Shown one piece after another: positions 1 to 44,473 of a stretch of DNA of 44,473 nucleotides. Source of the stretch: a virus; IMG/VR virus record IMGVR_UViG_3300029923_000036, positions 1 to 44,473 of that record; one strand, written 5' to 3'. The notes under the pieces were generated by a model. The model was not told the origin of the DNA. It saw only the letters and a list, made by a program, of their open reading frames with translations, and searched no databases. The translations under genes were made by a program, and so were the position numbers. Within the stretch, counting starts at the first letter, position 1, and the number at the start of each line of letters is the position of its first letter.

Positions 1-915
1 TGCCATTATAACACAATCTAAAGCAGGAAAGTCAAAACCCGTTGTTAATATACTAACATTCACTAATACTTTGAATTTTCCGTTTTTAAAATCTTCTAAA
101 GTATTTTTACGTTCCGTTGAATCTATTGTACTATCAATTGATTTTGCATCTATTCCGTTATCTTGAAAACATTGAGTTATTGCATTAGCATGATTTATTC
201 CACTTGCAAATATTATCGTGTGCTTTCTATCTTGTGCATAATCTAAATAAGACTTCACTATTATATTATTTCTTTCATCATTGTTAATAGCTTCTTCTAA
301 ATGTTTTTGGACAAATTCCCCACCAACTGTTTTTACGTTTGATATATCAGTATTTGTATATACTTTTTTTGCTTTTGGTTCTACTAAGTAACCACTTTTT
401 ATAGCTTTTAATAAAGTCATTTCATAGATTATATTATCAAATACTTCAACCATCTTTTCATTGTATGGAGTTGCTGTTACTCCTATAATAATAGAATTTT
501 GACCTATTGCATCAATAATCTTTTTTATTTGTTCTACTGCTACATGACATTCATCAAATATAATATATTTAAAATCACCATTATTAGTTATATCCTTTAA
601 TCTATTACTTTTTGCATGAGTTAAACTTTGTCTAGTTGCAACTATTATATCATTATCGCACTCATTTAATTTCCCTTGTATACTTCCAACATCAACATTT
701 TCTCCACATACAAATTTTAGTTTATCAATTGTCTGCTCTCTCAATTCCGTACTCATAACAACTATCAATATTCTTTCGGTTGCTTCTTCCTTAGCAAGTC
801 CACTCATTACAATAGTTTTTCCTGTTCCTGTCGGTAGTGAAATTACTCCCTTTTCACCTACTTTCAATCCTTTGATTTTATTAATACTTTCTGTTTGATA
901 TTCTCTTAATTCCAT
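1..915 (-). CDS. SF2 DEAD/DEAH-box helicase, partial
   Basis: The gene runs off the left edge; 305 N-terminal residues are present. Helicase motifs are in order: motif I SLPTGTGKT (26-34), motif II DECH (121-124), motif III TATPY (147-151) and motif V LTTGFD (290-295); motif VI lies outside the window. This is the SSL2/RadD-like layout of ATP-dependent DNA or RNA translocases. The start is ATG 915, preceded by AAAGGAGG. It is the first gene of a minus-strand block and its promoter is not obvious. Its role in the element (replication, repair or RNA remodelling) cannot be told from sequence. The family call is firm, the substrate is not. Confidence 0.9.
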   Translation of the reverse strand, partial: MELREYQTESINKIKGLKVGEKGVISLPTGTGKTIVMSGLAKEEATERILIVVMSTELREQTIDKLKFVCGENVDVGSIQGKLNECDNDIIVATRQSLTHAKSNRLKDITNNGDFKYIIFDECHVAVEQIKKIIDAIGQNSIIIGVTATPYNEKMVEVFDNIIYEMTLLKAIKSGYLVEPKAKKVYTNTDISNVKTVGGEFVQKHLEEAINNDERNNIIVKSYLDYAQDRKHTIIFASGINHANAITQCFQDNGIDAKSIDSTIDSTERKNTLEDFKNGKFKVLVNVSILTTGFDFPALDCVIMA

Positions 916-987
916 AATTTTTATATCCTCCTTTTGATTTTTGCTTAATTTATATTCTATATTTTATTTTAATTTTGCCTAAAAACG

Positions 988-1112
988 TCAATTTATCACT
1001 CTCTAATAAATCAAAAATTAGTTAGTTATCAGAGAGTGATAAATCAGATTTTACTAATTATACCAATACTGATAAATTAATATTTCATTTAGGTTCAATA
1101 GTGATAAGCCAG
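988..1112. repeat. Iteron-like cluster beside an initiator-like gene
   Basis: Four copies of a 13-mer like AGTGATAAATCAG occur: inverted at 988-1000, then direct at 1035-1047, 1068-1080 and 1100-1112. The direct copies are 33 and 32 bp apart, about three helical turns. A perfect 13-bp inverted repeat (TTTATCACTCTCT 992-1004 with 1031-1043) includes two of the copies. The cluster lies just downstream of the initiator-like gene at 1207-2133, so it may be its binding site or a second origin (inference). Confidence 0.55.
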
Positions 1113-1206
1113 TATAGTGTAACAATAGTACTCAATAACAATATTATCCATTAACAATAAAATCCATAACAAGATGAATCTATAGTTTCGCAAAGCTCAA
1201 CCTTGC

Positions 1207-2133
1207 TTACGCATTTTCATTTGTTTTCTTTTCTTCTTTTTGTTTATCTAGTTCTTCATACTGTTCTTGTAATAATCTTAATTTTTCAATGTCAATTATA
1301 TTTGCTTGTCCATTTCCTTTTTTCTTTATTAAATCATTTATCTTTTGTTTAATTTGTTTTTTGAAGTTACTTTTATCTTTATTTATTTTACTTATTTTTA
1401 TATATCCTTTCTTTTTTCTTTCACTGGTTAACTTTTGCAGTAATAAATCTTCATTTCCTACTCTTGTATAATACATATGTCCATTTTTAATTTGTCCTTT
1501 TGAAGTTTCCTTATATCCTGCATAATCAAATACAAATATATTTAATTCACTCAATATGTTTATGTATTTTAAAGCTGTTTTTTCTGTTACTTCTACTCTT
1601 TCAGCTATATTTAACACTGAAGGATATCCTAAGCAATAATCCTCATCATTTTTATTATTGTTAAATGTACTAGATATGTAAGCATAAGTTTTTATTAGTG
1701 AATATGTATCTACTTTATTTTTATTACTATATTCTATTAATAGATTAATTTCTTTATCAAGTAGCATTGTAAAATTATCTCCTATTTCTTCACATAGTTC
1801 TGCAAATATTAATTTATTTTTATCATAATCAGTAACAATATTGTTAATACTATATTCTTGTTGTAAGTAAATATCATCATAATAAAATAATATTTCATAT
1901 TCATATAATGATTTTATTATTTCTCTTATCTGTCTTTTTCCAGTTGAATTATTAGGCTTAATATGTAATTCATTATATAACCATTCTAAATTAAATATAC
2001 ATACGTCTTTTGAGTTTCTAGACATATATAAAAGTATTAATATGGTTAGTTCTTTTGAATCTAGTTCGCTATCTCCTTTTATTAGATTATTTGGTATTCT
2101 TGTAAATTTCCCTTGTAATTGTCTTTCTTCCAT
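1207..2133 (-). CDS. Winged-helix replication-initiator-like protein (paralogue 1)
   Basis: 308 residues. The protein is clearly paralogous to the one encoded at 23283-24218. Both share an N-terminal SRNSKDVCIF/TRSSKDVCIF block followed by a helix-turn-helix-like segment, a second HTH-like segment near residues 170-195, then FDYAGYK, a short G-x-MYYT/MFYT strand and GNEDLLLQ/GNEEILLQ. A lysine-rich coiled-coil-like tail follows. Two HTH-like units of this kind resemble plasmid or phage replication initiators of the DnaD/RepA type, but I do not recognise a named family. The start is ATG 2133 after AAAGGAG. Iteron-like repeats lie directly downstream, as at the paralogue. A DNA-binding regulator is the alternative. 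Confidence 0.55.
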   Translation of the reverse strand: MEERQLQGKFTRIPNNLIKGDSELDSKELTILILLYMSRNSKDVCIFNLEWLYNELHIKPNNSTGKRQIREIIKSLYEYEILFYYDDIYLQQEYSINNIVTDYDKNKLIFAELCEEIGDNFTMLLDKEINLLIEYSNKNKVDTYSLIKTYAYISSTFNNNKNDEDYCLGYPSVLNIAERVEVTEKTALKYINILSELNIFVFDYAGYKETSKGQIKNGHMYYTRVGNEDLLLQKLTSERKKKGYIKISKINKDKSNFKKQIKQKINDLIKKKGNGQANIIDIEKLRLLQEQYEELDKQKEEKKTNENA

Positions 2134-2173
2134 ATATCTTTTATCTCCTTTTGATTATTAGATTATTATGTAA

Positions 2174-2371
2174 TTATTTTTCTATTGGTGTATATTTTCT
2201 CATAGCTTCTAAAAGTTCTGGAGTATTCTTGAATAACCATACAACTTTTTTAGGCTCAAATATGTTTGGCAAAGTATCTACTATCTCAAAACCTCTATCG
2301 GTTAAAAATTTAGTCATTGCTATAGTTTTAATCACATAATTTTCTTTATTATTATTTGTTATATTTTTCAT
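2174..2371 (-). CDS. Small DUF5659-like protein
   Basis: 65 residues with the pattern YVIKTIAMTKFLTDRGFEIV, then a short strand ending KKVVWLFKNTPELLEAM. This matches the short phage/plasmid DUF5659-type fold (helix, strand hairpin, helix) in which a cell-encoded or mobile-element protein of 60-100 residues carries a conserved K-V-x-F/W-x-F core. The function of that family is unknown. AAGGA lies 11 nt before the ATG, so the ribosome binding site is weak. The upstream sequence at about 2424-2443 resembles the recurrent AATAAATTAAT element, but without a clean promoter. The gene at 40821-41111 has a similar pattern. Confidence 0.5.
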   Translation of the reverse strand: MKNITNNNKENYVIKTIAMTKFLTDRGFEIVDTLPNIFEPKKVVWLFKNTPELLEAMRKYTPIEK

Positions 2372-2597
2372 TTCTTGACACGTCCTTTTCTCTTATATTT
2401 TATTTATCCTCTCTTATTTTCTATTAATTTATTATCATTATCTCAGCATCTTATCAAGCCACCTTTCAATTTTTTTCATGTATTACTATAATATACAATT
2501 TCTTTTTGTATTTTGGGTACTTTTTTATATTTTAATTTATTAATGCACTTTAAGAGTATAATTCCAGTTATTTTTTTGAAATTATACTCTATCTATA

Positions 2598-2873
2598 TTA
2601 ACCACTTGTTAGTGGATTGTATTTATTATTAATTAACTCAACTAATGAATTAACTGACATATCATTACAATTATCATATCTTAATACTGTTTCAGGTTCT
2701 AACCCTTGAATTAAATTATCCTCATAACTTAGATTGTTTTCTTTTAGAAATATAAAGCTTGGCTCTTTACTAAACATAAATTTAATTTCATTATCTATAT
2801 AAACAATGTATAAGGAACTTTTCAGCTCCTTAGCTTCCTTGCACTTATTAAGAATAATTTCTCTTGTAATCAT
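2598..2873 (-). CDS. Hypothetical protein, 91 aa
   Basis: I do not recognise this protein. It is a soluble alpha/beta protein with a lysine/glutamate-rich N-terminal helix, a hydrophobic strand (SLYIVYIDNEIKFMF) and an acidic middle; no cysteine motif or membrane segment. The start ATG 2873 follows AGGAGG with good spacing. It is 11 nt downstream of the gene ending at 2885, so the two are probably co-transcribed from the promoter at 3272-3321. Confidence 0.6.
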   Translation of the reverse strand: MITREIILNKCKEAKELKSSLYIVYIDNEIKFMFSKEPSFIFLKENNLSYEDNLIQGLEPETVLRYDNCNDMSVNSLVELINNKYNPLTSG

Positions 2874-2884
2874 CTTATTGCCTC

Positions 2885-3226
2885 CTATACTGCTACAAAT
2901 TGGCTATTTCTATTGTAGCTATCTCTGTAAGATTCTTTTACACAATCCATAAAATATTGTGTGTCTTTCTTATCTTCTGAATTCATTTCCCATTTATATT
3001 TAAATGTTCCTGCTCCAGTAGTTTCTACTATTCCAAAATTATTTTCTATATAAACTTTTTCTATTCTGTTATTTTCAATATCTTTAGCTCTGCTTAAAAT
3101 TTCTTCTAATTGCTTAGGTTTTAAAGCCATTAAGTTATCTTCATTAAGTTGATCTCCGTTTGGTATATAAGAATTCTCATTTCTTAGAATTTCATTGATT
3201 AGGTTTTCTTTTTGTAATTTTGTCAT
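2885..3226 (-). CDS. Hypothetical protein, 113 aa
   Basis: I do not recognise this protein. The N-terminal half is helical and charged (residues 1-50), followed by a beta-rich segment with a TTGAGTFKYKW stretch and a polar tail ending NSQFVAV. No membrane segment or metal site is visible. The start ATG 3226 follows AAAGGTGG. It is the first gene behind a well-formed promoter with the 18-nt upstream element (3272-3321), and is divergent from the exported protein gene at 3497. Confidence 0.6.
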   Translation of the reverse strand: MTKLQKENLINEILRNENSYIPNGDQLNEDNLMALKPKQLEEILSRAKDIENNRIEKVYIENNFGIVETTGAGTFKYKWEMNSEDKKDTQYFMDCVKESYRDSYNRNSQFVAV

Positions 3227-3271
3227 TTAAATTACCACCTTTACTATATTAATTTGTTACCTGTTACTATT

Positions 3272-3321
3272 ATAATACATTATACAGATATTAAAGTCAA
3301 GCTTTATATATTAATTTGTTA
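3272..3321 (-). promoter_or_regulatory. Promoter with 18-nt upstream element (minus)
   Basis: Read on the minus strand: element AACAAATTAATATATAAA (3303-3321 region), 2 nt, -35 TTGACT (3295-3300), 17-nt spacer, -10 TATTAT (3272-3277). It serves the gene at 2885-3226. Confidence 0.65.
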
Positions 3322-3384
3322 TATTGTTTATCTATTTATATTTACTATATAATGTAGATAGTTTTTTAATATTTAAATTAGTTT

Positions 3385-3434
3385 AATAAATTAATATATA
3401 AAGTATTGTAATTGCTTTTATTGTATGTTAAAAT
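3385..3434 (+). promoter_or_regulatory. Promoter with 18-nt upstream element (plus)
   Basis: Element AATAAATTAATATATAAA (3385-3402), 3 nt, -35 TTGTAA (3406-3411), exactly 17 nt, -10 TAAAAT (3429-3434). It serves the exported protein gene at 3497 and is divergent from the promoter at 3272-3321. Confidence 0.7.
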
Positions 3435-3496
3435 AAATTATAGGTTAATTAAGACGTAAATACATATTAAAATATTAAATGAAGGTGGTAATTAAA

Positions 3497-4258
3497 ATGA
3501 AAAATATTAAAACTTTATCAAACAATGAATTAGTAAAAGCTTACAAAGTAGCTAAAGTTAATTTTAGAAATGCAGTTGAAGGATCACAAGAAGAAATAGA
3601 GTGTGATAGAATATATACTGAAATGTTTAATGAATTGAATGAAAGAAATTTAGATTTGAGAGATTATCAAGAAACAAACCAAACTGTGGAAAATAATACA
3701 ACTAATAATACAATAAAGAAAGTTAAGACATTTGTAAAATCTTTAGTTATAGCAACTACAATATTATTAACAACTTCTATTCCATTTGTACCAGTTATGG
3801 CTCAAGAAGTAAATAGTAATCAAGATGCCAATATTATTAGTCATTATACATTAGCAAATGGATATATGAAGACAGTATATAATGATGGTTCTTATTATAT
3901 TAATAGTGATGTTGAAATTCAATCAATAAGTTATATAGATAATACAATTACAATAAATAAAGATGGTCAATTGTATTCGTTCTATGATGACAATGTTAAA
4001 GATTATTATTTAGGTCAACAAATTAATATTACAATGGACCAAGATAATGAAATAGTAGATTGTATTGTTGATACTGAACCAGTTATATATAATGATGTTA
4101 GTGTTATATATGCAGATAATGAAGTTTGTTGTGTTAGAATTGATAATAATGTTTATGACTTTGTGAATGAGGATGGTAGTTATAAAGTAAATGATATGGT
4201 GAATGTAGTTATACAGGATTATAAGATATTAGAAATTAAACCATGTGTAGTTAAGTAG
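3497..4258 (+). CDS. Exported/membrane-tethered protein with long cytosolic N-terminus
   Basis: 253 residues from ATG 3497, chosen because GAAGGTGG lies just before it; an in-frame upstream start 18 nt earlier lacks a site. Residues 1-75 are a charged helical segment, 76-101 a lysine-flanked hydrophobic stretch ending PVMAQE, which looks like a signal peptide cleavage site or a membrane anchor. The rest (about 150 residues) is Asn/Asp-rich and beta-rich, with no cysteine motif. A signal sequence starting 75 residues in is unusual; the N-terminal part may act in the cytosol while the C-terminal part is outside. Function unknown. Expression is likely from the promoter at 3385-3434. Confidence 0.65.
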   Translation: MKNIKTLSNNELVKAYKVAKVNFRNAVEGSQEEIECDRIYTEMFNELNERNLDLRDYQETNQTVENNTTNNTIKKVKTFVKSLVIATTILLTTSIPFVPVMAQEVNSNQDANIISHYTLANGYMKTVYNDGSYYINSDVEIQSISYIDNTITINKDGQLYSFYDDNVKDYYLGQQINITMDQDNEIVDCIVDTEPVIYNDVSVIYADNEVCCVRIDNNVYDFVNEDGSYKVNDMVNVVIQDYKILEIKPCVVK

Positions 4259-4911
4259 TAGATAAATTAAAAGCATTATGTTTTAATATAGATTAATAAA
4301 TAGAGTTATTATAATTAAGTTTGTAGTAGCTCTTTTGTTATGCCCTTTTATAGCGTTGTAGTGACGTTGTATAGATTGTTTAATATAAGTTGTTGTATTA
4401 AGATTAGATTGTTATATAGACGTTTATAGTCAGCATCTTATTAGTAGTGATCCAATTATATTAGTATGTTATATCTATAATGTTATCAGTTGCTATATGC
4501 TATATTAATGATCCTGCTATTGTTATTGTATATGGTTTATATAGTATGTTATCAATAAGTTATGCTTCATATTGACGTTGTGTGAGTCCTTATAATAGTT
4601 AGTAATGTAATTGGTTGTCTTGATATAATGTTGTTGTTTAACTGTTTGATAGGTTATGAGTGATATTTATTTTTACAGGATTATTTTTTATTTTGGTGTT
4701 CATTATCTGAAAATATTTTTTTGAATAAGTTACATTAATTATTTTTTCTTAGATACTAAATTTTTTATTTTTAATTATATAGCACTTATCAGCTTATTTA
4801 AGTAATTTTATTTTTAAAGGTACTAGTTATCGGAAAATTATTTTTTTCTTGTTGTGAGGTCTCTGAAGTGGTTTAATTGATATTTATTTTTTTATTTTTG
4901 GATATAAAAAT
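4259..4911. other. Gene-free G/T-rich stretch
   Basis: About 650 bases without a credible gene. The plus strand is rich in G and T (for example 13 G to 6 C in 4561-4620) and contains loose TTGTAGTGACGTTGTATAG-like motifs but no clear repeat unit. It ends at a minus-strand terminator. I see no RNA gene that I can support. Confidence 0.5.
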
Positions 4912-4945
4912 AGACTATAGATTTTTTATTTTTTTTCTATAGTCT
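4912..4945 (-). terminator. Rho-independent terminator
   Basis: Perfect 10-bp stem AGACTATAGA (4912-4921) with TCTATAGTCT (4936-4945). On the minus strand it is followed by ATTTTTATA. It ends the minus-strand small-gene block at 4953-6153. Confidence 0.8.
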
Positions 4946-4952
4946 TGGAGTA

Positions 4953-5114
4953 TTAATTATTTTTATAATCTGCAATCCATTTTTTTATTAAATCTTTGTT
5001 AGTACCTTTTTGCCATAAATGGAAGTCTATTTGTATATCATTATTTTCATCTACTGGAATTTTATTTAACATAATACTTAAATTTAATAAATCTTTTTCT
5101 TTATATATATTCAT
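4953..5114 (-). CDS. Hypothetical protein, 53 aa
   Basis: A small gene from ATG 5114 to TAA 4953, preceded by TTTAGGAGTG. The product is a charged helical peptide with an aromatic patch (DFHLWQKGTNKDLIKKW). No known family. It is the last gene of a tight block of minus-strand small genes and stops just before the terminator at 4912-4945. Confidence 0.5.
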   Translation of the reverse strand: MNIYKEKDLLNLSIMLNKIPVDENNDIQIDFHLWQKGTNKDLIKKWIADYKNN

Positions 5115-5133
5115 TATTAATCACTCCTAAAAA

Positions 5134-5328
5134 TTATTTTTCTTCAATTTCACTAAAAAATTTTTTCCTATTAAATCCTATATGACGTATTAATATTTCA
5201 GCTTGTTGTCTATCATCACATGAAATTGTTTTAAAAGTTTCTTTTGTTCTTAAATCTTTTATTAATATGTTTACGGTTGGTTGTGGTTTGATGTTTGGAA
5301 TAATTTTTTTATTTTTTGATTGCTTCAT
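5134..5328 (-). CDS. Hypothetical protein, 64 aa
   Basis: A small basic protein with a lysine-rich N-terminus, a proline pair (KPQPTVN) and a ferredoxin-like strand-helix pattern (VNILIKDLRTKETFKTI, then QQAEILIRHIGF). No known family. Its ATG overlaps the stop of the upstream gene (ATGA, 5325-5328), a sign of translational coupling. Confidence 0.55.
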   Translation of the reverse strand: MKQSKNKKIIPNIKPQPTVNILIKDLRTKETFKTISCDDRQQAEILIRHIGFNRKKFFSEIEEK

Positions 5329-5561
5329 TGTTGTAGTTCCTTATGGTTTCTAATTTTAAATTCAAGTTCAAATATTAAATCACTAAGATAACATTGTAAT
5401 AATTGTTTATTTTCTTGACAGGCTTTTAAATGTTTTTCTTTATAATAATCTAGTTTAGATTTTAATTGTTCATTATTGGAATTTTTTGGAGTGTAAATAA
5501 TATCATTTTTAAAAGTTGAAATAATGAACAACTGGTTTATATAATAATCATCTTCAAACAT
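5325..5561 (-). CDS. Hypothetical protein, 78 aa
   Basis: A helical, charged protein (middle KLDYYKEKHLKACQENKQLLQ) that may form a coiled coil. No membrane segment or metal site. It overlaps its neighbours by 1 and 4 nt, so the three genes at 5134-5791 are translated as one unit. Confidence 0.55.
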   Translation of the reverse strand: MFEDDYYINQLFIISTFKNDIIYTPKNSNNEQLKSKLDYYKEKHLKACQENKQLLQCYLSDLIFELEFKIRNHKELQQ

Positions 5562-5791
5562 TACATATCCTCACTTTCATTATTCTTTAATATATCATTT
5601 ATAGACCACTGTTTAATTATATTCATATTATCAAGTTCATTAATCCATACTGTTTTACTGTTCTTAATCTTATCCTTAGCAATCTTTAAAGCTAAATTAA
5701 AATCGTCATCACAGTTATTATTAAACCTTCTTTGTACTGATTTATTACTTTGTTGGTGTTTCCACTCCTTAACCCATACAACTAGATACAT
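5561..5791 (-). CDS. Hypothetical protein, 76 aa
   Basis: A small protein starting MYLVVWVKEWKHQQSNKSVQ, then an acidic helix. The N-terminal pattern of a strand followed by a basic loop and a DFNLALKIAKDKI helix resembles small phage proteins of unknown role. The start ATG 5791 follows GAGGTGATAATAA. First gene of a three-gene overlapping unit. Confidence 0.55.
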   Translation of the reverse strand: MYLVVWVKEWKHQQSNKSVQRRFNNNCDDDFNLALKIAKDKIKNSKTVWINELDNMNIIKQWSINDILKNNESEDM

Positions 5792-5831
5792 TTATTATCA
5801 CCTCGCTACATATAATAATACTATATCATAT

Positions 5832-5981
5832 TTATACTTTTTTAAATATAGAATAGTTGATCCAAGTCAAAACTATTAATAATGCAATTAAGCTATAAAC
5901 TATATATCCAGTTAATTTTATAACTAATATATAATAAGTAATCATAATTATAGATGCTATTGTTGCCCAAATATATTTCAT
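5832..5981 (-). CDS. Small two-segment membrane protein, 49 aa
   Basis: ATG 5981 to TAA 5832, preceded by AAAGGTG. The product is almost wholly hydrophobic: segments at about residues 4-22 and 26-42, with a short KKV C-terminus. It lies between two minus-strand small genes with gaps of 7 and 40 nt. A holin-like or membrane-anchoring role is possible, but nothing in the sequence is specific. Confidence 0.5.
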   Translation of the reverse strand: MKYIWATIASIIMITYYILVIKLTGYIVYSLIALLIVLTWINYSIFKKV

Positions 5982-5988
5982 ATTTTAG

Positions 5989-6153
5989 TCACCTTTCTTC
6001 CTCGTCCATATATTCAGCAGTAAAGTCATAACCTAACTCAATAAGGTTTATTCTTAGGTTATATAAATCCATATGAAACCTTAACTTGCCTTCATATGCT
6101 TCCTTAATTTCTTGTGCCATGACTATTCTATCTTCTTTACAATTATTTATCAT
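5989..6153 (-). CDS. Hypothetical protein, 54 aa
   Basis: I take ATG 6153 as start because ATAAGGAAG lies 9 nt before it; an in-frame ATG at 6174 would sit on that site. The product is a single long amphipathic helix (MAQEIKEAYEGKLRFHMDLY) and an acidic tail ending MDEEER. No known family. Confidence 0.5.
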   Translation of the reverse strand: MINNCKEDRIVMAQEIKEAYEGKLRFHMDLYNLRINLIELGYDFTAEYMDEEER

Positions 6154-6226
6154 TTTAATACACTTCCTTATCATTTATTATATTTTTGATTATATCATAT
6201 TTGTATTGTTCAAATTATGAAAGGTA

Positions 6227-6248
6227 AGAAGGATTTTTAAGTCCTTCT
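6227..6248 (-). terminator. Terminator-like hairpin
   Basis: AGAAGGA (6227-6233) pairs with TCCTTCT (6242-6248), overlapping the end of the gene at 6247. The T-tail on the minus strand is weak (TACCTTTC). Confidence 0.45.
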
Positions 6249-6726
6249 ATTTTAATAACTTCTTAGCTTCTTTGTAAGTTGTCATTATATCTTTTTTGAT
6301 TTCTGTCATGAATCCATGTTGAAAATCTACACTTGCACAATCCCAATATTGACCATTTTCAATTGTTGGACATCCTGATAATTGGAAGTTGTATTCTTTT
6401 AATTCTTTTCTCATATATGACTCTATCTTTTCAACTATGTAATCTTGAGTTGCTTCGTCTTCACATGTTACTGTTAATTCAAAACTTAATGATCTGTGAT
6501 AATCTGAATCCCATAAAGTTCTTTTATAAGAGTCTTCATTTTCATATTTTTTACATTCAGCCTTTACTGTATATTTTGCAATTACTAGGTCAGATTTTTC
6601 AACTATTGTTCTTTGACCTTTAAAGCTGCCTTCTAATATTTGAACCTCAACTGCATGATCATTATAGTTTGCATTTACAACTCTTACCTCTAATTCTTGA
6701 CCACATTGAATATTTTTTGCTTTCAT
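6247..6726 (-). CDS. Hypothetical protein, 159 aa
   Basis: I do not recognise this protein. The N-terminal 50 residues read as a small beta-barrel-like unit (GQELEVRVVNANYNDHAVEV, then GSFKGQRTIVEKSDL). The rest is alpha/beta with a long acidic helix (DEATQDYIVEKIESYMRKEL) and the segment NGQYWDCASVDFQHGF. No membrane segment. It has its own promoter at 6788-6837 with the shared upstream element and a perfect TATAAT, so it is probably expressed with the other element-bearing genes. Confidence 0.6.
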   Translation of the reverse strand: MKAKNIQCGQELEVRVVNANYNDHAVEVQILEGSFKGQRTIVEKSDLVIAKYTVKAECKKYENEDSYKRTLWDSDYHRSLSFELTVTCEDEATQDYIVEKIESYMRKELKEYNFQLSGCPTIENGQYWDCASVDFQHGFMTEIKKDIMTTYKEAKKLLK

Positions 6727-6787
6727 AATTTGAACAACTCCTTTTAATTTATTAGTGTCTATATTTCCTAACCTTTACTATAATATA

Positions 6788-6837
6788 ATTATACCACAAC
6801 CACATATAATTGCAAGTGTTTTCTACATTAATTTATT
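6788..6837 (-). promoter_or_regulatory. Promoter with 18-nt upstream element (minus)
   Basis: Read on the minus strand: AATAAATTAATGTAGAAA (6820-6837), 4 nt, -35 TTGCAA (6810-6815), 16-nt spacer, -10 TATAAT (6788-6793). Element-to--10 distance is the same as at 3385, 23196 and 25359. Confidence 0.7.
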
Positions 6838-8484
6838 AAATATTTAAAATAAATTTTTGAGTTATTTGTTTCTGTTTGATTACCTTCTTAATATATTATA
6901 TGCTGGAAAATACTAAATGATACATTTATTCGTATTAATTTGTTATTAATTAATAAAGAACTTTTCGACAAATTAATACTATATTATTCTGCTTATAATA
7001 TATGTTCAATAGTACGCATATTATAGGTTTGTTTAGTTATATCATTCGTATTATATTAATATGATGTAATACAGTTTGATTTGATGTATAATAAATTAAT
7101 GTATAAGTACATGATTTGAGTTGTTTTATACCCTATTCTCAATTATATGTATAGTATTATCAATTATGTTCTCAATTGGTGTGATTTGTTTATTGATAAT
7201 GATTGAGAATAACTGTATTACTTGGTTTAAGATATTCGATTCTAACGTGTATTCTCAATTAAGTTATAGGTATTAGTAAGTAATTGTGCTATTGATATGC
7301 TATTTAAATTTATATTCTGCTTAGAATTGAAGTTGATATTGGATGTTTAGTATTCGTGTTTTGATATTGTTTTGATCTGCTGAATGTGATATTATGTTAG
7401 TGTTCATTAGTTGAATATAGATATTGGATTGATTATATATGTAGTTATTAAAACTATGTGTTAGTGTATTTATAGTTATGTTATGGGTTTGTTTATATGT
7501 GTTATATAGTTACTGTTATCATGTTAAGTAGATGTTATTAATGGATTGTAATTAATAGTTATTATTCATTTAATGCAATTATATTTAGTTATTGCATATT
7601 AAGTTATACAGTATTGATTACTATTGTATGTGATACAATAATGTTGTTCTTAATTATATTGAATAATAGTTTATTGAGTGTGATTATATATAGTTCAATA
7701 GTATTGTATTCTATTGAATGTTAATCAATTATATCTATTACAATTAGATTGTATACAACTGAATTAAGTGATTTGCAGTGGGACAAAACTTGACCACGAT
7801 TATTCAAGCCAACATTAATATAATAGTTCGTGTTTTAAAAATTCATCATTCAAAACTGCATCACCTAATCAGCAACAGCCAACAAGTCAAGAGTAGATAA
7901 AAGATTGATTTTAATAGTAGTTATTGATTACTTGGATCAAATTTACTGCTATATTTATTATACTAATCAGTATAGTTTTATTGCACTAAATTGTTATTTA
8001 GTTTAATTAATTTGAAAGCGTTGGTATCACTAGGTTTGCAGGTTTTGAAGTGCTAAAAAGTAGATTATTTATGATATTTGATTGGATATAATTCATTGCC
8101 TAGTAAGTACATAGGTATAGTGGGGGCATGTTTTACATTATTAGTTCAATATCTGAACACAATAGTTGCTCTATCACATCTACAAACGCATTTTTCAGAA
8201 ACCCTATCGATTAACCAAAACACGAACATTATCTCCAAACCTCATTCGTCCCATGTTTCGATGTAACTCCCTATCTACCCCATTTCACTCTAAAATTTAC
8301 CATCAAAAATACCCTAAAATACCCTCAATTCACACTACTAAAACCTTCAAACCCAGTAACCTCAACACCTAAGACGATTAACACATCATAACTTCAAATA
8401 ACTAGTTATCAACTCAATATATAAAACCACTTCAAACCCTTACTATGACTAACCTACAACCAATTATTAATATACATAAAAAGT
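6838..8484. other. Long gene-free region with a strand-composition switch
   Basis: About 1.65 kb without a credible gene. To about 8.1 kb the plus strand is G/T-rich (7441-7500 has 13 G and 1 C), apart from a short A/C-rich patch near 7790-7880; from about 8.17 kb it becomes A/C-rich. It holds one copy of the 18-nt element (7090-7107, AATAAATTAATGTATAAG) and many short TTGATATTG-like words. No tRNA or terminator is visible inside. It could be a replication-related or structural region (inference). Confidence 0.5.
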
Positions 8485-8514
8485 AGGCACACGACATCAA
8501 CGCATCGTATACCT
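8485..8514 (-). terminator. Rho-independent terminator
   Basis: AGGCACACGA (8485-8494) pairs with TCGTATACCT (8505-8514) over 10 bp with G-T pairs; on the minus strand ACTTTTTATG follows. It serves the gene at 8542-8898. Confidence 0.75.
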
Positions 8515-8541
8515 ATCTTAACTAAATTTATAATCTAATTT

Positions 8542-8898
8542 TTATAATAACCATTCTTCTAACATTCCTTTTAAAATTATTTCTTTAGTTAATCCTATTT
8601 CTTCACACTTCTTATCAAAATCTTCTATAAGTTCTCTATCCAGTCTTACACTTAAAACTTTAGTAGTTATTTTTTGTTTCTTTGTAAACTCCATACCCTT
8701 TTTAGTTTGCTCTTTAACTTTAGCAACATTAACAGTACCCAAATATTCCATAGCTTCATCTTTGGTTTTAAAACTTTTATATACAGATGGGTATCCTAAA
8801 ACTAACTTCTGACATTCAGTCCATGTATTTACTATCTTATCCTTAACACCTTTACCTTCTTTTATTGCATAATATTTCTGTTTAACTTTTTTAGCCAT
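8542..8898 (-). CDS. RNase H1 hybrid-binding (viroplasmin-like) domain fused to ribbon-helix-helix
   Basis: 118 residues. Residues 6-54 match the N-terminal hybrid-binding domain of RNase H1 (also in caulimovirus viroplasmin): YYAIKEGKG, NTWTECQKLVLGYPSVYKSF and TKDEAMEYLG. In RNase H1 this domain grips RNA-DNA hybrids. No RNase H catalytic domain follows. Instead, residues about 78-118 (TKVLSVRLDRELIEDFDKKC, then GLTKEIILKGMLEEWL) form a ribbon-helix-helix DNA-binding unit. The fusion suggests a protein that recognises DNA and an RNA-DNA hybrid together, e.g. at an R-loop or priming site (inference). It has its own terminator and is isolated between two gene-free regions. Both domain calls are from pattern, not a search. 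Confidence 0.8.
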   Translation of the reverse strand: MAKKVKQKYYAIKEGKGVKDKIVNTWTECQKLVLGYPSVYKSFKTKDEAMEYLGTVNVAKVKEQTKKGMEFTKKQKITTKVLSVRLDRELIEDFDKKCEEIGLTKEIILKGMLEEWLL

Positions 8899-9442
8899 AA
8901 TTTCTCCTTTTAATCTATAGAATATATTTTAAGTTTACACTTTATCTAAAAAAATAACAACATCACTCAAAACCACTCTCACATCAATTCTCCCACTCTA
9001 AAATCCTCCCTAACTAACTATTACCTAAAATCCTTAACACATATCTTACAATCCATCTCTAAGCTTGTCTAAATTCAATAATCATAAAAACCAATACATA
9101 AATAATAATTATCCAAAACAAAAAAGAAACCATTCTAAACTAATAAAAGTTCAAAACAGTTTCTTAATAGTGGTTGATAGGTATTAAATTATAAAATATT
9201 TGAAAAACAAAAAAAGTAAATGAAACAATATAATCTACACAAGAATATTATAACCCAAACCAACCATATATTTCTACTAAAAAATAATACCAGTTTGTAA
9301 TTATACTAAAAATATCATATCTAAGTCAATCTACCATAGGGAGGGGCTATATTTTAAAATCCAGAATCTAAGTACCTATATATACTACCTACCCTATATA
9401 AAATCCTATAAATAATCAAACTAAATCAAAACATAAAAAAAT
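8899..9442. other. Gene-free A/C-rich stretch
   Basis: About 545 bases with no credible gene. The plus strand is extremely G-poor (9001-9060 has 19 C and no G). One G-rich island, ATAGGGAGGGGCTAT near 9337-9351, stands out and could form a small hairpin. No repeat array or RNA gene is supported. Confidence 0.5.
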
Positions 9443-9465
9443 AAGACCATACAAAATATGATCTT
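9443..9465 (-). terminator. Rho-independent terminator
   Basis: AAGACCATA (9443-9451) pairs with TATGATCTT (9457-9465); on the minus strand a TTATTTTTTTATG tail follows. It ends the 9491-10157 pair. Confidence 0.8.
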
Positions 9466-9490
9466 AATAATATCCCAATAACAAAACAAT

Positions 9491-9790
9491 CTATATTCTA
9501 GCAATTTCTAAATATTCTTTCATTAATTCCTTAGTATCAACCTCATTATATTGTTGTAAAAGGTCTACAGTAACATCTCCTAATTGATTCGCTTCATTCC
9601 CAATCAACATTAAAGCTACAACTTGAACTACAAATATCAATTCTAAAGTCACAATACCTAACAAATTTCTATTAGTTATTATATTAAATACAGTATTATC
9701 TATTCTGCTATGTTCTCTTCTAATTTCTCTTAATGTAATTTCACCTGTTTTATATTTATTGTATTGGTCAATTGTCATTATTGTTTTCAT
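9491..9790 (-). CDS. Small membrane protein (tandem paralogue A)
   Basis: 99 residues with a single strong hydrophobic segment (LLGIVTLELIFVVQVVALML, about 43-62). The N-terminus (MTIDQYNKYKTGEITLREI) is paralogous to the neighbour at 9768-10157 (MSINQFFEMEHGKISLEQI). In both, a short soluble G-x-I-T/S-L-x-x-I motif precedes the membrane part. The C-terminus is acidic. The start ATG 9790 lies inside the end of the upstream gene (23-nt overlap) and follows AAGGAG. Function unknown; the context (FtsK-like ATPase and other membrane proteins nearby) fits a membrane-associated transfer or partition unit, but this is weak. Confidence 0.6.
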   Translation of the reverse strand: MKTIMTIDQYNKYKTGEITLREIRREHSRIDNTVFNIITNRNLLGIVTLELIFVVQVVALMLIGNEANQLGDVTVDLLQQYNEVDTKELMKEYLEIARI

Positions 9791-10157
9791 TATCTATTTG
9801 CTCCTTATTATTTAATTTCTTATATTCTGATATTTTTGCACATTTGTATCCTATTATATACCAACAAATAATAACCATTAATACAAATATACTTTGTCTT
9901 GTAATTGTTGGAATTGGTTCTATTAAACTATTAAATCCTGTTGCAATAACTTGTTTTTCTTTTACAGTTTCTCCTACTGGTATTGTAAGCAAGTTAGTTG
10001 TAAAGAATAAAGTTATGGCAAATCTTCTTAACTTTTTATCATTAATAATTTTAGTGGTAAAGGATTCTAAATTATTATCTTTTATTATTTGCTCTAGAGA
10101 TATCTTACCATGTTCCATTTCAAAAAATTGATTTATACTCATGGTTATTTCTTTCAT
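9768..10157 (-). CDS. Small membrane protein (tandem paralogue B)
   Basis: 129 residues from ATG 10157, chosen for AAAGGAG 6 nt upstream; an in-frame ATG at 10175 has no site. Two hydrophobic segments, about 46-62 (FAITLFFTTNLLTIPVG) and 88-107 (SIFVLMVIICWYIIGY), flank an external loop. The C-terminus is Asn/Lys-rich. The N-terminal 30 residues align with the downstream gene. The two-helix form resembles VirB2/TrbC- or TcpE-like small subunits in size only; no family is claimed. Confidence 0.6.
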   Translation of the reverse strand: MKEITMSINQFFEMEHGKISLEQIIKDNNLESFTTKIINDKKLRRFAITLFFTTNLLTIPVGETVKEKQVIATGFNSLIEPIPTITRQSIFVLMVIICWYIIGYKCAKISEYKKLNNKEQIDNENNNDN

Positions 10158-10223
10158 ACATTCTCCTTTATACATAAAATTGTTTATTTAGTTAATACTA
10201 TATTTAAAGTGAGGTGGTTATAA

Positions 10224-10292
10224 ATGTTTGCATTTACTATAGGTGTAATAACCTGTTATACAGTAGTTGTAGGGATAATAACATTTTTATAG
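10224..10292 (+). CDS. 22-residue hydrophobic peptide
   Basis: ATG 10224 follows GTGAGGTGG, and the product MFAFTIGVITCYTVVVGIIT + FL is a single membrane helix. It resembles the very small DUF3789-type phage peptides (M-x-A/F-F-x-I-G-x-x-x-G). It is divergent from the membrane protein pair. With so few residues the call rests on the ribosome binding site and the composition. A type I toxin-like peptide is another option. Confidence 0.35.
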   Translation: MFAFTIGVITCYTVVVGIITFL

Positions 10293-10387
10293 ATTAATTA
10301 ATTAATTTGCATATATTATTGGTGTATAGTCAAATGTTATATTTATCTTAAGTCTATTCTTAATTGGATAGGCTTCTTTTTTATATT

Positions 10388-10546
10388 CTAATCCTTTTTA
10401 TTTAATTCATTTTCCATAGCTAGTTTAAGAACATCCTTAATATATCCTGACTTTGAAGACTTATTATTGAGCCAATTATATAATTCCATATCTAAATCAT
10501 TATTTCTCTTAAATGATACATGAATTACAATAGGTTTATTATCCAA
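10388..10546 (-). CDS. Ribbon-helix-helix protein, TTG start
   Basis: A 52-residue gene starting at TTG 10546, with AAAGGAG 7 nt before. There is no in-frame ATG before codon 20. The product begins MDNKPIVIHVSFKRNNDLDM and continues ELYNWLNNKSSKSGYIKDVL: a beta strand followed by two helices, the Arc/CopG layout. Likely a small DNA-binding repressor, perhaps of its own or neighbouring genes. It is a second ribbon-helix-helix protein within 2 kb of the one at 8542-8898. Confidence 0.6.
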   Translation of the reverse strand: MDNKPIVIHVSFKRNNDLDMELYNWLNNKSSKSGYIKDVLKLAMENELNKKD

Positions 10547-10658
10547 TCTCAATCTCCTTTTCTCATTCTTTATATTAGTAATATATGACTAAAATTAGCT
10601 AAGTGTTACTATTTTTAAATATATTTTAGAAAAAATTGGTAATAAATACAAAATAAAA

Positions 10659-10686
10659 AAGGACTACCATATAATTAGTAATCCTT
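10659..10686 (-). terminator. Rho-independent terminator
   Basis: AAGGACTAC (10659-10667) pairs with GTAATCCTT (10678-10686), 9 bp with one G-T; a TTTTTTATTTTG tail follows on the minus strand. It ends the gene at 10769-11032. Confidence 0.75.
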
Positions 10687-10768
10687 AAATAAATATACTT
10701 ATAAGTTATTAAATACCATTTAACTTCTCTATATAAAGAGTTATTAAATACCACATATAATTTTATGT

Positions 10769-11032
10769 TTAATTTTCCTTTTTAATATTAAACCTAACTA
10801 GCTCTATTTTCTTTTTGGTCTTGCTAGTTATAACATACTCTTCATCGTTTATAATACATTTATCATAAATTCCAAACATGTACCATTTTGTTTCCATCAT
10901 TAGTTTTAAAATCTCATTTGTATTAAGTTTATTTAATGTATTTATATTTATATTTTTAACTGTAATCTCAACTTCATTATCTAATATAAAACTTGTATTA
11001 ACTACTAATTTATAATCTTCCTCGCCTGCCAT
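10769..11032 (-). CDS. Hypothetical protein, 87 aa
   Basis: I do not recognise this protein. It is beta-rich: MAGEEDYKLVVNTSFIL, EVEITVKNI, then a helix (TNEILKLMMETKWYMFGIY) and paired strands at the end. No membrane segment or metal site. The start ATG 11032 follows AGGGATAGGA. It stands alone, with a terminator downstream and a gene-free stretch upstream. Confidence 0.55.
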   Translation of the reverse strand: MAGEEDYKLVVNTSFILDNEVEITVKNININTLNKLNTNEILKLMMETKWYMFGIYDKCIINDEEYVITSKTKKKIELVRFNIKKEN

Positions 11033-11555
11033 TCCTATCCCTCAAATCAATTACTTTATATATTATATGCTAGTCCTTAAAAATAATTTACACTTTTTAT
11101 TATATTCATGTATAATATCTTATCCATAAGGTAATACTATTACTGTATACAATCCTAAACATAAAACTGAACACAAGTCGCAATTCAATTCCTTAAACAA
11201 CTGTCTTCGCTTTTCGGTCTAATTACTCTTATTTCTCCTCCCCTATTACTTTTATTATCTTATTGAATAAATTCAAGCCCTCTATGACTCACTTTAGAGC
11301 CTCCAATGGTCAATGAGTCAATGATATAGAATACTACAAATAAAAATACAATTGAAACATACTACTAAAACTGATTATAAATAAGCACAAAATAAAAGGA
11401 CTAGTCTAACTACTAATTAAACGTAATCCTCAAATAGAATATATGTAAGATAAAAGTAAGGAGAAAATAGAAATATAAGCTAGTGCAAAAATGCAGAAAT
11501 CAAATATATTATCTATTTCTCACTTACCAAAGTAATAAAGCTAGACCTAAGAAAA
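11033..11555. other. Gene-free A/C-rich stretch
   Basis: About 520 bases without a credible gene, C-rich over G on the plus strand. It contains an imperfect hairpin TGACTCA ... TGAGTCA at roughly 11286-11315, and pyrimidine-rich tracts near 11225-11260 (TTATTTCTCCTCCCC). I cannot support an RNA gene or origin here. Confidence 0.4.
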
Positions 11556-12143
11556 CTATGCTTCTTTTGGTAAAATCAAATTATTACTTATGAATTCAGT
11601 TAGGTACTGATAGTCAGCTTTTGTTAATACAGAGCTTTTACTTAGAGTATAGATTTCATGCATATCATTCTTAAATTCAAAACCTTTATAAACTTCTATA
11701 TGAGTACCAAGTCTATAGATCAATTCTGATTTTAGTTGTAATATACATTGTCTATTCATTAGTTTGTTCTTTACACTTGCCTTAAGTACATTACTAAACT
11801 CCATATAACCATCAGTAGTAACAACCTTTAATTTATGCTTGTCTTCCACTGTATTAGGCTTTTGGATTGACTTTGGCATATTTGTATTAGTATCATTACA
11901 TTTACCTTCAGAATCTAATCCTATAAATTTAAGACCACCTAGAATAAGATTAAATAAGAATACAACTATAATAGGTATCATTGGTACTAATAATCCTACT
12001 GATAATATTGCAACAGCAATTCTCTCAAAGACTGTATCCATTGCATTGTATAACATTAGAACATTCATTGCTAAGAATCCTAAGATACCACTAAATATTA
12101 ATGATTGTCTAATACTTTTTTTAAACATGCTTTGTTTTTTCAT
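11556..12143 (-). CDS. Two-helix membrane protein with soluble C-terminal domain
   Basis: 195 residues. Hydrophobic segments at about 13-32 and 40-72 (the second long, with a proline kink, LVPMIPIIVVFLFNLIL) are followed by a soluble domain (about 85-195) of alternating strands and helices ending NLILPKEA. The positive-inside rule puts the N-terminus in the cytosol. The ATG overlaps the upstream stop by 4 nt (12140-12143), so the two genes are coupled. It belongs to the 11.5-15.7 kb group with the FtsK-like ATPase. No family recognised. Confidence 0.6.
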   Translation of the reverse strand: MKKQSMFKKSIRQSLIFSGILGFLAMNVLMLYNAMDTVFERIAVAILSVGLLVPMIPIIVVFLFNLILGGLKFIGLDSEGKCNDTNTNMPKSIQKPNTVEDKHKLKVVTTDGYMEFSNVLKASVKNKLMNRQCILQLKSELIYRLGTHIEVYKGFEFKNDMHEIYTLSKSSVLTKADYQYLTEFISNNLILPKEA

Positions 12144-12688
12144 TTAATTTTCCTCCTTTTGTATTTAAAAATTGCTTTGATTCTTGATATTATTGATTTT
12201 TCAACTATACAATATTCATCATTTTTAATTACACACTTAATATGATAATCTTCATTTAAAAAATGTTGTAATTTATCATATTGAAGATATTCTAATGTTT
12301 CTAAATTAATCATATCAAATGAACACCAATCGTCTGTATCTGTAATTATGAATCTAGTGTCATCATCCATTATTAGAATATTACCAGTACATAAATCTTT
12401 GTTTGAATATTCTCTTTGTAAAATCTCATTGGAGTTAAATTTTATAAGATAACCATCATTCTTAATAATTCTTTTTATTTGAAATTTACCATTATCTAAG
12501 AACTCGTCAACATGTTCATAATATAGAGTAATTAAATTTTCTAAATCCATAGCATAAAAAGAACTTCTAGTTACAGTAATGAAGAATTTGCTATCATCAT
12601 TTAATATAACTATATCTCCTACTTGAATATTTTCTTTATCTTCATTTGTAATTTCTTGATTTTTATTAATATTTAATTTTAAGTTCAT
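12140..12688 (-). CDS. Protein with an internally duplicated domain, 182 aa
   Basis: The protein consists of two tandem copies of a roughly 65-residue unit. Copy 1 (about 21-84) has GDIVILNDDSKFFITVT, a YAMDLENL segment, HVDEFLDNG and IKNDGYLI. Copy 2 (about 100-163) has GNILIMDDDTRFIITDT, SFDMINLETL, KLQHFLNED and IKNDEYCIV. Each unit looks like a small beta-barrel with a D-D-x-K/R-F loop. The C-terminus is strongly basic (KAIFKYKRRKIK), suggesting nucleic acid or membrane contact. Start ATG 12688 follows AAGGAG. No known family. Confidence 0.65.
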   Translation of the reverse strand: MNLKLNINKNQEITNEDKENIQVGDIVILNDDSKFFITVTRSSFYAMDLENLITLYYEHVDEFLDNGKFQIKRIIKNDGYLIKFNSNEILQREYSNKDLCTGNILIMDDDTRFIITDTDDWCSFDMINLETLEYLQYDKLQHFLNEDYHIKCVIKNDEYCIVEKSIISRIKAIFKYKRRKIK

Positions 12689-12719
12689 TTACTATCTACT
12701 CCTTCGTATTTTTAAATTT

Positions 12720-12848
12720 TTATCTACTATACTTTACACACATCTTATCTAATCTTTCTAATTTTCTCCAGTTAATGGTGTCCTCACCTTTGCTATTTTC
12801 TTTCATAAAACTTCTGTAATAATAGTTATAAATTAAATCTTTAATCAT
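12720..12848 (-). CDS. Hypothetical protein, 42 aa
   Basis: ATG 12848 with AAAGGAG 9 nt before it. The peptide is helical and basic (MIKDLIYNYYYRSFMKENS, then NWRKLERLDKMCVKYSR). No known family. It sits 21 nt downstream of another small gene and 31 nt upstream of the duplicated-domain gene, all on the minus strand, so probably one transcript. Confidence 0.5.
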   Translation of the reverse strand: MIKDLIYNYYYRSFMKENSKGEDTINWRKLERLDKMCVKYSR

Positions 12849-12869
12849 ATTTACATTCTCCTTTGTAAT

Positions 12870-13037
12870 TTAAAATAGTTCTATTTCTTCAGTATCTTCA
12901 TTGATTTCAAATCCATTATTATCATATAAACCATCTATAAGTGATTCTAAATCAAATGTATTGGAACAAAGACAATTTACATTAGTGTTATTTATTTCGT
13001 TATATCTTTGGATTATTTCATCAAATGTTACTATCAT
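12870..13037 (-). CDS. Acidic hypothetical protein, 55 aa
   Basis: ATG 13037 follows AAAGGAG. The product is acidic, with a CLC pair at residues 22-24 and a C-terminal run of Asp/Glu (NEDTEEIELF). No known family. A small acidic protein within a transfer/partition gene group could be a partner or inhibitor of a basic neighbour, but nothing shows it. Confidence 0.5.
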   Translation of the reverse strand: MIVTFDEIIQRYNEINNTNVNCLCSNTFDLESLIDGLYDNNGFEINEDTEEIELF

Positions 13038-13119
13038 TTGTATAATCTCCTTTCTTAATTAATTCATATATTTAATATATGTACTGGGGCTATAATTAAC
13101 ATTCACCCCACTATATTGC

Positions 13120-13746
13120 TCATGACATTACTATTTTTTGTAATAAATCAGTAAAATTATAATCTAAACCTATAATATCAAAATCTTCTCTGTCACTTGA
13201 TTCACATTTTCCGTTGTAGTTTATTATCATAACGTCTGGAAACCAATCATCTATATCGTAATGTTCTTTATACCATGCTTGAACTTCTTCGCTATCATAT
13301 ATTGAGTTATACTTTTCTCTTGGATTGGTTTTATGATGTTTGTCAAATTCTATTAGATAAGAATTAAATTTAGGTTTTCCATTAATATTATTGTGAAATA
13401 TGATATGTGCATCGCTTCTTCTTTTTGATAGTGACCAAGTTTCTTCTAGCTTAAAATAATTCACTTCAGTTACTATACTGTTTATTTCTGCATAGAGATT
13501 TAATAAATAATAACTATGGTCTGATATTGTATTTTTACTAAATTGATATATTAATTCTTTCCCATATTTGTTTTTATTAGCTACTATATCTTTGTTGTTT
13601 GTTAACCTTGTTAATACTCTTCTTGCCATGTCTATTTTACATTTGTCATCTTTATAGAATAAATTAGCACATATTCTAGTGGTTATAAATCCATATTTTT
13701 CTATGAAGTTAAGTATATTTCTTACCTTTTGTGTATATCTAATCAT
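13120..13746 (-). CDS. Replication-relaxation-like winged-helix protein
   Basis: 208 residues. The N-terminal 65 residues form a winged helix-turn-helix (ILNFIEKYGFITTRICANLF, then ARRVLTRLTNNKDIV). The C-terminal part has an alpha/beta core (SDAHIIFH, YLIEFDKHHKT and WFPDVMIINYNGK), a PD-D/ExK-like arrangement seen in the replication-relaxation family of Gram-positive conjugative elements, which is usually encoded beside FtsK/TcpA-type ATPases. Here it lies directly after such an ATPase (2-nt gap). The assignment is by pattern and context. A DNA-binding accessory of the ATPase is the most likely role. Confidence 0.55.
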   Translation of the reverse strand: MIRYTQKVRNILNFIEKYGFITTRICANLFYKDDKCKIDMARRVLTRLTNNKDIVANKNKYGKELIYQFSKNTISDHSYYLLNLYAEINSIVTEVNYFKLEETWSLSKRRSDAHIIFHNNINGKPKFNSYLIEFDKHHKTNPREKYNSIYDSEEVQAWYKEHYDIDDWFPDVMIINYNGKCESSDREDFDIIGLDYNFTDLLQKIVMS

Positions 13747-13748
13747 TC

Positions 13749-15434
13749 TTATTTTCTCCTTTCTTGATATTTACTCCATTTTGATTGTTTTGATTCTCTT
13801 GATTTTTTAGTAAAATCTATAGTTTTTTTAACATTTTCTTCTGATTTTTGTTCTTTTTCAGTATTTTCTTGTTGTTTTTCTTGATTTTCATTAATTAATA
13901 GTTCATTTTCTTTTTGAACAATATTCCCTTGATTGTCCAATTCCATAAACTCTTTATCTTTTTCTATTAATGGCTTTAAATAATCAATAACCATTTTAGA
14001 ATCTAAATATAATGTTTTCCCATGATATATTTCATCTGCAACTGCAATAAATTCTCTTTGTTTCTTTTGTCTAATTGCTAATGATGCCAATTCTCCTTCT
14101 CCTAATATAGTTAATGCACTAGCAGTATTGGGAAAATAAAAACAAATTTGATTCCCTAAATTTCCCTTTACATCTCCAGACATATGAGTAAGTGAACCTC
14201 TTTGAGTACAGAGAATACAATAAACTCCACTTGATCTACCTTCTCTAGCAAGCTTCCACATTAAAGCATTACATTTTTCTTTATCTTTTTTCTCATTATC
14301 ATTTTCTTCAGCACCATTTACTGCAAAACTTGCGACCTCATCAATACAAAAGTATATAAGTGGTAACTTTATATCATGACAATCATTATATTCATAAACA
14401 TTGGTGATGCTTCCACTATCATCAACTTCATCAAACATTTTATTACGTCTTGAAACTTCTCTGCTTAGATACCTTAATTCTTTTAAAGCTGATTTAGTAT
14501 CCTTAGCGTAATATTTGCAGTGTTTTATATTTTTAAACATTCTAAGATCTTGCTTATCACTCAGCATACAAATTGCTAATTGAACTAAACTTTCGTCATT
14601 ACTTAATACTAAATTTAATAATCCCATTATCATAGATATAGTTTTTCCAGAACCTGCTGAACCTCCGATAAGAACATTTGGGCTGGTTTTAAAATTTAAT
14701 ATAATAGCCTTATAAGCATGTGTCATTCCATTATATAACTCCCAAGGTTTAACTTTAATTGGTTCATATTTTTCTTTATCAGGAACTTTAGTATTCATTA
14801 TTTCTATACTTGTTTGATTTTTAGTATCATCAAAATGTAGGGAGCAAATTCCAAATATTTTATTTAAATCAACTATATTTTCTTCCAATACATCATAACT
14901 AAGTCCATTTGGAATAGAAATTTTAAAGTTATAACCTATTAGCACTTTGTTTCCCTTTTTATCTAGTTTAGTGGGATGATATATTTTTTCAGATTCATCT
15001 AACTTGAATGTTTCACCATTACCATTCCTTTTTTTAGAGTCAGCAAATGCACTATACCAATTGAATTTGATTGAGTCTATTTCATTAATATCTAATCCTT
15101 GCAAATGACATCTCATGTATATACTTGATTTAGTAGAACTATATTCTGCTATTACTTCACCTCTATAAACTACCCCGATTGCAGGTAACAACTTTCTAAA
15201 ATCATTTAAACTTTTTCCGTAAGGCATTACTACTATTACATCAAATCCATAATGTTTTATAAATATATCTTCTAGTACATAGTAGTTTGCTTTTTTATTA
15301 AAATCACTATAAGTTTTATTTGTTGGTACATCTTTACTTAAATCAATACTATTAACTCTTTCCATTAATATTTTCCATTTATTTTTTATGTTGTTTTTAA
15401 CTTGATGCTCTGCAAAATAACTACTTAACTCCAT
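13749..15434 (-). CDS. FtsK/SpoIIIE-like DNA translocase
   Basis: 561 residues. Walker A GGSAGSGKT at 257-265, Walker B with acid IYFCIDE at 360-366, and the downstream AREGRSSGVY and LCTQR (sensor-like) segments are those of FtsK/SpoIIIE ATPases. About 240 residues precede the motor, without membrane helices, so this is not a typical FtsK; it looks like the plasmid/phage type (TcpA/TraB relatives), which pumps double-stranded DNA. The C-terminus is a Glu/Lys/Gln-rich coil ending in a basic cluster. The small membrane protein just upstream (2-nt gap) may supply the membrane anchor. Role: DNA transfer or late segregation of the element (inference). Confidence 0.85.
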   Translation of the reverse strand: MELSSYFAEHQVKNNIKNKWKILMERVNSIDLSKDVPTNKTYSDFNKKANYYVLEDIFIKHYGFDVIVVMPYGKSLNDFRKLLPAIGVVYRGEVIAEYSSTKSSIYMRCHLQGLDINEIDSIKFNWYSAFADSKKRNGNGETFKLDESEKIYHPTKLDKKGNKVLIGYNFKISIPNGLSYDVLEENIVDLNKIFGICSLHFDDTKNQTSIEIMNTKVPDKEKYEPIKVKPWELYNGMTHAYKAIILNFKTSPNVLIGGSAGSGKTISMIMGLLNLVLSNDESLVQLAICMLSDKQDLRMFKNIKHCKYYAKDTKSALKELRYLSREVSRRNKMFDEVDDSGSITNVYEYNDCHDIKLPLIYFCIDEVASFAVNGAEENDNEKKDKEKCNALMWKLAREGRSSGVYCILCTQRGSLTHMSGDVKGNLGNQICFYFPNTASALTILGEGELASLAIRQKKQREFIAVADEIYHGKTLYLDSKMVIDYLKPLIEKDKEFMELDNQGNIVQKENELLINENQEKQQENTEKEQKSEENVKKTIDFTKKSRESKQSKWSKYQERRK

Positions 15435-15436
15435 TA

Positions 15437-15718
15437 TTATCTGTCCTTTCTTTTATTAATTTTTTCAATTAATTTTGTCAATTCACTATCATCGGATAAA
15501 CCATCATTTTTTAGTGCCTTTAGAAAATGTTTTGTAAGTATAGGTGCAAATCCAACCATTGTGCCCTCTATCAACAACCACCATGGAGCGACTCCAGTTC
15601 CTCCAGCGAATGTAATCATAGTTCCAGCTTTATATAATCCATAAAATTTTGTAGAAAACATAAATGTTTCTGCTCCCAAAATACCCCAAGCACTGCCATA
15701 TATAATTTTCTTAATCAT
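15437..15718 (-). CDS. Small membrane protein, probable partner of the FtsK-like ATPase
   Basis: 93 residues with two hydrophobic segments: about 6-40 (glycine-rich, AWGILGAETFMFSTKFYGLY) and 44-62 (APWWLLIEGTMVGFAPIL), then a charged cytosolic tail ending EKINKRKDR. The start ATG 15718 follows GAGGAG. It is the first gene of the minus-strand unit running into the ATPase with a 2-nt gap, which suggests it anchors the motor at the membrane. No family recognised. Confidence 0.6.
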   Translation of the reverse strand: MIKKIIYGSAWGILGAETFMFSTKFYGLYKAGTMITFAGGTGVAPWWLLIEGTMVGFAPILTKHFLKALKNDGLSDDSELTKLIEKINKRKDR

Positions 15719-15797
15719 GTATAACTCTCCTCTTTTTTGTTTATACTATATGTATATTCAGTTATTCTAAAAATGTGCTTAAAGGAGGTAGTTTTTT

Positions 15798-16364
15798 ATG
15801 TATTTAATTTTAGGCATTATATGTGTATTTATAATTGCATGTTGGATTGCTTCTGAGTGGATAATTCGCAGTAATTATAAAGATAGTCATGATGGTAAAA
15901 AATACAGTATAAACAGACAGTTAAAATTGATATCAGATTCTATAAATCAGCTTGACGGATTTGAATTTGAAGAATTTTGTATGTACATGTTCAAATTAGG
16001 AGGATTAAATGCAAAAGTCACTAAGAAAACTAATGATGGTGGCAAGGATATAATAATTAAAGATAAAGATGGTATCATATATGTTGAATGTAAGCATTAC
16101 GCTGAAGAAAATAAAATTACAGTAAATTTAATTCATAAGTTAATAAGTGCATGTACTGTTGACAATGTAAAGCGTGGAATATTTATTACCACTTCGGTTT
16201 ATACAAGTTCGGCTATTGAGTTAATTAAGAAATGCAAAGCAGTTGATATAGATATATGGTATAAAGACGATGTTCTCGATTACTGTAGGAATATTGATAG
16301 AATAGTGTTATTAGAATGGCTAGGATATGATAGATATGAGGTGATGAAGTATTGTACAATATAA
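15798..16364 (+). CDS. Membrane-anchored Mrr-type nuclease
   Basis: 188 residues. Residues 2-22 are a membrane anchor (YLILGIICVFIIACWIASEW). Residues 50-165 form an Mrr-like PD-(D/E)xK nuclease: FEEFCMYMF helix, GGKDIIIKD (catalytic Asp) and IIYVECKHY (E-x-K), followed by VKRGIFITTS. All three catalytic positions are present. Mrr proteins cut methylated or foreign DNA; an N-terminal anchor places this one at the membrane, where incoming DNA would be met. It is the only plus-strand gene in this part and converges on tubZ, sharing a terminator with it. A superinfection-exclusion or DNA-processing role is inference. Confidence 0.75.
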   Translation: MYLILGIICVFIIACWIASEWIIRSNYKDSHDGKKYSINRQLKLISDSINQLDGFEFEEFCMYMFKLGGLNAKVTKKTNDGGKDIIIKDKDGIIYVECKHYAEENKITVNLIHKLISACTVDNVKRGIFITTSVYTSSAIELIKKCKAVDIDIWYKDDVLDYCRNIDRIVLLEWLGYDRYEVMKYCTI

Positions 16365-16415
16365 AAATAAAGCCTATTCTATTTAATTAATATTTAGAAT
16401 AGGCTTTATTTTTAT
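16361..16415. terminator. Bidirectional terminator
   Basis: A perfect 21-bp inverted repeat (16361-16381 with 16395-16415; core AAAGCCTATTCT) with A- and T-runs on both sides, between the convergent Mrr-like and tubZ genes. Confidence 0.9.
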
Positions 16416-16421
16416 ATAAAA

Positions 16422-17537
16422 CTATTTTCCAAGATTCATATATTTATCTCTTATAGAAGATGATTTCCTTTTTGTACGGTCTATAGTTGTAGATGTCTTA
16501 GATTGAATACTTTTAGTATTATTAACCTTATTCATAATACTAAAATCAATCTCTATATCGTCCTTAATGCTATCCATACTTTGTTTTTCAACTTCTTTTT
16601 TCTTGTCCATTATACTTTTGTATGATGTTTTTAACTCTGTAATAATATTATTATTAAAGCTTGTACCTGCGGAAACGATAATATTTGTTTCATCATCCCA
16701 AACTGAGTCATGTGTAAAAGTAGCATAACCAAATAGATCCCTAATTAATTCTAAATTAATATCCTGCTTATGTTTTTTATTCAAAATCATTCCATCTACT
16801 TTTGGATTCTTTAATGGTTCTACATATATACTTCTATTAACTGCATCAGATAATCCATTACCAAAATCATCATTGGCAAATTCCAATATTGTTGTAAATC
16901 CACTAGTTGTCAGTAAAACTTCTAATTCATTTTCATCTAAATTACCTTCTGCTGTAATATGATCGTAGTTTAATAATCTGGACATAGTGATTGAAAAATC
17001 TCTATTAATATCCATTTTATTCTCTCTTGAATTATTATCAAGTAATTGAATATTAGTAATAAAACCCTTACCATCATTATAAGCATCTCTTAATTGTTCT
17101 AAACTTTGAATTGCATTACCTTGCATTCCTAAGTCTTCATTAGCTCTTGGTAATACGGCTACTACATTAGATATCTTACCTTCTTCTCCATATATTTCAC
17201 CAAAAGCTTCTGCAATTATACCACCCATTGTGCCTCCAGTTCCACCTGATAATGTATATACAAAGTAATATATCAATGAATTTGCATATCTTTCATAAAT
17301 TCTTCTACAAATCTTATCGGCTATATCATCTTGGGTAATTACATTAATGGCATATTGTCTATTTTTAGCCATGCCTTTTAGTCCATCAATATGATATTTA
17401 TTTTTATTATCTGTATCAATTGTTAGCAAATCCTCAAGACTTGTATTTACATAGAAAGCGTTACACCCTTCTTTTTCAAGTTCTCTAACTATATTTCCTC
17501 CACCTTGACCGATTGCAATAAAAACTACGTTTTCCAC
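16422..17537 (-). CDS. tubZ: TubZ, plasmid/phage tubulin-like GTPase
   Basis: 371 residues. GTP-binding motifs of the tubulin/FtsZ fold are present: IGQGGGN (9-15), the G-box LSGGTGGTMGG (96-106) and a T7-like catalytic loop GNLDENE (197-203). The C-terminal tail (about 320-371) is Lys/Ser/Thr-rich, as in TubZ where it contacts TubR-DNA. TubZ forms treadmilling filaments that move the TubR-bound centromere and so segregate large Bacillus plasmids and clostridial phage c-st. The start is GTG 17537, two bases after the tubR stop, so translation is coupled. The gene order tubR-tubZ with tubY divergent matches that locus type. Confidence 0.92.
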   Translation of the reverse strand: MENVVFIAIGQGGGNIVRELEKEGCNAFYVNTSLEDLLTIDTDNKNKYHIDGLKGMAKNRQYAINVITQDDIADKICRRIYERYANSLIYYFVYTLSGGTGGTMGGIIAEAFGEIYGEEGKISNVVAVLPRANEDLGMQGNAIQSLEQLRDAYNDGKGFITNIQLLDNNSRENKMDINRDFSITMSRLLNYDHITAEGNLDENELEVLLTTSGFTTILEFANDDFGNGLSDAVNRSIYVEPLKNPKVDGMILNKKHKQDINLELIRDLFGYATFTHDSVWDDETNIIVSAGTSFNNNIITELKTSYKSIMDKKKEVEKQSMDSIKDDIEIDFSIMNKVNNTKSIQSKTSTTIDRTKRKSSSIRDKYMNLGK

Positions 17538-17539
17538 AA

Positions 17540-17839
17540 TTACTCATTCCTTTCATTCATCATATTTTGAATATCTTGATCTTTTAAATTATGTGCTATT
17601 TTAAAATTTTCAATTCCATTTTGACTAACATAGTAGGTTTTAAATTGCCCATCTTTAGTACCTTCTAAAATTAAACCAGTCATCAAAAAATATTTAATAA
17701 CATTTCGTATCTTAGATGATGATAATTCTGTTAAATTCATCAACTGTATTCTATTTAATGATGCTACTGAGGAAACACAATTATTAGCAATTAATTCTTC
17801 CAATACTCTATAATCTCGTTTATTAAATAATTCAGACAT
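17540..17839 (-). CDS. tubR: TubR, winged-helix centromere-binding protein
   Basis: 99 residues with a winged helix-turn-helix: RDYRVLEELIANN, LTELSSSKIRNVIKYFLMTG as the recognition region, then a wing (ILEGTKDGQFKTYYV). The length and position directly before tubZ identify it as TubR, which binds repeats upstream of the operon and links them to the TubZ filament; TubR also represses its own promoter in known systems. ATG 17839 follows AAGGTGGTG. A strong promoter is at 17875-17903. The name rests mainly on its position and size, since TubR sequences are poorly conserved. Confidence 0.8.
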   Translation of the reverse strand: MSELFNKRDYRVLEELIANNCVSSVASLNRIQLMNLTELSSSKIRNVIKYFLMTGLILEGTKDGQFKTYYVSQNGIENFKIAHNLKDQDIQNMMNERNE

Positions 17840-17874
17840 AATATATCACCACCTTATAACATTTAACTAGACAA

Positions 17875-17903
17875 ATAATACCATTATACATATCACTTGT
17901 CAA
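17875..17903 (-). promoter_or_regulatory. tubRZ promoter
   Basis: On the minus strand: -35 TTGACA (17898-17903), 17-nt spacer, -10 TATTAT (17875-17880), 36 nt before the tubR start. Confidence 0.7.
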
Positions 17904-18300
17904 TATACTACTATCATCATTTGATACTTTATATAAATAATATACTAACTATGTATTAAAAGTGTTACTACTATCACAAAATTATTTAATCATACTGTTA
18001 ATACAATGTACTCATAATGATTAAACAATGCATATATACTGCTTATAAAGTATCAATATAATGCTATTATAGTGATTATACAATGTTAATATAGTTAGTA
18101 TATTATATATTAATTATAAGTACGTAATAGCCACATCAACTCAAGTGTACTATAGTTGTAATTGAACTTTTCTAAAGTAAACTATAGTTATAGTATAAAT
18201 AACTTAAACTAAAGTCAATTTGAACCATAGAAAATTTAAACTGAATTCTATTGTATACTTGAGTATAGATTTGTTATACTATAACTATAGTTTAATTTAA
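17904..18300. repeat. Probable centromere (tubC/tubS) and tubY operator
   Basis: Gene-free region between tubR and tubY with two sets of repeats. A perfect 21-bp inverted repeat has arms 18178-18198 and 18274-18294 (core ACTATAGTTATAGTATAA). A second, 12-bp pair is ACTCAAGTGTAC (18139-18150) and GTATACTTGAGT (18253-18264), one mismatch. The arms interleave. Words such as TAAACTAAAG, CTAAAGTAAAC and ACTATAGTTGTA recur from 18148 to 18230. The right arm of the 21-bp repeat covers the likely tubY -10 (TATACT 18275-18280), so it may also control tubY. Confidence 0.65.
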
Positions 18301-18312
18301 TGGAGGTTTAAC

Positions 18313-19113
18313 ATGCATAATAATATTATTGACGTTGATTATATAGACATAGAAAAGGTAGTATTTTTAACAGCACCAGATGTAGCTAGAGAAATACCAG
18401 CAGATGAAAAAAGGGTTAGATATTGGGGCGATGTATTTGGCGATATTAAAGAATGTGGAGTACGCAAGATAGACGGACGTAAAAAATATACTAAACAGAC
18501 TATTAAGGCTTTTAAGATTATTCAAAAATTAATTGATGATAAGCAGTTTTCTCATATACAAGTAAGAGATTATATAAGTAAAAATGGATTTGAATACATT
18601 ACTGATCCTGATTCAAAAGATTTATCTAAGGATTTAATTGGATATAATGGCTTATCAAGTGAGTTATCAGTAGAAATAGAACAGAGATTAAATTCTTTTC
18701 TTAATAGTTTAAAAACTCAGATATTAGAAAACAATGAAATATTAAAAAATGATATAAAAGAACAAGTTGCAATGACAGTTGACGAAGTAATAACTGATAT
18801 ACTAGAAGAATCTATGAGTGGTATAGATAAAGAACTACAATTACAAAAAGAAAGTAATATGCAACTGTCACAACAATTATCTGATGTTCAACAAGAACTA
18901 GCACTTACCAAAGAATCAAATCAAAAGCAATTAGAATCTCAATCTAAACAATTACAAACTAATCTTGAAAATATGACTAATAAAATCATTAAAGATATCA
19001 TAGAAGATAATGACAAGGCAATAAATGAATTTAAATGTATAACATTGGAACAAATAAAAAATAATCAAGAACCAAAAGGAATAATTGCTAAAATATTTAA
19101 CTTAATGAAATAA
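18313..19113 (+). CDS. tubY: TubY, MerR-like regulator with coiled coil
   Basis: 266 residues. The N-terminal 17-75 region is a MerR-type winged helix-turn-helix (FLTAPDVAREIPADEKRVRY, then VRKIDGRKKYTKQTIKAFKI). Residues about 120-245 form a long Gln/Lys/Glu-rich coiled coil, and the C-terminus is basic and amphipathic (IIAKIFNLMK). This layout and its position beside tubR/tubZ match TubY of phage c-st-type loci, where it affects TubZ filaments and DNA binding. ATG 18313 follows TGGAGG. It is divergent from tubRZ, with the repeat region between them. Confidence 0.78.
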   Translation: MHNNIIDVDYIDIEKVVFLTAPDVAREIPADEKRVRYWGDVFGDIKECGVRKIDGRKKYTKQTIKAFKIIQKLIDDKQFSHIQVRDYISKNGFEYITDPDSKDLSKDLIGYNGLSSELSVEIEQRLNSFLNSLKTQILENNEILKNDIKEQVAMTVDEVITDILEESMSGIDKELQLQKESNMQLSQQLSDVQQELALTKESNQKQLESQSKQLQTNLENMTNKIIKDIIEDNDKAINEFKCITLEQIKNNQEPKGIIAKIFNLMK

Positions 19114-19282
19114 CAACTCAACATAGGAATATATTTGTCACAATAGAGATTAATTTCTGATACTATAACAGGCTCTAGGAATAGAGATAGAAGTTTAAAG
19201 GTAATAGTTGTTGTCTTTAGAATTGGACTGTGTATGAGAGCGAGAAGTGGGTTTAAATTAATATGAATGGGAGCATGAATTT

Positions 19283-20047
19283 ATGTACGGAATATATAAT
19301 ATTTATAGTAATGGTAAGCTAATTTATATTGGAAAAACAATTAATTTTTATACAAGATTAAAAACTCATATTTCACAACAACCTTGGAGTAATGAGATAA
19401 CACACATTTCTGTTGCTAAATGCAAAACTAAAGTAGATATGGATTTATATGAAAAGTATTATATCAATAAACTAAATCCTAAATATAATAAAGCAATTGT
19501 ATACAATGAAACACCAACTTTTGCAGTAGAAGAATTAAACTTTCAAAGTTTTACTCTTGAAAAATTCTTAAAAATTAACGAACCAAAAAATCTGAGAAAC
19601 AGCAATGTTAATAAAAGCTATGAGAAACGTAAATTAGAAATATCAGAATTTCTAAAAACTTCAGTTGAAATAAAAGATGGTATAAAAATAGACTTTTCAA
19701 ACTCCAATAATACATTGTATCATTGGTGGAATACACTTAAAACAGATATTAATTTTTTACACATAGACGGAGATATTCAATTCTTTAAGCAAATTTTAAA
19801 AGGTGTCAAAGAAAATAAGTATGAATTTATTTTTGAAAATAGTGAAGAAATTTTTAGAAACCTTGATTTATATAGCTTAGGATTGAGAATTGATAGTTAT
19901 TCAATTAGTAATAAGAGAATCAGTAAAGGATTTACTGGAGTTAATTTCATTTTAGGAATGAATATGAATCCAAGAACAAAAGATGTTACTGTAAGAGTAA
20001 ATAGATATATGCTAGAAGAATATTTTGATAAGTATTTTATCTATTAA
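19283..20047 (+). CDS. GIY-YIG endonuclease (1)
   Basis: 254 residues. The N-terminal domain (1-75) carries YGIYNIYSNGKLIYIGKT (GIY at 3-5, YIG at 15-17), followed by R26 (TRLKTH) and an E-x-x-Y-I-N helix (DLYEKYYINKLNP), all core GIY-YIG positions. The remaining 180 residues show no known DNA-binding repeat. GIY-YIG enzymes of this kind are usually homing endonucleases. The start ATG 19283 has only GGGAG upstream. The gene lies between tubY and the replication origin; just after it is an inverted pair of iteron-like sequences that may end its transcript. Confidence 0.75.
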   Translation: MYGIYNIYSNGKLIYIGKTINFYTRLKTHISQQPWSNEITHISVAKCKTKVDMDLYEKYYINKLNPKYNKAIVYNETPTFAVEELNFQSFTLEKFLKINEPKNLRNSNVNKSYEKRKLEISEFLKTSVEIKDGIKIDFSNSNNTLYHWWNTLKTDINFLHIDGDIQFFKQILKGVKENKYEFIFENSEEIFRNLDLYSLGLRIDSYSISNKRISKGFTGVNFILGMNMNPRTKDVTVRVNRYMLEEYFDKYFIY

Positions 20048-20052
20048 TAATC

Positions 20053-20115
20053 TAGTCGGTTATTTATCTATAACTAAATTTTTATTATAAAAATAATTAG
20101 ATAAATAACCGACTA
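20053..20115. repeat. Facing iteron-like pair (18-bp inverted repeat)
   Basis: Perfect 18-bp arms TAGTCGGTTATTTATCTA (20053-20070) and 20098-20115. Each arm closely resembles the origin iteron AGTCGGTATTTTATCT, but in opposing orientation. It may be a Rep-controlled operator or handcuffing site, and may also act as a terminator for the gene ending at 20047. Confidence 0.65.
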
Positions 20116-20167
20116 CTATTTGGAATAGAAAAGAGAGAAGTTGTGTTGCTTTTATTCCTTTTTAGTG

Positions 20168-20185
20168 AATAGTCTAAAGACTATT
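20168..20185. repeat. 18-bp palindrome
   Basis: AATAGTCTAAAGACTATT is a near-perfect dyad with an AA centre, between the iteron pair and the iteron array. A dimeric repressor operator is possible. Confidence 0.4.
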
Positions 20186-20258
20186 TTAAGAAGAGAATAG
20201 TTTAAATAGAATATAGGAGGCTGAAACTAACTGGTATCACTACGATTAGAGTATGTCA

Positions 20259-20475
20259 GGTCGGTATTTTATCCAATTGTGGTCGGTATTCTATCTGTTG
20301 ATAACGTGTTTACAGTCGGTATTTAATCTATGAGTAGTCGGTATTTAATCTATACAAAGTCGCTATTTTATCATATAATATTACTTATAAACAACTAAAT
20401 TCAACATAAACTGTGGAAAACATACTCAACATATTGATATTATCGTAATTTTATTGTGGATAAACTTGTGGAAAA
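20259..20475. other. Replication origin: five iterons and three DnaA boxes
   Basis: Iterons with consensus RGTCGGTATTTWATC start at 20259, 20281, 20314, 20336 and 20358, spaced 22, 33, 22 and 22 bp, i.e. whole turns of 11 bp, so all lie on one face of the helix. A sixth copy is at 21801-21815, just after the Rep gene stop. DnaA boxes on the minus strand: 20412-20420 (TGTGGAAAA), 20455-20463 (TGTGGATAA, perfect) and 20467-20475. The 20373-20455 stretch between is AT-rich, suitable for unwinding. The last two boxes overlap the Rep gene's upstream region. Confidence 0.85.
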
Positions 20476-20485
20476 GGAGATTCTT

Positions 20486-21802
20486 ATGGGTAAATCTAGT
20501 AGCAAAAATAAAGAAGCATTTAAATCAATAATTGGAAAAACTAAAGTTATAAAATTAAGGAATGGTGAATCTATAATGGACGGTAATTCTGTTCAAACTC
20601 CATTTTTAGCACCATACCGAATTGCAAAAGATGACAAAGGAAAACCTATGCCAATAACATTTGTTGAATATGAATGGACTGCTATTGAAGATGGTGTAGA
20701 AATAAAAAGGGGAATTGAAGTTAGTGGTCATGGTGCATTGGGTGTACCTACTTTAAAAGATAAAGAAACTTTAAGAGCATTACAAGACATTTATGTGTGG
20801 AGTAAGATAGATAAAGGTATATTGGAACTAGAAATAGATGAAAGTAAGGTTACTGAGTCTGATTTGATGATAGATTTTATTTCTATAGATAATATAGCGA
20901 CCTCATTAGGATATAATAGTACTAGTGGACAACAAAGAAGTGCTATTAAGGAATCTATTGAAAGATTAGTAGGTACAAAAATATCTAGTAAACATCATGG
21001 AGGACTGTATGATCCAGTAAAAAAGAGATATATTACCGACTCAAAAAAAACTTTTAGTTATCTAGATAGTATGGAAAATTATATTGAATATGATTGCGAT
21101 AATTGCTTATACTTCAATGGTTGTCACAGAAATACCGACAATTGTTTGAATGAAGAACATCAAAGAAAAGATGTTACCAAAATCAAAATGAGCATGTTTC
21201 TATATCTTAGTATAGCTAATAATTATCGACTTTATTACAATAGAGATAAGGCTAATGAAATCAAAAATCTAATTTCTAAAAACATATATCTAATTTCTCG
21301 TAAATGGCTAGGAGATGGTTATATATCTAGAGCTAATATACAAAAATATATGGATAGAATACCTATGAACGCTAAACAGGAAAAACATAGAAAGCAGGCT
21401 ATTAAAGAGGGGATAGATATTTTAAATGAATATGATTTTGTTGAAGCTTCTATTGAAAAGGACGTAATTAAGGTTATTCATTTAGATAAAAAACCGACTA
21501 AATTTAAAGAAGTTGCTTTAGATAAATTGCCGACTAAAGATGGTAGCTATCTAAAAGATAAATATTGTTTATTTAGTGAATTAAGAGAAGGTTTATTAGA
21601 TATAGGTATCACTGAATTAGAGTTTAGCAGTATAGTAGACGGTAATATAGAAAAAATAGAGTATATCAAAGCCCTATTAAGATACGTAATGTTAAAACAA
21701 ATATATGATAAGAATATAGATGCGAGGGAATATTTCTTAAACTGCTGGTATAAAGAAGGTGGGACACCAATAGATAAGAAGTATTACAATGAAATAATAT
21801 AG
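20486..21802 (+). CDS. RepA-like replication initiator
   Basis: 438 residues from ATG 20486, chosen for AAAAGGAG 6 nt before; an in-frame start 30 nt upstream would lie in a DnaA box. The protein has an N-terminal basic region, then a segment (YVWSKIDKG, IDNIATSLGYNS, IKESIERLVGTKI) typical of iteron-binding initiators with winged helices. A second winged helix lies near 270-345 (SRKWLGDGYISRANI and QAIKEGIDILNEYDF). An unusual cluster C-x2-C-x5-C-x5-6-C (YDCDNCLYFNGC...DNC, about 204-222) may bind zinc. It sits directly after its iterons, with another iteron behind it. Likely the main initiator of the element; the family assignment is by pattern. Confidence 0.8.
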   Translation: MGKSSSKNKEAFKSIIGKTKVIKLRNGESIMDGNSVQTPFLAPYRIAKDDKGKPMPITFVEYEWTAIEDGVEIKRGIEVSGHGALGVPTLKDKETLRALQDIYVWSKIDKGILELEIDESKVTESDLMIDFISIDNIATSLGYNSTSGQQRSAIKESIERLVGTKISSKHHGGLYDPVKKRYITDSKKTFSYLDSMENYIEYDCDNCLYFNGCHRNTDNCLNEEHQRKDVTKIKMSMFLYLSIANNYRLYYNRDKANEIKNLISKNIYLISRKWLGDGYISRANIQKYMDRIPMNAKQEKHRKQAIKEGIDILNEYDFVEASIEKDVIKVIHLDKKPTKFKEVALDKLPTKDGSYLKDKYCLFSELREGLLDIGITELEFSSIVDGNIEKIEYIKALLRYVMLKQIYDKNIDAREYFLNCWYKEGGTPIDKKYYNEII

Positions 21803-21815
21803 TCGGTATTTTATC
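21801..21815 (+). repeat. Single iteron after the Rep gene
   Basis: AGTCGGTATTTTATC is identical to the iteron consensus and overlaps the stop of the Rep gene by two bases. Confidence 0.7.
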
Positions 21816-21919
21816 TGTAAAGTTTTTCAAAAAAATAAGGTAATATTATATAAATTCAATATAGTGTAATAGGATTTATTGCACTATATTTTCTCAGAAA
21901 CAAAATAAAAACAATATAG

Positions 21920-21948
21920 TTGACAAGTAATATTATAATTGATAAACT
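21920..21948 (+). promoter_or_regulatory. Promoter of the structured leader/GIY-YIG gene
   Basis: -35 TTGACA (21920-21925), 17-nt spacer, -10 TAAACT (21943-21948). A transcript would start near 21955, just before the folded leader at 21971-22067. Confidence 0.55.
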
Positions 21949-21970
21949 ATCAATAGGGATAAATTTTGAG

Positions 21971-22067
21971 GTCGCTCCTCATTATTGATAAGGCTATTTT
22001 ATCAATCGGTAGCTTTCCCTACTTGCAATAGATTGGTAAATAAATTAAAATATAAGGAGATTGATAA
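21971..22067 (+). promoter_or_regulatory. Structured 5' leader with loop complementary to the ribosome binding site
   Basis: Hairpin TGAGG/CCTCA is followed by a 7-bp stem AAGGCTA (21990-21996) / TAGCTTT (22010-22016). Its loop contains TTATCAATC (21999-22007), exactly complementary over 9 nt to GATTGATAA (22059-22067), which lies between AAGGAG and ATG 22069. A second, partly matching copy, GATTGGTAA, is at 22031-22039. An alternative hairpin ATTGATAA (21984-21991) / TTATCAAT (21999-22006) competes. The same design occurs before the gene at 34628. Confidence 0.6.
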
Positions 22068-22068
22068 A

Positions 22069-22980
22069 ATGATAGGAATTTACAAAATTACAAATAAGAT
22101 TAACGGGAGAGCGTACATAGGACAAAGTAAGAATATAGGAACACGATGGAGCAATCATATAAACAGACTTGAATGTAAAAAACACGAAAACAAAGAACTG
22201 CAAAAGGGTTTTAATAATTTTGGATACTTTAATTTCTCCTTTGAAATTATCGAAGAGTGTCAAGAAAAAGAATTATTATCTGTGGAACTAAAATATATTA
22301 ACCTTTATCAAGGCAATAGTTATAATATAACAAGTAATTCTAATAGTACTCTTTATGTTGATAATTTTAAATTTAATAAACATATAAATATTAATTTAAA
22401 TTATAATATTTTATCTCAAAGAGTAATTTTAACAGCATTAAAGAAATATTATGAAAGAAATACTAAAGAAATAAATATAGCATGTAGTGATATAATGAAA
22501 GAATATGATTTTGATCACTCGATATATTATAAAGGTATTCAAAGAATATATGATGAAATATCGCATTGTGAATTATTTGAACAAGTATTAATTGAAAATT
22601 CATCTATTTTTAATTTGAAATTTAATGAGCAATATTACTTTTTAGCTAAATTGTTTTATGATAATAATATAATAGACAGTACAAAGAATTTTATAAGACG
22701 TGGTTCGTTGAATTTATATGTAAAGATATTATGTAATAAGTTAAAGTTATATTATCATTTGGAAGATTTTAAAAGAGAATACAATATAAATGAATTACCT
22801 TCATATAAACATTTTTCAAACATTAAAAGAATATTATTAATACCAATGATTGAAGAAATAGAACTAGTATTAAATAAAAATATAATTATCGATGAACAAA
22901 AAGAAAGAGGAAAGATTGTAGGATTTAATATTATTACATCAAATACTCTACAAGAAACGCATTCTATACCCTCAAATTAA
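22069..22980 (+). CDS. GIY-YIG endonuclease (2)
   Basis: 304 residues from ATG 22069; the folded leader and AAGGAG decide the start. The GIY-YIG domain covers about residues 1-90: IGIYKITNKINGRAYIGQS, then NIGTRWSNHI and LLSVELKYINLYQ (catalytic Arg and Glu). Beyond it come about 200 Asn/Ile/Lys-rich residues with no recognised DNA-binding motif. A free-standing homing endonuclease beside the rep gene is likely. It has its own promoter (21920) and a leader that can mask its ribosome binding site, so it is probably kept at low or conditional expression. Confidence 0.8.
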   Translation: MIGIYKITNKINGRAYIGQSKNIGTRWSNHINRLECKKHENKELQKGFNNFGYFNFSFEIIEECQEKELLSVELKYINLYQGNSYNITSNSNSTLYVDNFKFNKHININLNYNILSQRVILTALKKYYERNTKEINIACSDIMKEYDFDHSIYYKGIQRIYDEISHCELFEQVLIENSSIFNLKFNEQYYFLAKLFYDNNIIDSTKNFIRRGSLNLYVKILCNKLKLYYHLEDFKREYNINELPSYKHFSNIKRILLIPMIEEIELVLNKNIIIDEQKERGKIVGFNIITSNTLQETHSIPSN

Positions 22981-23076
22981 AGCCTTACTTAGTCACAGGT
23001 ATTAGTTGTTGTCTAAAAATGGAACGCCTTAGAGAGTTAAATGAACGCAAATAAAGCCTATATATAAATATATGAC

Positions 23077-23101
23077 AAGAGTAGTAGAAAATATTACTCT
23101 T
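23077..23101 (+). terminator. Rho-independent terminator
   Basis: AAGAGTA (23077-23083) pairs with TACTCTT (23095-23101), followed by ATTTTTATG. It ends the GIY-YIG gene at 22069-22980. Confidence 0.7.
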
Positions 23102-23195
23102 ATTTTTATGTTTTTGATTATTATTATAACTACAGTATTTATATAGGAATTGTATTAGAAATGTTTTTTACAAAGTTGGTAATTGTACCTTAAAT

Positions 23196-23245
23196 AATAA
23201 ATTAATGTATAAACGATTGACAAATATTAAGTATTGGATTAATAT
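23196..23245 (+). promoter_or_regulatory. Promoter with 18-nt upstream element
   Basis: AATAAATTAATGTATAAA (23196-23213), 3 nt, -35 TTGACA (23217-23222), 17-nt spacer, -10 TAATAT (23240-23245, imperfect). It serves the initiator-like gene at 23283. Confidence 0.65.
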
Positions 23246-23282
23246 GGTATTAGAAAGAAAAGAAAGGAGGGAGAGTATTTGG

Positions 23283-24218
23283 ATGAAAGAAGTAAAAGGT
23301 ATATTCAACAATAAACCATTTTCAATGATACCAAATATATTTGTAAAAAATATTGATGGTGAAGATTGCATAATGAATGAAAAGCAATTAGCTATAGCAT
23401 CTATTATTTATATGACTAGGAGTAGTAAAGATGTGTGCATTTTCAGTATAAATTCCATATGTGATAACTTAGGACTAGCATATAACTCAAGGATAAAGAA
23501 AACTATAATAGATACATTGCAACTATTAACTGATGAGGATCAAGTTCATTTCAAAAGTAAAATATATTTAAATGATGATTATACTATTAAACATTTAAAT
23601 ATATTAAAAGCCAATGATATTATATATGGACAACTAATTAATCATATGGATGGAGATTTTTGTATGTTTTGTGATTTAGATATAGATAAATTAGTAAAAT
23701 ATTCAATTGATAACGAAGTTGACTTATATTATTTAGTAAAACAATACATATACATATGCAGTTGTCTAAATAAAGATGAGAAATGCGAAGATTATTTATG
23801 TGCATATCCAAAATTAGATAGTATAGCTAATGCTTGCAATATAAAATCCAAAAATACAATTGTAAAATATAATAGTATCTTTAAAGAGTTAAAAATATTT
23901 AGTTTTGATTATGCAGGATATAAAATTGACAAAAATGGAAATGAAACAATAAGGAATGGAGTAATGTTTTATACTCCTTATGGCAATGAAGAAATATTAT
24001 TACAACGTCTAAAAATAGATAGAGATAAACATGGGTATTATAAAGTGAGTAATAAGTATAAAGAACTTATGAATTTGCAAATATCCATAAGTAAGAAAAT
24101 AACTAATATTAACCAATTAAAGGATAAGTCTATAATAGATTTAGAAAAATTAAAATTATTAGAACAAGAAAAAGAAAAAATAATTGAAATGATAAAAGAA
24201 GAAAAATTACCATTGTGA
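23283..24218 (+). CDS. Winged-helix replication-initiator-like protein (paralogue 2)
   Basis: 311 residues from ATG 23283, after AAAGGAGGG; longer in-frame starts lack a site. It is paralogous to the protein at 1207-2133: TRSSKDVCIFS, a predicted HTH at about 45-65, TIVKYNSIFKELKIFSFDYA, GVMFYT and GNEEILLQRL match in order. A Lys/Glu-rich C-terminal helix follows. The gene is driven by an element-bearing promoter, and a cluster of GTACAAAA repeats with 32-bp spacing lies directly downstream, as iteron-like repeats lie downstream of paralogue 1. An initiator of an alternative (e.g. lytic) replication mode or a regulator are both possible. Confidence 0.55.
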   Translation: MKEVKGIFNNKPFSMIPNIFVKNIDGEDCIMNEKQLAIASIIYMTRSSKDVCIFSINSICDNLGLAYNSRIKKTIIDTLQLLTDEDQVHFKSKIYLNDDYTIKHLNILKANDIIYGQLINHMDGDFCMFCDLDIDKLVKYSIDNEVDLYYLVKQYIYICSCLNKDEKCEDYLCAYPKLDSIANACNIKSKNTIVKYNSIFKELKIFSFDYAGYKIDKNGNETIRNGVMFYTPYGNEEILLQRLKIDRDKHGYYKVSNKYKELMNLQISISKKITNINQLKDKSIIDLEKLKLLEQEKEKIIEMIKEEKLPL

Positions 24219-24304
24219 ACGAAAAGTTTTTCGTGAATCAATAATTCTCTATTGTATTAATATTTATTATATGGATATGTATTATATTTAATATATATTG
24301 TTAC

Positions 24305-24425
24305 GGTACAGTACAGGACTACTTTTCGTACAAATTAATTTCAAAATGTACAAAAAGTCGGTCAGTAATTTTTAATAAAGTACAAAAACCAGTCCTGTAA
24401 AATTTAGATATGTACAAAAAGTAGG
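24305..24425. repeat. GTACAAAA repeat cluster with inverted repeats
   Basis: GTACAAA(A) occurs at 24328, 24348, 24380 and 24412 (spacing 20, 32, 32), with an inverted copy ACTTTTCGTAC at 24321-24331. TACAGGACT (24312-24320) and AGTCCTGTA (24391-24399) form a perfect 9-bp inverted repeat. It lies between the initiator-like gene and the T5orf172-type gene, and may be binding sites for either product. Confidence 0.6.
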
Positions 24426-24428
24426 AAT

Positions 24429-24458
24429 TTGACAGTTTTAGTTAAAATAAAATATGAA
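24429..24458 (+). promoter_or_regulatory. Promoter of the T5orf172-type gene
   Basis: -35 TTGACA (24429-24434), 18-nt spacer, -10 TATGAA (24453-24458), directly after the GTACAAAA cluster, which could act as its operator. Confidence 0.45.
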
Positions 24459-24475
24459 AAGGAGATTTTATAAAA

Positions 24476-25360
24476 ATGAATAAAACAGAATACAAATTAC
24501 ATTATAATAATTTTGAAGAATTAAAAGTAAAAGGTGTTTATTTGATAAAGAATAAAGATAATGATAAATTAAAAATAGGTATAACCAATAATTTAATGAG
24601 AAGGTTAAGTGAAATAAAAAAGAGTTTTCAATTTTGTGGAGTAATTCCAGAGTTAGATATAGAATGTTATATTGAATATAAACATAATCTAGAATTAGAA
24701 CAATATTTACATAAAGAATTAAAGGAATATAATTATCAGAATGAATGGTTTAGTATTGATAATATAGATATAGTATTAGAAAAATTAAATGATTTTAAAT
24801 ATGAAAAAGAACTCAAAGAAATTAAACCATTAATTAAAGAAAATTTTAATATACCTGAAGAAAATAATATAGATAAATTTATGGTAAAATCAATGAAATA
24901 CTATTTATATAACCATTATGAGTGGCATGACTGTAAGAATTATACAAGATATAGTATTTATATAAAATGTAATGGAGACGAGTGGACGGCATGTAGTATG
25001 ATAGATGATATACAAGGAGATATATTTCATGATTGGAATTATTTCACGCATTGTTATGAAAAAGAACGTTATAATAAATTTGATGCTAGTGATGAATTAA
25101 TAGATAAATTCAAAGAGTTAAATACTAACGCAATAATAAAAACAGAAAATGGAAATATAAATAGTTTAGAAGATCACTTTATACAAAAGTATAATAATTA
25201 TTTATCAAATACATTAACCGATATTAAAGATTATATAAATAATACAGACGTTGAAATAGAGAATACATATGATATATCATTGAAAAGAGTTAAATTAGAA
25301 GAAAAAATTGAATATCTAATTAATAGAATGAAAACCATTAAAGAAAACTTAAGCATGTAA
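24476..25360 (+). CDS. GIY-YIG-like protein of T5orf172/MUG113 type (3)
   Basis: 294 residues. Residues 18-95 have the T5orf172 variant of the GIY-YIG fold: GVYLIKNKDNDKLKIGITN, then MRRLSEIKKS and LELEQYLHKELKEY, ending NEWFSI. The YIG tyrosine is replaced by KIG, as usual in this subfamily. The C-terminal half has a tryptophan/tyrosine-rich region (about 140-190) and a coiled-coil-like end. T5orf172 domains occur in phage proteins of uncertain role, some with DNA-binding domains. ATG 24476 follows AAAAGGAG. Confidence 0.72.
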   Translation: MNKTEYKLHYNNFEELKVKGVYLIKNKDNDKLKIGITNNLMRRLSEIKKSFQFCGVIPELDIECYIEYKHNLELEQYLHKELKEYNYQNEWFSIDNIDIVLEKLNDFKYEKELKEIKPLIKENFNIPEENNIDKFMVKSMKYYLYNHYEWHDCKNYTRYSIYIKCNGDEWTACSMIDDIQGDIFHDWNYFTHCYEKERYNKFDASDELIDKFKELNTNAIIKTENGNINSLEDHFIQKYNNYLSNTLTDIKDYINNTDVEIENTYDISLKRVKLEEKIEYLINRMKTIKENLSM

Positions 25361-25408
25361 CAAATTAATGTATAAAATGTTGACACAAAACCCAAAATAT
25401 GTTAGAAT
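25359..25408 (+). promoter_or_regulatory. Promoter with 18-nt upstream element
   Basis: AACAAATTAATGTATAAA (25359-25376), 3 nt, -35 TTGACA (25380-25385), exactly 17 nt, -10 TAGAAT (25403-25408). The element overlaps the stop of the preceding gene. It serves the small genes from 25494. Confidence 0.7.
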
Positions 25409-25493
25409 AATATTATGGACAAGATAGTAGATATTTACTTGATTTCCAAAATGATAATAAATTAATATAAAGATAATAAAGGAGGTGAGAGTT

Positions 25494-25700
25494 ATGAATA
25501 ATGTAATAAAGTTTGCATCATTTAAGTCAAGAAAGGTTGAAGTAGATTTATATGAAACTAAATTAGCTAGATTTTGTGAGTTAAAGCCAAAGAACTTTAG
25601 TGATACTTTTGAAGGAAATGAAGAAATTGAGTTTGAAAATCTATATAACTGGTTGCAAATACATAAAAAGAACGAAAAACAAAGCAGAATGGCAAATTAA
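25494..25700 (+). CDS. Hypothetical protein, 68 aa
   Basis: ATG 25494 follows AAAGGAGGTGAG. The product begins MNNVIKFASFKSRKVEVDLY and has a charged, aromatic C-terminal helix. No known family. It is the first gene behind the 25359-25408 promoter; a further copy of the 18-nt element (25702-25719, AATAAAATAATGTATAAA) follows immediately after its stop. Confidence 0.55.
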   Translation: MNNVIKFASFKSRKVEVDLYETKLARFCELKPKNFSDTFEGNEEIEFENLYNWLQIHKKNEKQSRMAN

Positions 25701-25751
25701 TAATAAAATAATGTATAAATAAAAAATAATAAAGAAGGATGGTAAAAGAAA

Positions 25752-25973
25752 ATGACTGAAAACGGACAACCAAGCAAAAGAGAACAACATATGGATTTCG
25801 GAGGGAACATTGTTTATAGGAAATATAGGATATGGGAAGAAAATACAGAAAGAAAAGATACTTCTTACATATATGAGGACGATTTTGACATAAAAGAAAG
25901 GATGGAGGCTATTGAATGGGAAGAACAGTATAAGAAGAAGTGTCAAAAGATGCTAGATGAAAATAATAAATAA
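25752..25973 (+). CDS. Hypothetical protein, 73 aa
   Basis: A very charged protein (MTENGQPSKREQHMDFGGNI, later acidic DDFDIKERMEAIEWEEQYKK) ending in a coiled-coil-like helix. No membrane segment or metal site. The start follows AAGAAGGATGG. A variant of the 18-nt element is 33 nt upstream. Function unknown. Confidence 0.55.
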   Translation: MTENGQPSKREQHMDFGGNIVYRKYRIWEENTERKDTSYIYEDDFDIKERMEAIEWEEQYKKKCQKMLDENNK

Positions 25974-26126
25974 TACATATTGAATATAAATAAATAGTAC
26001 ATAAGTTATTCTAAAATTAAGAAGTGATGAACGAGTAATAAAATTGCACCTTGAAATAAGTAAGGGTTATTATTACTAATAAGTTCATTAATAAAAAGTA
26101 AGTCAAAATTGATATGGAGGGATAAA

Positions 26127-26579
26127 ATGAATAGATATATAGGTCAGTATAGAACAGTTTGCGAATTTGACCAATCTACACTAAAACCCAATAAGGAGAA
26201 TACATATATTTACTGTAATGGTGAAGGATCAATATGGAGAAGAAGTGAAGATATATTAGTTTACACCAGAGAAAAGAAGGGTATATCAAACATACTAATA
26301 GAAAATTTAAATAAACTAGGAGTAGAAATAATATCTGATGAAAGTACAAGAGAAGATATTCAATTAGTTTTTAATGAAGGAGATTTAGGTGTAGTTGCAA
26401 CATATTTTAAGGCTAGAGAAAGTGGTACAAACATTAATCCTTGGTCAAGGAAGAATCTAAATCTATTTAAATGGTTCAAAAATAACAAACAAAAGTACAT
26501 AGACAATGGATATTATAAAGTTAGCGAGGAATTAACTGATGAAGAAAAAGAGATATTTAGACAAAGGTTTAATAAGTAG
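26127..26579 (+). CDS. Hypothetical protein, 150 aa
   Basis: I take ATG 26127 after GGAGGG rather than the in-frame start 18 nt earlier. The sequence is alpha/beta: MNRYIGQYRTVCEFDQSTL, a short beta region with CNGEGSIWRRSEDILVY, a helix (GISNILIENLNKLGVEII) and an aromatic C-terminal helix. No family recognised. It is a single gene between two gene-poor stretches. Confidence 0.6.
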   Translation: MNRYIGQYRTVCEFDQSTLKPNKENTYIYCNGEGSIWRRSEDILVYTREKKGISNILIENLNKLGVEIISDESTREDIQLVFNEGDLGVVATYFKARESGTNINPWSRKNLNLFKWFKNNKQKYIDNGYYKVSEELTDEEKEIFRQRFNK

Positions 26580-26976
26580 TCATGTATATAATTTTAAAGG
26601 AGAAAATGAGATAGTTTTGGGTTTAATTTAAGTTTTAGAGTGGACAAGGTAGAATAAGTCTAGTTGATAATTTAAATTAAAATAAAGCCTAAAGTATTGA
26701 TTTAAGTAAATATTTTATTAATTGTATTAGTTTGAGTTATATTTAAGAATTAAAAAGAGAGTAATGCAATTTATCGTTAATCTGACTGGAATGGAAATTA
26801 GAGTCAAAAGTATGTCAAAAAGTCCTTTAAAATTATATAGGGAGTGAGTATGTAAAGAGTGTTATAATAAATTAATTTATAAATAACAGAATAAATTGCG
26901 TGTTTTATTGGAAATTTAAAAGAGAAATAAAGGAGAAAAATGACAATATATTAATATAAATAAGTGAGGTGACGGA
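26580..26976. other. Gene-free stretch upstream of the RNA polymerase gene
   Basis: About 400 bases without a credible gene. It holds one copy of the 18-nt element (26866-26883, AATAAATTAATTTATAAA) about 95 nt before the polymerase start, without a recognisable -35/-10 at the usual distance. No stable hairpin or RNA gene stands out. Confidence 0.5.
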
Positions 26977-28623
26977 ATGTCTAAACAATTATCTAATCAG
27001 AAGAATATACTTAAAATACATACAAAAAGACTAAGAAAAAATAATTGGAGTTTAGACTTAGCATTGGAAGAAGCTAAAAAAAATAAAGAAGTTATTCAAC
27101 TAGGAGATAGCCAAACTCTAAGATTTATTAATGAAATATTGGAAATAGAAAATCAAGATGAACAAATTAACAAAATAAAAGAAGAAATAAAGGAACTTGA
27201 AAAATTAGATAACTCCATAGAAAATAGAAAAAAAATAAAAGAATTAAATAAAAAGAAAAATGGATTGAAATTTAATCAAGATTATTTATGTTTGGTTATA
27301 GATAAAATTGGAGATTTTGATAAATGTAATAGAAGATGTAGTTTCTTTGTAAATGGGAAACAATTTGTAAGATTATTAGGAACTACAGGTGGAATAAAAA
27401 ACGAAACTATAGTATACGTTAGTAGAGATGTATTTGACCAATTACATAAAAAATTGGATAATGGTAGAGATTTAGATAAACCTTTAGTTCCAGCTAAATT
27501 AGAAGCATATAAAGCATTATCTTGTAGTATGAGTGTTCCAGTTAGAGATCCAAAAAGCATATTGGTAGTAGATGATTGCATAACTCATTTCAAAGAAGAT
27601 ATAATACAAATAGATGATTCTAAAGGAGAAAGACCAGTTTTAGAAATAATAAAAGATTTTGATGTTGAATTAATTGATAGTGATGGTTATGGTCTTATAT
27701 CTCCACAATTAAGTAAGTTATGGGGAGTAGATATTAAAGAATGTGAATTAAAAGACAAATTTGTACCAACAGGTTTTTGTATTAGAAATGCTTTTACTAA
27801 GGGAATGGTTTTTACATTTGATTTTAAGAGATTTGCAAAACAAATAGCACATAAAAAAATAGTTAAAGATGTGTGGGGGCAAGAGAGAAATATAAATAAA
27901 GTTGATTTAATATTAACTACTTCCATGCTTAAATTATGGGACAGTTATGAATCATTAGAACACTATTTAGCTTGTTGCAAAGAAAATGAATGGACTTTTA
28001 GTATTACAAAAATGTGTCCAAAAGAATTAGAAAATGAAAGAACATTAAATTATCAATTTTTACAGTCTTTTAAACTTAATGATGAAGATATTAAAGAATT
28101 AATTAAACCAACTGTAGATAGTATCAAAGACAGTTTAACAATGGACTATGCAAAAACATTACTATTCCTAAAGGGAACTAAATTGAATGATAAAAACTCA
28201 TTTGTTGGAGAAGATGATTATGTTAAAGCGTTAATGGTTGATGAAGAATTATTAAATGATCCTTATATACAAGATAGAGTATATAATATGCGAAAGAAAC
28301 GTATTCAAGATGCAAAAGTTGGTGTTTTAAATATGCAAGGATGCTATGCTATAATATCTGGCGACCCCTATTCACTATGTCAAAGTATATTTGGTTTAGA
28401 TGTAACAGGATTACTAAAAGCCGATGAATTATATAGTAAATATTGGTCAGATAAGAACAGTAAAGAAATAATAGCTTTTAGAGCACCTATGACATGTCAT
28501 AATAATATAAGAAAATTACAAGTAACATCTACAGAAGAAATGCAACAATGGTATAAGTATATGAAAACATGCTTGATACTAAATTCATGGGACACCACAA
28601 CTCATGCTGAGAACGGTGCCTGA
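26977..28623 (+). CDS. YonO/QDE-1-like RNA polymerase, N-terminal part
   Basis: 548 residues ending at UGA 28621-28623. It matches the bacterial and phage proteins annotated as RNA-dependent RNA polymerase, relatives of SPbeta YonO and fungal QDE-1, single-chain enzymes with two double-psi barrels. Signature stretches include KGMVFTFDFKRFAK (about 275), VDLILTTSMLKLWDSYESLE, ISGDPYSLCQSIFGLDVTG (about 460-480), FRAPMTCHNNIRK and WDTTTHAENGA at the very end. The catalytic DxDxD motif is missing from this frame but is encoded at once in the +1 frame: skipping the U of UGA gives NGA-DKDSDAF. So the reading frame breaks inside the active site. ATG 26977 follows GTGAGGTGACGG. Confidence 0.85.
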   Translation: MSKQLSNQKNILKIHTKRLRKNNWSLDLALEEAKKNKEVIQLGDSQTLRFINEILEIENQDEQINKIKEEIKELEKLDNSIENRKKIKELNKKKNGLKFNQDYLCLVIDKIGDFDKCNRRCSFFVNGKQFVRLLGTTGGIKNETIVYVSRDVFDQLHKKLDNGRDLDKPLVPAKLEAYKALSCSMSVPVRDPKSILVVDDCITHFKEDIIQIDDSKGERPVLEIIKDFDVELIDSDGYGLISPQLSKLWGVDIKECELKDKFVPTGFCIRNAFTKGMVFTFDFKRFAKQIAHKKIVKDVWGQERNINKVDLILTTSMLKLWDSYESLEHYLACCKENEWTFSITKMCPKELENERTLNYQFLQSFKLNDEDIKELIKPTVDSIKDSLTMDYAKTLLFLKGTKLNDKNSFVGEDDYVKALMVDEELLNDPYIQDRVYNMRKKRIQDAKVGVLNMQGCYAIISGDPYSLCQSIFGLDVTGLLKADELYSKYWSDKNSKEIIAFRAPMTCHNNIRKLQVTSTEEMQQWYKYMKTCLILNSWDTTTHAENGA

Positions 28624-29767
28624 CAAAGATTCAGATGCATTTATTACCACAGATAATCCAGTTCTATTGAGAACGTATGAAAAATTGTTGGCTATATTTT
28701 GTGTTCAAAAATCAGCACAAAAAATTAAAGTCACTGAAAAAAGTCTTATTAAAGCAAACAAAGATGGTTTCGGAGATGATATAGGTACAACTACAAATAG
28801 AATAACTGAAATGTTTGATATATTAGCTAAGTTTAAAGAAGACTCATTAGAATATAAGGAATTAATGTATCGTATAATGTGTGGACAACATTATCAACAA
28901 TGTGCGATAGATAAAATCAAGGGCATAAAATCTAATCCTATGCCTAAAGAATGGTATGATTCAAGAGTAAATAGGATTAAAGTAGATACTAATACAGGAG
29001 AAATATTGGATAATGAAGAAATTATAAAATTAAAAGAGTTTAATACAAAAATTGTAGCTGATAAAAAACCATATTTCTTTATATACATATATCCTCAATT
29101 AAAAAATTCATATGATAAATTTATAAAAGAAACTGAAAATAAATGTATTACTCAGTTTGGAATTTCATTAAATGAATTATTCAAAAAGAAGAATAAAAAT
29201 GAGATAGAAGAAAGTTTCATAAAATATTACAACTTAAAAAATCCAGTTAGTAATAATAATTGTGTAATGAATAAAATATGCAGAGAAATAGAAAGAGAGT
29301 TTAAAGGAATTAAAAACAAATTAAACAAAACAAAGTTTGATTATACTGTTTTAAAAACAGATGAAAAATACACAAAGAATACTTATAATAAAATAAAAAT
29401 CATATATGAAGAATACATGATTGAGTTGTCACAATTTAAAATGTTGTCTAAAAAGAATAGAGTAGGTAAAGAAGATAAAAACGATGGAATGATAATATTA
29501 AAACAAAACTTCAAAGAAAAATGTCAAGAAGAATGTATTAATAAAGATGAACTTTGCAATATATTAGTTGATATGTGTTATAATACTGAAAAATCTAAAC
29601 AATTCGTTTGGGATATGTGTGGTAATCAAATAATAAATAATTTATTACATAAAAATAATTTCATTATTAACTATCCTGAATTAGATAATATTAATGGAGA
29701 TGTAGAATTTGGTGGAGAAAACTTTATTCTAAATACTATTGAAATAAAGAAAGGAGAAGATAAATAA
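28604..29767 (+). CDS. YonO/QDE-1-like RNA polymerase, C-terminal part (+1 frame)
   Basis: 387 residues as an open frame, overlapping the N-terminal part by 20 nt. It opens with the catalytic motif (PDKDSDAF, Asp residues at 7, 9 and 11; DKDGD in relatives), then TTDNPVLLRTYEK, FGDDIGTTTNRITEMFDIL, YRIMCGQHYQQCAIDKIKG and MPKEWYDSR, all in the order of an intact polymerase. The nominal ATG 28604 has no ribosome binding site (ACCACAACTC precedes it), so independent translation is unlikely. Most likely the part is joined by +1 frameshifting at GCC UGA C, or the gene is broken. Its end overlaps the next gene by 1 nt (TAATG). Confidence 0.82.
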   Translation: MLRTVPDKDSDAFITTDNPVLLRTYEKLLAIFCVQKSAQKIKVTEKSLIKANKDGFGDDIGTTTNRITEMFDILAKFKEDSLEYKELMYRIMCGQHYQQCAIDKIKGIKSNPMPKEWYDSRVNRIKVDTNTGEILDNEEIIKLKEFNTKIVADKKPYFFIYIYPQLKNSYDKFIKETENKCITQFGISLNELFKKKNKNEIEESFIKYYNLKNPVSNNNCVMNKICREIEREFKGIKNKLNKTKFDYTVLKTDEKYTKNTYNKIKIIYEEYMIELSQFKMLSKKNRVGKEDKNDGMIILKQNFKEKCQEECINKDELCNILVDMCYNTEKSKQFVWDMCGNQIINNLLHKNNFIINYPELDNINGDVEFGGENFILNTIEIKKGEDK

Positions 29768-30555
29768 TGAAATTAGAATTAAATGAAAATAGTAAAATAA
29801 AAACAATATTAGAAGAAGGTATAGTATCAGATAAACCAAGTGAAACTATTAACTTATTGGCTAGACATTATAATAAGCAGAGTATGAATCAAGAGCAAAT
29901 AGTACAAGCAATAAATAAATTTATGATAAAAAATGATTCTAGTAAGTATAATAGTGTTACTTGGGAAGATTTAGTCGAAGGAATAGTAAAGACAGTTATA
30001 AAAAATAATAATGATTTAATAGAGGTAAAAGAAGTTAAGATGACTAAATCAGAAATAGAATATATTAAATCATTAGAAAACGAGAAAATGCAAAAATTAA
30101 TCTTTACATATTTAGTGTATGCTAAAATATTCAATCAAATAAATTCTAAAAATAAGAATTGGGTTAAAGGAGAATGTAGGAATGAAGTATTTAAAGACGC
30201 AGATATAAAAGAGACTGGGAAGGAACAATTAAAAACAATACATAAGTTAGTTAGTCTTGAAGTATTAAAGATAGCTAAAAATATAACAAATAATAGTGTT
30301 AATTTAGATAATGTAATTAATGATAATAGTGAAGCAGAGTTAATAATAAACGATTTTAGAGAATTAGGATTACAATGGCTTAGATATATAGGTATAAAAG
30401 GTGTGTGTAGTTGTAGTGAATGTGGAACGCTATTTAAAAAGAAGTCTCCTAATAGTAAACAAAAAGTTTGCAACATATGTGCAAAAAATATAAAGAATGA
30501 ACAGAATAAAGGTTATTATCATAATTTAGGAAAATGTAAAACAACGTCTAAGTAA
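29767..30555 (+). CDS. Zinc-finger protein coupled to the RNA polymerase gene, 262 aa
   Basis: The start ATG shares a base with the stop of the polymerase C-part (TAATG) and follows AAAGGAG, so the two are translationally coupled. Residues 1-200 are helical and Lys/Asn/Glu-rich with no motif I know. The C-terminus carries a zinc ribbon: C-S-C-S-E-C (about 215-220), then KQKVCNICAKNIKN with a C-x2-C, and a final CKT. A polymerase-associated nucleic acid-binding factor is a reasonable inference from the coupling, not from homology. Confidence 0.65.
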   Translation: MKLELNENSKIKTILEEGIVSDKPSETINLLARHYNKQSMNQEQIVQAINKFMIKNDSSKYNSVTWEDLVEGIVKTVIKNNNDLIEVKEVKMTKSEIEYIKSLENEKMQKLIFTYLVYAKIFNQINSKNKNWVKGECRNEVFKDADIKETGKEQLKTIHKLVSLEVLKIAKNITNNSVNLDNVINDNSEAELIINDFRELGLQWLRYIGIKGVCSCSECGTLFKKKSPNSKQKVCNICAKNIKNEQNKGYYHNLGKCKTTSK

Positions 30556-30565
30556 GTAATATCAA

Positions 30566-30731
30566 CGCTTAACAGAGCTACCTCCAGTTTCCTATAGTGA
30601 TAGGATATAAGCGATATTATTCCTGTCAAATACTTTTAATTTTTTCATTTTTCCACATCTACCTTTATAATTATTTTAACTCTCTCCTGACATTGGCAAG
30701 GTACAAACAGGTATTCTTGCCTTGTTAGAGA
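30566..30731 (+). ncRNA. Structured leader or small RNA candidate
   Basis: Two nested hairpins: CGCTT (30566-30570) / AAGCG (30609-30613) enclosing CCTAT (30591-30595) / ATAGG (30600-30604); then TCTCT (30681-30685) / AGAGA (30727-30731) enclosing GGCAAG (30695-30700) / CTTGCC (30716-30721). The sequence between and around them is more GC-rich than its surroundings. It fills the 310-base gap after the zinc-finger gene. Neither hairpin has a T-run, so these are not plain terminators. Confidence 0.4.
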
Positions 30732-30772
30732 AAGAAAATATGATTGTGGTATGAATTGAATGGTAAAACAAA

Positions 30773-30790
30773 AATAAATTAATGTATAAA
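30773..30790 (+). promoter_or_regulatory. 18-nt element copy
   Basis: AATAAATTAATGTATAAA, exact consensus, 76 nt before the gene at 30866. A TTTAAAAT lies downstream, but no good -35 at the spacing seen elsewhere. Confidence 0.55.
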
Positions 30791-30865
30791 ACAATGCTTA
30801 ATTCAACTGAAAAGTTGTTTTAAAATAAGCGTGACTGCTGAAAACGTCACTAGGAGGAATTAACA

Positions 30866-31423
30866 ATGTATTGCAAAATATGTAAGAAAGAAAAATTAGA
30901 ACAAAAATTTTACAAAGGATTTAAAGAATGTAAAGATTGTTTAGAAGAGCATCTAAATAAATTACCTAATACCGTAGCTTATGAAAAAGTAAAAGATTTA
31001 TTACAAAATAATAACTATGTTGTTAATGAAGAATTGTTACATAGTATTTTCTTTAGCGATGAAGATACTATAAGAGGAAAAAATAATATTGGTAGATTAG
31101 GTCATTATTTAAAGGATATAAATAGTCTTCCACAATATAATAAATATAGAATTAAAGTTGTTGAAAAATCAGATATAGACTTTATAAATGATGATATTAA
31201 ACAATTAAAGAAGAATATAGAAAATGCAATTCAAAAAGAAGATTTCAATGCACATAATAAATGGATGAACTGTTTAAGAGATGCTATTGAGTTGAGAGAA
31301 ACATTACTAGGAGGTAGTAAATATACTATTAATCTAGGTACAATTAATGTTAATAGTAGTAGTGCTGAAGATCTTATGAATGAAATAATAAAATTAGCAG
31401 AAAAGAAAGTAAAATGTAATTAG
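30866..31423 (+). CDS. N-terminal zinc-finger protein (paralogue of the gene at 43892)
   Basis: 185 residues. The N-terminus MYCKICKKEKLEQKFYKG has C-x2-C, paired with C-K-D-C at 26-29 to make a treble-clef-like zinc finger, as in recombination endonuclease VII-type and phage terminase-associated proteins. A middle segment (NIGRLGHYLKDI, then LPQYNKY) aligns with SAIGFYFKDLGM and NRGSKYKD in the protein at 43892. The C-terminal helix is charged. DNA-binding in phage packaging or replication is the likely area, but the exact role is unknown. ATG 30866 follows TAGGAGG. Confidence 0.65.
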   Translation: MYCKICKKEKLEQKFYKGFKECKDCLEEHLNKLPNTVAYEKVKDLLQNNNYVVNEELLHSIFFSDEDTIRGKNNIGRLGHYLKDINSLPQYNKYRIKVVEKSDIDFINDDIKQLKKNIENAIQKEDFNAHNKWMNCLRDAIELRETLLGGSKYTINLGTINVNSSSAEDLMNEIIKLAEKKVKCN

Positions 31424-31492
31424 TAATTAAAACACGTTAAAATGTTTTAAAATATATTTTAGGTGGCGACTGACGCTAAGGAGATAATAAAT

Positions 31493-32017
31493 ATGACAAA
31501 TCAATTTTTAGAAAACGAGAAAATATCTTTAGAAGATAAAATTACAAAAGCTAGAGAAGGTAATAATGAAAATACATACAAGAATTTAATTCAAGCTTAT
31601 GAAAGAGTTTTAGAATTGATTAGAAAAGAAAATGTATGGACAGATATGTATTCACATTATAAATTGAAAATTGAAGATGAGTTTCAAGACGTAGTATCTA
31701 CGTGGAAGCAAAAGGGTGAAGACATCAAAGACCATAAGATTTATAAAATTGAAAAAGAAATAACAAATGATAATGAAAAAATAGGTATAGCATTAAAAAG
31801 TATGTTTGAAAAATATCAAAGTAATGAAACTAAAAAAGCAATTGAATCTATAATAAAACGTAAAATAGATGAAGATGAAAGTTTTTATGATGTATTAAAA
31901 TCTTTATCAAATGAATGGGATGATTTTACTGAAAACAATAAGAAAAATATTAGTAGAACAATTGCAGGAATAAGAAATGAAGATTGCTTTAAAGCATTAT
32001 TAGATAATTTAAAATAA
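31493..32017 (+). CDS. Hypothetical helical protein, 174 aa
   Basis: I use ATG 31493 (AAGGAG 7 nt before); an in-frame GTG 30 nt earlier lacks a site. The product is almost wholly helical and charged, with regular heptad-like stretches (MTNQFLENEKISLEDKI, EVTNDNEK-type linkers). No metal site, membrane segment or known domain. A scaffold- or coiled-coil-type structural role fits the composition only. Confidence 0.6.
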   Translation: MTNQFLENEKISLEDKITKAREGNNENTYKNLIQAYERVLELIRKENVWTDMYSHYKLKIEDEFQDVVSTWKQKGEDIKDHKIYKIEKEITNDNEKIGIALKSMFEKYQSNETKKAIESIIKRKIDEDESFYDVLKSLSNEWDDFTENNKKNISRTIAGIRNEDCFKALLDNLK

Positions 32018-32034
32018 AATATAACTTTTAAGAT

Positions 32035-32052
32035 AATAAATTAATGTATAAA
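32035..32052 (+). promoter_or_regulatory. 18-nt element copy with weak promoter
   Basis: AATAAATTAATGTATAAA, exact consensus, followed 3 nt later by a poor -35 (ATAGTA) and a TATAAA at 32080-32085. It precedes the HU gene. Confidence 0.55.
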
Positions 32053-32123
32053 CAAATAGTAAATATCCCTATTAAGGGTTATAAAATAAATTAAATTAGA
32101 GAGAAGAAAGAGGAGATTAAAAA

Positions 32124-32453
32124 ATGAGTAAAGTAAAAACAATTAAAAAGGACGAAATTTTAACAATTATTAAAGATGTATATGGATTCTCTACAAAGAA
32201 AGAAGCTGAAACTAGATTTTGTGATTTGGATTCTTTAATAGAAGTTATTTCAAGTAATTTAAATGCTGGAGAAAAGGTTAATATAGGAAAGTATTTAGTT
32301 TTAGAAAAGAAGCATGTGGAAGCTAAACCATCTAAGAACGGAGAAATGACTAGAGTAATTGATGGAGTTAATACAAAAGTACCTTATACTACAGAAGCTA
32401 AACCAGAACACGATGAAGTTAGACTAAAATCAACCAAACAGTTAAATAAATAA
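32124..32453 (+). CDS. HU/IHF-family DNA-binding protein
   Basis: 109 residues. IKKDEILTIIKDVYGFSTKK gives the N-terminal helices; GEKVNIGKYLVLEKKHVEAK (about 51-70) is the conserved HU beta-arm base; the arm carries PSKNG, and the end has KPEHDEVRLKSTKQLNK. Compared with the usual 90 residues it is about 20 longer, in the arm and tail. HU proteins bend DNA non-specifically and are common in large phages for DNA condensation. It is a single-gene unit, with an 18-nt element upstream and a strong terminator downstream, and so may be highly expressed. Confidence 0.85.
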   Translation: MSKVKTIKKDEILTIIKDVYGFSTKKEAETRFCDLDSLIEVISSNLNAGEKVNIGKYLVLEKKHVEAKPSKNGEMTRVIDGVNTKVPYTTEAKPEHDEVRLKSTKQLNK

Positions 32454-32467
32454 TAAATAGACCTTTG

Positions 32468-32500
32468 AGAAGGACTAGATTAGAAATAATTAGTCCTTCT
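32468..32500 (+). terminator. Rho-independent terminator
   Basis: Perfect 10-bp stem AGAAGGACTA (32468-32477) / TAGTCCTTCT (32491-32500) with a TTTTATATT tail, after the HU gene. Confidence 0.9.
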
Positions 32501-32601
32501 TTTTATATTAATCATAGAACTTATATTATTGTATAGGTTGTTAGTTAATATAAAACAAAAATATATACCGTATATATCGGTGGAGGGTTTGAGGGAGAAT
32601 T

Positions 32602-34083
32602 ATGGGAGGAAAAAAGAATAAAGAAAATGAAATTGTAATAAGTTTAAATGGAAATCAATCACAAGAAGTAGTAGGCAGTAATATGAGCATTTCATATTTA
32701 TCAGATACAGGTAGAAAATGTGTTTTAGTTGAATTAGGAATGATACAAAATAATGATATGGCTGACGAATATATACTAAATAAGGAAATGTTAAATAATA
32801 TTCCTATTAAAGAGTCAGATTATTGTTTTATGTTTCATTTACATTGTGACCATATTGGGCTGTTCCCGTCGCTATCTTCAATGGGATTTAAAGGCAGGAT
32901 AATAACAACAAAAACCAATGCAATATTATCTAAACCAATGTTAAAAGATTGCATTAAGATTCATGTAAAAAATTGTGAGTATTTAAGGGAGAATAAAGAT
33001 AAATTTAAAAAGAAAATAAAAGGAAAAGTTAAAGAATTATTTGAAGAAAAAGACTTAGATAATGTAATGAGTATGATGGACGTTTATGAATTAGATAACA
33101 TACATCATTTAGATGATTATTTATCTTTTAGATTTACAAATAACTCACATATTATTGGTGCTACACAATTAGAGATTTTCATAAAGAAATTTGGAACAAA
33201 TGTTGTAAAAAAGATTTGTATTACAAGTGACTTAGGAAATACAGATAATTATTCATATACATATTTTACAGAACCAACAATTCCAGTGTCTAGTTCAAAT
33301 ATTCTTTTCGTAGAAAGTACATATGGATTAGGAGATAGAAATTTCAACAAGAGAATTTGTATAGAAGAAAGAAAACAATTGGAAAAAGATATATTAGGAT
33401 TTGTTAATTACAATCATTCATGTATGATACCATGTTTTGCTTTATCTAGGCTTAGCAATATGATGTGTTGGCTCTATGATACATTTAAAGATAGATGGGA
33501 CATGTCTAAGCCAATTGTAATAGCAACTAATCTAGGTAAAAAAATAAATGATAAAATGTATGAAGTTTTGGATAATGAAGACTTGGCTTATTGGGATGAA
33601 GTTATGACTTGGAAAGCTTTTAAATTCATAAATGACAACAAGAGTTGTGAAGCGTTTGTTAATTCTAAACCAAAAAGCTATTTAGTTTTAAGTTCTAGTG
33701 GGATGATTTCGGGTGGGTTTAGTAATCTATTTGTTAATCAAATGTTACAAGATTCTCATAATGGAATATTATTTTGTGGATACTGCTCGCCAAATACAAT
33801 AGGTGGTCAATTATTAGATGATAGTACAGATACAGTTATTGTTGATGGCAAGACATTAAAAAAGAGATGTATTGTGAAAAGATATTATTCATTTAGTAGC
33901 CATGCATCACAAAAAGATATTATAAATTATATCAAACAATGTGATTGTCAAAAAGTAATATTACAACATGGTTCAAATGATGCAAAAGAAGAATTAAAGA
34001 AATTATCTGAAATAGAATTAAGCAAAATGAACAGAACAACAAAAGTTATTTCATCGTATAAGGATATGCAAATGACTTTATAA
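32602..34083 (+). CDS. Metallo-beta-lactamase fold beta-CASP nuclease
   Basis: 493 residues. Motif 2 is HLHCDHIG (79-86; HxHxDH), followed by NNSHIIGATQLE (motif 3 His) and ITSDLGN (motif 4 Asp), then the beta-CASP region: STYG, ALSRL, SSSGMISGG and FCGYCSPNTIGGQLL. The C-terminal SSHASQKD and LQHGSN give motifs B/C. This is the layout of RNase J / CPSF-73-like RNA nucleases, of ordinary length and without a KH domain. Role: phage RNA processing or decay (inference). A dyad ACCGTATATATCGGT (32567-32581) lies just before the gene and may be an operator. ATG 32602 follows GAGGGAG. Confidence 0.85.
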   Translation: MGGKKNKENEIVISLNGNQSQEVVGSNMSISYLSDTGRKCVLVELGMIQNNDMADEYILNKEMLNNIPIKESDYCFMFHLHCDHIGLFPSLSSMGFKGRIITTKTNAILSKPMLKDCIKIHVKNCEYLRENKDKFKKKIKGKVKELFEEKDLDNVMSMMDVYELDNIHHLDDYLSFRFTNNSHIIGATQLEIFIKKFGTNVVKKICITSDLGNTDNYSYTYFTEPTIPVSSSNILFVESTYGLGDRNFNKRICIEERKQLEKDILGFVNYNHSCMIPCFALSRLSNMMCWLYDTFKDRWDMSKPIVIATNLGKKINDKMYEVLDNEDLAYWDEVMTWKAFKFINDNKSCEAFVNSKPKSYLVLSSSGMISGGFSNLFVNQMLQDSHNGILFCGYCSPNTIGGQLLDDSTDTVIVDGKTLKKRCIVKRYYSFSSHASQKDIINYIKQCDCQKVILQHGSNDAKEELKKLSEIELSKMNRTTKVISSYKDMQMTL

Positions 34084-34119
34084 AATAAATTAAAACATAA
34101 TTAAAGGAGATAGAGAAAA

Positions 34120-34458
34120 ATGGGAAAAGCAATTAAAGTAGATTATAAAGGTATTAAAGCAGAATATAAAGATGGTGAATTTAAGGGAACTCTTGAAACA
34201 TTAAATGAAGAAGGTACTGAAACTGTAGTTACTGAGGTAAACATAACAGATGAGGTAAAAGAATTATTAGCTTCACTTGAAGAAGAAGATACAATTGCAA
34301 TTAATATTAAGAAATTTAAAGAAACAGTACCAAAAGAAAAACAACCTATCTTTAAATATCATTGTAGTTGTGAAGAAAAGGAAATAAAAAGTAAAAATGA
34401 AGGTTTACATATTCATTGTAATGATTGCGATGAAGACTTTACTCAAATTGATAAATAG
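34120..34458 (+). CDS. Hypothetical protein with C-terminal zinc ribbon
   Basis: 112 residues. The first 80 are acidic and strand-rich (IKVDYKGIKAEYKDGEFKG, ETVVTEVNI). The end has YHCSC and HIHCNDCDEDF, four cysteines that can bind zinc. ATG 34120 follows AAAGGAG, 36 nt after the beta-CASP gene, so probably co-transcribed with it. The family is unknown to me; an RNA- or protein-binding partner of the nuclease is only suggested by its position. Confidence 0.6.
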   Translation: MGKAIKVDYKGIKAEYKDGEFKGTLETLNEEGTETVVTEVNITDEVKELLASLEEEDTIAINIKKFKETVPKEKQPIFKYHCSCEEKEIKSKNEGLHIHCNDCDEDFTQIDK

Positions 34459-34514
34459 TGTAAAATGTTATTATATATAGTTCTAAGGGATTTACCTAAA
34501 AGTCCCTTTCCAAT

Positions 34515-34624
34515 AGTAGAGACAAATTAAGGAGTCATGACCTTAATTAAAATAGCTTATCTCAATCGGCTATGTCTCTATTTTATTAATGATTGAGAAA
34601 TAAATTATAGAAAGAAGATTGAGA
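34515..34624 (+). promoter_or_regulatory. Structured 5' leader with loop complementary to the ribosome binding site
   Basis: A three-way junction: TAGAGAC (34517-34523) / GTCTCTA (34574-34580), AATTAAGG (34525-34532) / CCTTAATT (34541-34548), and ATAGC (34552-34556) / GCTAT (34569-34573). The last loop contains TCTCAATC (34560-34567), fully complementary to GATTGAGA at 34591-34598 and again at 34617-34624, directly before ATG 34628. Compared with the leader at 21971-22067, loop and target differ by a compensatory A-T to C-G change. Confidence 0.62.
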
Positions 34625-34627
34625 AAA

Positions 34628-36058
34628 ATGAAAAAGATAAGTAGAAAAATAATTTTAGATAATTTACCTAGAATTAAAGAAAATAGAAATAAAGAACGTA
34701 TAGATTGGAGAAATTCGATTGGATATACAATAAATTTTATATATGCTGAGGTAGAAGGTTCAGTTTATATAAAACAATATAATAATGACAAAAGAGATTT
34801 GGTTATTGTATATAAAGGAGAAGATTTTCATATTACATGTGATAACCTTGCAAAATGTGCTTTTGGAAAAATTTTAGGATTAATGACAAAAAACTTTAAA
34901 GTTGAAATAGGTACAAGATTTAAAGATAATAAAAGAGATATAACCATAACAGACAGAGAATATAGAAAAGATAAAAGGGGACAAAATTGGAAATGGTATA
35001 AATACACTTGCAACACATGTAACTGGACAGAAGGTTGGGTTGAAGAAGGAAATTTGCAAAGAGGTGATAATTGTTCTTGTTGTCGTGGTCTTGTTGTTAT
35101 AGAAGGAATAAACGATATACCTACAACTGCTCCTTGGTTAATTCCTTATTTTCAAGGTGGTTATAATGAGGCTAAATTGTACACTAAATGGGGAACTGGA
35201 AACTCCAATAATTTTGGAGGTTATATAAATCCTGTTTGTCCAGATTGTATAAGAATCAAAGATAAAAAAATTAAAATTAGAGATATATATACAAATAAAT
35301 CAATAGGATGTATCTGTAGTGATGGTCAGAGTTTTCCTAATAAGACAATGTTTAATATTTTAGAACAATTAGGAATAGATTTTATACCAGAATACAATCC
35401 AGAATGGATTAAACCTAAACGTTATGATTTTTATATACCTTCAATAAATAAAATAATAGAAATGGATGGACAATTTCATAAAAATAACAATCAAATGAAT
35501 GGACAAACTTCCAAAGAAAGTAATGAGTTAGATGAGTATAAAGATAATTTAGCAAGAGAACGTGATATAGAGGTTATTAGAATTGATTGTGATTATCCTA
35601 ACATGGAAACTAGATTTGAATATATAAAAAATAATGTAATTCATAATAGTAGATTAAATAATCTATTTGATTTGAGTAAAATAGACTGGTTTAAATGTAA
35701 CGAATTTGCTTTAAGTAATCTAGTTAAAGTAGCTTGTGACTTATGGAATAAAGGAATATATAGTATAAAAGGAATATCTAGTATTATGCATATAAATGTT
35801 ACAACAACTAGAACTTATTTAAAGAATGGAACAGAAAATAGTTGGTGCAATTACAATGGTGAAAAAGAACAAAATAAAAATATTAAACAAATGGCAAGTA
35901 AAATATCTAAACCCATAAAATGTTTAACTGATAATAAATCATTTAAAAGTATAGTTGAAGCATCAAAATATTATAATATGGGAGAATCAACTATAAGCAT
36001 GGTTTGTGGTGGGAAAAGAAAAACTGCGAAAGGTATGGTCTTTGAATATGAAATGTGA
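34628..36058 (+). CDS. Vsr/EDxHD-like homing endonuclease
   Basis: 476 residues from ATG 34628 (AAAGAAG and the leader set the start). The central region has two Cys pairs of zinc-ribbon type (YTCNTCNW, NCSCCRG, and later VCPDC), then a nuclease core RYDFYIPSINKIIEMDGQFH (about 265-284) and ARERDIEVIRIDCDYP. The E-x-D-G-x-x-H pattern is that of Vsr-like endonucleases, including the EDxHD homing enzyme family (I-Bth0305I type). The C-terminus carries an HTH-like segment and a NUMOD-like repeat (SFKSIVEASKYYNMGESTIS), typical of DNA-binding tails in homing endonucleases. It overlaps the next gene by 11 nt. Confidence 0.72.
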   Translation: MKKISRKIILDNLPRIKENRNKERIDWRNSIGYTINFIYAEVEGSVYIKQYNNDKRDLVIVYKGEDFHITCDNLAKCAFGKILGLMTKNFKVEIGTRFKDNKRDITITDREYRKDKRGQNWKWYKYTCNTCNWTEGWVEEGNLQRGDNCSCCRGLVVIEGINDIPTTAPWLIPYFQGGYNEAKLYTKWGTGNSNNFGGYINPVCPDCIRIKDKKIKIRDIYTNKSIGCICSDGQSFPNKTMFNILEQLGIDFIPEYNPEWIKPKRYDFYIPSINKIIEMDGQFHKNNNQMNGQTSKESNELDEYKDNLARERDIEVIRIDCDYPNMETRFEYIKNNVIHNSRLNNLFDLSKIDWFKCNEFALSNLVKVACDLWNKGIYSIKGISSIMHINVTTTRTYLKNGTENSWCNYNGEKEQNKNIKQMASKISKPIKCLTDNKSFKSIVEASKYYNMGESTISMVCGGKRKTAKGMVFEYEM

Positions 36059-36173
36059 TTTATGTCAACATCAAAGAGTATGTTGGATGTATAAAGACCA
36101 TATTAGTAAAATAGTAGACGGTGGAATTCAAATAACTATAGATAAATGTAGAGAATTTGATGAAGTTAGATAA
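36048..36173 (+). CDS. Small CxxC protein, 41 aa
   Basis: A short gene within the end of the endonuclease gene: ATG 36048, TAA 36171-36173. The product has CDLCQHQRVC and a late DKCREF, four cysteines spaced as in the small zinc-binding proteins often found in clostridial phages (C-x2-C-x5-C ... G-I-x-I-x-x-x-x-C-x-x-F). I cannot name the family. No classical ribosome binding site, but overlap with the upstream gene allows coupled translation. Confidence 0.55.
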   Translation: MKCDLCQHQRVCWMYKDHISKIVDGGIQITIDKCREFDEVR

Positions 36174-36623
36174 GGCATATACTCGTTGAGATATGACCTT
36201 TTATATGGGTGGATAGTGGAGTGATTAAAACAACTAATTTATTAGGAAATTAAGAATCGTGTATTGGTAATACAAATCGAATAAGAATAGCTTCGATTTC
36301 CGAGCTATCGGACATTAATATATAGCATTTGACCTAGTTAGGGTATGGATACTAATCTGCTATTCAAGGCGTTATTCGGATTATCGTCTTTAGTTATGTT
36401 TTTACATATGCTAAAAATCCGATACCAAAAGACCTCACAAGGCTATGACTTTTCACTTGATGTTTGTCGGGCTAAAGTTATCCTCAAATAGTGCCAATTA
36501 TTTATGATGATGAAGTACAAGTCATTATAATATCACGTAGGCTAGTGGTTATCCATATGGGCGTGAAAATAATAAATATTTATAATAAAGATAATCCTTG
36601 AACGTTGATGATAATGTGCAAGG
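36174..36623 (+). ncRNA. Candidate structured RNA of about 450 nt with its own terminator
   Basis: No credible gene, but the base composition is unusually balanced for this window and hairpins are dense. AAGG/CCTT closes 36174-36214. GTATT/AATAC is near 36261-36272. ATAGCT (36287-36292) / AGCTAT (36303-36308), with an alternative AAATCGA (36275-36281) / TCGATTT (36293-36299). TCGGATT (36376-36382) / AATCCGA (36416-36422) encloses TTTAG/CTAAA and ATGT/ACAT. CACG/CGTG lies near 36533-36565. It ends in an 11-bp terminator at 36596-36623. No group I or II intron core seen; the class is unknown to me. Confidence 0.5.
36596..36623 (+). terminator. Rho-independent terminator
   Basis: CCTTGAACGTT (36596-36606) / AATGTGCAAGG (36613-36623), 11 bp with one mismatch and one G-T, followed by TATTTTTTAA. 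It ends the RNA candidate before the zinc-ribbon gene. Confidence 0.8.
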
Positions 36624-36663
36624 TATTTTTTAATGAATATTTAAAAAGATGGAGAGATATGAG

Positions 36664-36864
36664 ATGGGAGAAAAAGAATACAATCAACAAAGAGAATCTA
36701 AGAAACATAAAAGAAGAGTACAAAAAGTTATATGTCCTAATGCAGAATGCAAGGCTAAAATTATAGTTGAAGATGAAATAGAAAATGGCAATTTTAGTGA
36801 AATATCAGGAGTTAAATTTATTGAGTGTCCGTCATGTGGACAAGACATTATAATTAAGAAATAA
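36664..36864 (+). CDS. Small zinc-ribbon protein
   Basis: 66 residues from ATG 36664, whose GGAG site lies in the preceding GATGGAGAGATATGAG; an in-frame ATG is 15 nt earlier. A basic N-terminus (REMKK-type, KKHKRRVQK) leads to a zinc ribbon with VICPNAEC and IECPSCGQD. Likely a nucleic acid-binding accessory. It starts the gene run into the metallophosphoesterase and ClpP-like protease. Confidence 0.6.
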   Translation: MGEKEYNQQRESKKHKRRVQKVICPNAECKAKIIVEDEIENGNFSEISGVKFIECPSCGQDIIIKK

Positions 36865-36889
36865 AATAGTAATATGGGAGAGAATTATT

Positions 36890-38122
36890 ATGGAAGAAAG
36901 GTATTTAAAATTAGAAGATGAGAGTAGAGAAAAATATATACATAGAATGTATTCTAATAAGGTTCAAAATAATTTAACAAATAGTCAAGTAAGAGAAATT
37001 GTAAATGAAGTATTAGATGTATCATGGCAAGAGAGCTATATGCGTGGTATTTTTAAAAACTATGAAATTGGATATTCTGAAGCATTGGAATCTTTAAAGA
37101 GTGAAAAAGAATGTAAAAACAAAATAGATGAAGTTGCAGAATTAATTGGTGAATTAGATTTAAAAAAGATGTTAGTTAGAAACGATACAACTAAGCTTAA
37201 TAAAATTAAAAGAGATTTTGTTAAAAATATTGAAATAGCAAATTACATAAATGAGTACATAGATAGAGAATGCGAAAACTTTTTGCCTTTATCTTATAAA
37301 AGAATAGAGAATGAATCAGAAAAAACATTAATAGTTGGAATTTCAGACTGGCATGTAGGATATGTAATTAAGGATTATAAAGGCAATAGTTATAATTATG
37401 AAATTGCTAAAAAGAGATTAGCTAAATTCTTATCTGAAATTAAAAAGGAAATACATAAGAATGATATAACTAAGGTAATTGTAGTGCAAGCTGGAGATTT
37501 AACAGAAGGAATTTATATGCGTGGGCAAGATCAATCATACAGTTGTGAATTTAATAGTAATGAACAAATAGTTATGGCTGAAGAATTATTATATGGCTTT
37601 GTTACAAGTATATCTGAAATGAAGGTAAATGTAGATTTATATTCAGTCGGTGGCAATCATCAAAGAGGAAACCAAGCTAACAAAGATTCCAATATTGAAG
37701 GAGATAACAATAACTTAGTGATAGTTAAGAATCTAAAGAAGTGGTTTACTTTAGCTAAAAATGATAGAGTAAATGTTTGTGATATTGATTTTAAAGAAGA
37801 TTGTGGAGAATTTGATTTAGGATTTGGAATTATTAAAGTCAAACATGGCGACAAGAGTCCTAAAAAAGATAAAGATTTTTATAATAGTGAAGTTAGTATG
37901 AATAATACAAGATACTCAATGTTAATTAGGGGACACTATCATAATTTCAATATGAGTTCTCAAAATATGGGTGCATATGTGGTGACAATAGGTTCATTAT
38001 TCGGATTTAATCCTTATAGCGTAGATAAAGTTCAATGTACAACACATGCGAGTCAATCTCTAATTGTAGTTAACTATGATGGAGTTGAATATATCAGAGA
38101 TATAAATTTACAAATAAATTAA
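36890..38122 (+). CDS. Calcineurin-like metallophosphoesterase
   Basis: 410 residues. About 140 helical N-terminal residues precede a complete metallophosphoesterase domain: SDWHVG (152-157; D-x-H), AGDLTEG (201-207; GD), GNHQR (255-259; GNH), KHGD (about 320) and GHYHNF (about 350; GHxH). All metal-binding positions are present, so the enzyme should be active on phosphodiester or phosphomonoester bonds. The substrate is unknown; phage relatives act on DNA ends or nucleotides. ATG 36890 follows GGGAGAG. It lies between the zinc-ribbon gene and the ClpP-like protease. Confidence 0.88.
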   Translation: MEERYLKLEDESREKYIHRMYSNKVQNNLTNSQVREIVNEVLDVSWQESYMRGIFKNYEIGYSEALESLKSEKECKNKIDEVAELIGELDLKKMLVRNDTTKLNKIKRDFVKNIEIANYINEYIDRECENFLPLSYKRIENESEKTLIVGISDWHVGYVIKDYKGNSYNYEIAKKRLAKFLSEIKKEIHKNDITKVIVVQAGDLTEGIYMRGQDQSYSCEFNSNEQIVMAEELLYGFVTSISEMKVNVDLYSVGGNHQRGNQANKDSNIEGDNNNLVIVKNLKKWFTLAKNDRVNVCDIDFKEDCGEFDLGFGIIKVKHGDKSPKKDKDFYNSEVSMNNTRYSMLIRGHYHNFNMSSQNMGAYVVTIGSLFGFNPYSVDKVQCTTHASQSLIVVNYDGVEYIRDINLQIN

Positions 38123-38142
38123 AAATAAAATAAAGGATTAAA

Positions 38143-38754
38143 ATGGTGAAAGTTATGGGAGAAATATATCAACCAATAAACCGTCTTTTAGAAGAAATGA
38201 AATTAAGTGATTACTTACATAAAAATATAATATACCTCGATACAGAAGTAGATAGAGATAGTCAAGTAATGTTTTGTAGACAATTAACAAAATTAGCAGA
38301 ACAAGAATTAAGTAAACCTGAAAAAGAAAGACAACCTATAAAAATAAGAATTTCAAGTTTTGGTGGTTGGGTTGTAAGTTTTATGGCTTTGGCAAGTATA
38401 ATGTTGCATTATCAAGAAAAGGGAATAATCATAGAAACTTACTGTGATGGGTTTTGTATGTCAGCAGGAGCTTATCTTTTAATGTTAGGGACAAAAGGAC
38501 ATAGATATGCTACTAGATTTTCAGATATATTAATTCACCAAACTCAGTTTTCATGTGGTGGACATCAAACTTATAGAGAAAAAGAAAAGAGTTTTGAATA
38601 CGATAAAAGAGATTGGAAAATGTTATGTGATTTAATGAGAGACTATACCGAATTATCAGAAGAAGATATTGAAGGATTAACAAAATATAACTTAGATATA
38701 TCATTTAGTAGTATAGAAGCATTAGAACATGGAATAATTGATAAAATAATATAA
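38143..38754 (+). CDS. ClpP-like serine protease
   Basis: 203 residues. The ClpP triad is present: Ser107 in DGFCMSAGAYLLM, His132 in FSDILIHQ and Asp185 in NLDISFSSIEALEHGIID. The oxyanion-side segment SSFGGWVVSFMALASIM also fits. Compared with ClpP (SMGA), the nucleophile context is SAGA. No ClpX/ClpA partner is present. In phages, ClpP-like enzymes often serve as prohead maturation proteases; here it lies upstream of small acidic genes and a head-fibre-like gene, which supports that use. Alternative: a stand-alone regulatory protease. Confidence 0.85.
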   Translation: MVKVMGEIYQPINRLLEEMKLSDYLHKNIIYLDTEVDRDSQVMFCRQLTKLAEQELSKPEKERQPIKIRISSFGGWVVSFMALASIMLHYQEKGIIIETYCDGFCMSAGAYLLMLGTKGHRYATRFSDILIHQTQFSCGGHQTYREKEKSFEYDKRDWKMLCDLMRDYTELSEEDIEGLTKYNLDISFSSIEALEHGIIDKII

Positions 38755-38772
38755 GGATTATGGTGAGAGAAT

Positions 38773-39156
38773 ATGTGTAAAGAAGAATTAAATCAAATTG
38801 AAGATATTGAAGATGAAATTAACGAAGAAATGACATTAGATGATATGTCTAAAGACCAGTTAATTAATGTTATTGAACAATTAATGAGTTCAAAAGAAGT
38901 TGATATTAATACTGAAAATGTACAAGAGTTAGAATTAAATCCACAAGAATTCCAAGCTGGAATAGACTCAATATCATTTTTAGTAGGTCAATATTCAGCT
39001 TTAAAGAGTGTTGGTATTGATTCTACAAGTGCAATTGATGTTATTCTTAATGAAAGAAATATTGAGTATAATCTTGAACTTAATAGAATGACTTGTGATA
39101 ATAATAAAGAAATTGCTAAAACTCAACAAACAATTACCGAGCAAAACCAACCATAA
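38773..39156 (+). CDS. Acidic hypothetical protein, 127 aa
   Basis: The N-terminal 35 residues are strongly acidic (MCKEELNQIEDIEDEINEEM), followed by two helices (FQAGIDSISFLVGQYSALKS, GIDSTSAIDVILNERN) and a polar coil with a QQTITEQNQP end. No known family. Acidic, coil-forming proteins next to a ClpP-type protease are often scaffolds or protease substrates in phage head gene runs; this is inference. 18 nt after the protease gene. Confidence 0.55.
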   Translation: MCKEELNQIEDIEDEINEEMTLDDMSKDQLINVIEQLMSSKEVDINTENVQELELNPQEFQAGIDSISFLVGQYSALKSVGIDSTSAIDVILNERNIEYNLELNRMTCDNNKEIAKTQQTITEQNQP

Positions 39157-39170
39157 GTGAGGTAACATAT

Positions 39171-39359
39171 ATGGCTAAATATGATGATGTTCATGAAAAC
39201 ATTGGTGAAATATTTGTATCAGAATTATTTTCTAGTATCGATAATGAAAATATAATAAGTGATGAATTATTTAAAAGAAAATTGGTAAACAAATTTATTG
39301 AAGCAATTAATGAATTACAAGAAGCAATGGATTCTATAAATTCATTAAAAACCAAATGA
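39171..39359 (+). CDS. Hypothetical protein, 62 aa
   Basis: A small helical acidic protein (MAKYDDVHENIGEIFVSELF, ending EAMDSINSLKTK). ATG 39171 follows AGTGAGGTAAC. It lies 14 nt after the acidic gene, so in the same transcript. A copy of the 18-nt element (39358-39375) overlaps its stop. Confidence 0.5.
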   Translation: MAKYDDVHENIGEIFVSELFSSIDNENIISDELFKRKLVNKFIEAINELQEAMDSINSLKTK

Positions 39360-39375
39360 TAAATTAATGTACAAA
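39358..39375 (+). promoter_or_regulatory. 18-nt element copy
   Basis: GATAAATTAATGTACAAA, two to three differences from consensus, upstream of the head-fibre-like gene. The -35/-10 boxes after it are unclear. Confidence 0.5.
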
Positions 39376-39450
39376 TCAATATAAAAGTAATGTTTTATTG
39401 ACTGTTAAAGATTAGAAATAAATTACAAAACACAAGGAGGAAAATAAAAA

Positions 39451-39809
39451 ATGAAATTAGCAAATGGAATTCAATTTAATGATGGTACGAATTTAGAAGA
39501 ATTTAAAGCACAAGTAGATTTACTTTCGGGTGCATCTGTTGAAGGTTCTAGCAATACAGATACGTCTTATGTAGATAATAAAGTAAGGAGGTTAAAGCTG
39601 AAATTACTGATGCTTTAGGAAAAGAAATAGCTGATTTATCTGCAAAGGTAAGTGGTATAGTAGTTCCTGATGTTAGTGGACTTGCTAAAGCAGAAGATGT
39701 AGATAGTAAGATTGCTACAGTTGTGGCTAGTTTGAATCAATTGATTACTGATTTACAAGCTGGAAAATATAATAGCATTGCTACAGATGTTAGTGCTACA
39801 ACAGTATAA
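39451..39809 (+). CDS. Head-fibre-like protein, needs a -1 frameshift
   Basis: The first frame (39451-39618) gives MKLANGIQFNDGTNLEEFKA ... SYVDNKV and then stops after ten unlikely residues. The -1 frame continues from AAG 39585 with KEVKAEITDALGKEIADLS and ends ASLNQLITDLQAGKYNSIAT plus DVSATTV, stop 39807-39809. Joined, it is about 118 residues. The C-terminal pattern (A-x-L-N-x-L-I-x-D-L-x-A) is that of phage head-fibre proteins. The joint lies at GTAAGGAGG; one missing A would explain it, as would programmed -1 shifting, helped by an AGGAGG. The start follows AAGGAGG. Family call moderate. Confidence 0.6.
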
Positions 39810-39832
39810 TAATAAGATTATATGGATTAGAT

Positions 39833-39855
39833 GACTAGGTGAATTTTGCCTAGTC
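39833..39855 (+). terminator. Rho-independent terminator
   Basis: GACTAGG (39833-39839) / CCTAGTC (39849-39855) with TTTTAATTAAATTTT after it; ends the head-fibre-like gene. Confidence 0.85.
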
Positions 39856-39933
39856 TTTTAATTAAATTTTATTGTTTAGTAATGTTTATCTATATTGGTA
39901 AGCAATTAAAATAATAAAAGGAGTTTGATAAAA

Positions 39934-40545
39934 ATGAGTGAGATGAGAGTTTATCAAGAAAAAATGTTAAATAGTAAAAAGGAAATTGTAGTATGTAATT
40001 GGGAACGTGGAGAAGGTAAAACTTATTCTATATTTAGAAAAATTATGGAGAATAAAAATGGTAAGTATTTATATATTTCACCTTTTGAACCGAGAGCATT
40101 GCAAGATTATTTTAGAGAGTATGTTTATGAAGAAAATATTTTGATTAAATTGCACAAATGTTCTAGAGATAAAATTAGTATAGAATTTAACAATGGAGAT
40201 ATATTGGAAGTATTTTGTTATAAACCTAATAATGAACCAAGAGCATTGAGAAATATTAGCATTACATTTTTTGATGAGTATTATCCTAGTAAAGAATATA
40301 TAGATAGTATAGTTAAACCTAAAGATGTTATACAAATATTTATAATGATGAGTAATAATACTATTGAATACATAGATAGTAGAACAAATAAAATTACTCG
40401 TAGTAATTTCTGTGATATTCAAATAGAAGAATTAATGATTGAATATGCTGAAACACCTAAGAATAAAAATACAACTTTATCAAGAGAAAATATATTAAAA
40501 CAAATTAATGTATTACAAAATATGAGGTGTGGCAACAAGGAGTAG
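39934..40545 (+). CDS. Short P-loop ATPase
   Basis: 203 residues from ATG 39934 (AAAGGAG; the upstream in-frame TTG is less likely). Walker A-like NWERGEGKTYS at about 22-32 and Walker B-like ITFFDEYY at about 109-116 show a P-loop NTPase. The length equals the ATPase part of a large terminase, without the nuclease domain. I see no continuation in the next 250 bases, and the end (MRCGNKE) lies in a hairpin, so truncation cannot be excluded. A packaging or DNA-remodelling ATPase is likely; terminase is not shown. Confidence 0.6.
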   Translation: MSEMRVYQEKMLNSKKEIVVCNWERGEGKTYSIFRKIMENKNGKYLYISPFEPRALQDYFREYVYEENILIKLHKCSRDKISIEFNNGDILEVFCYKPNNEPRALRNISITFFDEYYPSKEYIDSIVKPKDVIQIFIMMSNNTIEYIDSRTNKITRSNFCDIQIEELMIEYAETPKNKNTTLSRENILKQINVLQNMRCGNKE

Positions 40546-40643
40546 ATTTATACTCTACGAGGTTGTCATGCTAACGCATGATTTATTGTTGCGTAATCAG
40601 AGATTACTTACAATATAAATTGATTTTAAATGTGAATGAATTT

Positions 40644-40669
40644 GACTAGATGATTTAGTTTATCTAGTC
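40644..40669 (+). terminator. Rho-independent terminator
   Basis: GACTAGAT (40644-40651) / ATCTAGTC (40662-40669) followed by TCTTTTATTATTTTT. Its stem resembles the terminator at 39833. A further hairpin at about 40529-40565 covers the stop of the ATPase gene. Confidence 0.85.
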
Positions 40670-40820
40670 TCTTTTATTATTTTTGTAGTGCTTATTTTTT
40701 ATAGGAATGGGTAGTTATAAATAATAAATAAATTAAAAATAATATTGTTGTAAATTAGTATTCTATATGGTAATATTATCTTAAGAATACTTAAATAAAT
40801 TATATAGGAGGAATTTGAAT

Positions 40821-41111
40821 ATGGAAAAGGTAAATTATAAATATAGTCAATCAGAAATGGTGGCTTACCTACTGCTCAATGGTTATACATATAATAATGT
40901 TGAGGTAAAAGAAAATAAAAGATATAAAGGTGATTATAAAGTATTCTTTTATATTGAAGGCTATAAGAATGAATTAATTAAATTAGAACAAGATTTCAAA
41001 AATAAAACCAATATATGTCTACAGGATTATATTAACAAACTATTGCAAGTGAAGAAAGTAATAGCTGATGCTATTAGAACTCAAAATAATGCGAAGAACA
41101 AAGAAGAGTAA
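40821..41111 (+). CDS. Hypothetical DUF5659-like protein, 96 aa
   Basis: ATG 40821 follows TAGGAGGAATTTGAAT. The pattern YSQSEMVAYLLLNGYTYNNV, then KVFFYIEGYKNELIKLEQDF resembles the DUF5659-type small phage proteins (helix, strand, strand, helix), like the gene at 2174-2371. A helical tail is rich in Lys/Asn. Unknown role. Confidence 0.5.
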   Translation: MEKVNYKYSQSEMVAYLLLNGYTYNNVEVKENKRYKGDYKVFFYIEGYKNELIKLEQDFKNKTNICLQDYINKLLQVKKVIADAIRTQNNAKNKEE

Positions 41112-41169
41112 GTTTGTAAAGTGTTGATATAACTAATGTTGAACAAATTAAATATGATTGTTAAATATG

Positions 41170-41216
41170 AAAGACTGAACTACATGCAGTATTAACTGTT
41201 GTGACGTTCAGTCTTT
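41170..41216 (+). terminator. Rho-independent terminator
   Basis: Perfect 11-bp stem AAAGACTGAAC (41170-41180) / GTTCAGTCTTT (41206-41216), T-run after it. It ends the gene at 40821-41111. Confidence 0.88.
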
Positions 41217-41250
41217 TGTTATGTGTAAAAATAAATTTTAAGGAGGCATT

Positions 41251-41919
41251 ATGAAGATGCAAAATAATAATATAGGTGAATTGATAAGAGATTTTATAAT
41301 TGAAGAAGATAGTAAGTTTTTAGAAATACAAGGTGGAAGTTTTATTCAGTCTGAAAATGGTGAATTTATAACAAAATCAGAACATGATAAGATAATACAA
41401 ACTAAATTAGAAAAGTATAAAACAGAAATGTTTGCTACTGCTAATTACGTGTCTAATACTGAATTTGGTATAGGGAACGAGCAAAGTTTAACTAAGAAAA
41501 AAGTTAAAAAGAAAAAGAGTGGTAAAGCAAGAGAAAATTTTGATAATGGTGAATTCAATATAGTTTATAGAAATAAAATTGAGGGAGTGATGAACATGAA
41601 ATTAAATACAAATGAAAAGTTGGTATTTTACATAATGAGAGATTTCATTCAGCATCCTACTAATTGTATTGTAATTAATGATCACATACCTACTATCAAA
41701 GAATTAGAACCAATTATAGGATTAACTGAAAGAAGTATAATTACTGCTTTGAAATCTTTAGAAGATAAAAATATGTTAAAAAGAGTTCAATATGGTCATA
41801 AGAAATCTATTTATATAAATCCAGAATATTATACATCAGGCAAGGAACTTGATTTAGATAGTTTAAAGTTATTCGGATTAGTGAAAATTGATAATGAAAA
41901 AGTTGAAAGTTATTTATAA
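41251..41919 (+). CDS. Winged-helix protein, 222 aa
   Basis: The first 110 residues are acidic then basic (KKKVKKKKSGKA, about 88-99), ending at a natural domain border. Residues 115-215 form a winged helix-turn-helix: LNTNEKLVFYIMRDFI, HIPTIKELEPIIGLTERSII (recognition), ALKSLEDKNMLKRVQ and a wing KKSIYINPEYY. This resembles RepL- or MarR-like replication/regulation factors in clostridial plasmids and phages; the exact family is unclear. ATG 41251 follows AAGGAGG. Likely a DNA-binding regulator. Confidence 0.6.
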   Translation: MKMQNNNIGELIRDFIIEEDSKFLEIQGGSFIQSENGEFITKSEHDKIIQTKLEKYKTEMFATANYVSNTEFGIGNEQSLTKKKVKKKKSGKARENFDNGEFNIVYRNKIEGVMNMKLNTNEKLVFYIMRDFIQHPTNCIVINDHIPTIKELEPIIGLTERSIITALKSLEDKNMLKRVQYGHKKSIYINPEYYTSGKELDLDSLKLFGLVKIDNEKVESYL

Positions 41920-41976
41920 AATAAATTAAAAATAAATAAGCTATGTGATATTAGCAATTCAAGGAGGAATTTGATT

Positions 41977-43182
41977 ATGTTATTAAGTAAAAAAGTAGAA
42001 GTAAATTGGACGAACTATAATAGAAAATGGTATGAGAGTAAGGGATATATATTTACTAGAAAAGAAGATGTATTTGAGGTAAAAGTTGAAGATTTAACAT
42101 TAAGTTCGCAAGCATTAGTACGTGCGAAATGTGATTATTGTGATGAAATATATGAAACAACATATCAAAAATATAACAACAATAGAGATAGATGTATAGT
42201 TAAAAAAGACGCTTGTAAGAAGCATAAATATGAGAAGCTTAAAGAAGCTAATATGATTAAGTATGGAGTAGAGAATGTAAAACAATTAGAATCTTCTAAA
42301 GAAAAGGCTAGACAAACTCAATTAGATAGATATGGTGCTACAAATGTTATGAAATTAGATAAATACAAAGATAAATTAAAAGATACTATGATATCAAAAT
42401 ATGGTGTAGAGAATCCAATGTATGTAAATGAATTTAAGGATAAAATCAAAGAAACTAATTTAGAACGTTATGGAACTGAATGCAGTATGAATAATGAAGA
42501 GATACGGAGTAAAATAATACAAAATAATGTTGAAAAATACGGAGTAGAATACTATAGTCAAACAGATGAATGTAAAGATAAGGTTAAACAAACTAGTTTA
42601 GATAAGTTTGGAAAAGAATATTATATGCAGACAGACGAATGGAAAGATAAAATAATAGAAACTTGCAATGATAAATATGGAGTAGATAATATATCTCAGA
42701 CTCAAGATGTTAAAAATAAAAAATCAGAATCATTTTATAAAAATGGAACAGTTAAAACATCTAATCAACAAAGATATTTGTGGAAATTACTAGGTGGAGA
42801 ATTAAACTATAGCAATGAAACTCCTAGTTTAGATATTGCTTTTCCTAATGAAAAAATTTATTTAGAGTTTAATGGATCAGGGCATGATTTATGTGTAAAA
42901 ATGGGAAATATGACTCAATCACAACATGATAATAGAGAACGTGCAAGATATTATTATATGAAAAAGCGAGGTTGGAAAGGTATATTTATAAATTCATCTA
43001 GAGATTATTTGCCTACTGATGAAATAATATTAGACGAAATTAATAAAGCTAAAGAATGGTTTAGCATAGAAGGTAAAAATCATAGTCACTATAATATTGA
43101 TATTGGGATATTAATAAATGATGAAATGTATGGAAAGTTAAGAAAAATAAAAGAAAAAGACTTAGAAGTTGCTAATTTTTAG
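41977..43182 (+). CDS. Repeat-containing EDxHD/Vsr-like endonuclease
   Basis: 401 residues from ATG 41977 (AAGGAGG; the TTG 6 nt earlier is less likely). An N-terminal zinc-binding unit (AKCDYCDEIYE, and KKDACKKH) is followed by about seven imperfect repeats of 20-30 residues (K-Y-G-V-E-N/Y-x-x-Q-x-x-x-x-K-x-K), about 80-250, as in DUF7487-type phage proteins. The C-terminal domain has SLDIAFPNEKIYLEFNGSGH (about 280-300; E-F-x-G-x-x-H) and MKKRGWKGIFINSS, a Vsr-like nuclease core like that of the gene at 34628. A free-standing homing endonuclease is likely; the repeats would grip a long DNA target. Confidence 0.7.
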   Translation: MLLSKKVEVNWTNYNRKWYESKGYIFTRKEDVFEVKVEDLTLSSQALVRAKCDYCDEIYETTYQKYNNNRDRCIVKKDACKKHKYEKLKEANMIKYGVENVKQLESSKEKARQTQLDRYGATNVMKLDKYKDKLKDTMISKYGVENPMYVNEFKDKIKETNLERYGTECSMNNEEIRSKIIQNNVEKYGVEYYSQTDECKDKVKQTSLDKFGKEYYMQTDEWKDKIIETCNDKYGVDNISQTQDVKNKKSESFYKNGTVKTSNQQRYLWKLLGGELNYSNETPSLDIAFPNEKIYLEFNGSGHDLCVKMGNMTQSQHDNRERARYYYMKKRGWKGIFINSSRDYLPTDEIILDEINKAKEWFSIEGKNHSHYNIDIGILINDEMYGKLRKIKEKDLEVANF

Positions 43183-43190
43183 TAGCTTCT
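43164..43190 (+). terminator. Terminator containing the stop codon
   Basis: AGAAGTTGCTA (43164-43174) / TAGTAGCTTCT (43180-43190), 11 bp with two G-T pairs, then TTTTG. The stop TAG of the endonuclease gene (43180-43182) is in the stem, so translation and termination are linked. Confidence 0.75.
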
Positions 43191-43226
43191 TTTTGTATGT
43201 AGAAATATAAAGGAAGTGAAAATAAA

Positions 43227-43568
43227 ATGAGTTTTAAACCAGTAATAGGTATATTTATATCCAATGAAAAAGAATTAGAGAATTTATTAGATAGTTATCC
43301 ATATAAAGACGAGGTTGCAAAAACTAATAGAATTTCTTTTAATGTTAGAATTATGGAATTTGAACATTATGATTTAAAAATATTTTATAGTGTGAATCAA
43401 AGTGCAAGAGGTTATAGATTTAGCAATGTTATAGTATCACAATCTATAATGAAAAGTATTGAAAATAGTAGTAATAATAATGATGATTATATAGGAATGT
43501 TATATAACTTTATAAATCCGTATAATTATTTTGGTGCAAATATTAATGTTGTTGATTTGAGTTGGTAA
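43227..43568 (+). CDS. Hypothetical protein, 113 aa
   Basis: An alpha/beta protein (FKPVIGIFISNEKELENLLD, MEFEHYDLKIFYSVN, ANINVVDLSW). No metal site or membrane segment. ATG 43227 follows AAAGGAAG. Only 11 nt precede the next gene, so the pair is probably one operon. Family unknown. Confidence 0.55.
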   Translation: MSFKPVIGIFISNEKELENLLDSYPYKDEVAKTNRISFNVRIMEFEHYDLKIFYSVNQSARGYRFSNVIVSQSIMKSIENSSNNNDDYIGMLYNFINPYNYFGANINVVDLSW

Positions 43569-43579
43569 AGGAGACTTTA

Positions 43580-43861
43580 ATGAAATATAATCCTAAAATA
43601 ATAGCCCTATATAAAGAAGATAATGAATTAAATAATGTTCTCATATCAAGATTATTACAATATGAAAATATCGAAGTTAAAACTATAAAGATAAATAAAA
43701 AATCAGATTATTATAATTTACATGGTACTAGAATAGATGGACTTTATATATCTAGTAAATTATATGGAGTAATTTTAGAAGATGATATTTTAGATGTATT
43801 AGAGCCAATGCTAAACGTAAGTATATTTAATTCAAGGATTATATGGTTTAGTGAAGAGTAA
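43580..43861 (+). CDS. Hypothetical protein, 93 aa
   Basis: ATG 43580 follows AAAGGAG; the in-frame GTG 18 nt earlier overlaps the previous stop. The product begins MKYNPKIIALYKEDNELNNV and has a Rossmann-like alternation (VLISRLLQYENIEVKTIKIN, GVILEDDILDVLEPM). Family unknown. It precedes the zinc-finger gene at 43892. Confidence 0.55.
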   Translation: MKYNPKIIALYKEDNELNNVLISRLLQYENIEVKTIKINKKSDYYNLHGTRIDGLYISSKLYGVILEDDILDVLEPMLNVSIFNSRIIWFSEE

Positions 43862-43891
43862 TAAAAACAAAATAAAGGAGGTGTATTAATC

Positions 43892-44473
43892 GTGGCAAAA
43901 AAAGCACAAGGTAATACAGAGATGACAGATAGAGAACTAATATATTGTACAGGTTGTGACCACGATAAGAAACCTAGTGAATTCTATAAAAGTTATGGCA
44001 CAACTAAATCTGGCACACTACCATACTGTAAACAATGTTGTATAAATATGAGTTTAAATAATATTGGAAGTTTAGATGTTGATAATTTTAAAAATATGTT
44101 ATCTAAGGTAGATAGACCATTTCTATATCAAACATTAGCCGATAATTTAAAAAAATATCCTAACAAAATAGAATCTGCTATAGGTTTTTATTTTAAGGAT
44201 TTAGGCATGGTTCAAAATAGAGGATCTAAGTATAAAGATAGTATTTTTGAACCTAGTAATATTAATGAAAATTCAGCAAGTAGTATTATTACTTCAAAAA
44301 AAGCAAAATATGAAATAGAAGATATGACATATGAACAATTAGAAGATAAATATGGTGTGGGATATACAGATGAAGAATACTATTGTTTTGAGAAAAAATG
44401 GAGAAAACTTGCAGATAGTTATGGTCAAAAAACATCAATACATACAGAATCGTTGACTACATATATAAGATTC
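43892..44473 (+). CDS. Zinc-finger phage protein, partial (paralogue of the gene at 30866)
   Basis: Starts at GTG 43892 after AAAGGAGG and runs off the right edge; 194 residues are visible. An N-terminal zinc finger has YCTGCDHDKKPSEFYKS and LPYCKQCC, the same C-x2-C ... F-Y-K ... C-x2-C as the protein at 30866. Then SAIGFYFKDLGM and NRGSKYKD align with NIGRLGHYLKDI and LPQYNKY of that protein. The later part (KYEIEDMTYEQLEDKYGVGY) contains a helix typical of terminase small-subunit-like phage proteins. Likely a DNA-binding protein of the packaging module, which may follow to the right. Confidence 0.65.
   Translation, partial: MAKKAQGNTEMTDRELIYCTGCDHDKKPSEFYKSYGTTKSGTLPYCKQCCINMSLNNIGSLDVDNFKNMLSKVDRPFLYQTLADNLKKYPNKIESAIGFYFKDLGMVQNRGSKYKDSIFEPSNINENSASSIITSKKAKYEIEDMTYEQLEDKYGVGYTDEEYYCFEKKWRKLADSYGQKTSIHTESLTTYIRF

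Follow-up and report, generated by a model that had tools for sequence, protein, structure and literature searches.

A gene for an RNA polymerase of the YonO/QDE-1 type, carried on a viral sequence of 44,473 nucleotides (IMG/VR record IMGVR_UViG_3300029923_000036; hereafter the window), is split between two overlapping frames that are offset by one base, as can be read directly from the sequence. The break falls inside the catalytic loop, and we think that it is probably a recent frameshift that has left one temperate phage, for which no other allele was seen, with an inactive or nearly inactive late RNA polymerase.

The N-terminal part of the gene (26977..28623, plus strand; 548 aa; Pfam RdRP PF05183, E = 9.6e-10; phrog_25339, E = 2.7e-207) starts with the ATG at 26977 and runs for 548 codons to the C-terminal end WDTTTHAENGA, followed by UGA (TGA) at 28621–28623, so that it stops immediately before the catalytic aspartate triad. 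The C-terminal part lies in the next frame (28622..29767, plus strand; 381 aa; phrog_35857, E = 2.8e-78) and has the catalytic DKDSD as its first residues; from GAC at 28622 this frame encodes DKDSDAFITTDN... and is open up to 29767. The next gene (29767..30555, plus strand) has a homologue in 5/5 relatives compared, at 32–37% identity (21952–22719 in G001). Alignment to relatives places a one-base break within GCCT at 28618–28621, in the loop NGx-DxDxD (28612..28636, plus strand), and because that motif is contiguous in the aligned relatives the break amounts to exactly one base with zero residues lost. The stop at 28621–28623 is followed by C at 28624, and UGA C is a weak stop. The site is not a homopolymer, no direct repeats were found at the break, and an interruption of one base leaves no room for an intron there; the window had no Rfam match at the gathering score. 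Decoding UGA as an amino acid would not rescue the gene, as the zero frame hits another stop after 10 codons. In these respects the earlier note described the gene correctly: the N-terminal frame ends in ENGA-UGA, the next frame supplies DKDSD, the break lies at the catalytic DxDxD motif and skipping one base joins the two parts with no residue lost.

The same allele is present in three further IMG/VR contigs (3300031722_000011, 3300031521_000095 and 3300030294_000026), which were recovered at 100% identity in a scan of IMG/VR with the N-terminal part and each of which is identical to the window across 11,644 bp (0 differences). One of them, a contig of 103,443 bp, reproduces window positions 7816–44473 with 0 mismatches over 36,658 bp. 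A pattern scan of viral contigs that allowed 2–6 bases between the flanks, and that may leave out the window's own record, matched only those three contigs; the allele with the extra base is the sole allele seen for this virus, in four records. Because these agreeing records differ in length and end points, a sequencing or assembly error is unlikely, and their exact agreement at a non-homopolymeric site bears out the original view that a sequencing slip was a less likely cause. The frame break is real. A search for a second intact polymerase copy in the four records, whose sequences may be incomplete, gave a single polymerase match in each.

The identity of the polymerase was established from homologues and predicted fold. 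With tblastn, 34 phage records match the N-terminal part; the matches include polymerases of Bacillus and Enterocloster phages, among them the SPBc2 record that carries YonO (26.5% identity, E = 1e-18). The N-terminal part alone scored 38.2 bits against Pfam PF05183 (cut-off 23.8), and searching the four records in six frames with this family reached 20.4 bits, under the cut-off. The read-through product, which comprises 929 aa when translated with a four-letter code, matched no Pfam family at E ≤ 1 and no PDB sequence by phmmer. Given these mixed Pfam results, family membership was rested on fold and homologues. The model of the read-through product, predicted from 56 aligned sequences, has a mean pLDDT of 91.6 and resembles maize RDR2 (Z 24.9, 630 residues, rmsd 5.0), fungal QDE-1 (Z 21.4) and, ranked after both, phage P32 gp64 (Z 14.1). 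Residues D549, D551 and D553 are invariant in the 56 aligned sequences, and the DKDSD that contains them (28622–28636) is in a frame other than that of the N-terminal part; in the predicted model, residues 545–553 form a loop between a helix (541–544) and a strand (554–558). Read through, the gene is predicted to encode a complete polymerase of the YonO/QDE-1/RDR2 type, the intact form of which is a single-chain, two-barrel RNA polymerase. One uninterrupted frame that would encode a single active chain is absent here and is obtained only when the frame is shifted. The likeness to intact phage YonO/QDE-1-like polymerases, to which the earlier note drew attention, is therefore supported by both homologues and predicted fold.

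YonO of Bacillus phage SPbeta is likewise a phage-encoded, DNA-dependent polymerase, homologous to the one described here; it is reported to transcribe late genes, and deletion of yonO to abolish plaque formation (PMC5467207). It is made as one chain, whereas in this virus the frame is broken at the catalytic loop. The polymerases of the Enterocloster phages PMBT24, CB473P1, CB457P1 and CB473P3 are 39–40% identical to the N-terminal part and have the motif NGx-DFDGD. Those of PMBT24 and CB473P1 are contiguous at the motif, unlike that of this virus, and those of CB457P1 and CB473P3 carry inserts after DFD, 531 and 433 bp long, respectively, compared with one base here.

To place the break within its family, we collected 271 loci; the sources were viral contigs (five protein scans and a pattern scan), a genome scan and six phage records. 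A 600-base key reduced these to 175 distinct cores, two of which (L135 and L136) are partial copies of the window virus, leaving 173; the survey is a sample, to which two of the scans contributed the best 80 of 241 and the best 80 of 303 relatives. A core was counted as clean at the motif if one unbroken frame extended from 10 residues before it to 15 after. By this measure the motif lies in one uninterrupted frame in 149 of the 175 cores. Another 25 differ, namely three rows of the window virus, 17 cores with inserts at the motif, two with downstream inserts and three with stops, and one core (L106) does not span the motif. The downstream inserts (L067 and L119) lie about 95 codons beyond the motif, and L119 begins at the motif and covers its downstream side only. 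The stops are one within a match, at the usual C-terminus and distant from the motif (L069), a stop at the edge of a match that does not reach the motif (L115) and an internal TAG away from the motif (L132). Coverage of the motif is thus one-sided or lacking in L106, L115 and L119. Only the window virus, among the 175 cores, has a short break at the motif, so the conserved GCC UGA C that relatives were to be compared for was not found.

A frameshift at another place in this gene is present in one further virus (L264), which shows that such lesions do occur; this case was missed by our whole-gene break detection, which overlooks frameshifts when the overlap of the BLAST pieces exceeds 20 residues. 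The earlier note had also stated that its proposal would be refuted by an indel particular to one strain while the gene family is otherwise intact. The survey comes close to this, with 149 clean cores and no second core with a short break at the motif, although the best-matching relatives listed are at most 55% identical and an unbroken copy from this same virus was not among them.

Apart from the break, the gene is well preserved. Across columns conserved at ≥95% in an alignment of 74 intact relatives, the C-terminal part has kept 34/34 and the N-terminal part 55/58, within the range of the intact relatives themselves. For an unconstrained sequence, zero stops together with zero loss at those columns would be expected in 4.9% of cases at 2% neutral divergence, an estimate that considers substitutions only, at equal rates. 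Full retention of the C-terminal part implies that the break is recent or that this part is still used. General decay of the prophage was rejected: across 18 regions of the 103-kb contig that are homologous to five relatives, to which the test was limited, the polymerase alone (1/18) is split by frame, a result given by the comparison with each of the five. A second region flagged as split (G001 77427–79362) was set aside because both pieces match the same query start, as expected of a repeated domain. The test sees only breaks between matched pieces; many matches are partial, and the left 7.8 kb of the window was unmatched.

The 103-kb contig matched families of integrases, tail proteins and virion structural proteins, and the window contains head protease, TubZ-like, FtsK-like and RepL-like genes. 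The virus looks like an otherwise ordinary temperate phage and is possibly a phage-plasmid. Together, the integrase and the TubZ-like and RepL-like genes make lysogenic persistence plausible, and in the lysogenic state such a virus could be maintained even if its late polymerase were lost.

We favour a plain lesion, for which the single short break among 175 cores and the absence of the recoding signals that we tested both count. A real single-base insertion would have shifted the frame inside the catalytic loop, so that translation would halt at UGA 28621, one residue short of the aspartate triad. The normal product would then be a 548-aa polymerase without its catalytic aspartates and, in all likelihood, without activity; ribosomes would pass the break, if at all, at a low, unprogrammed rate. 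The lesion would be young, as neither this gene outside the break nor any other gene that could be compared is split, and the element would probably persist as a lysogen or plasmid-like prophage in which the late polymerase is not needed. Of the two outcomes that the earlier note had envisaged, the fallback, a polymerase that is dead in this element, fits best, with the loss of activity being what we would expect from the lost aspartates.

Several observations point the other way. A dead polymerase should be costly, given the plaque-less phenotype reported for the yonO deletion in SPbeta (PMC5467207), but four records contain an assembly of this virus. The C-terminal part is without decay. The break lies exactly at the motif, which spans 8 of 929 codons, a placement with a chance of about 1%, although it was noticed after the fact. 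Moreover, the stop is the weak UGA C, and the known +1 site of yeast antizyme also has UGA C preceded by an Ala codon (PMC5009743).

These last points bring in programmed or compensatory +1 frameshifting at GCC UGA C, which would give a full-length polymerase and which, although possible as low-level compensatory shifting, we consider unlikely. In the mode proposed by analogy, a near-cognate tRNA-Ala on GCC would allow the next tRNA to be accepted one base on, at the weak UGA C. The UGA followed by C, the fully conserved C-terminal part and the high-confidence predicted fold of the 929-aa product as a complete polymerase are all consistent with this, as is the rarity of GCC (12 of 289 Ala codons), which may be poorly read. 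A rare GCC equally fits a codon created by the insertion itself. At the corresponding site of yeast antizyme, GCG_UGA_C, ribosomes shift +1, and the intrinsic shiftiness given for yeast is 37% (PMC5009743). However, this is a eukaryotic precedent, based on a yeast mechanism, and the antizyme and Ty3 (GCG AGU U) sites are described in that source as tied to particular yeast tRNAs and stimulators. Bacterial RF2 (prfB) shares UGA C at the break, but it has a CUU shift codon and an internal Shine–Dalgarno sequence; this virus has neither, and its site is not conserved in relatives. Among the RF2 shift-site variants described as tested in the same review, CUU_U was by far the most efficient (PMC5009743), whereas the site here is GCC_U, on which a slipped GCC tRNA would be expected to meet a C–C mismatch.

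The flanking sequence adds little to the case for a shift. Anti-Shine–Dalgarno pairing upstream of the break reaches −4.0 kcal/mol, a value matched by 16% of the windows of the gene, as against −10.3 kcal/mol for the AGGGGG motif of RF2, which confirms that an RF2-type Shine–Dalgarno sequence is missing. Downstream of the break, folding was no better than in shuffled sequences (z +0.5 and +1.1), and upstream it was weakly better (z −1.3). A search of the window and the 103-kb contig gave no tRNA gene, and hence no candidate suppressor or frameshift tRNA, and no other distinct core of the survey has the break. With no conservation, Shine–Dalgarno sequence, downstream structure or, as far as can be predicted, good re-pairing on GCC, the step from UGA C to a programmed switch that senses release factor is unsupported. 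We regard the strong form as more doubtful still: the sole active polymerase would be made by a +1 shift at GCC UGA C with a near-cognate Ala tRNA and no re-pairing, and late transcription would follow the level of release factor. If true, such a shift would parallel the yeast antizyme site in a bacterial setting and amount to a new kind of phage control.

The catalytic loop is an intron hotspot, something that the earlier note could not have seen from the window alone. Inside NGx-DxDxD, 17 distinct relatives have inserts of 251–1445 bases that look like group I introns. Among six loci tried with Rfam RF00028, L062 scored 85.6 bits (gathering score 50), and L084 (37.4 bits), L070 (30.6) and L017 (25.4) fell under the gathering score; L005 and L009 had no match even at E ≤ 0.5, and a separate search at the gathering score gave none for L005, L006 and L009. 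An exon ends in U and an intron in G, and with the edges read by this rule 15 of the 17 inserts resolve to three points (L285 and L286 were unplaced): within codon 548 (L062), after codon 549 (L015, L063, L066, L070, L073 and L084) and after codon 551 (L005, L006, L009, L078, L101, L120, L123 and L287). Nine of the 17 inserts carry an ORF of at least 70 aa; judged by eye, most of these look like HNH-like homing endonucleases and that of L285 like a GIY-YIG-like one. In this polymerase family, then, the codons of the catalytic aspartates repeatedly hold group I-like inserts at different points, so that a loop of about 25 bases is contested by several mobile elements, and the survey that revealed this is of more lasting use than the lesion.

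Intron-borne endonucleases cut near their own insertion points, and the extra base of the window is 0–2 bases from the group I intron point of L062, in the same codon 548. The base might accordingly be a scar of homing, having arisen or been kept because it destroyed a cleavage site, an origin that we hold to be improbable even with 17 relatives that have inserts at the motif and five endonuclease-like genes in the window. The proximity to the L062 point makes this model attractive, and published escape mutants lie next to the insertion site of an intron in the polymerase gene of a phage (PMC11620839). The ones reported there are substitutions; a frameshift would be a costly escape route. The ORFs of the motif inserts showed no resemblance to ORFs of the window at E ≤ 1e-3, no direct repeat marks the break, and one base near three points within 25 bases could be there by chance. 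A scar would explain the origin of the base and is compatible with a recent lesion. Should the gene instead be expressed by a +1 shift, the shifted loop would stay unlike the target of the intron endonucleases.

A two-chain polymerase is also possible, although we give it slightly less credence than a scar. Ribosomes that end at UGA 28621 would re-initiate at the GTG at 28616..28618 or the ATG at 28604..28606 (plus strand; 5 and 17 bases 5' of the UGA), and chains of 548 aa and 383–387 aa would assemble. Both starts overlap the N-terminal ORF and are in the frame of the C-terminal part, which is intact, and in the predicted model the break falls in a loop and not in a strand. Neither start has a usable Shine–Dalgarno sequence, however: pairing is −3.9 kcal/mol for the ATG, which confirms that it lacks a ribosome binding site as first noted, and −2.7 kcal/mol for the GTG, compared with −5.8 to −13.9 kcal/mol for 13 reference starts of the window. 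The predicted fold suggests that the catalytic barrel would be divided beside the metal-binding loop, and no other surveyed core has two overlapping frames here. Least credible is an assembly or sequencing artefact, for although all four records belong to the same public collection, perhaps with samples or a method in common, they are identical despite their different lengths and end points, at a site that is not a homopolymer.

Disrupted ORFs of phage RNA polymerases are already known. Zeta-group crAss-like phages have RNA polymerase ORFs with frameshifts and stops inside DxDxD, for which the authors suggest unknown mechanisms of expression (PMC7886860). As presented in that report, these polymerases are far more divergent and have many breaks as well as introns, whereas here there is one single-base break, in a YonO-like lineage. 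Should the break be a plain lesion, it would show that a broken late polymerase does not keep a phage from spreading or persisting, and that split polymerase ORFs call for careful annotation. Finally, in searches against plasmids, the DNA around the break had no match and the N-terminal part matched four Bacillus records.

In YonO-like phage polymerases, group I-like inserts recur so often in the catalytic motif that it forms a hotspot for them. Among the polymerase loci of the surveyed relatives (numbered L), such inserts interrupt the motif in 17 of the 175 distinct cores (L005, L006, L009, L015, L062, L063, L066, L070, L073, L078, L084, L101, L120, L123, L285, L286 and L287), and their entry points, of which there are at least three, fall inside a stretch of some 25 bases. 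Comparison of the motif inserts with Rfam gave support for four of the six loci tried, one of which exceeded the gathering score. The survey also revealed a further recurrent insert place around 95 codons 3' of the motif, which is occupied in L005, L006, L066, L067, L119, L120, L123 and L286. In the copy L286/L300, the edges flanking the motif insert yielded no plain DxDxD. Separately, the polymerase gene of another virus (L264) carries a frameshift in its C-terminal part, at about residues 684–734.

Public families hold the window polymerase in pieces: phrog_25339 corresponds to its N part alone and phrog_35857 to its C part alone. Two top viral structure models in BFVD are likewise short, at 563 aa (A0A8S5SEF1) and 382 aa (A0A8S5PL59). 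The reason may be that polymerase genes broken at the motif were entered in annotations as two proteins.

Elsewhere in the window, five endonuclease-like genes of the GIY-YIG, T5orf172, HNH or homing endonuclease families lie within 24 kb (19283–20047, 21985–22980, 24476–25360, 34619–36058 and 41971–43182). An FtsK/SpoIIIE-like gene (13749–15434) and a tubulin-like gene (16422–17537; PF00091, with a weak PhuZ match) are found near each other, an arrangement reminiscent of plasmid-like prophages. A few genes 3' of the polymerase, a beta-CASP metallo-nuclease gene (32602–34083) has a homologue in one of the five compared relatives, G004. At its left end, the window extends 7.8 kb beyond the starts of the three sister contigs that share its polymerase allele; one of these starts at window coordinate 7816 and two start at 7788, and the interval 7788–7816 may mark a place of integration, a junction that varies or a branch in the assembly.
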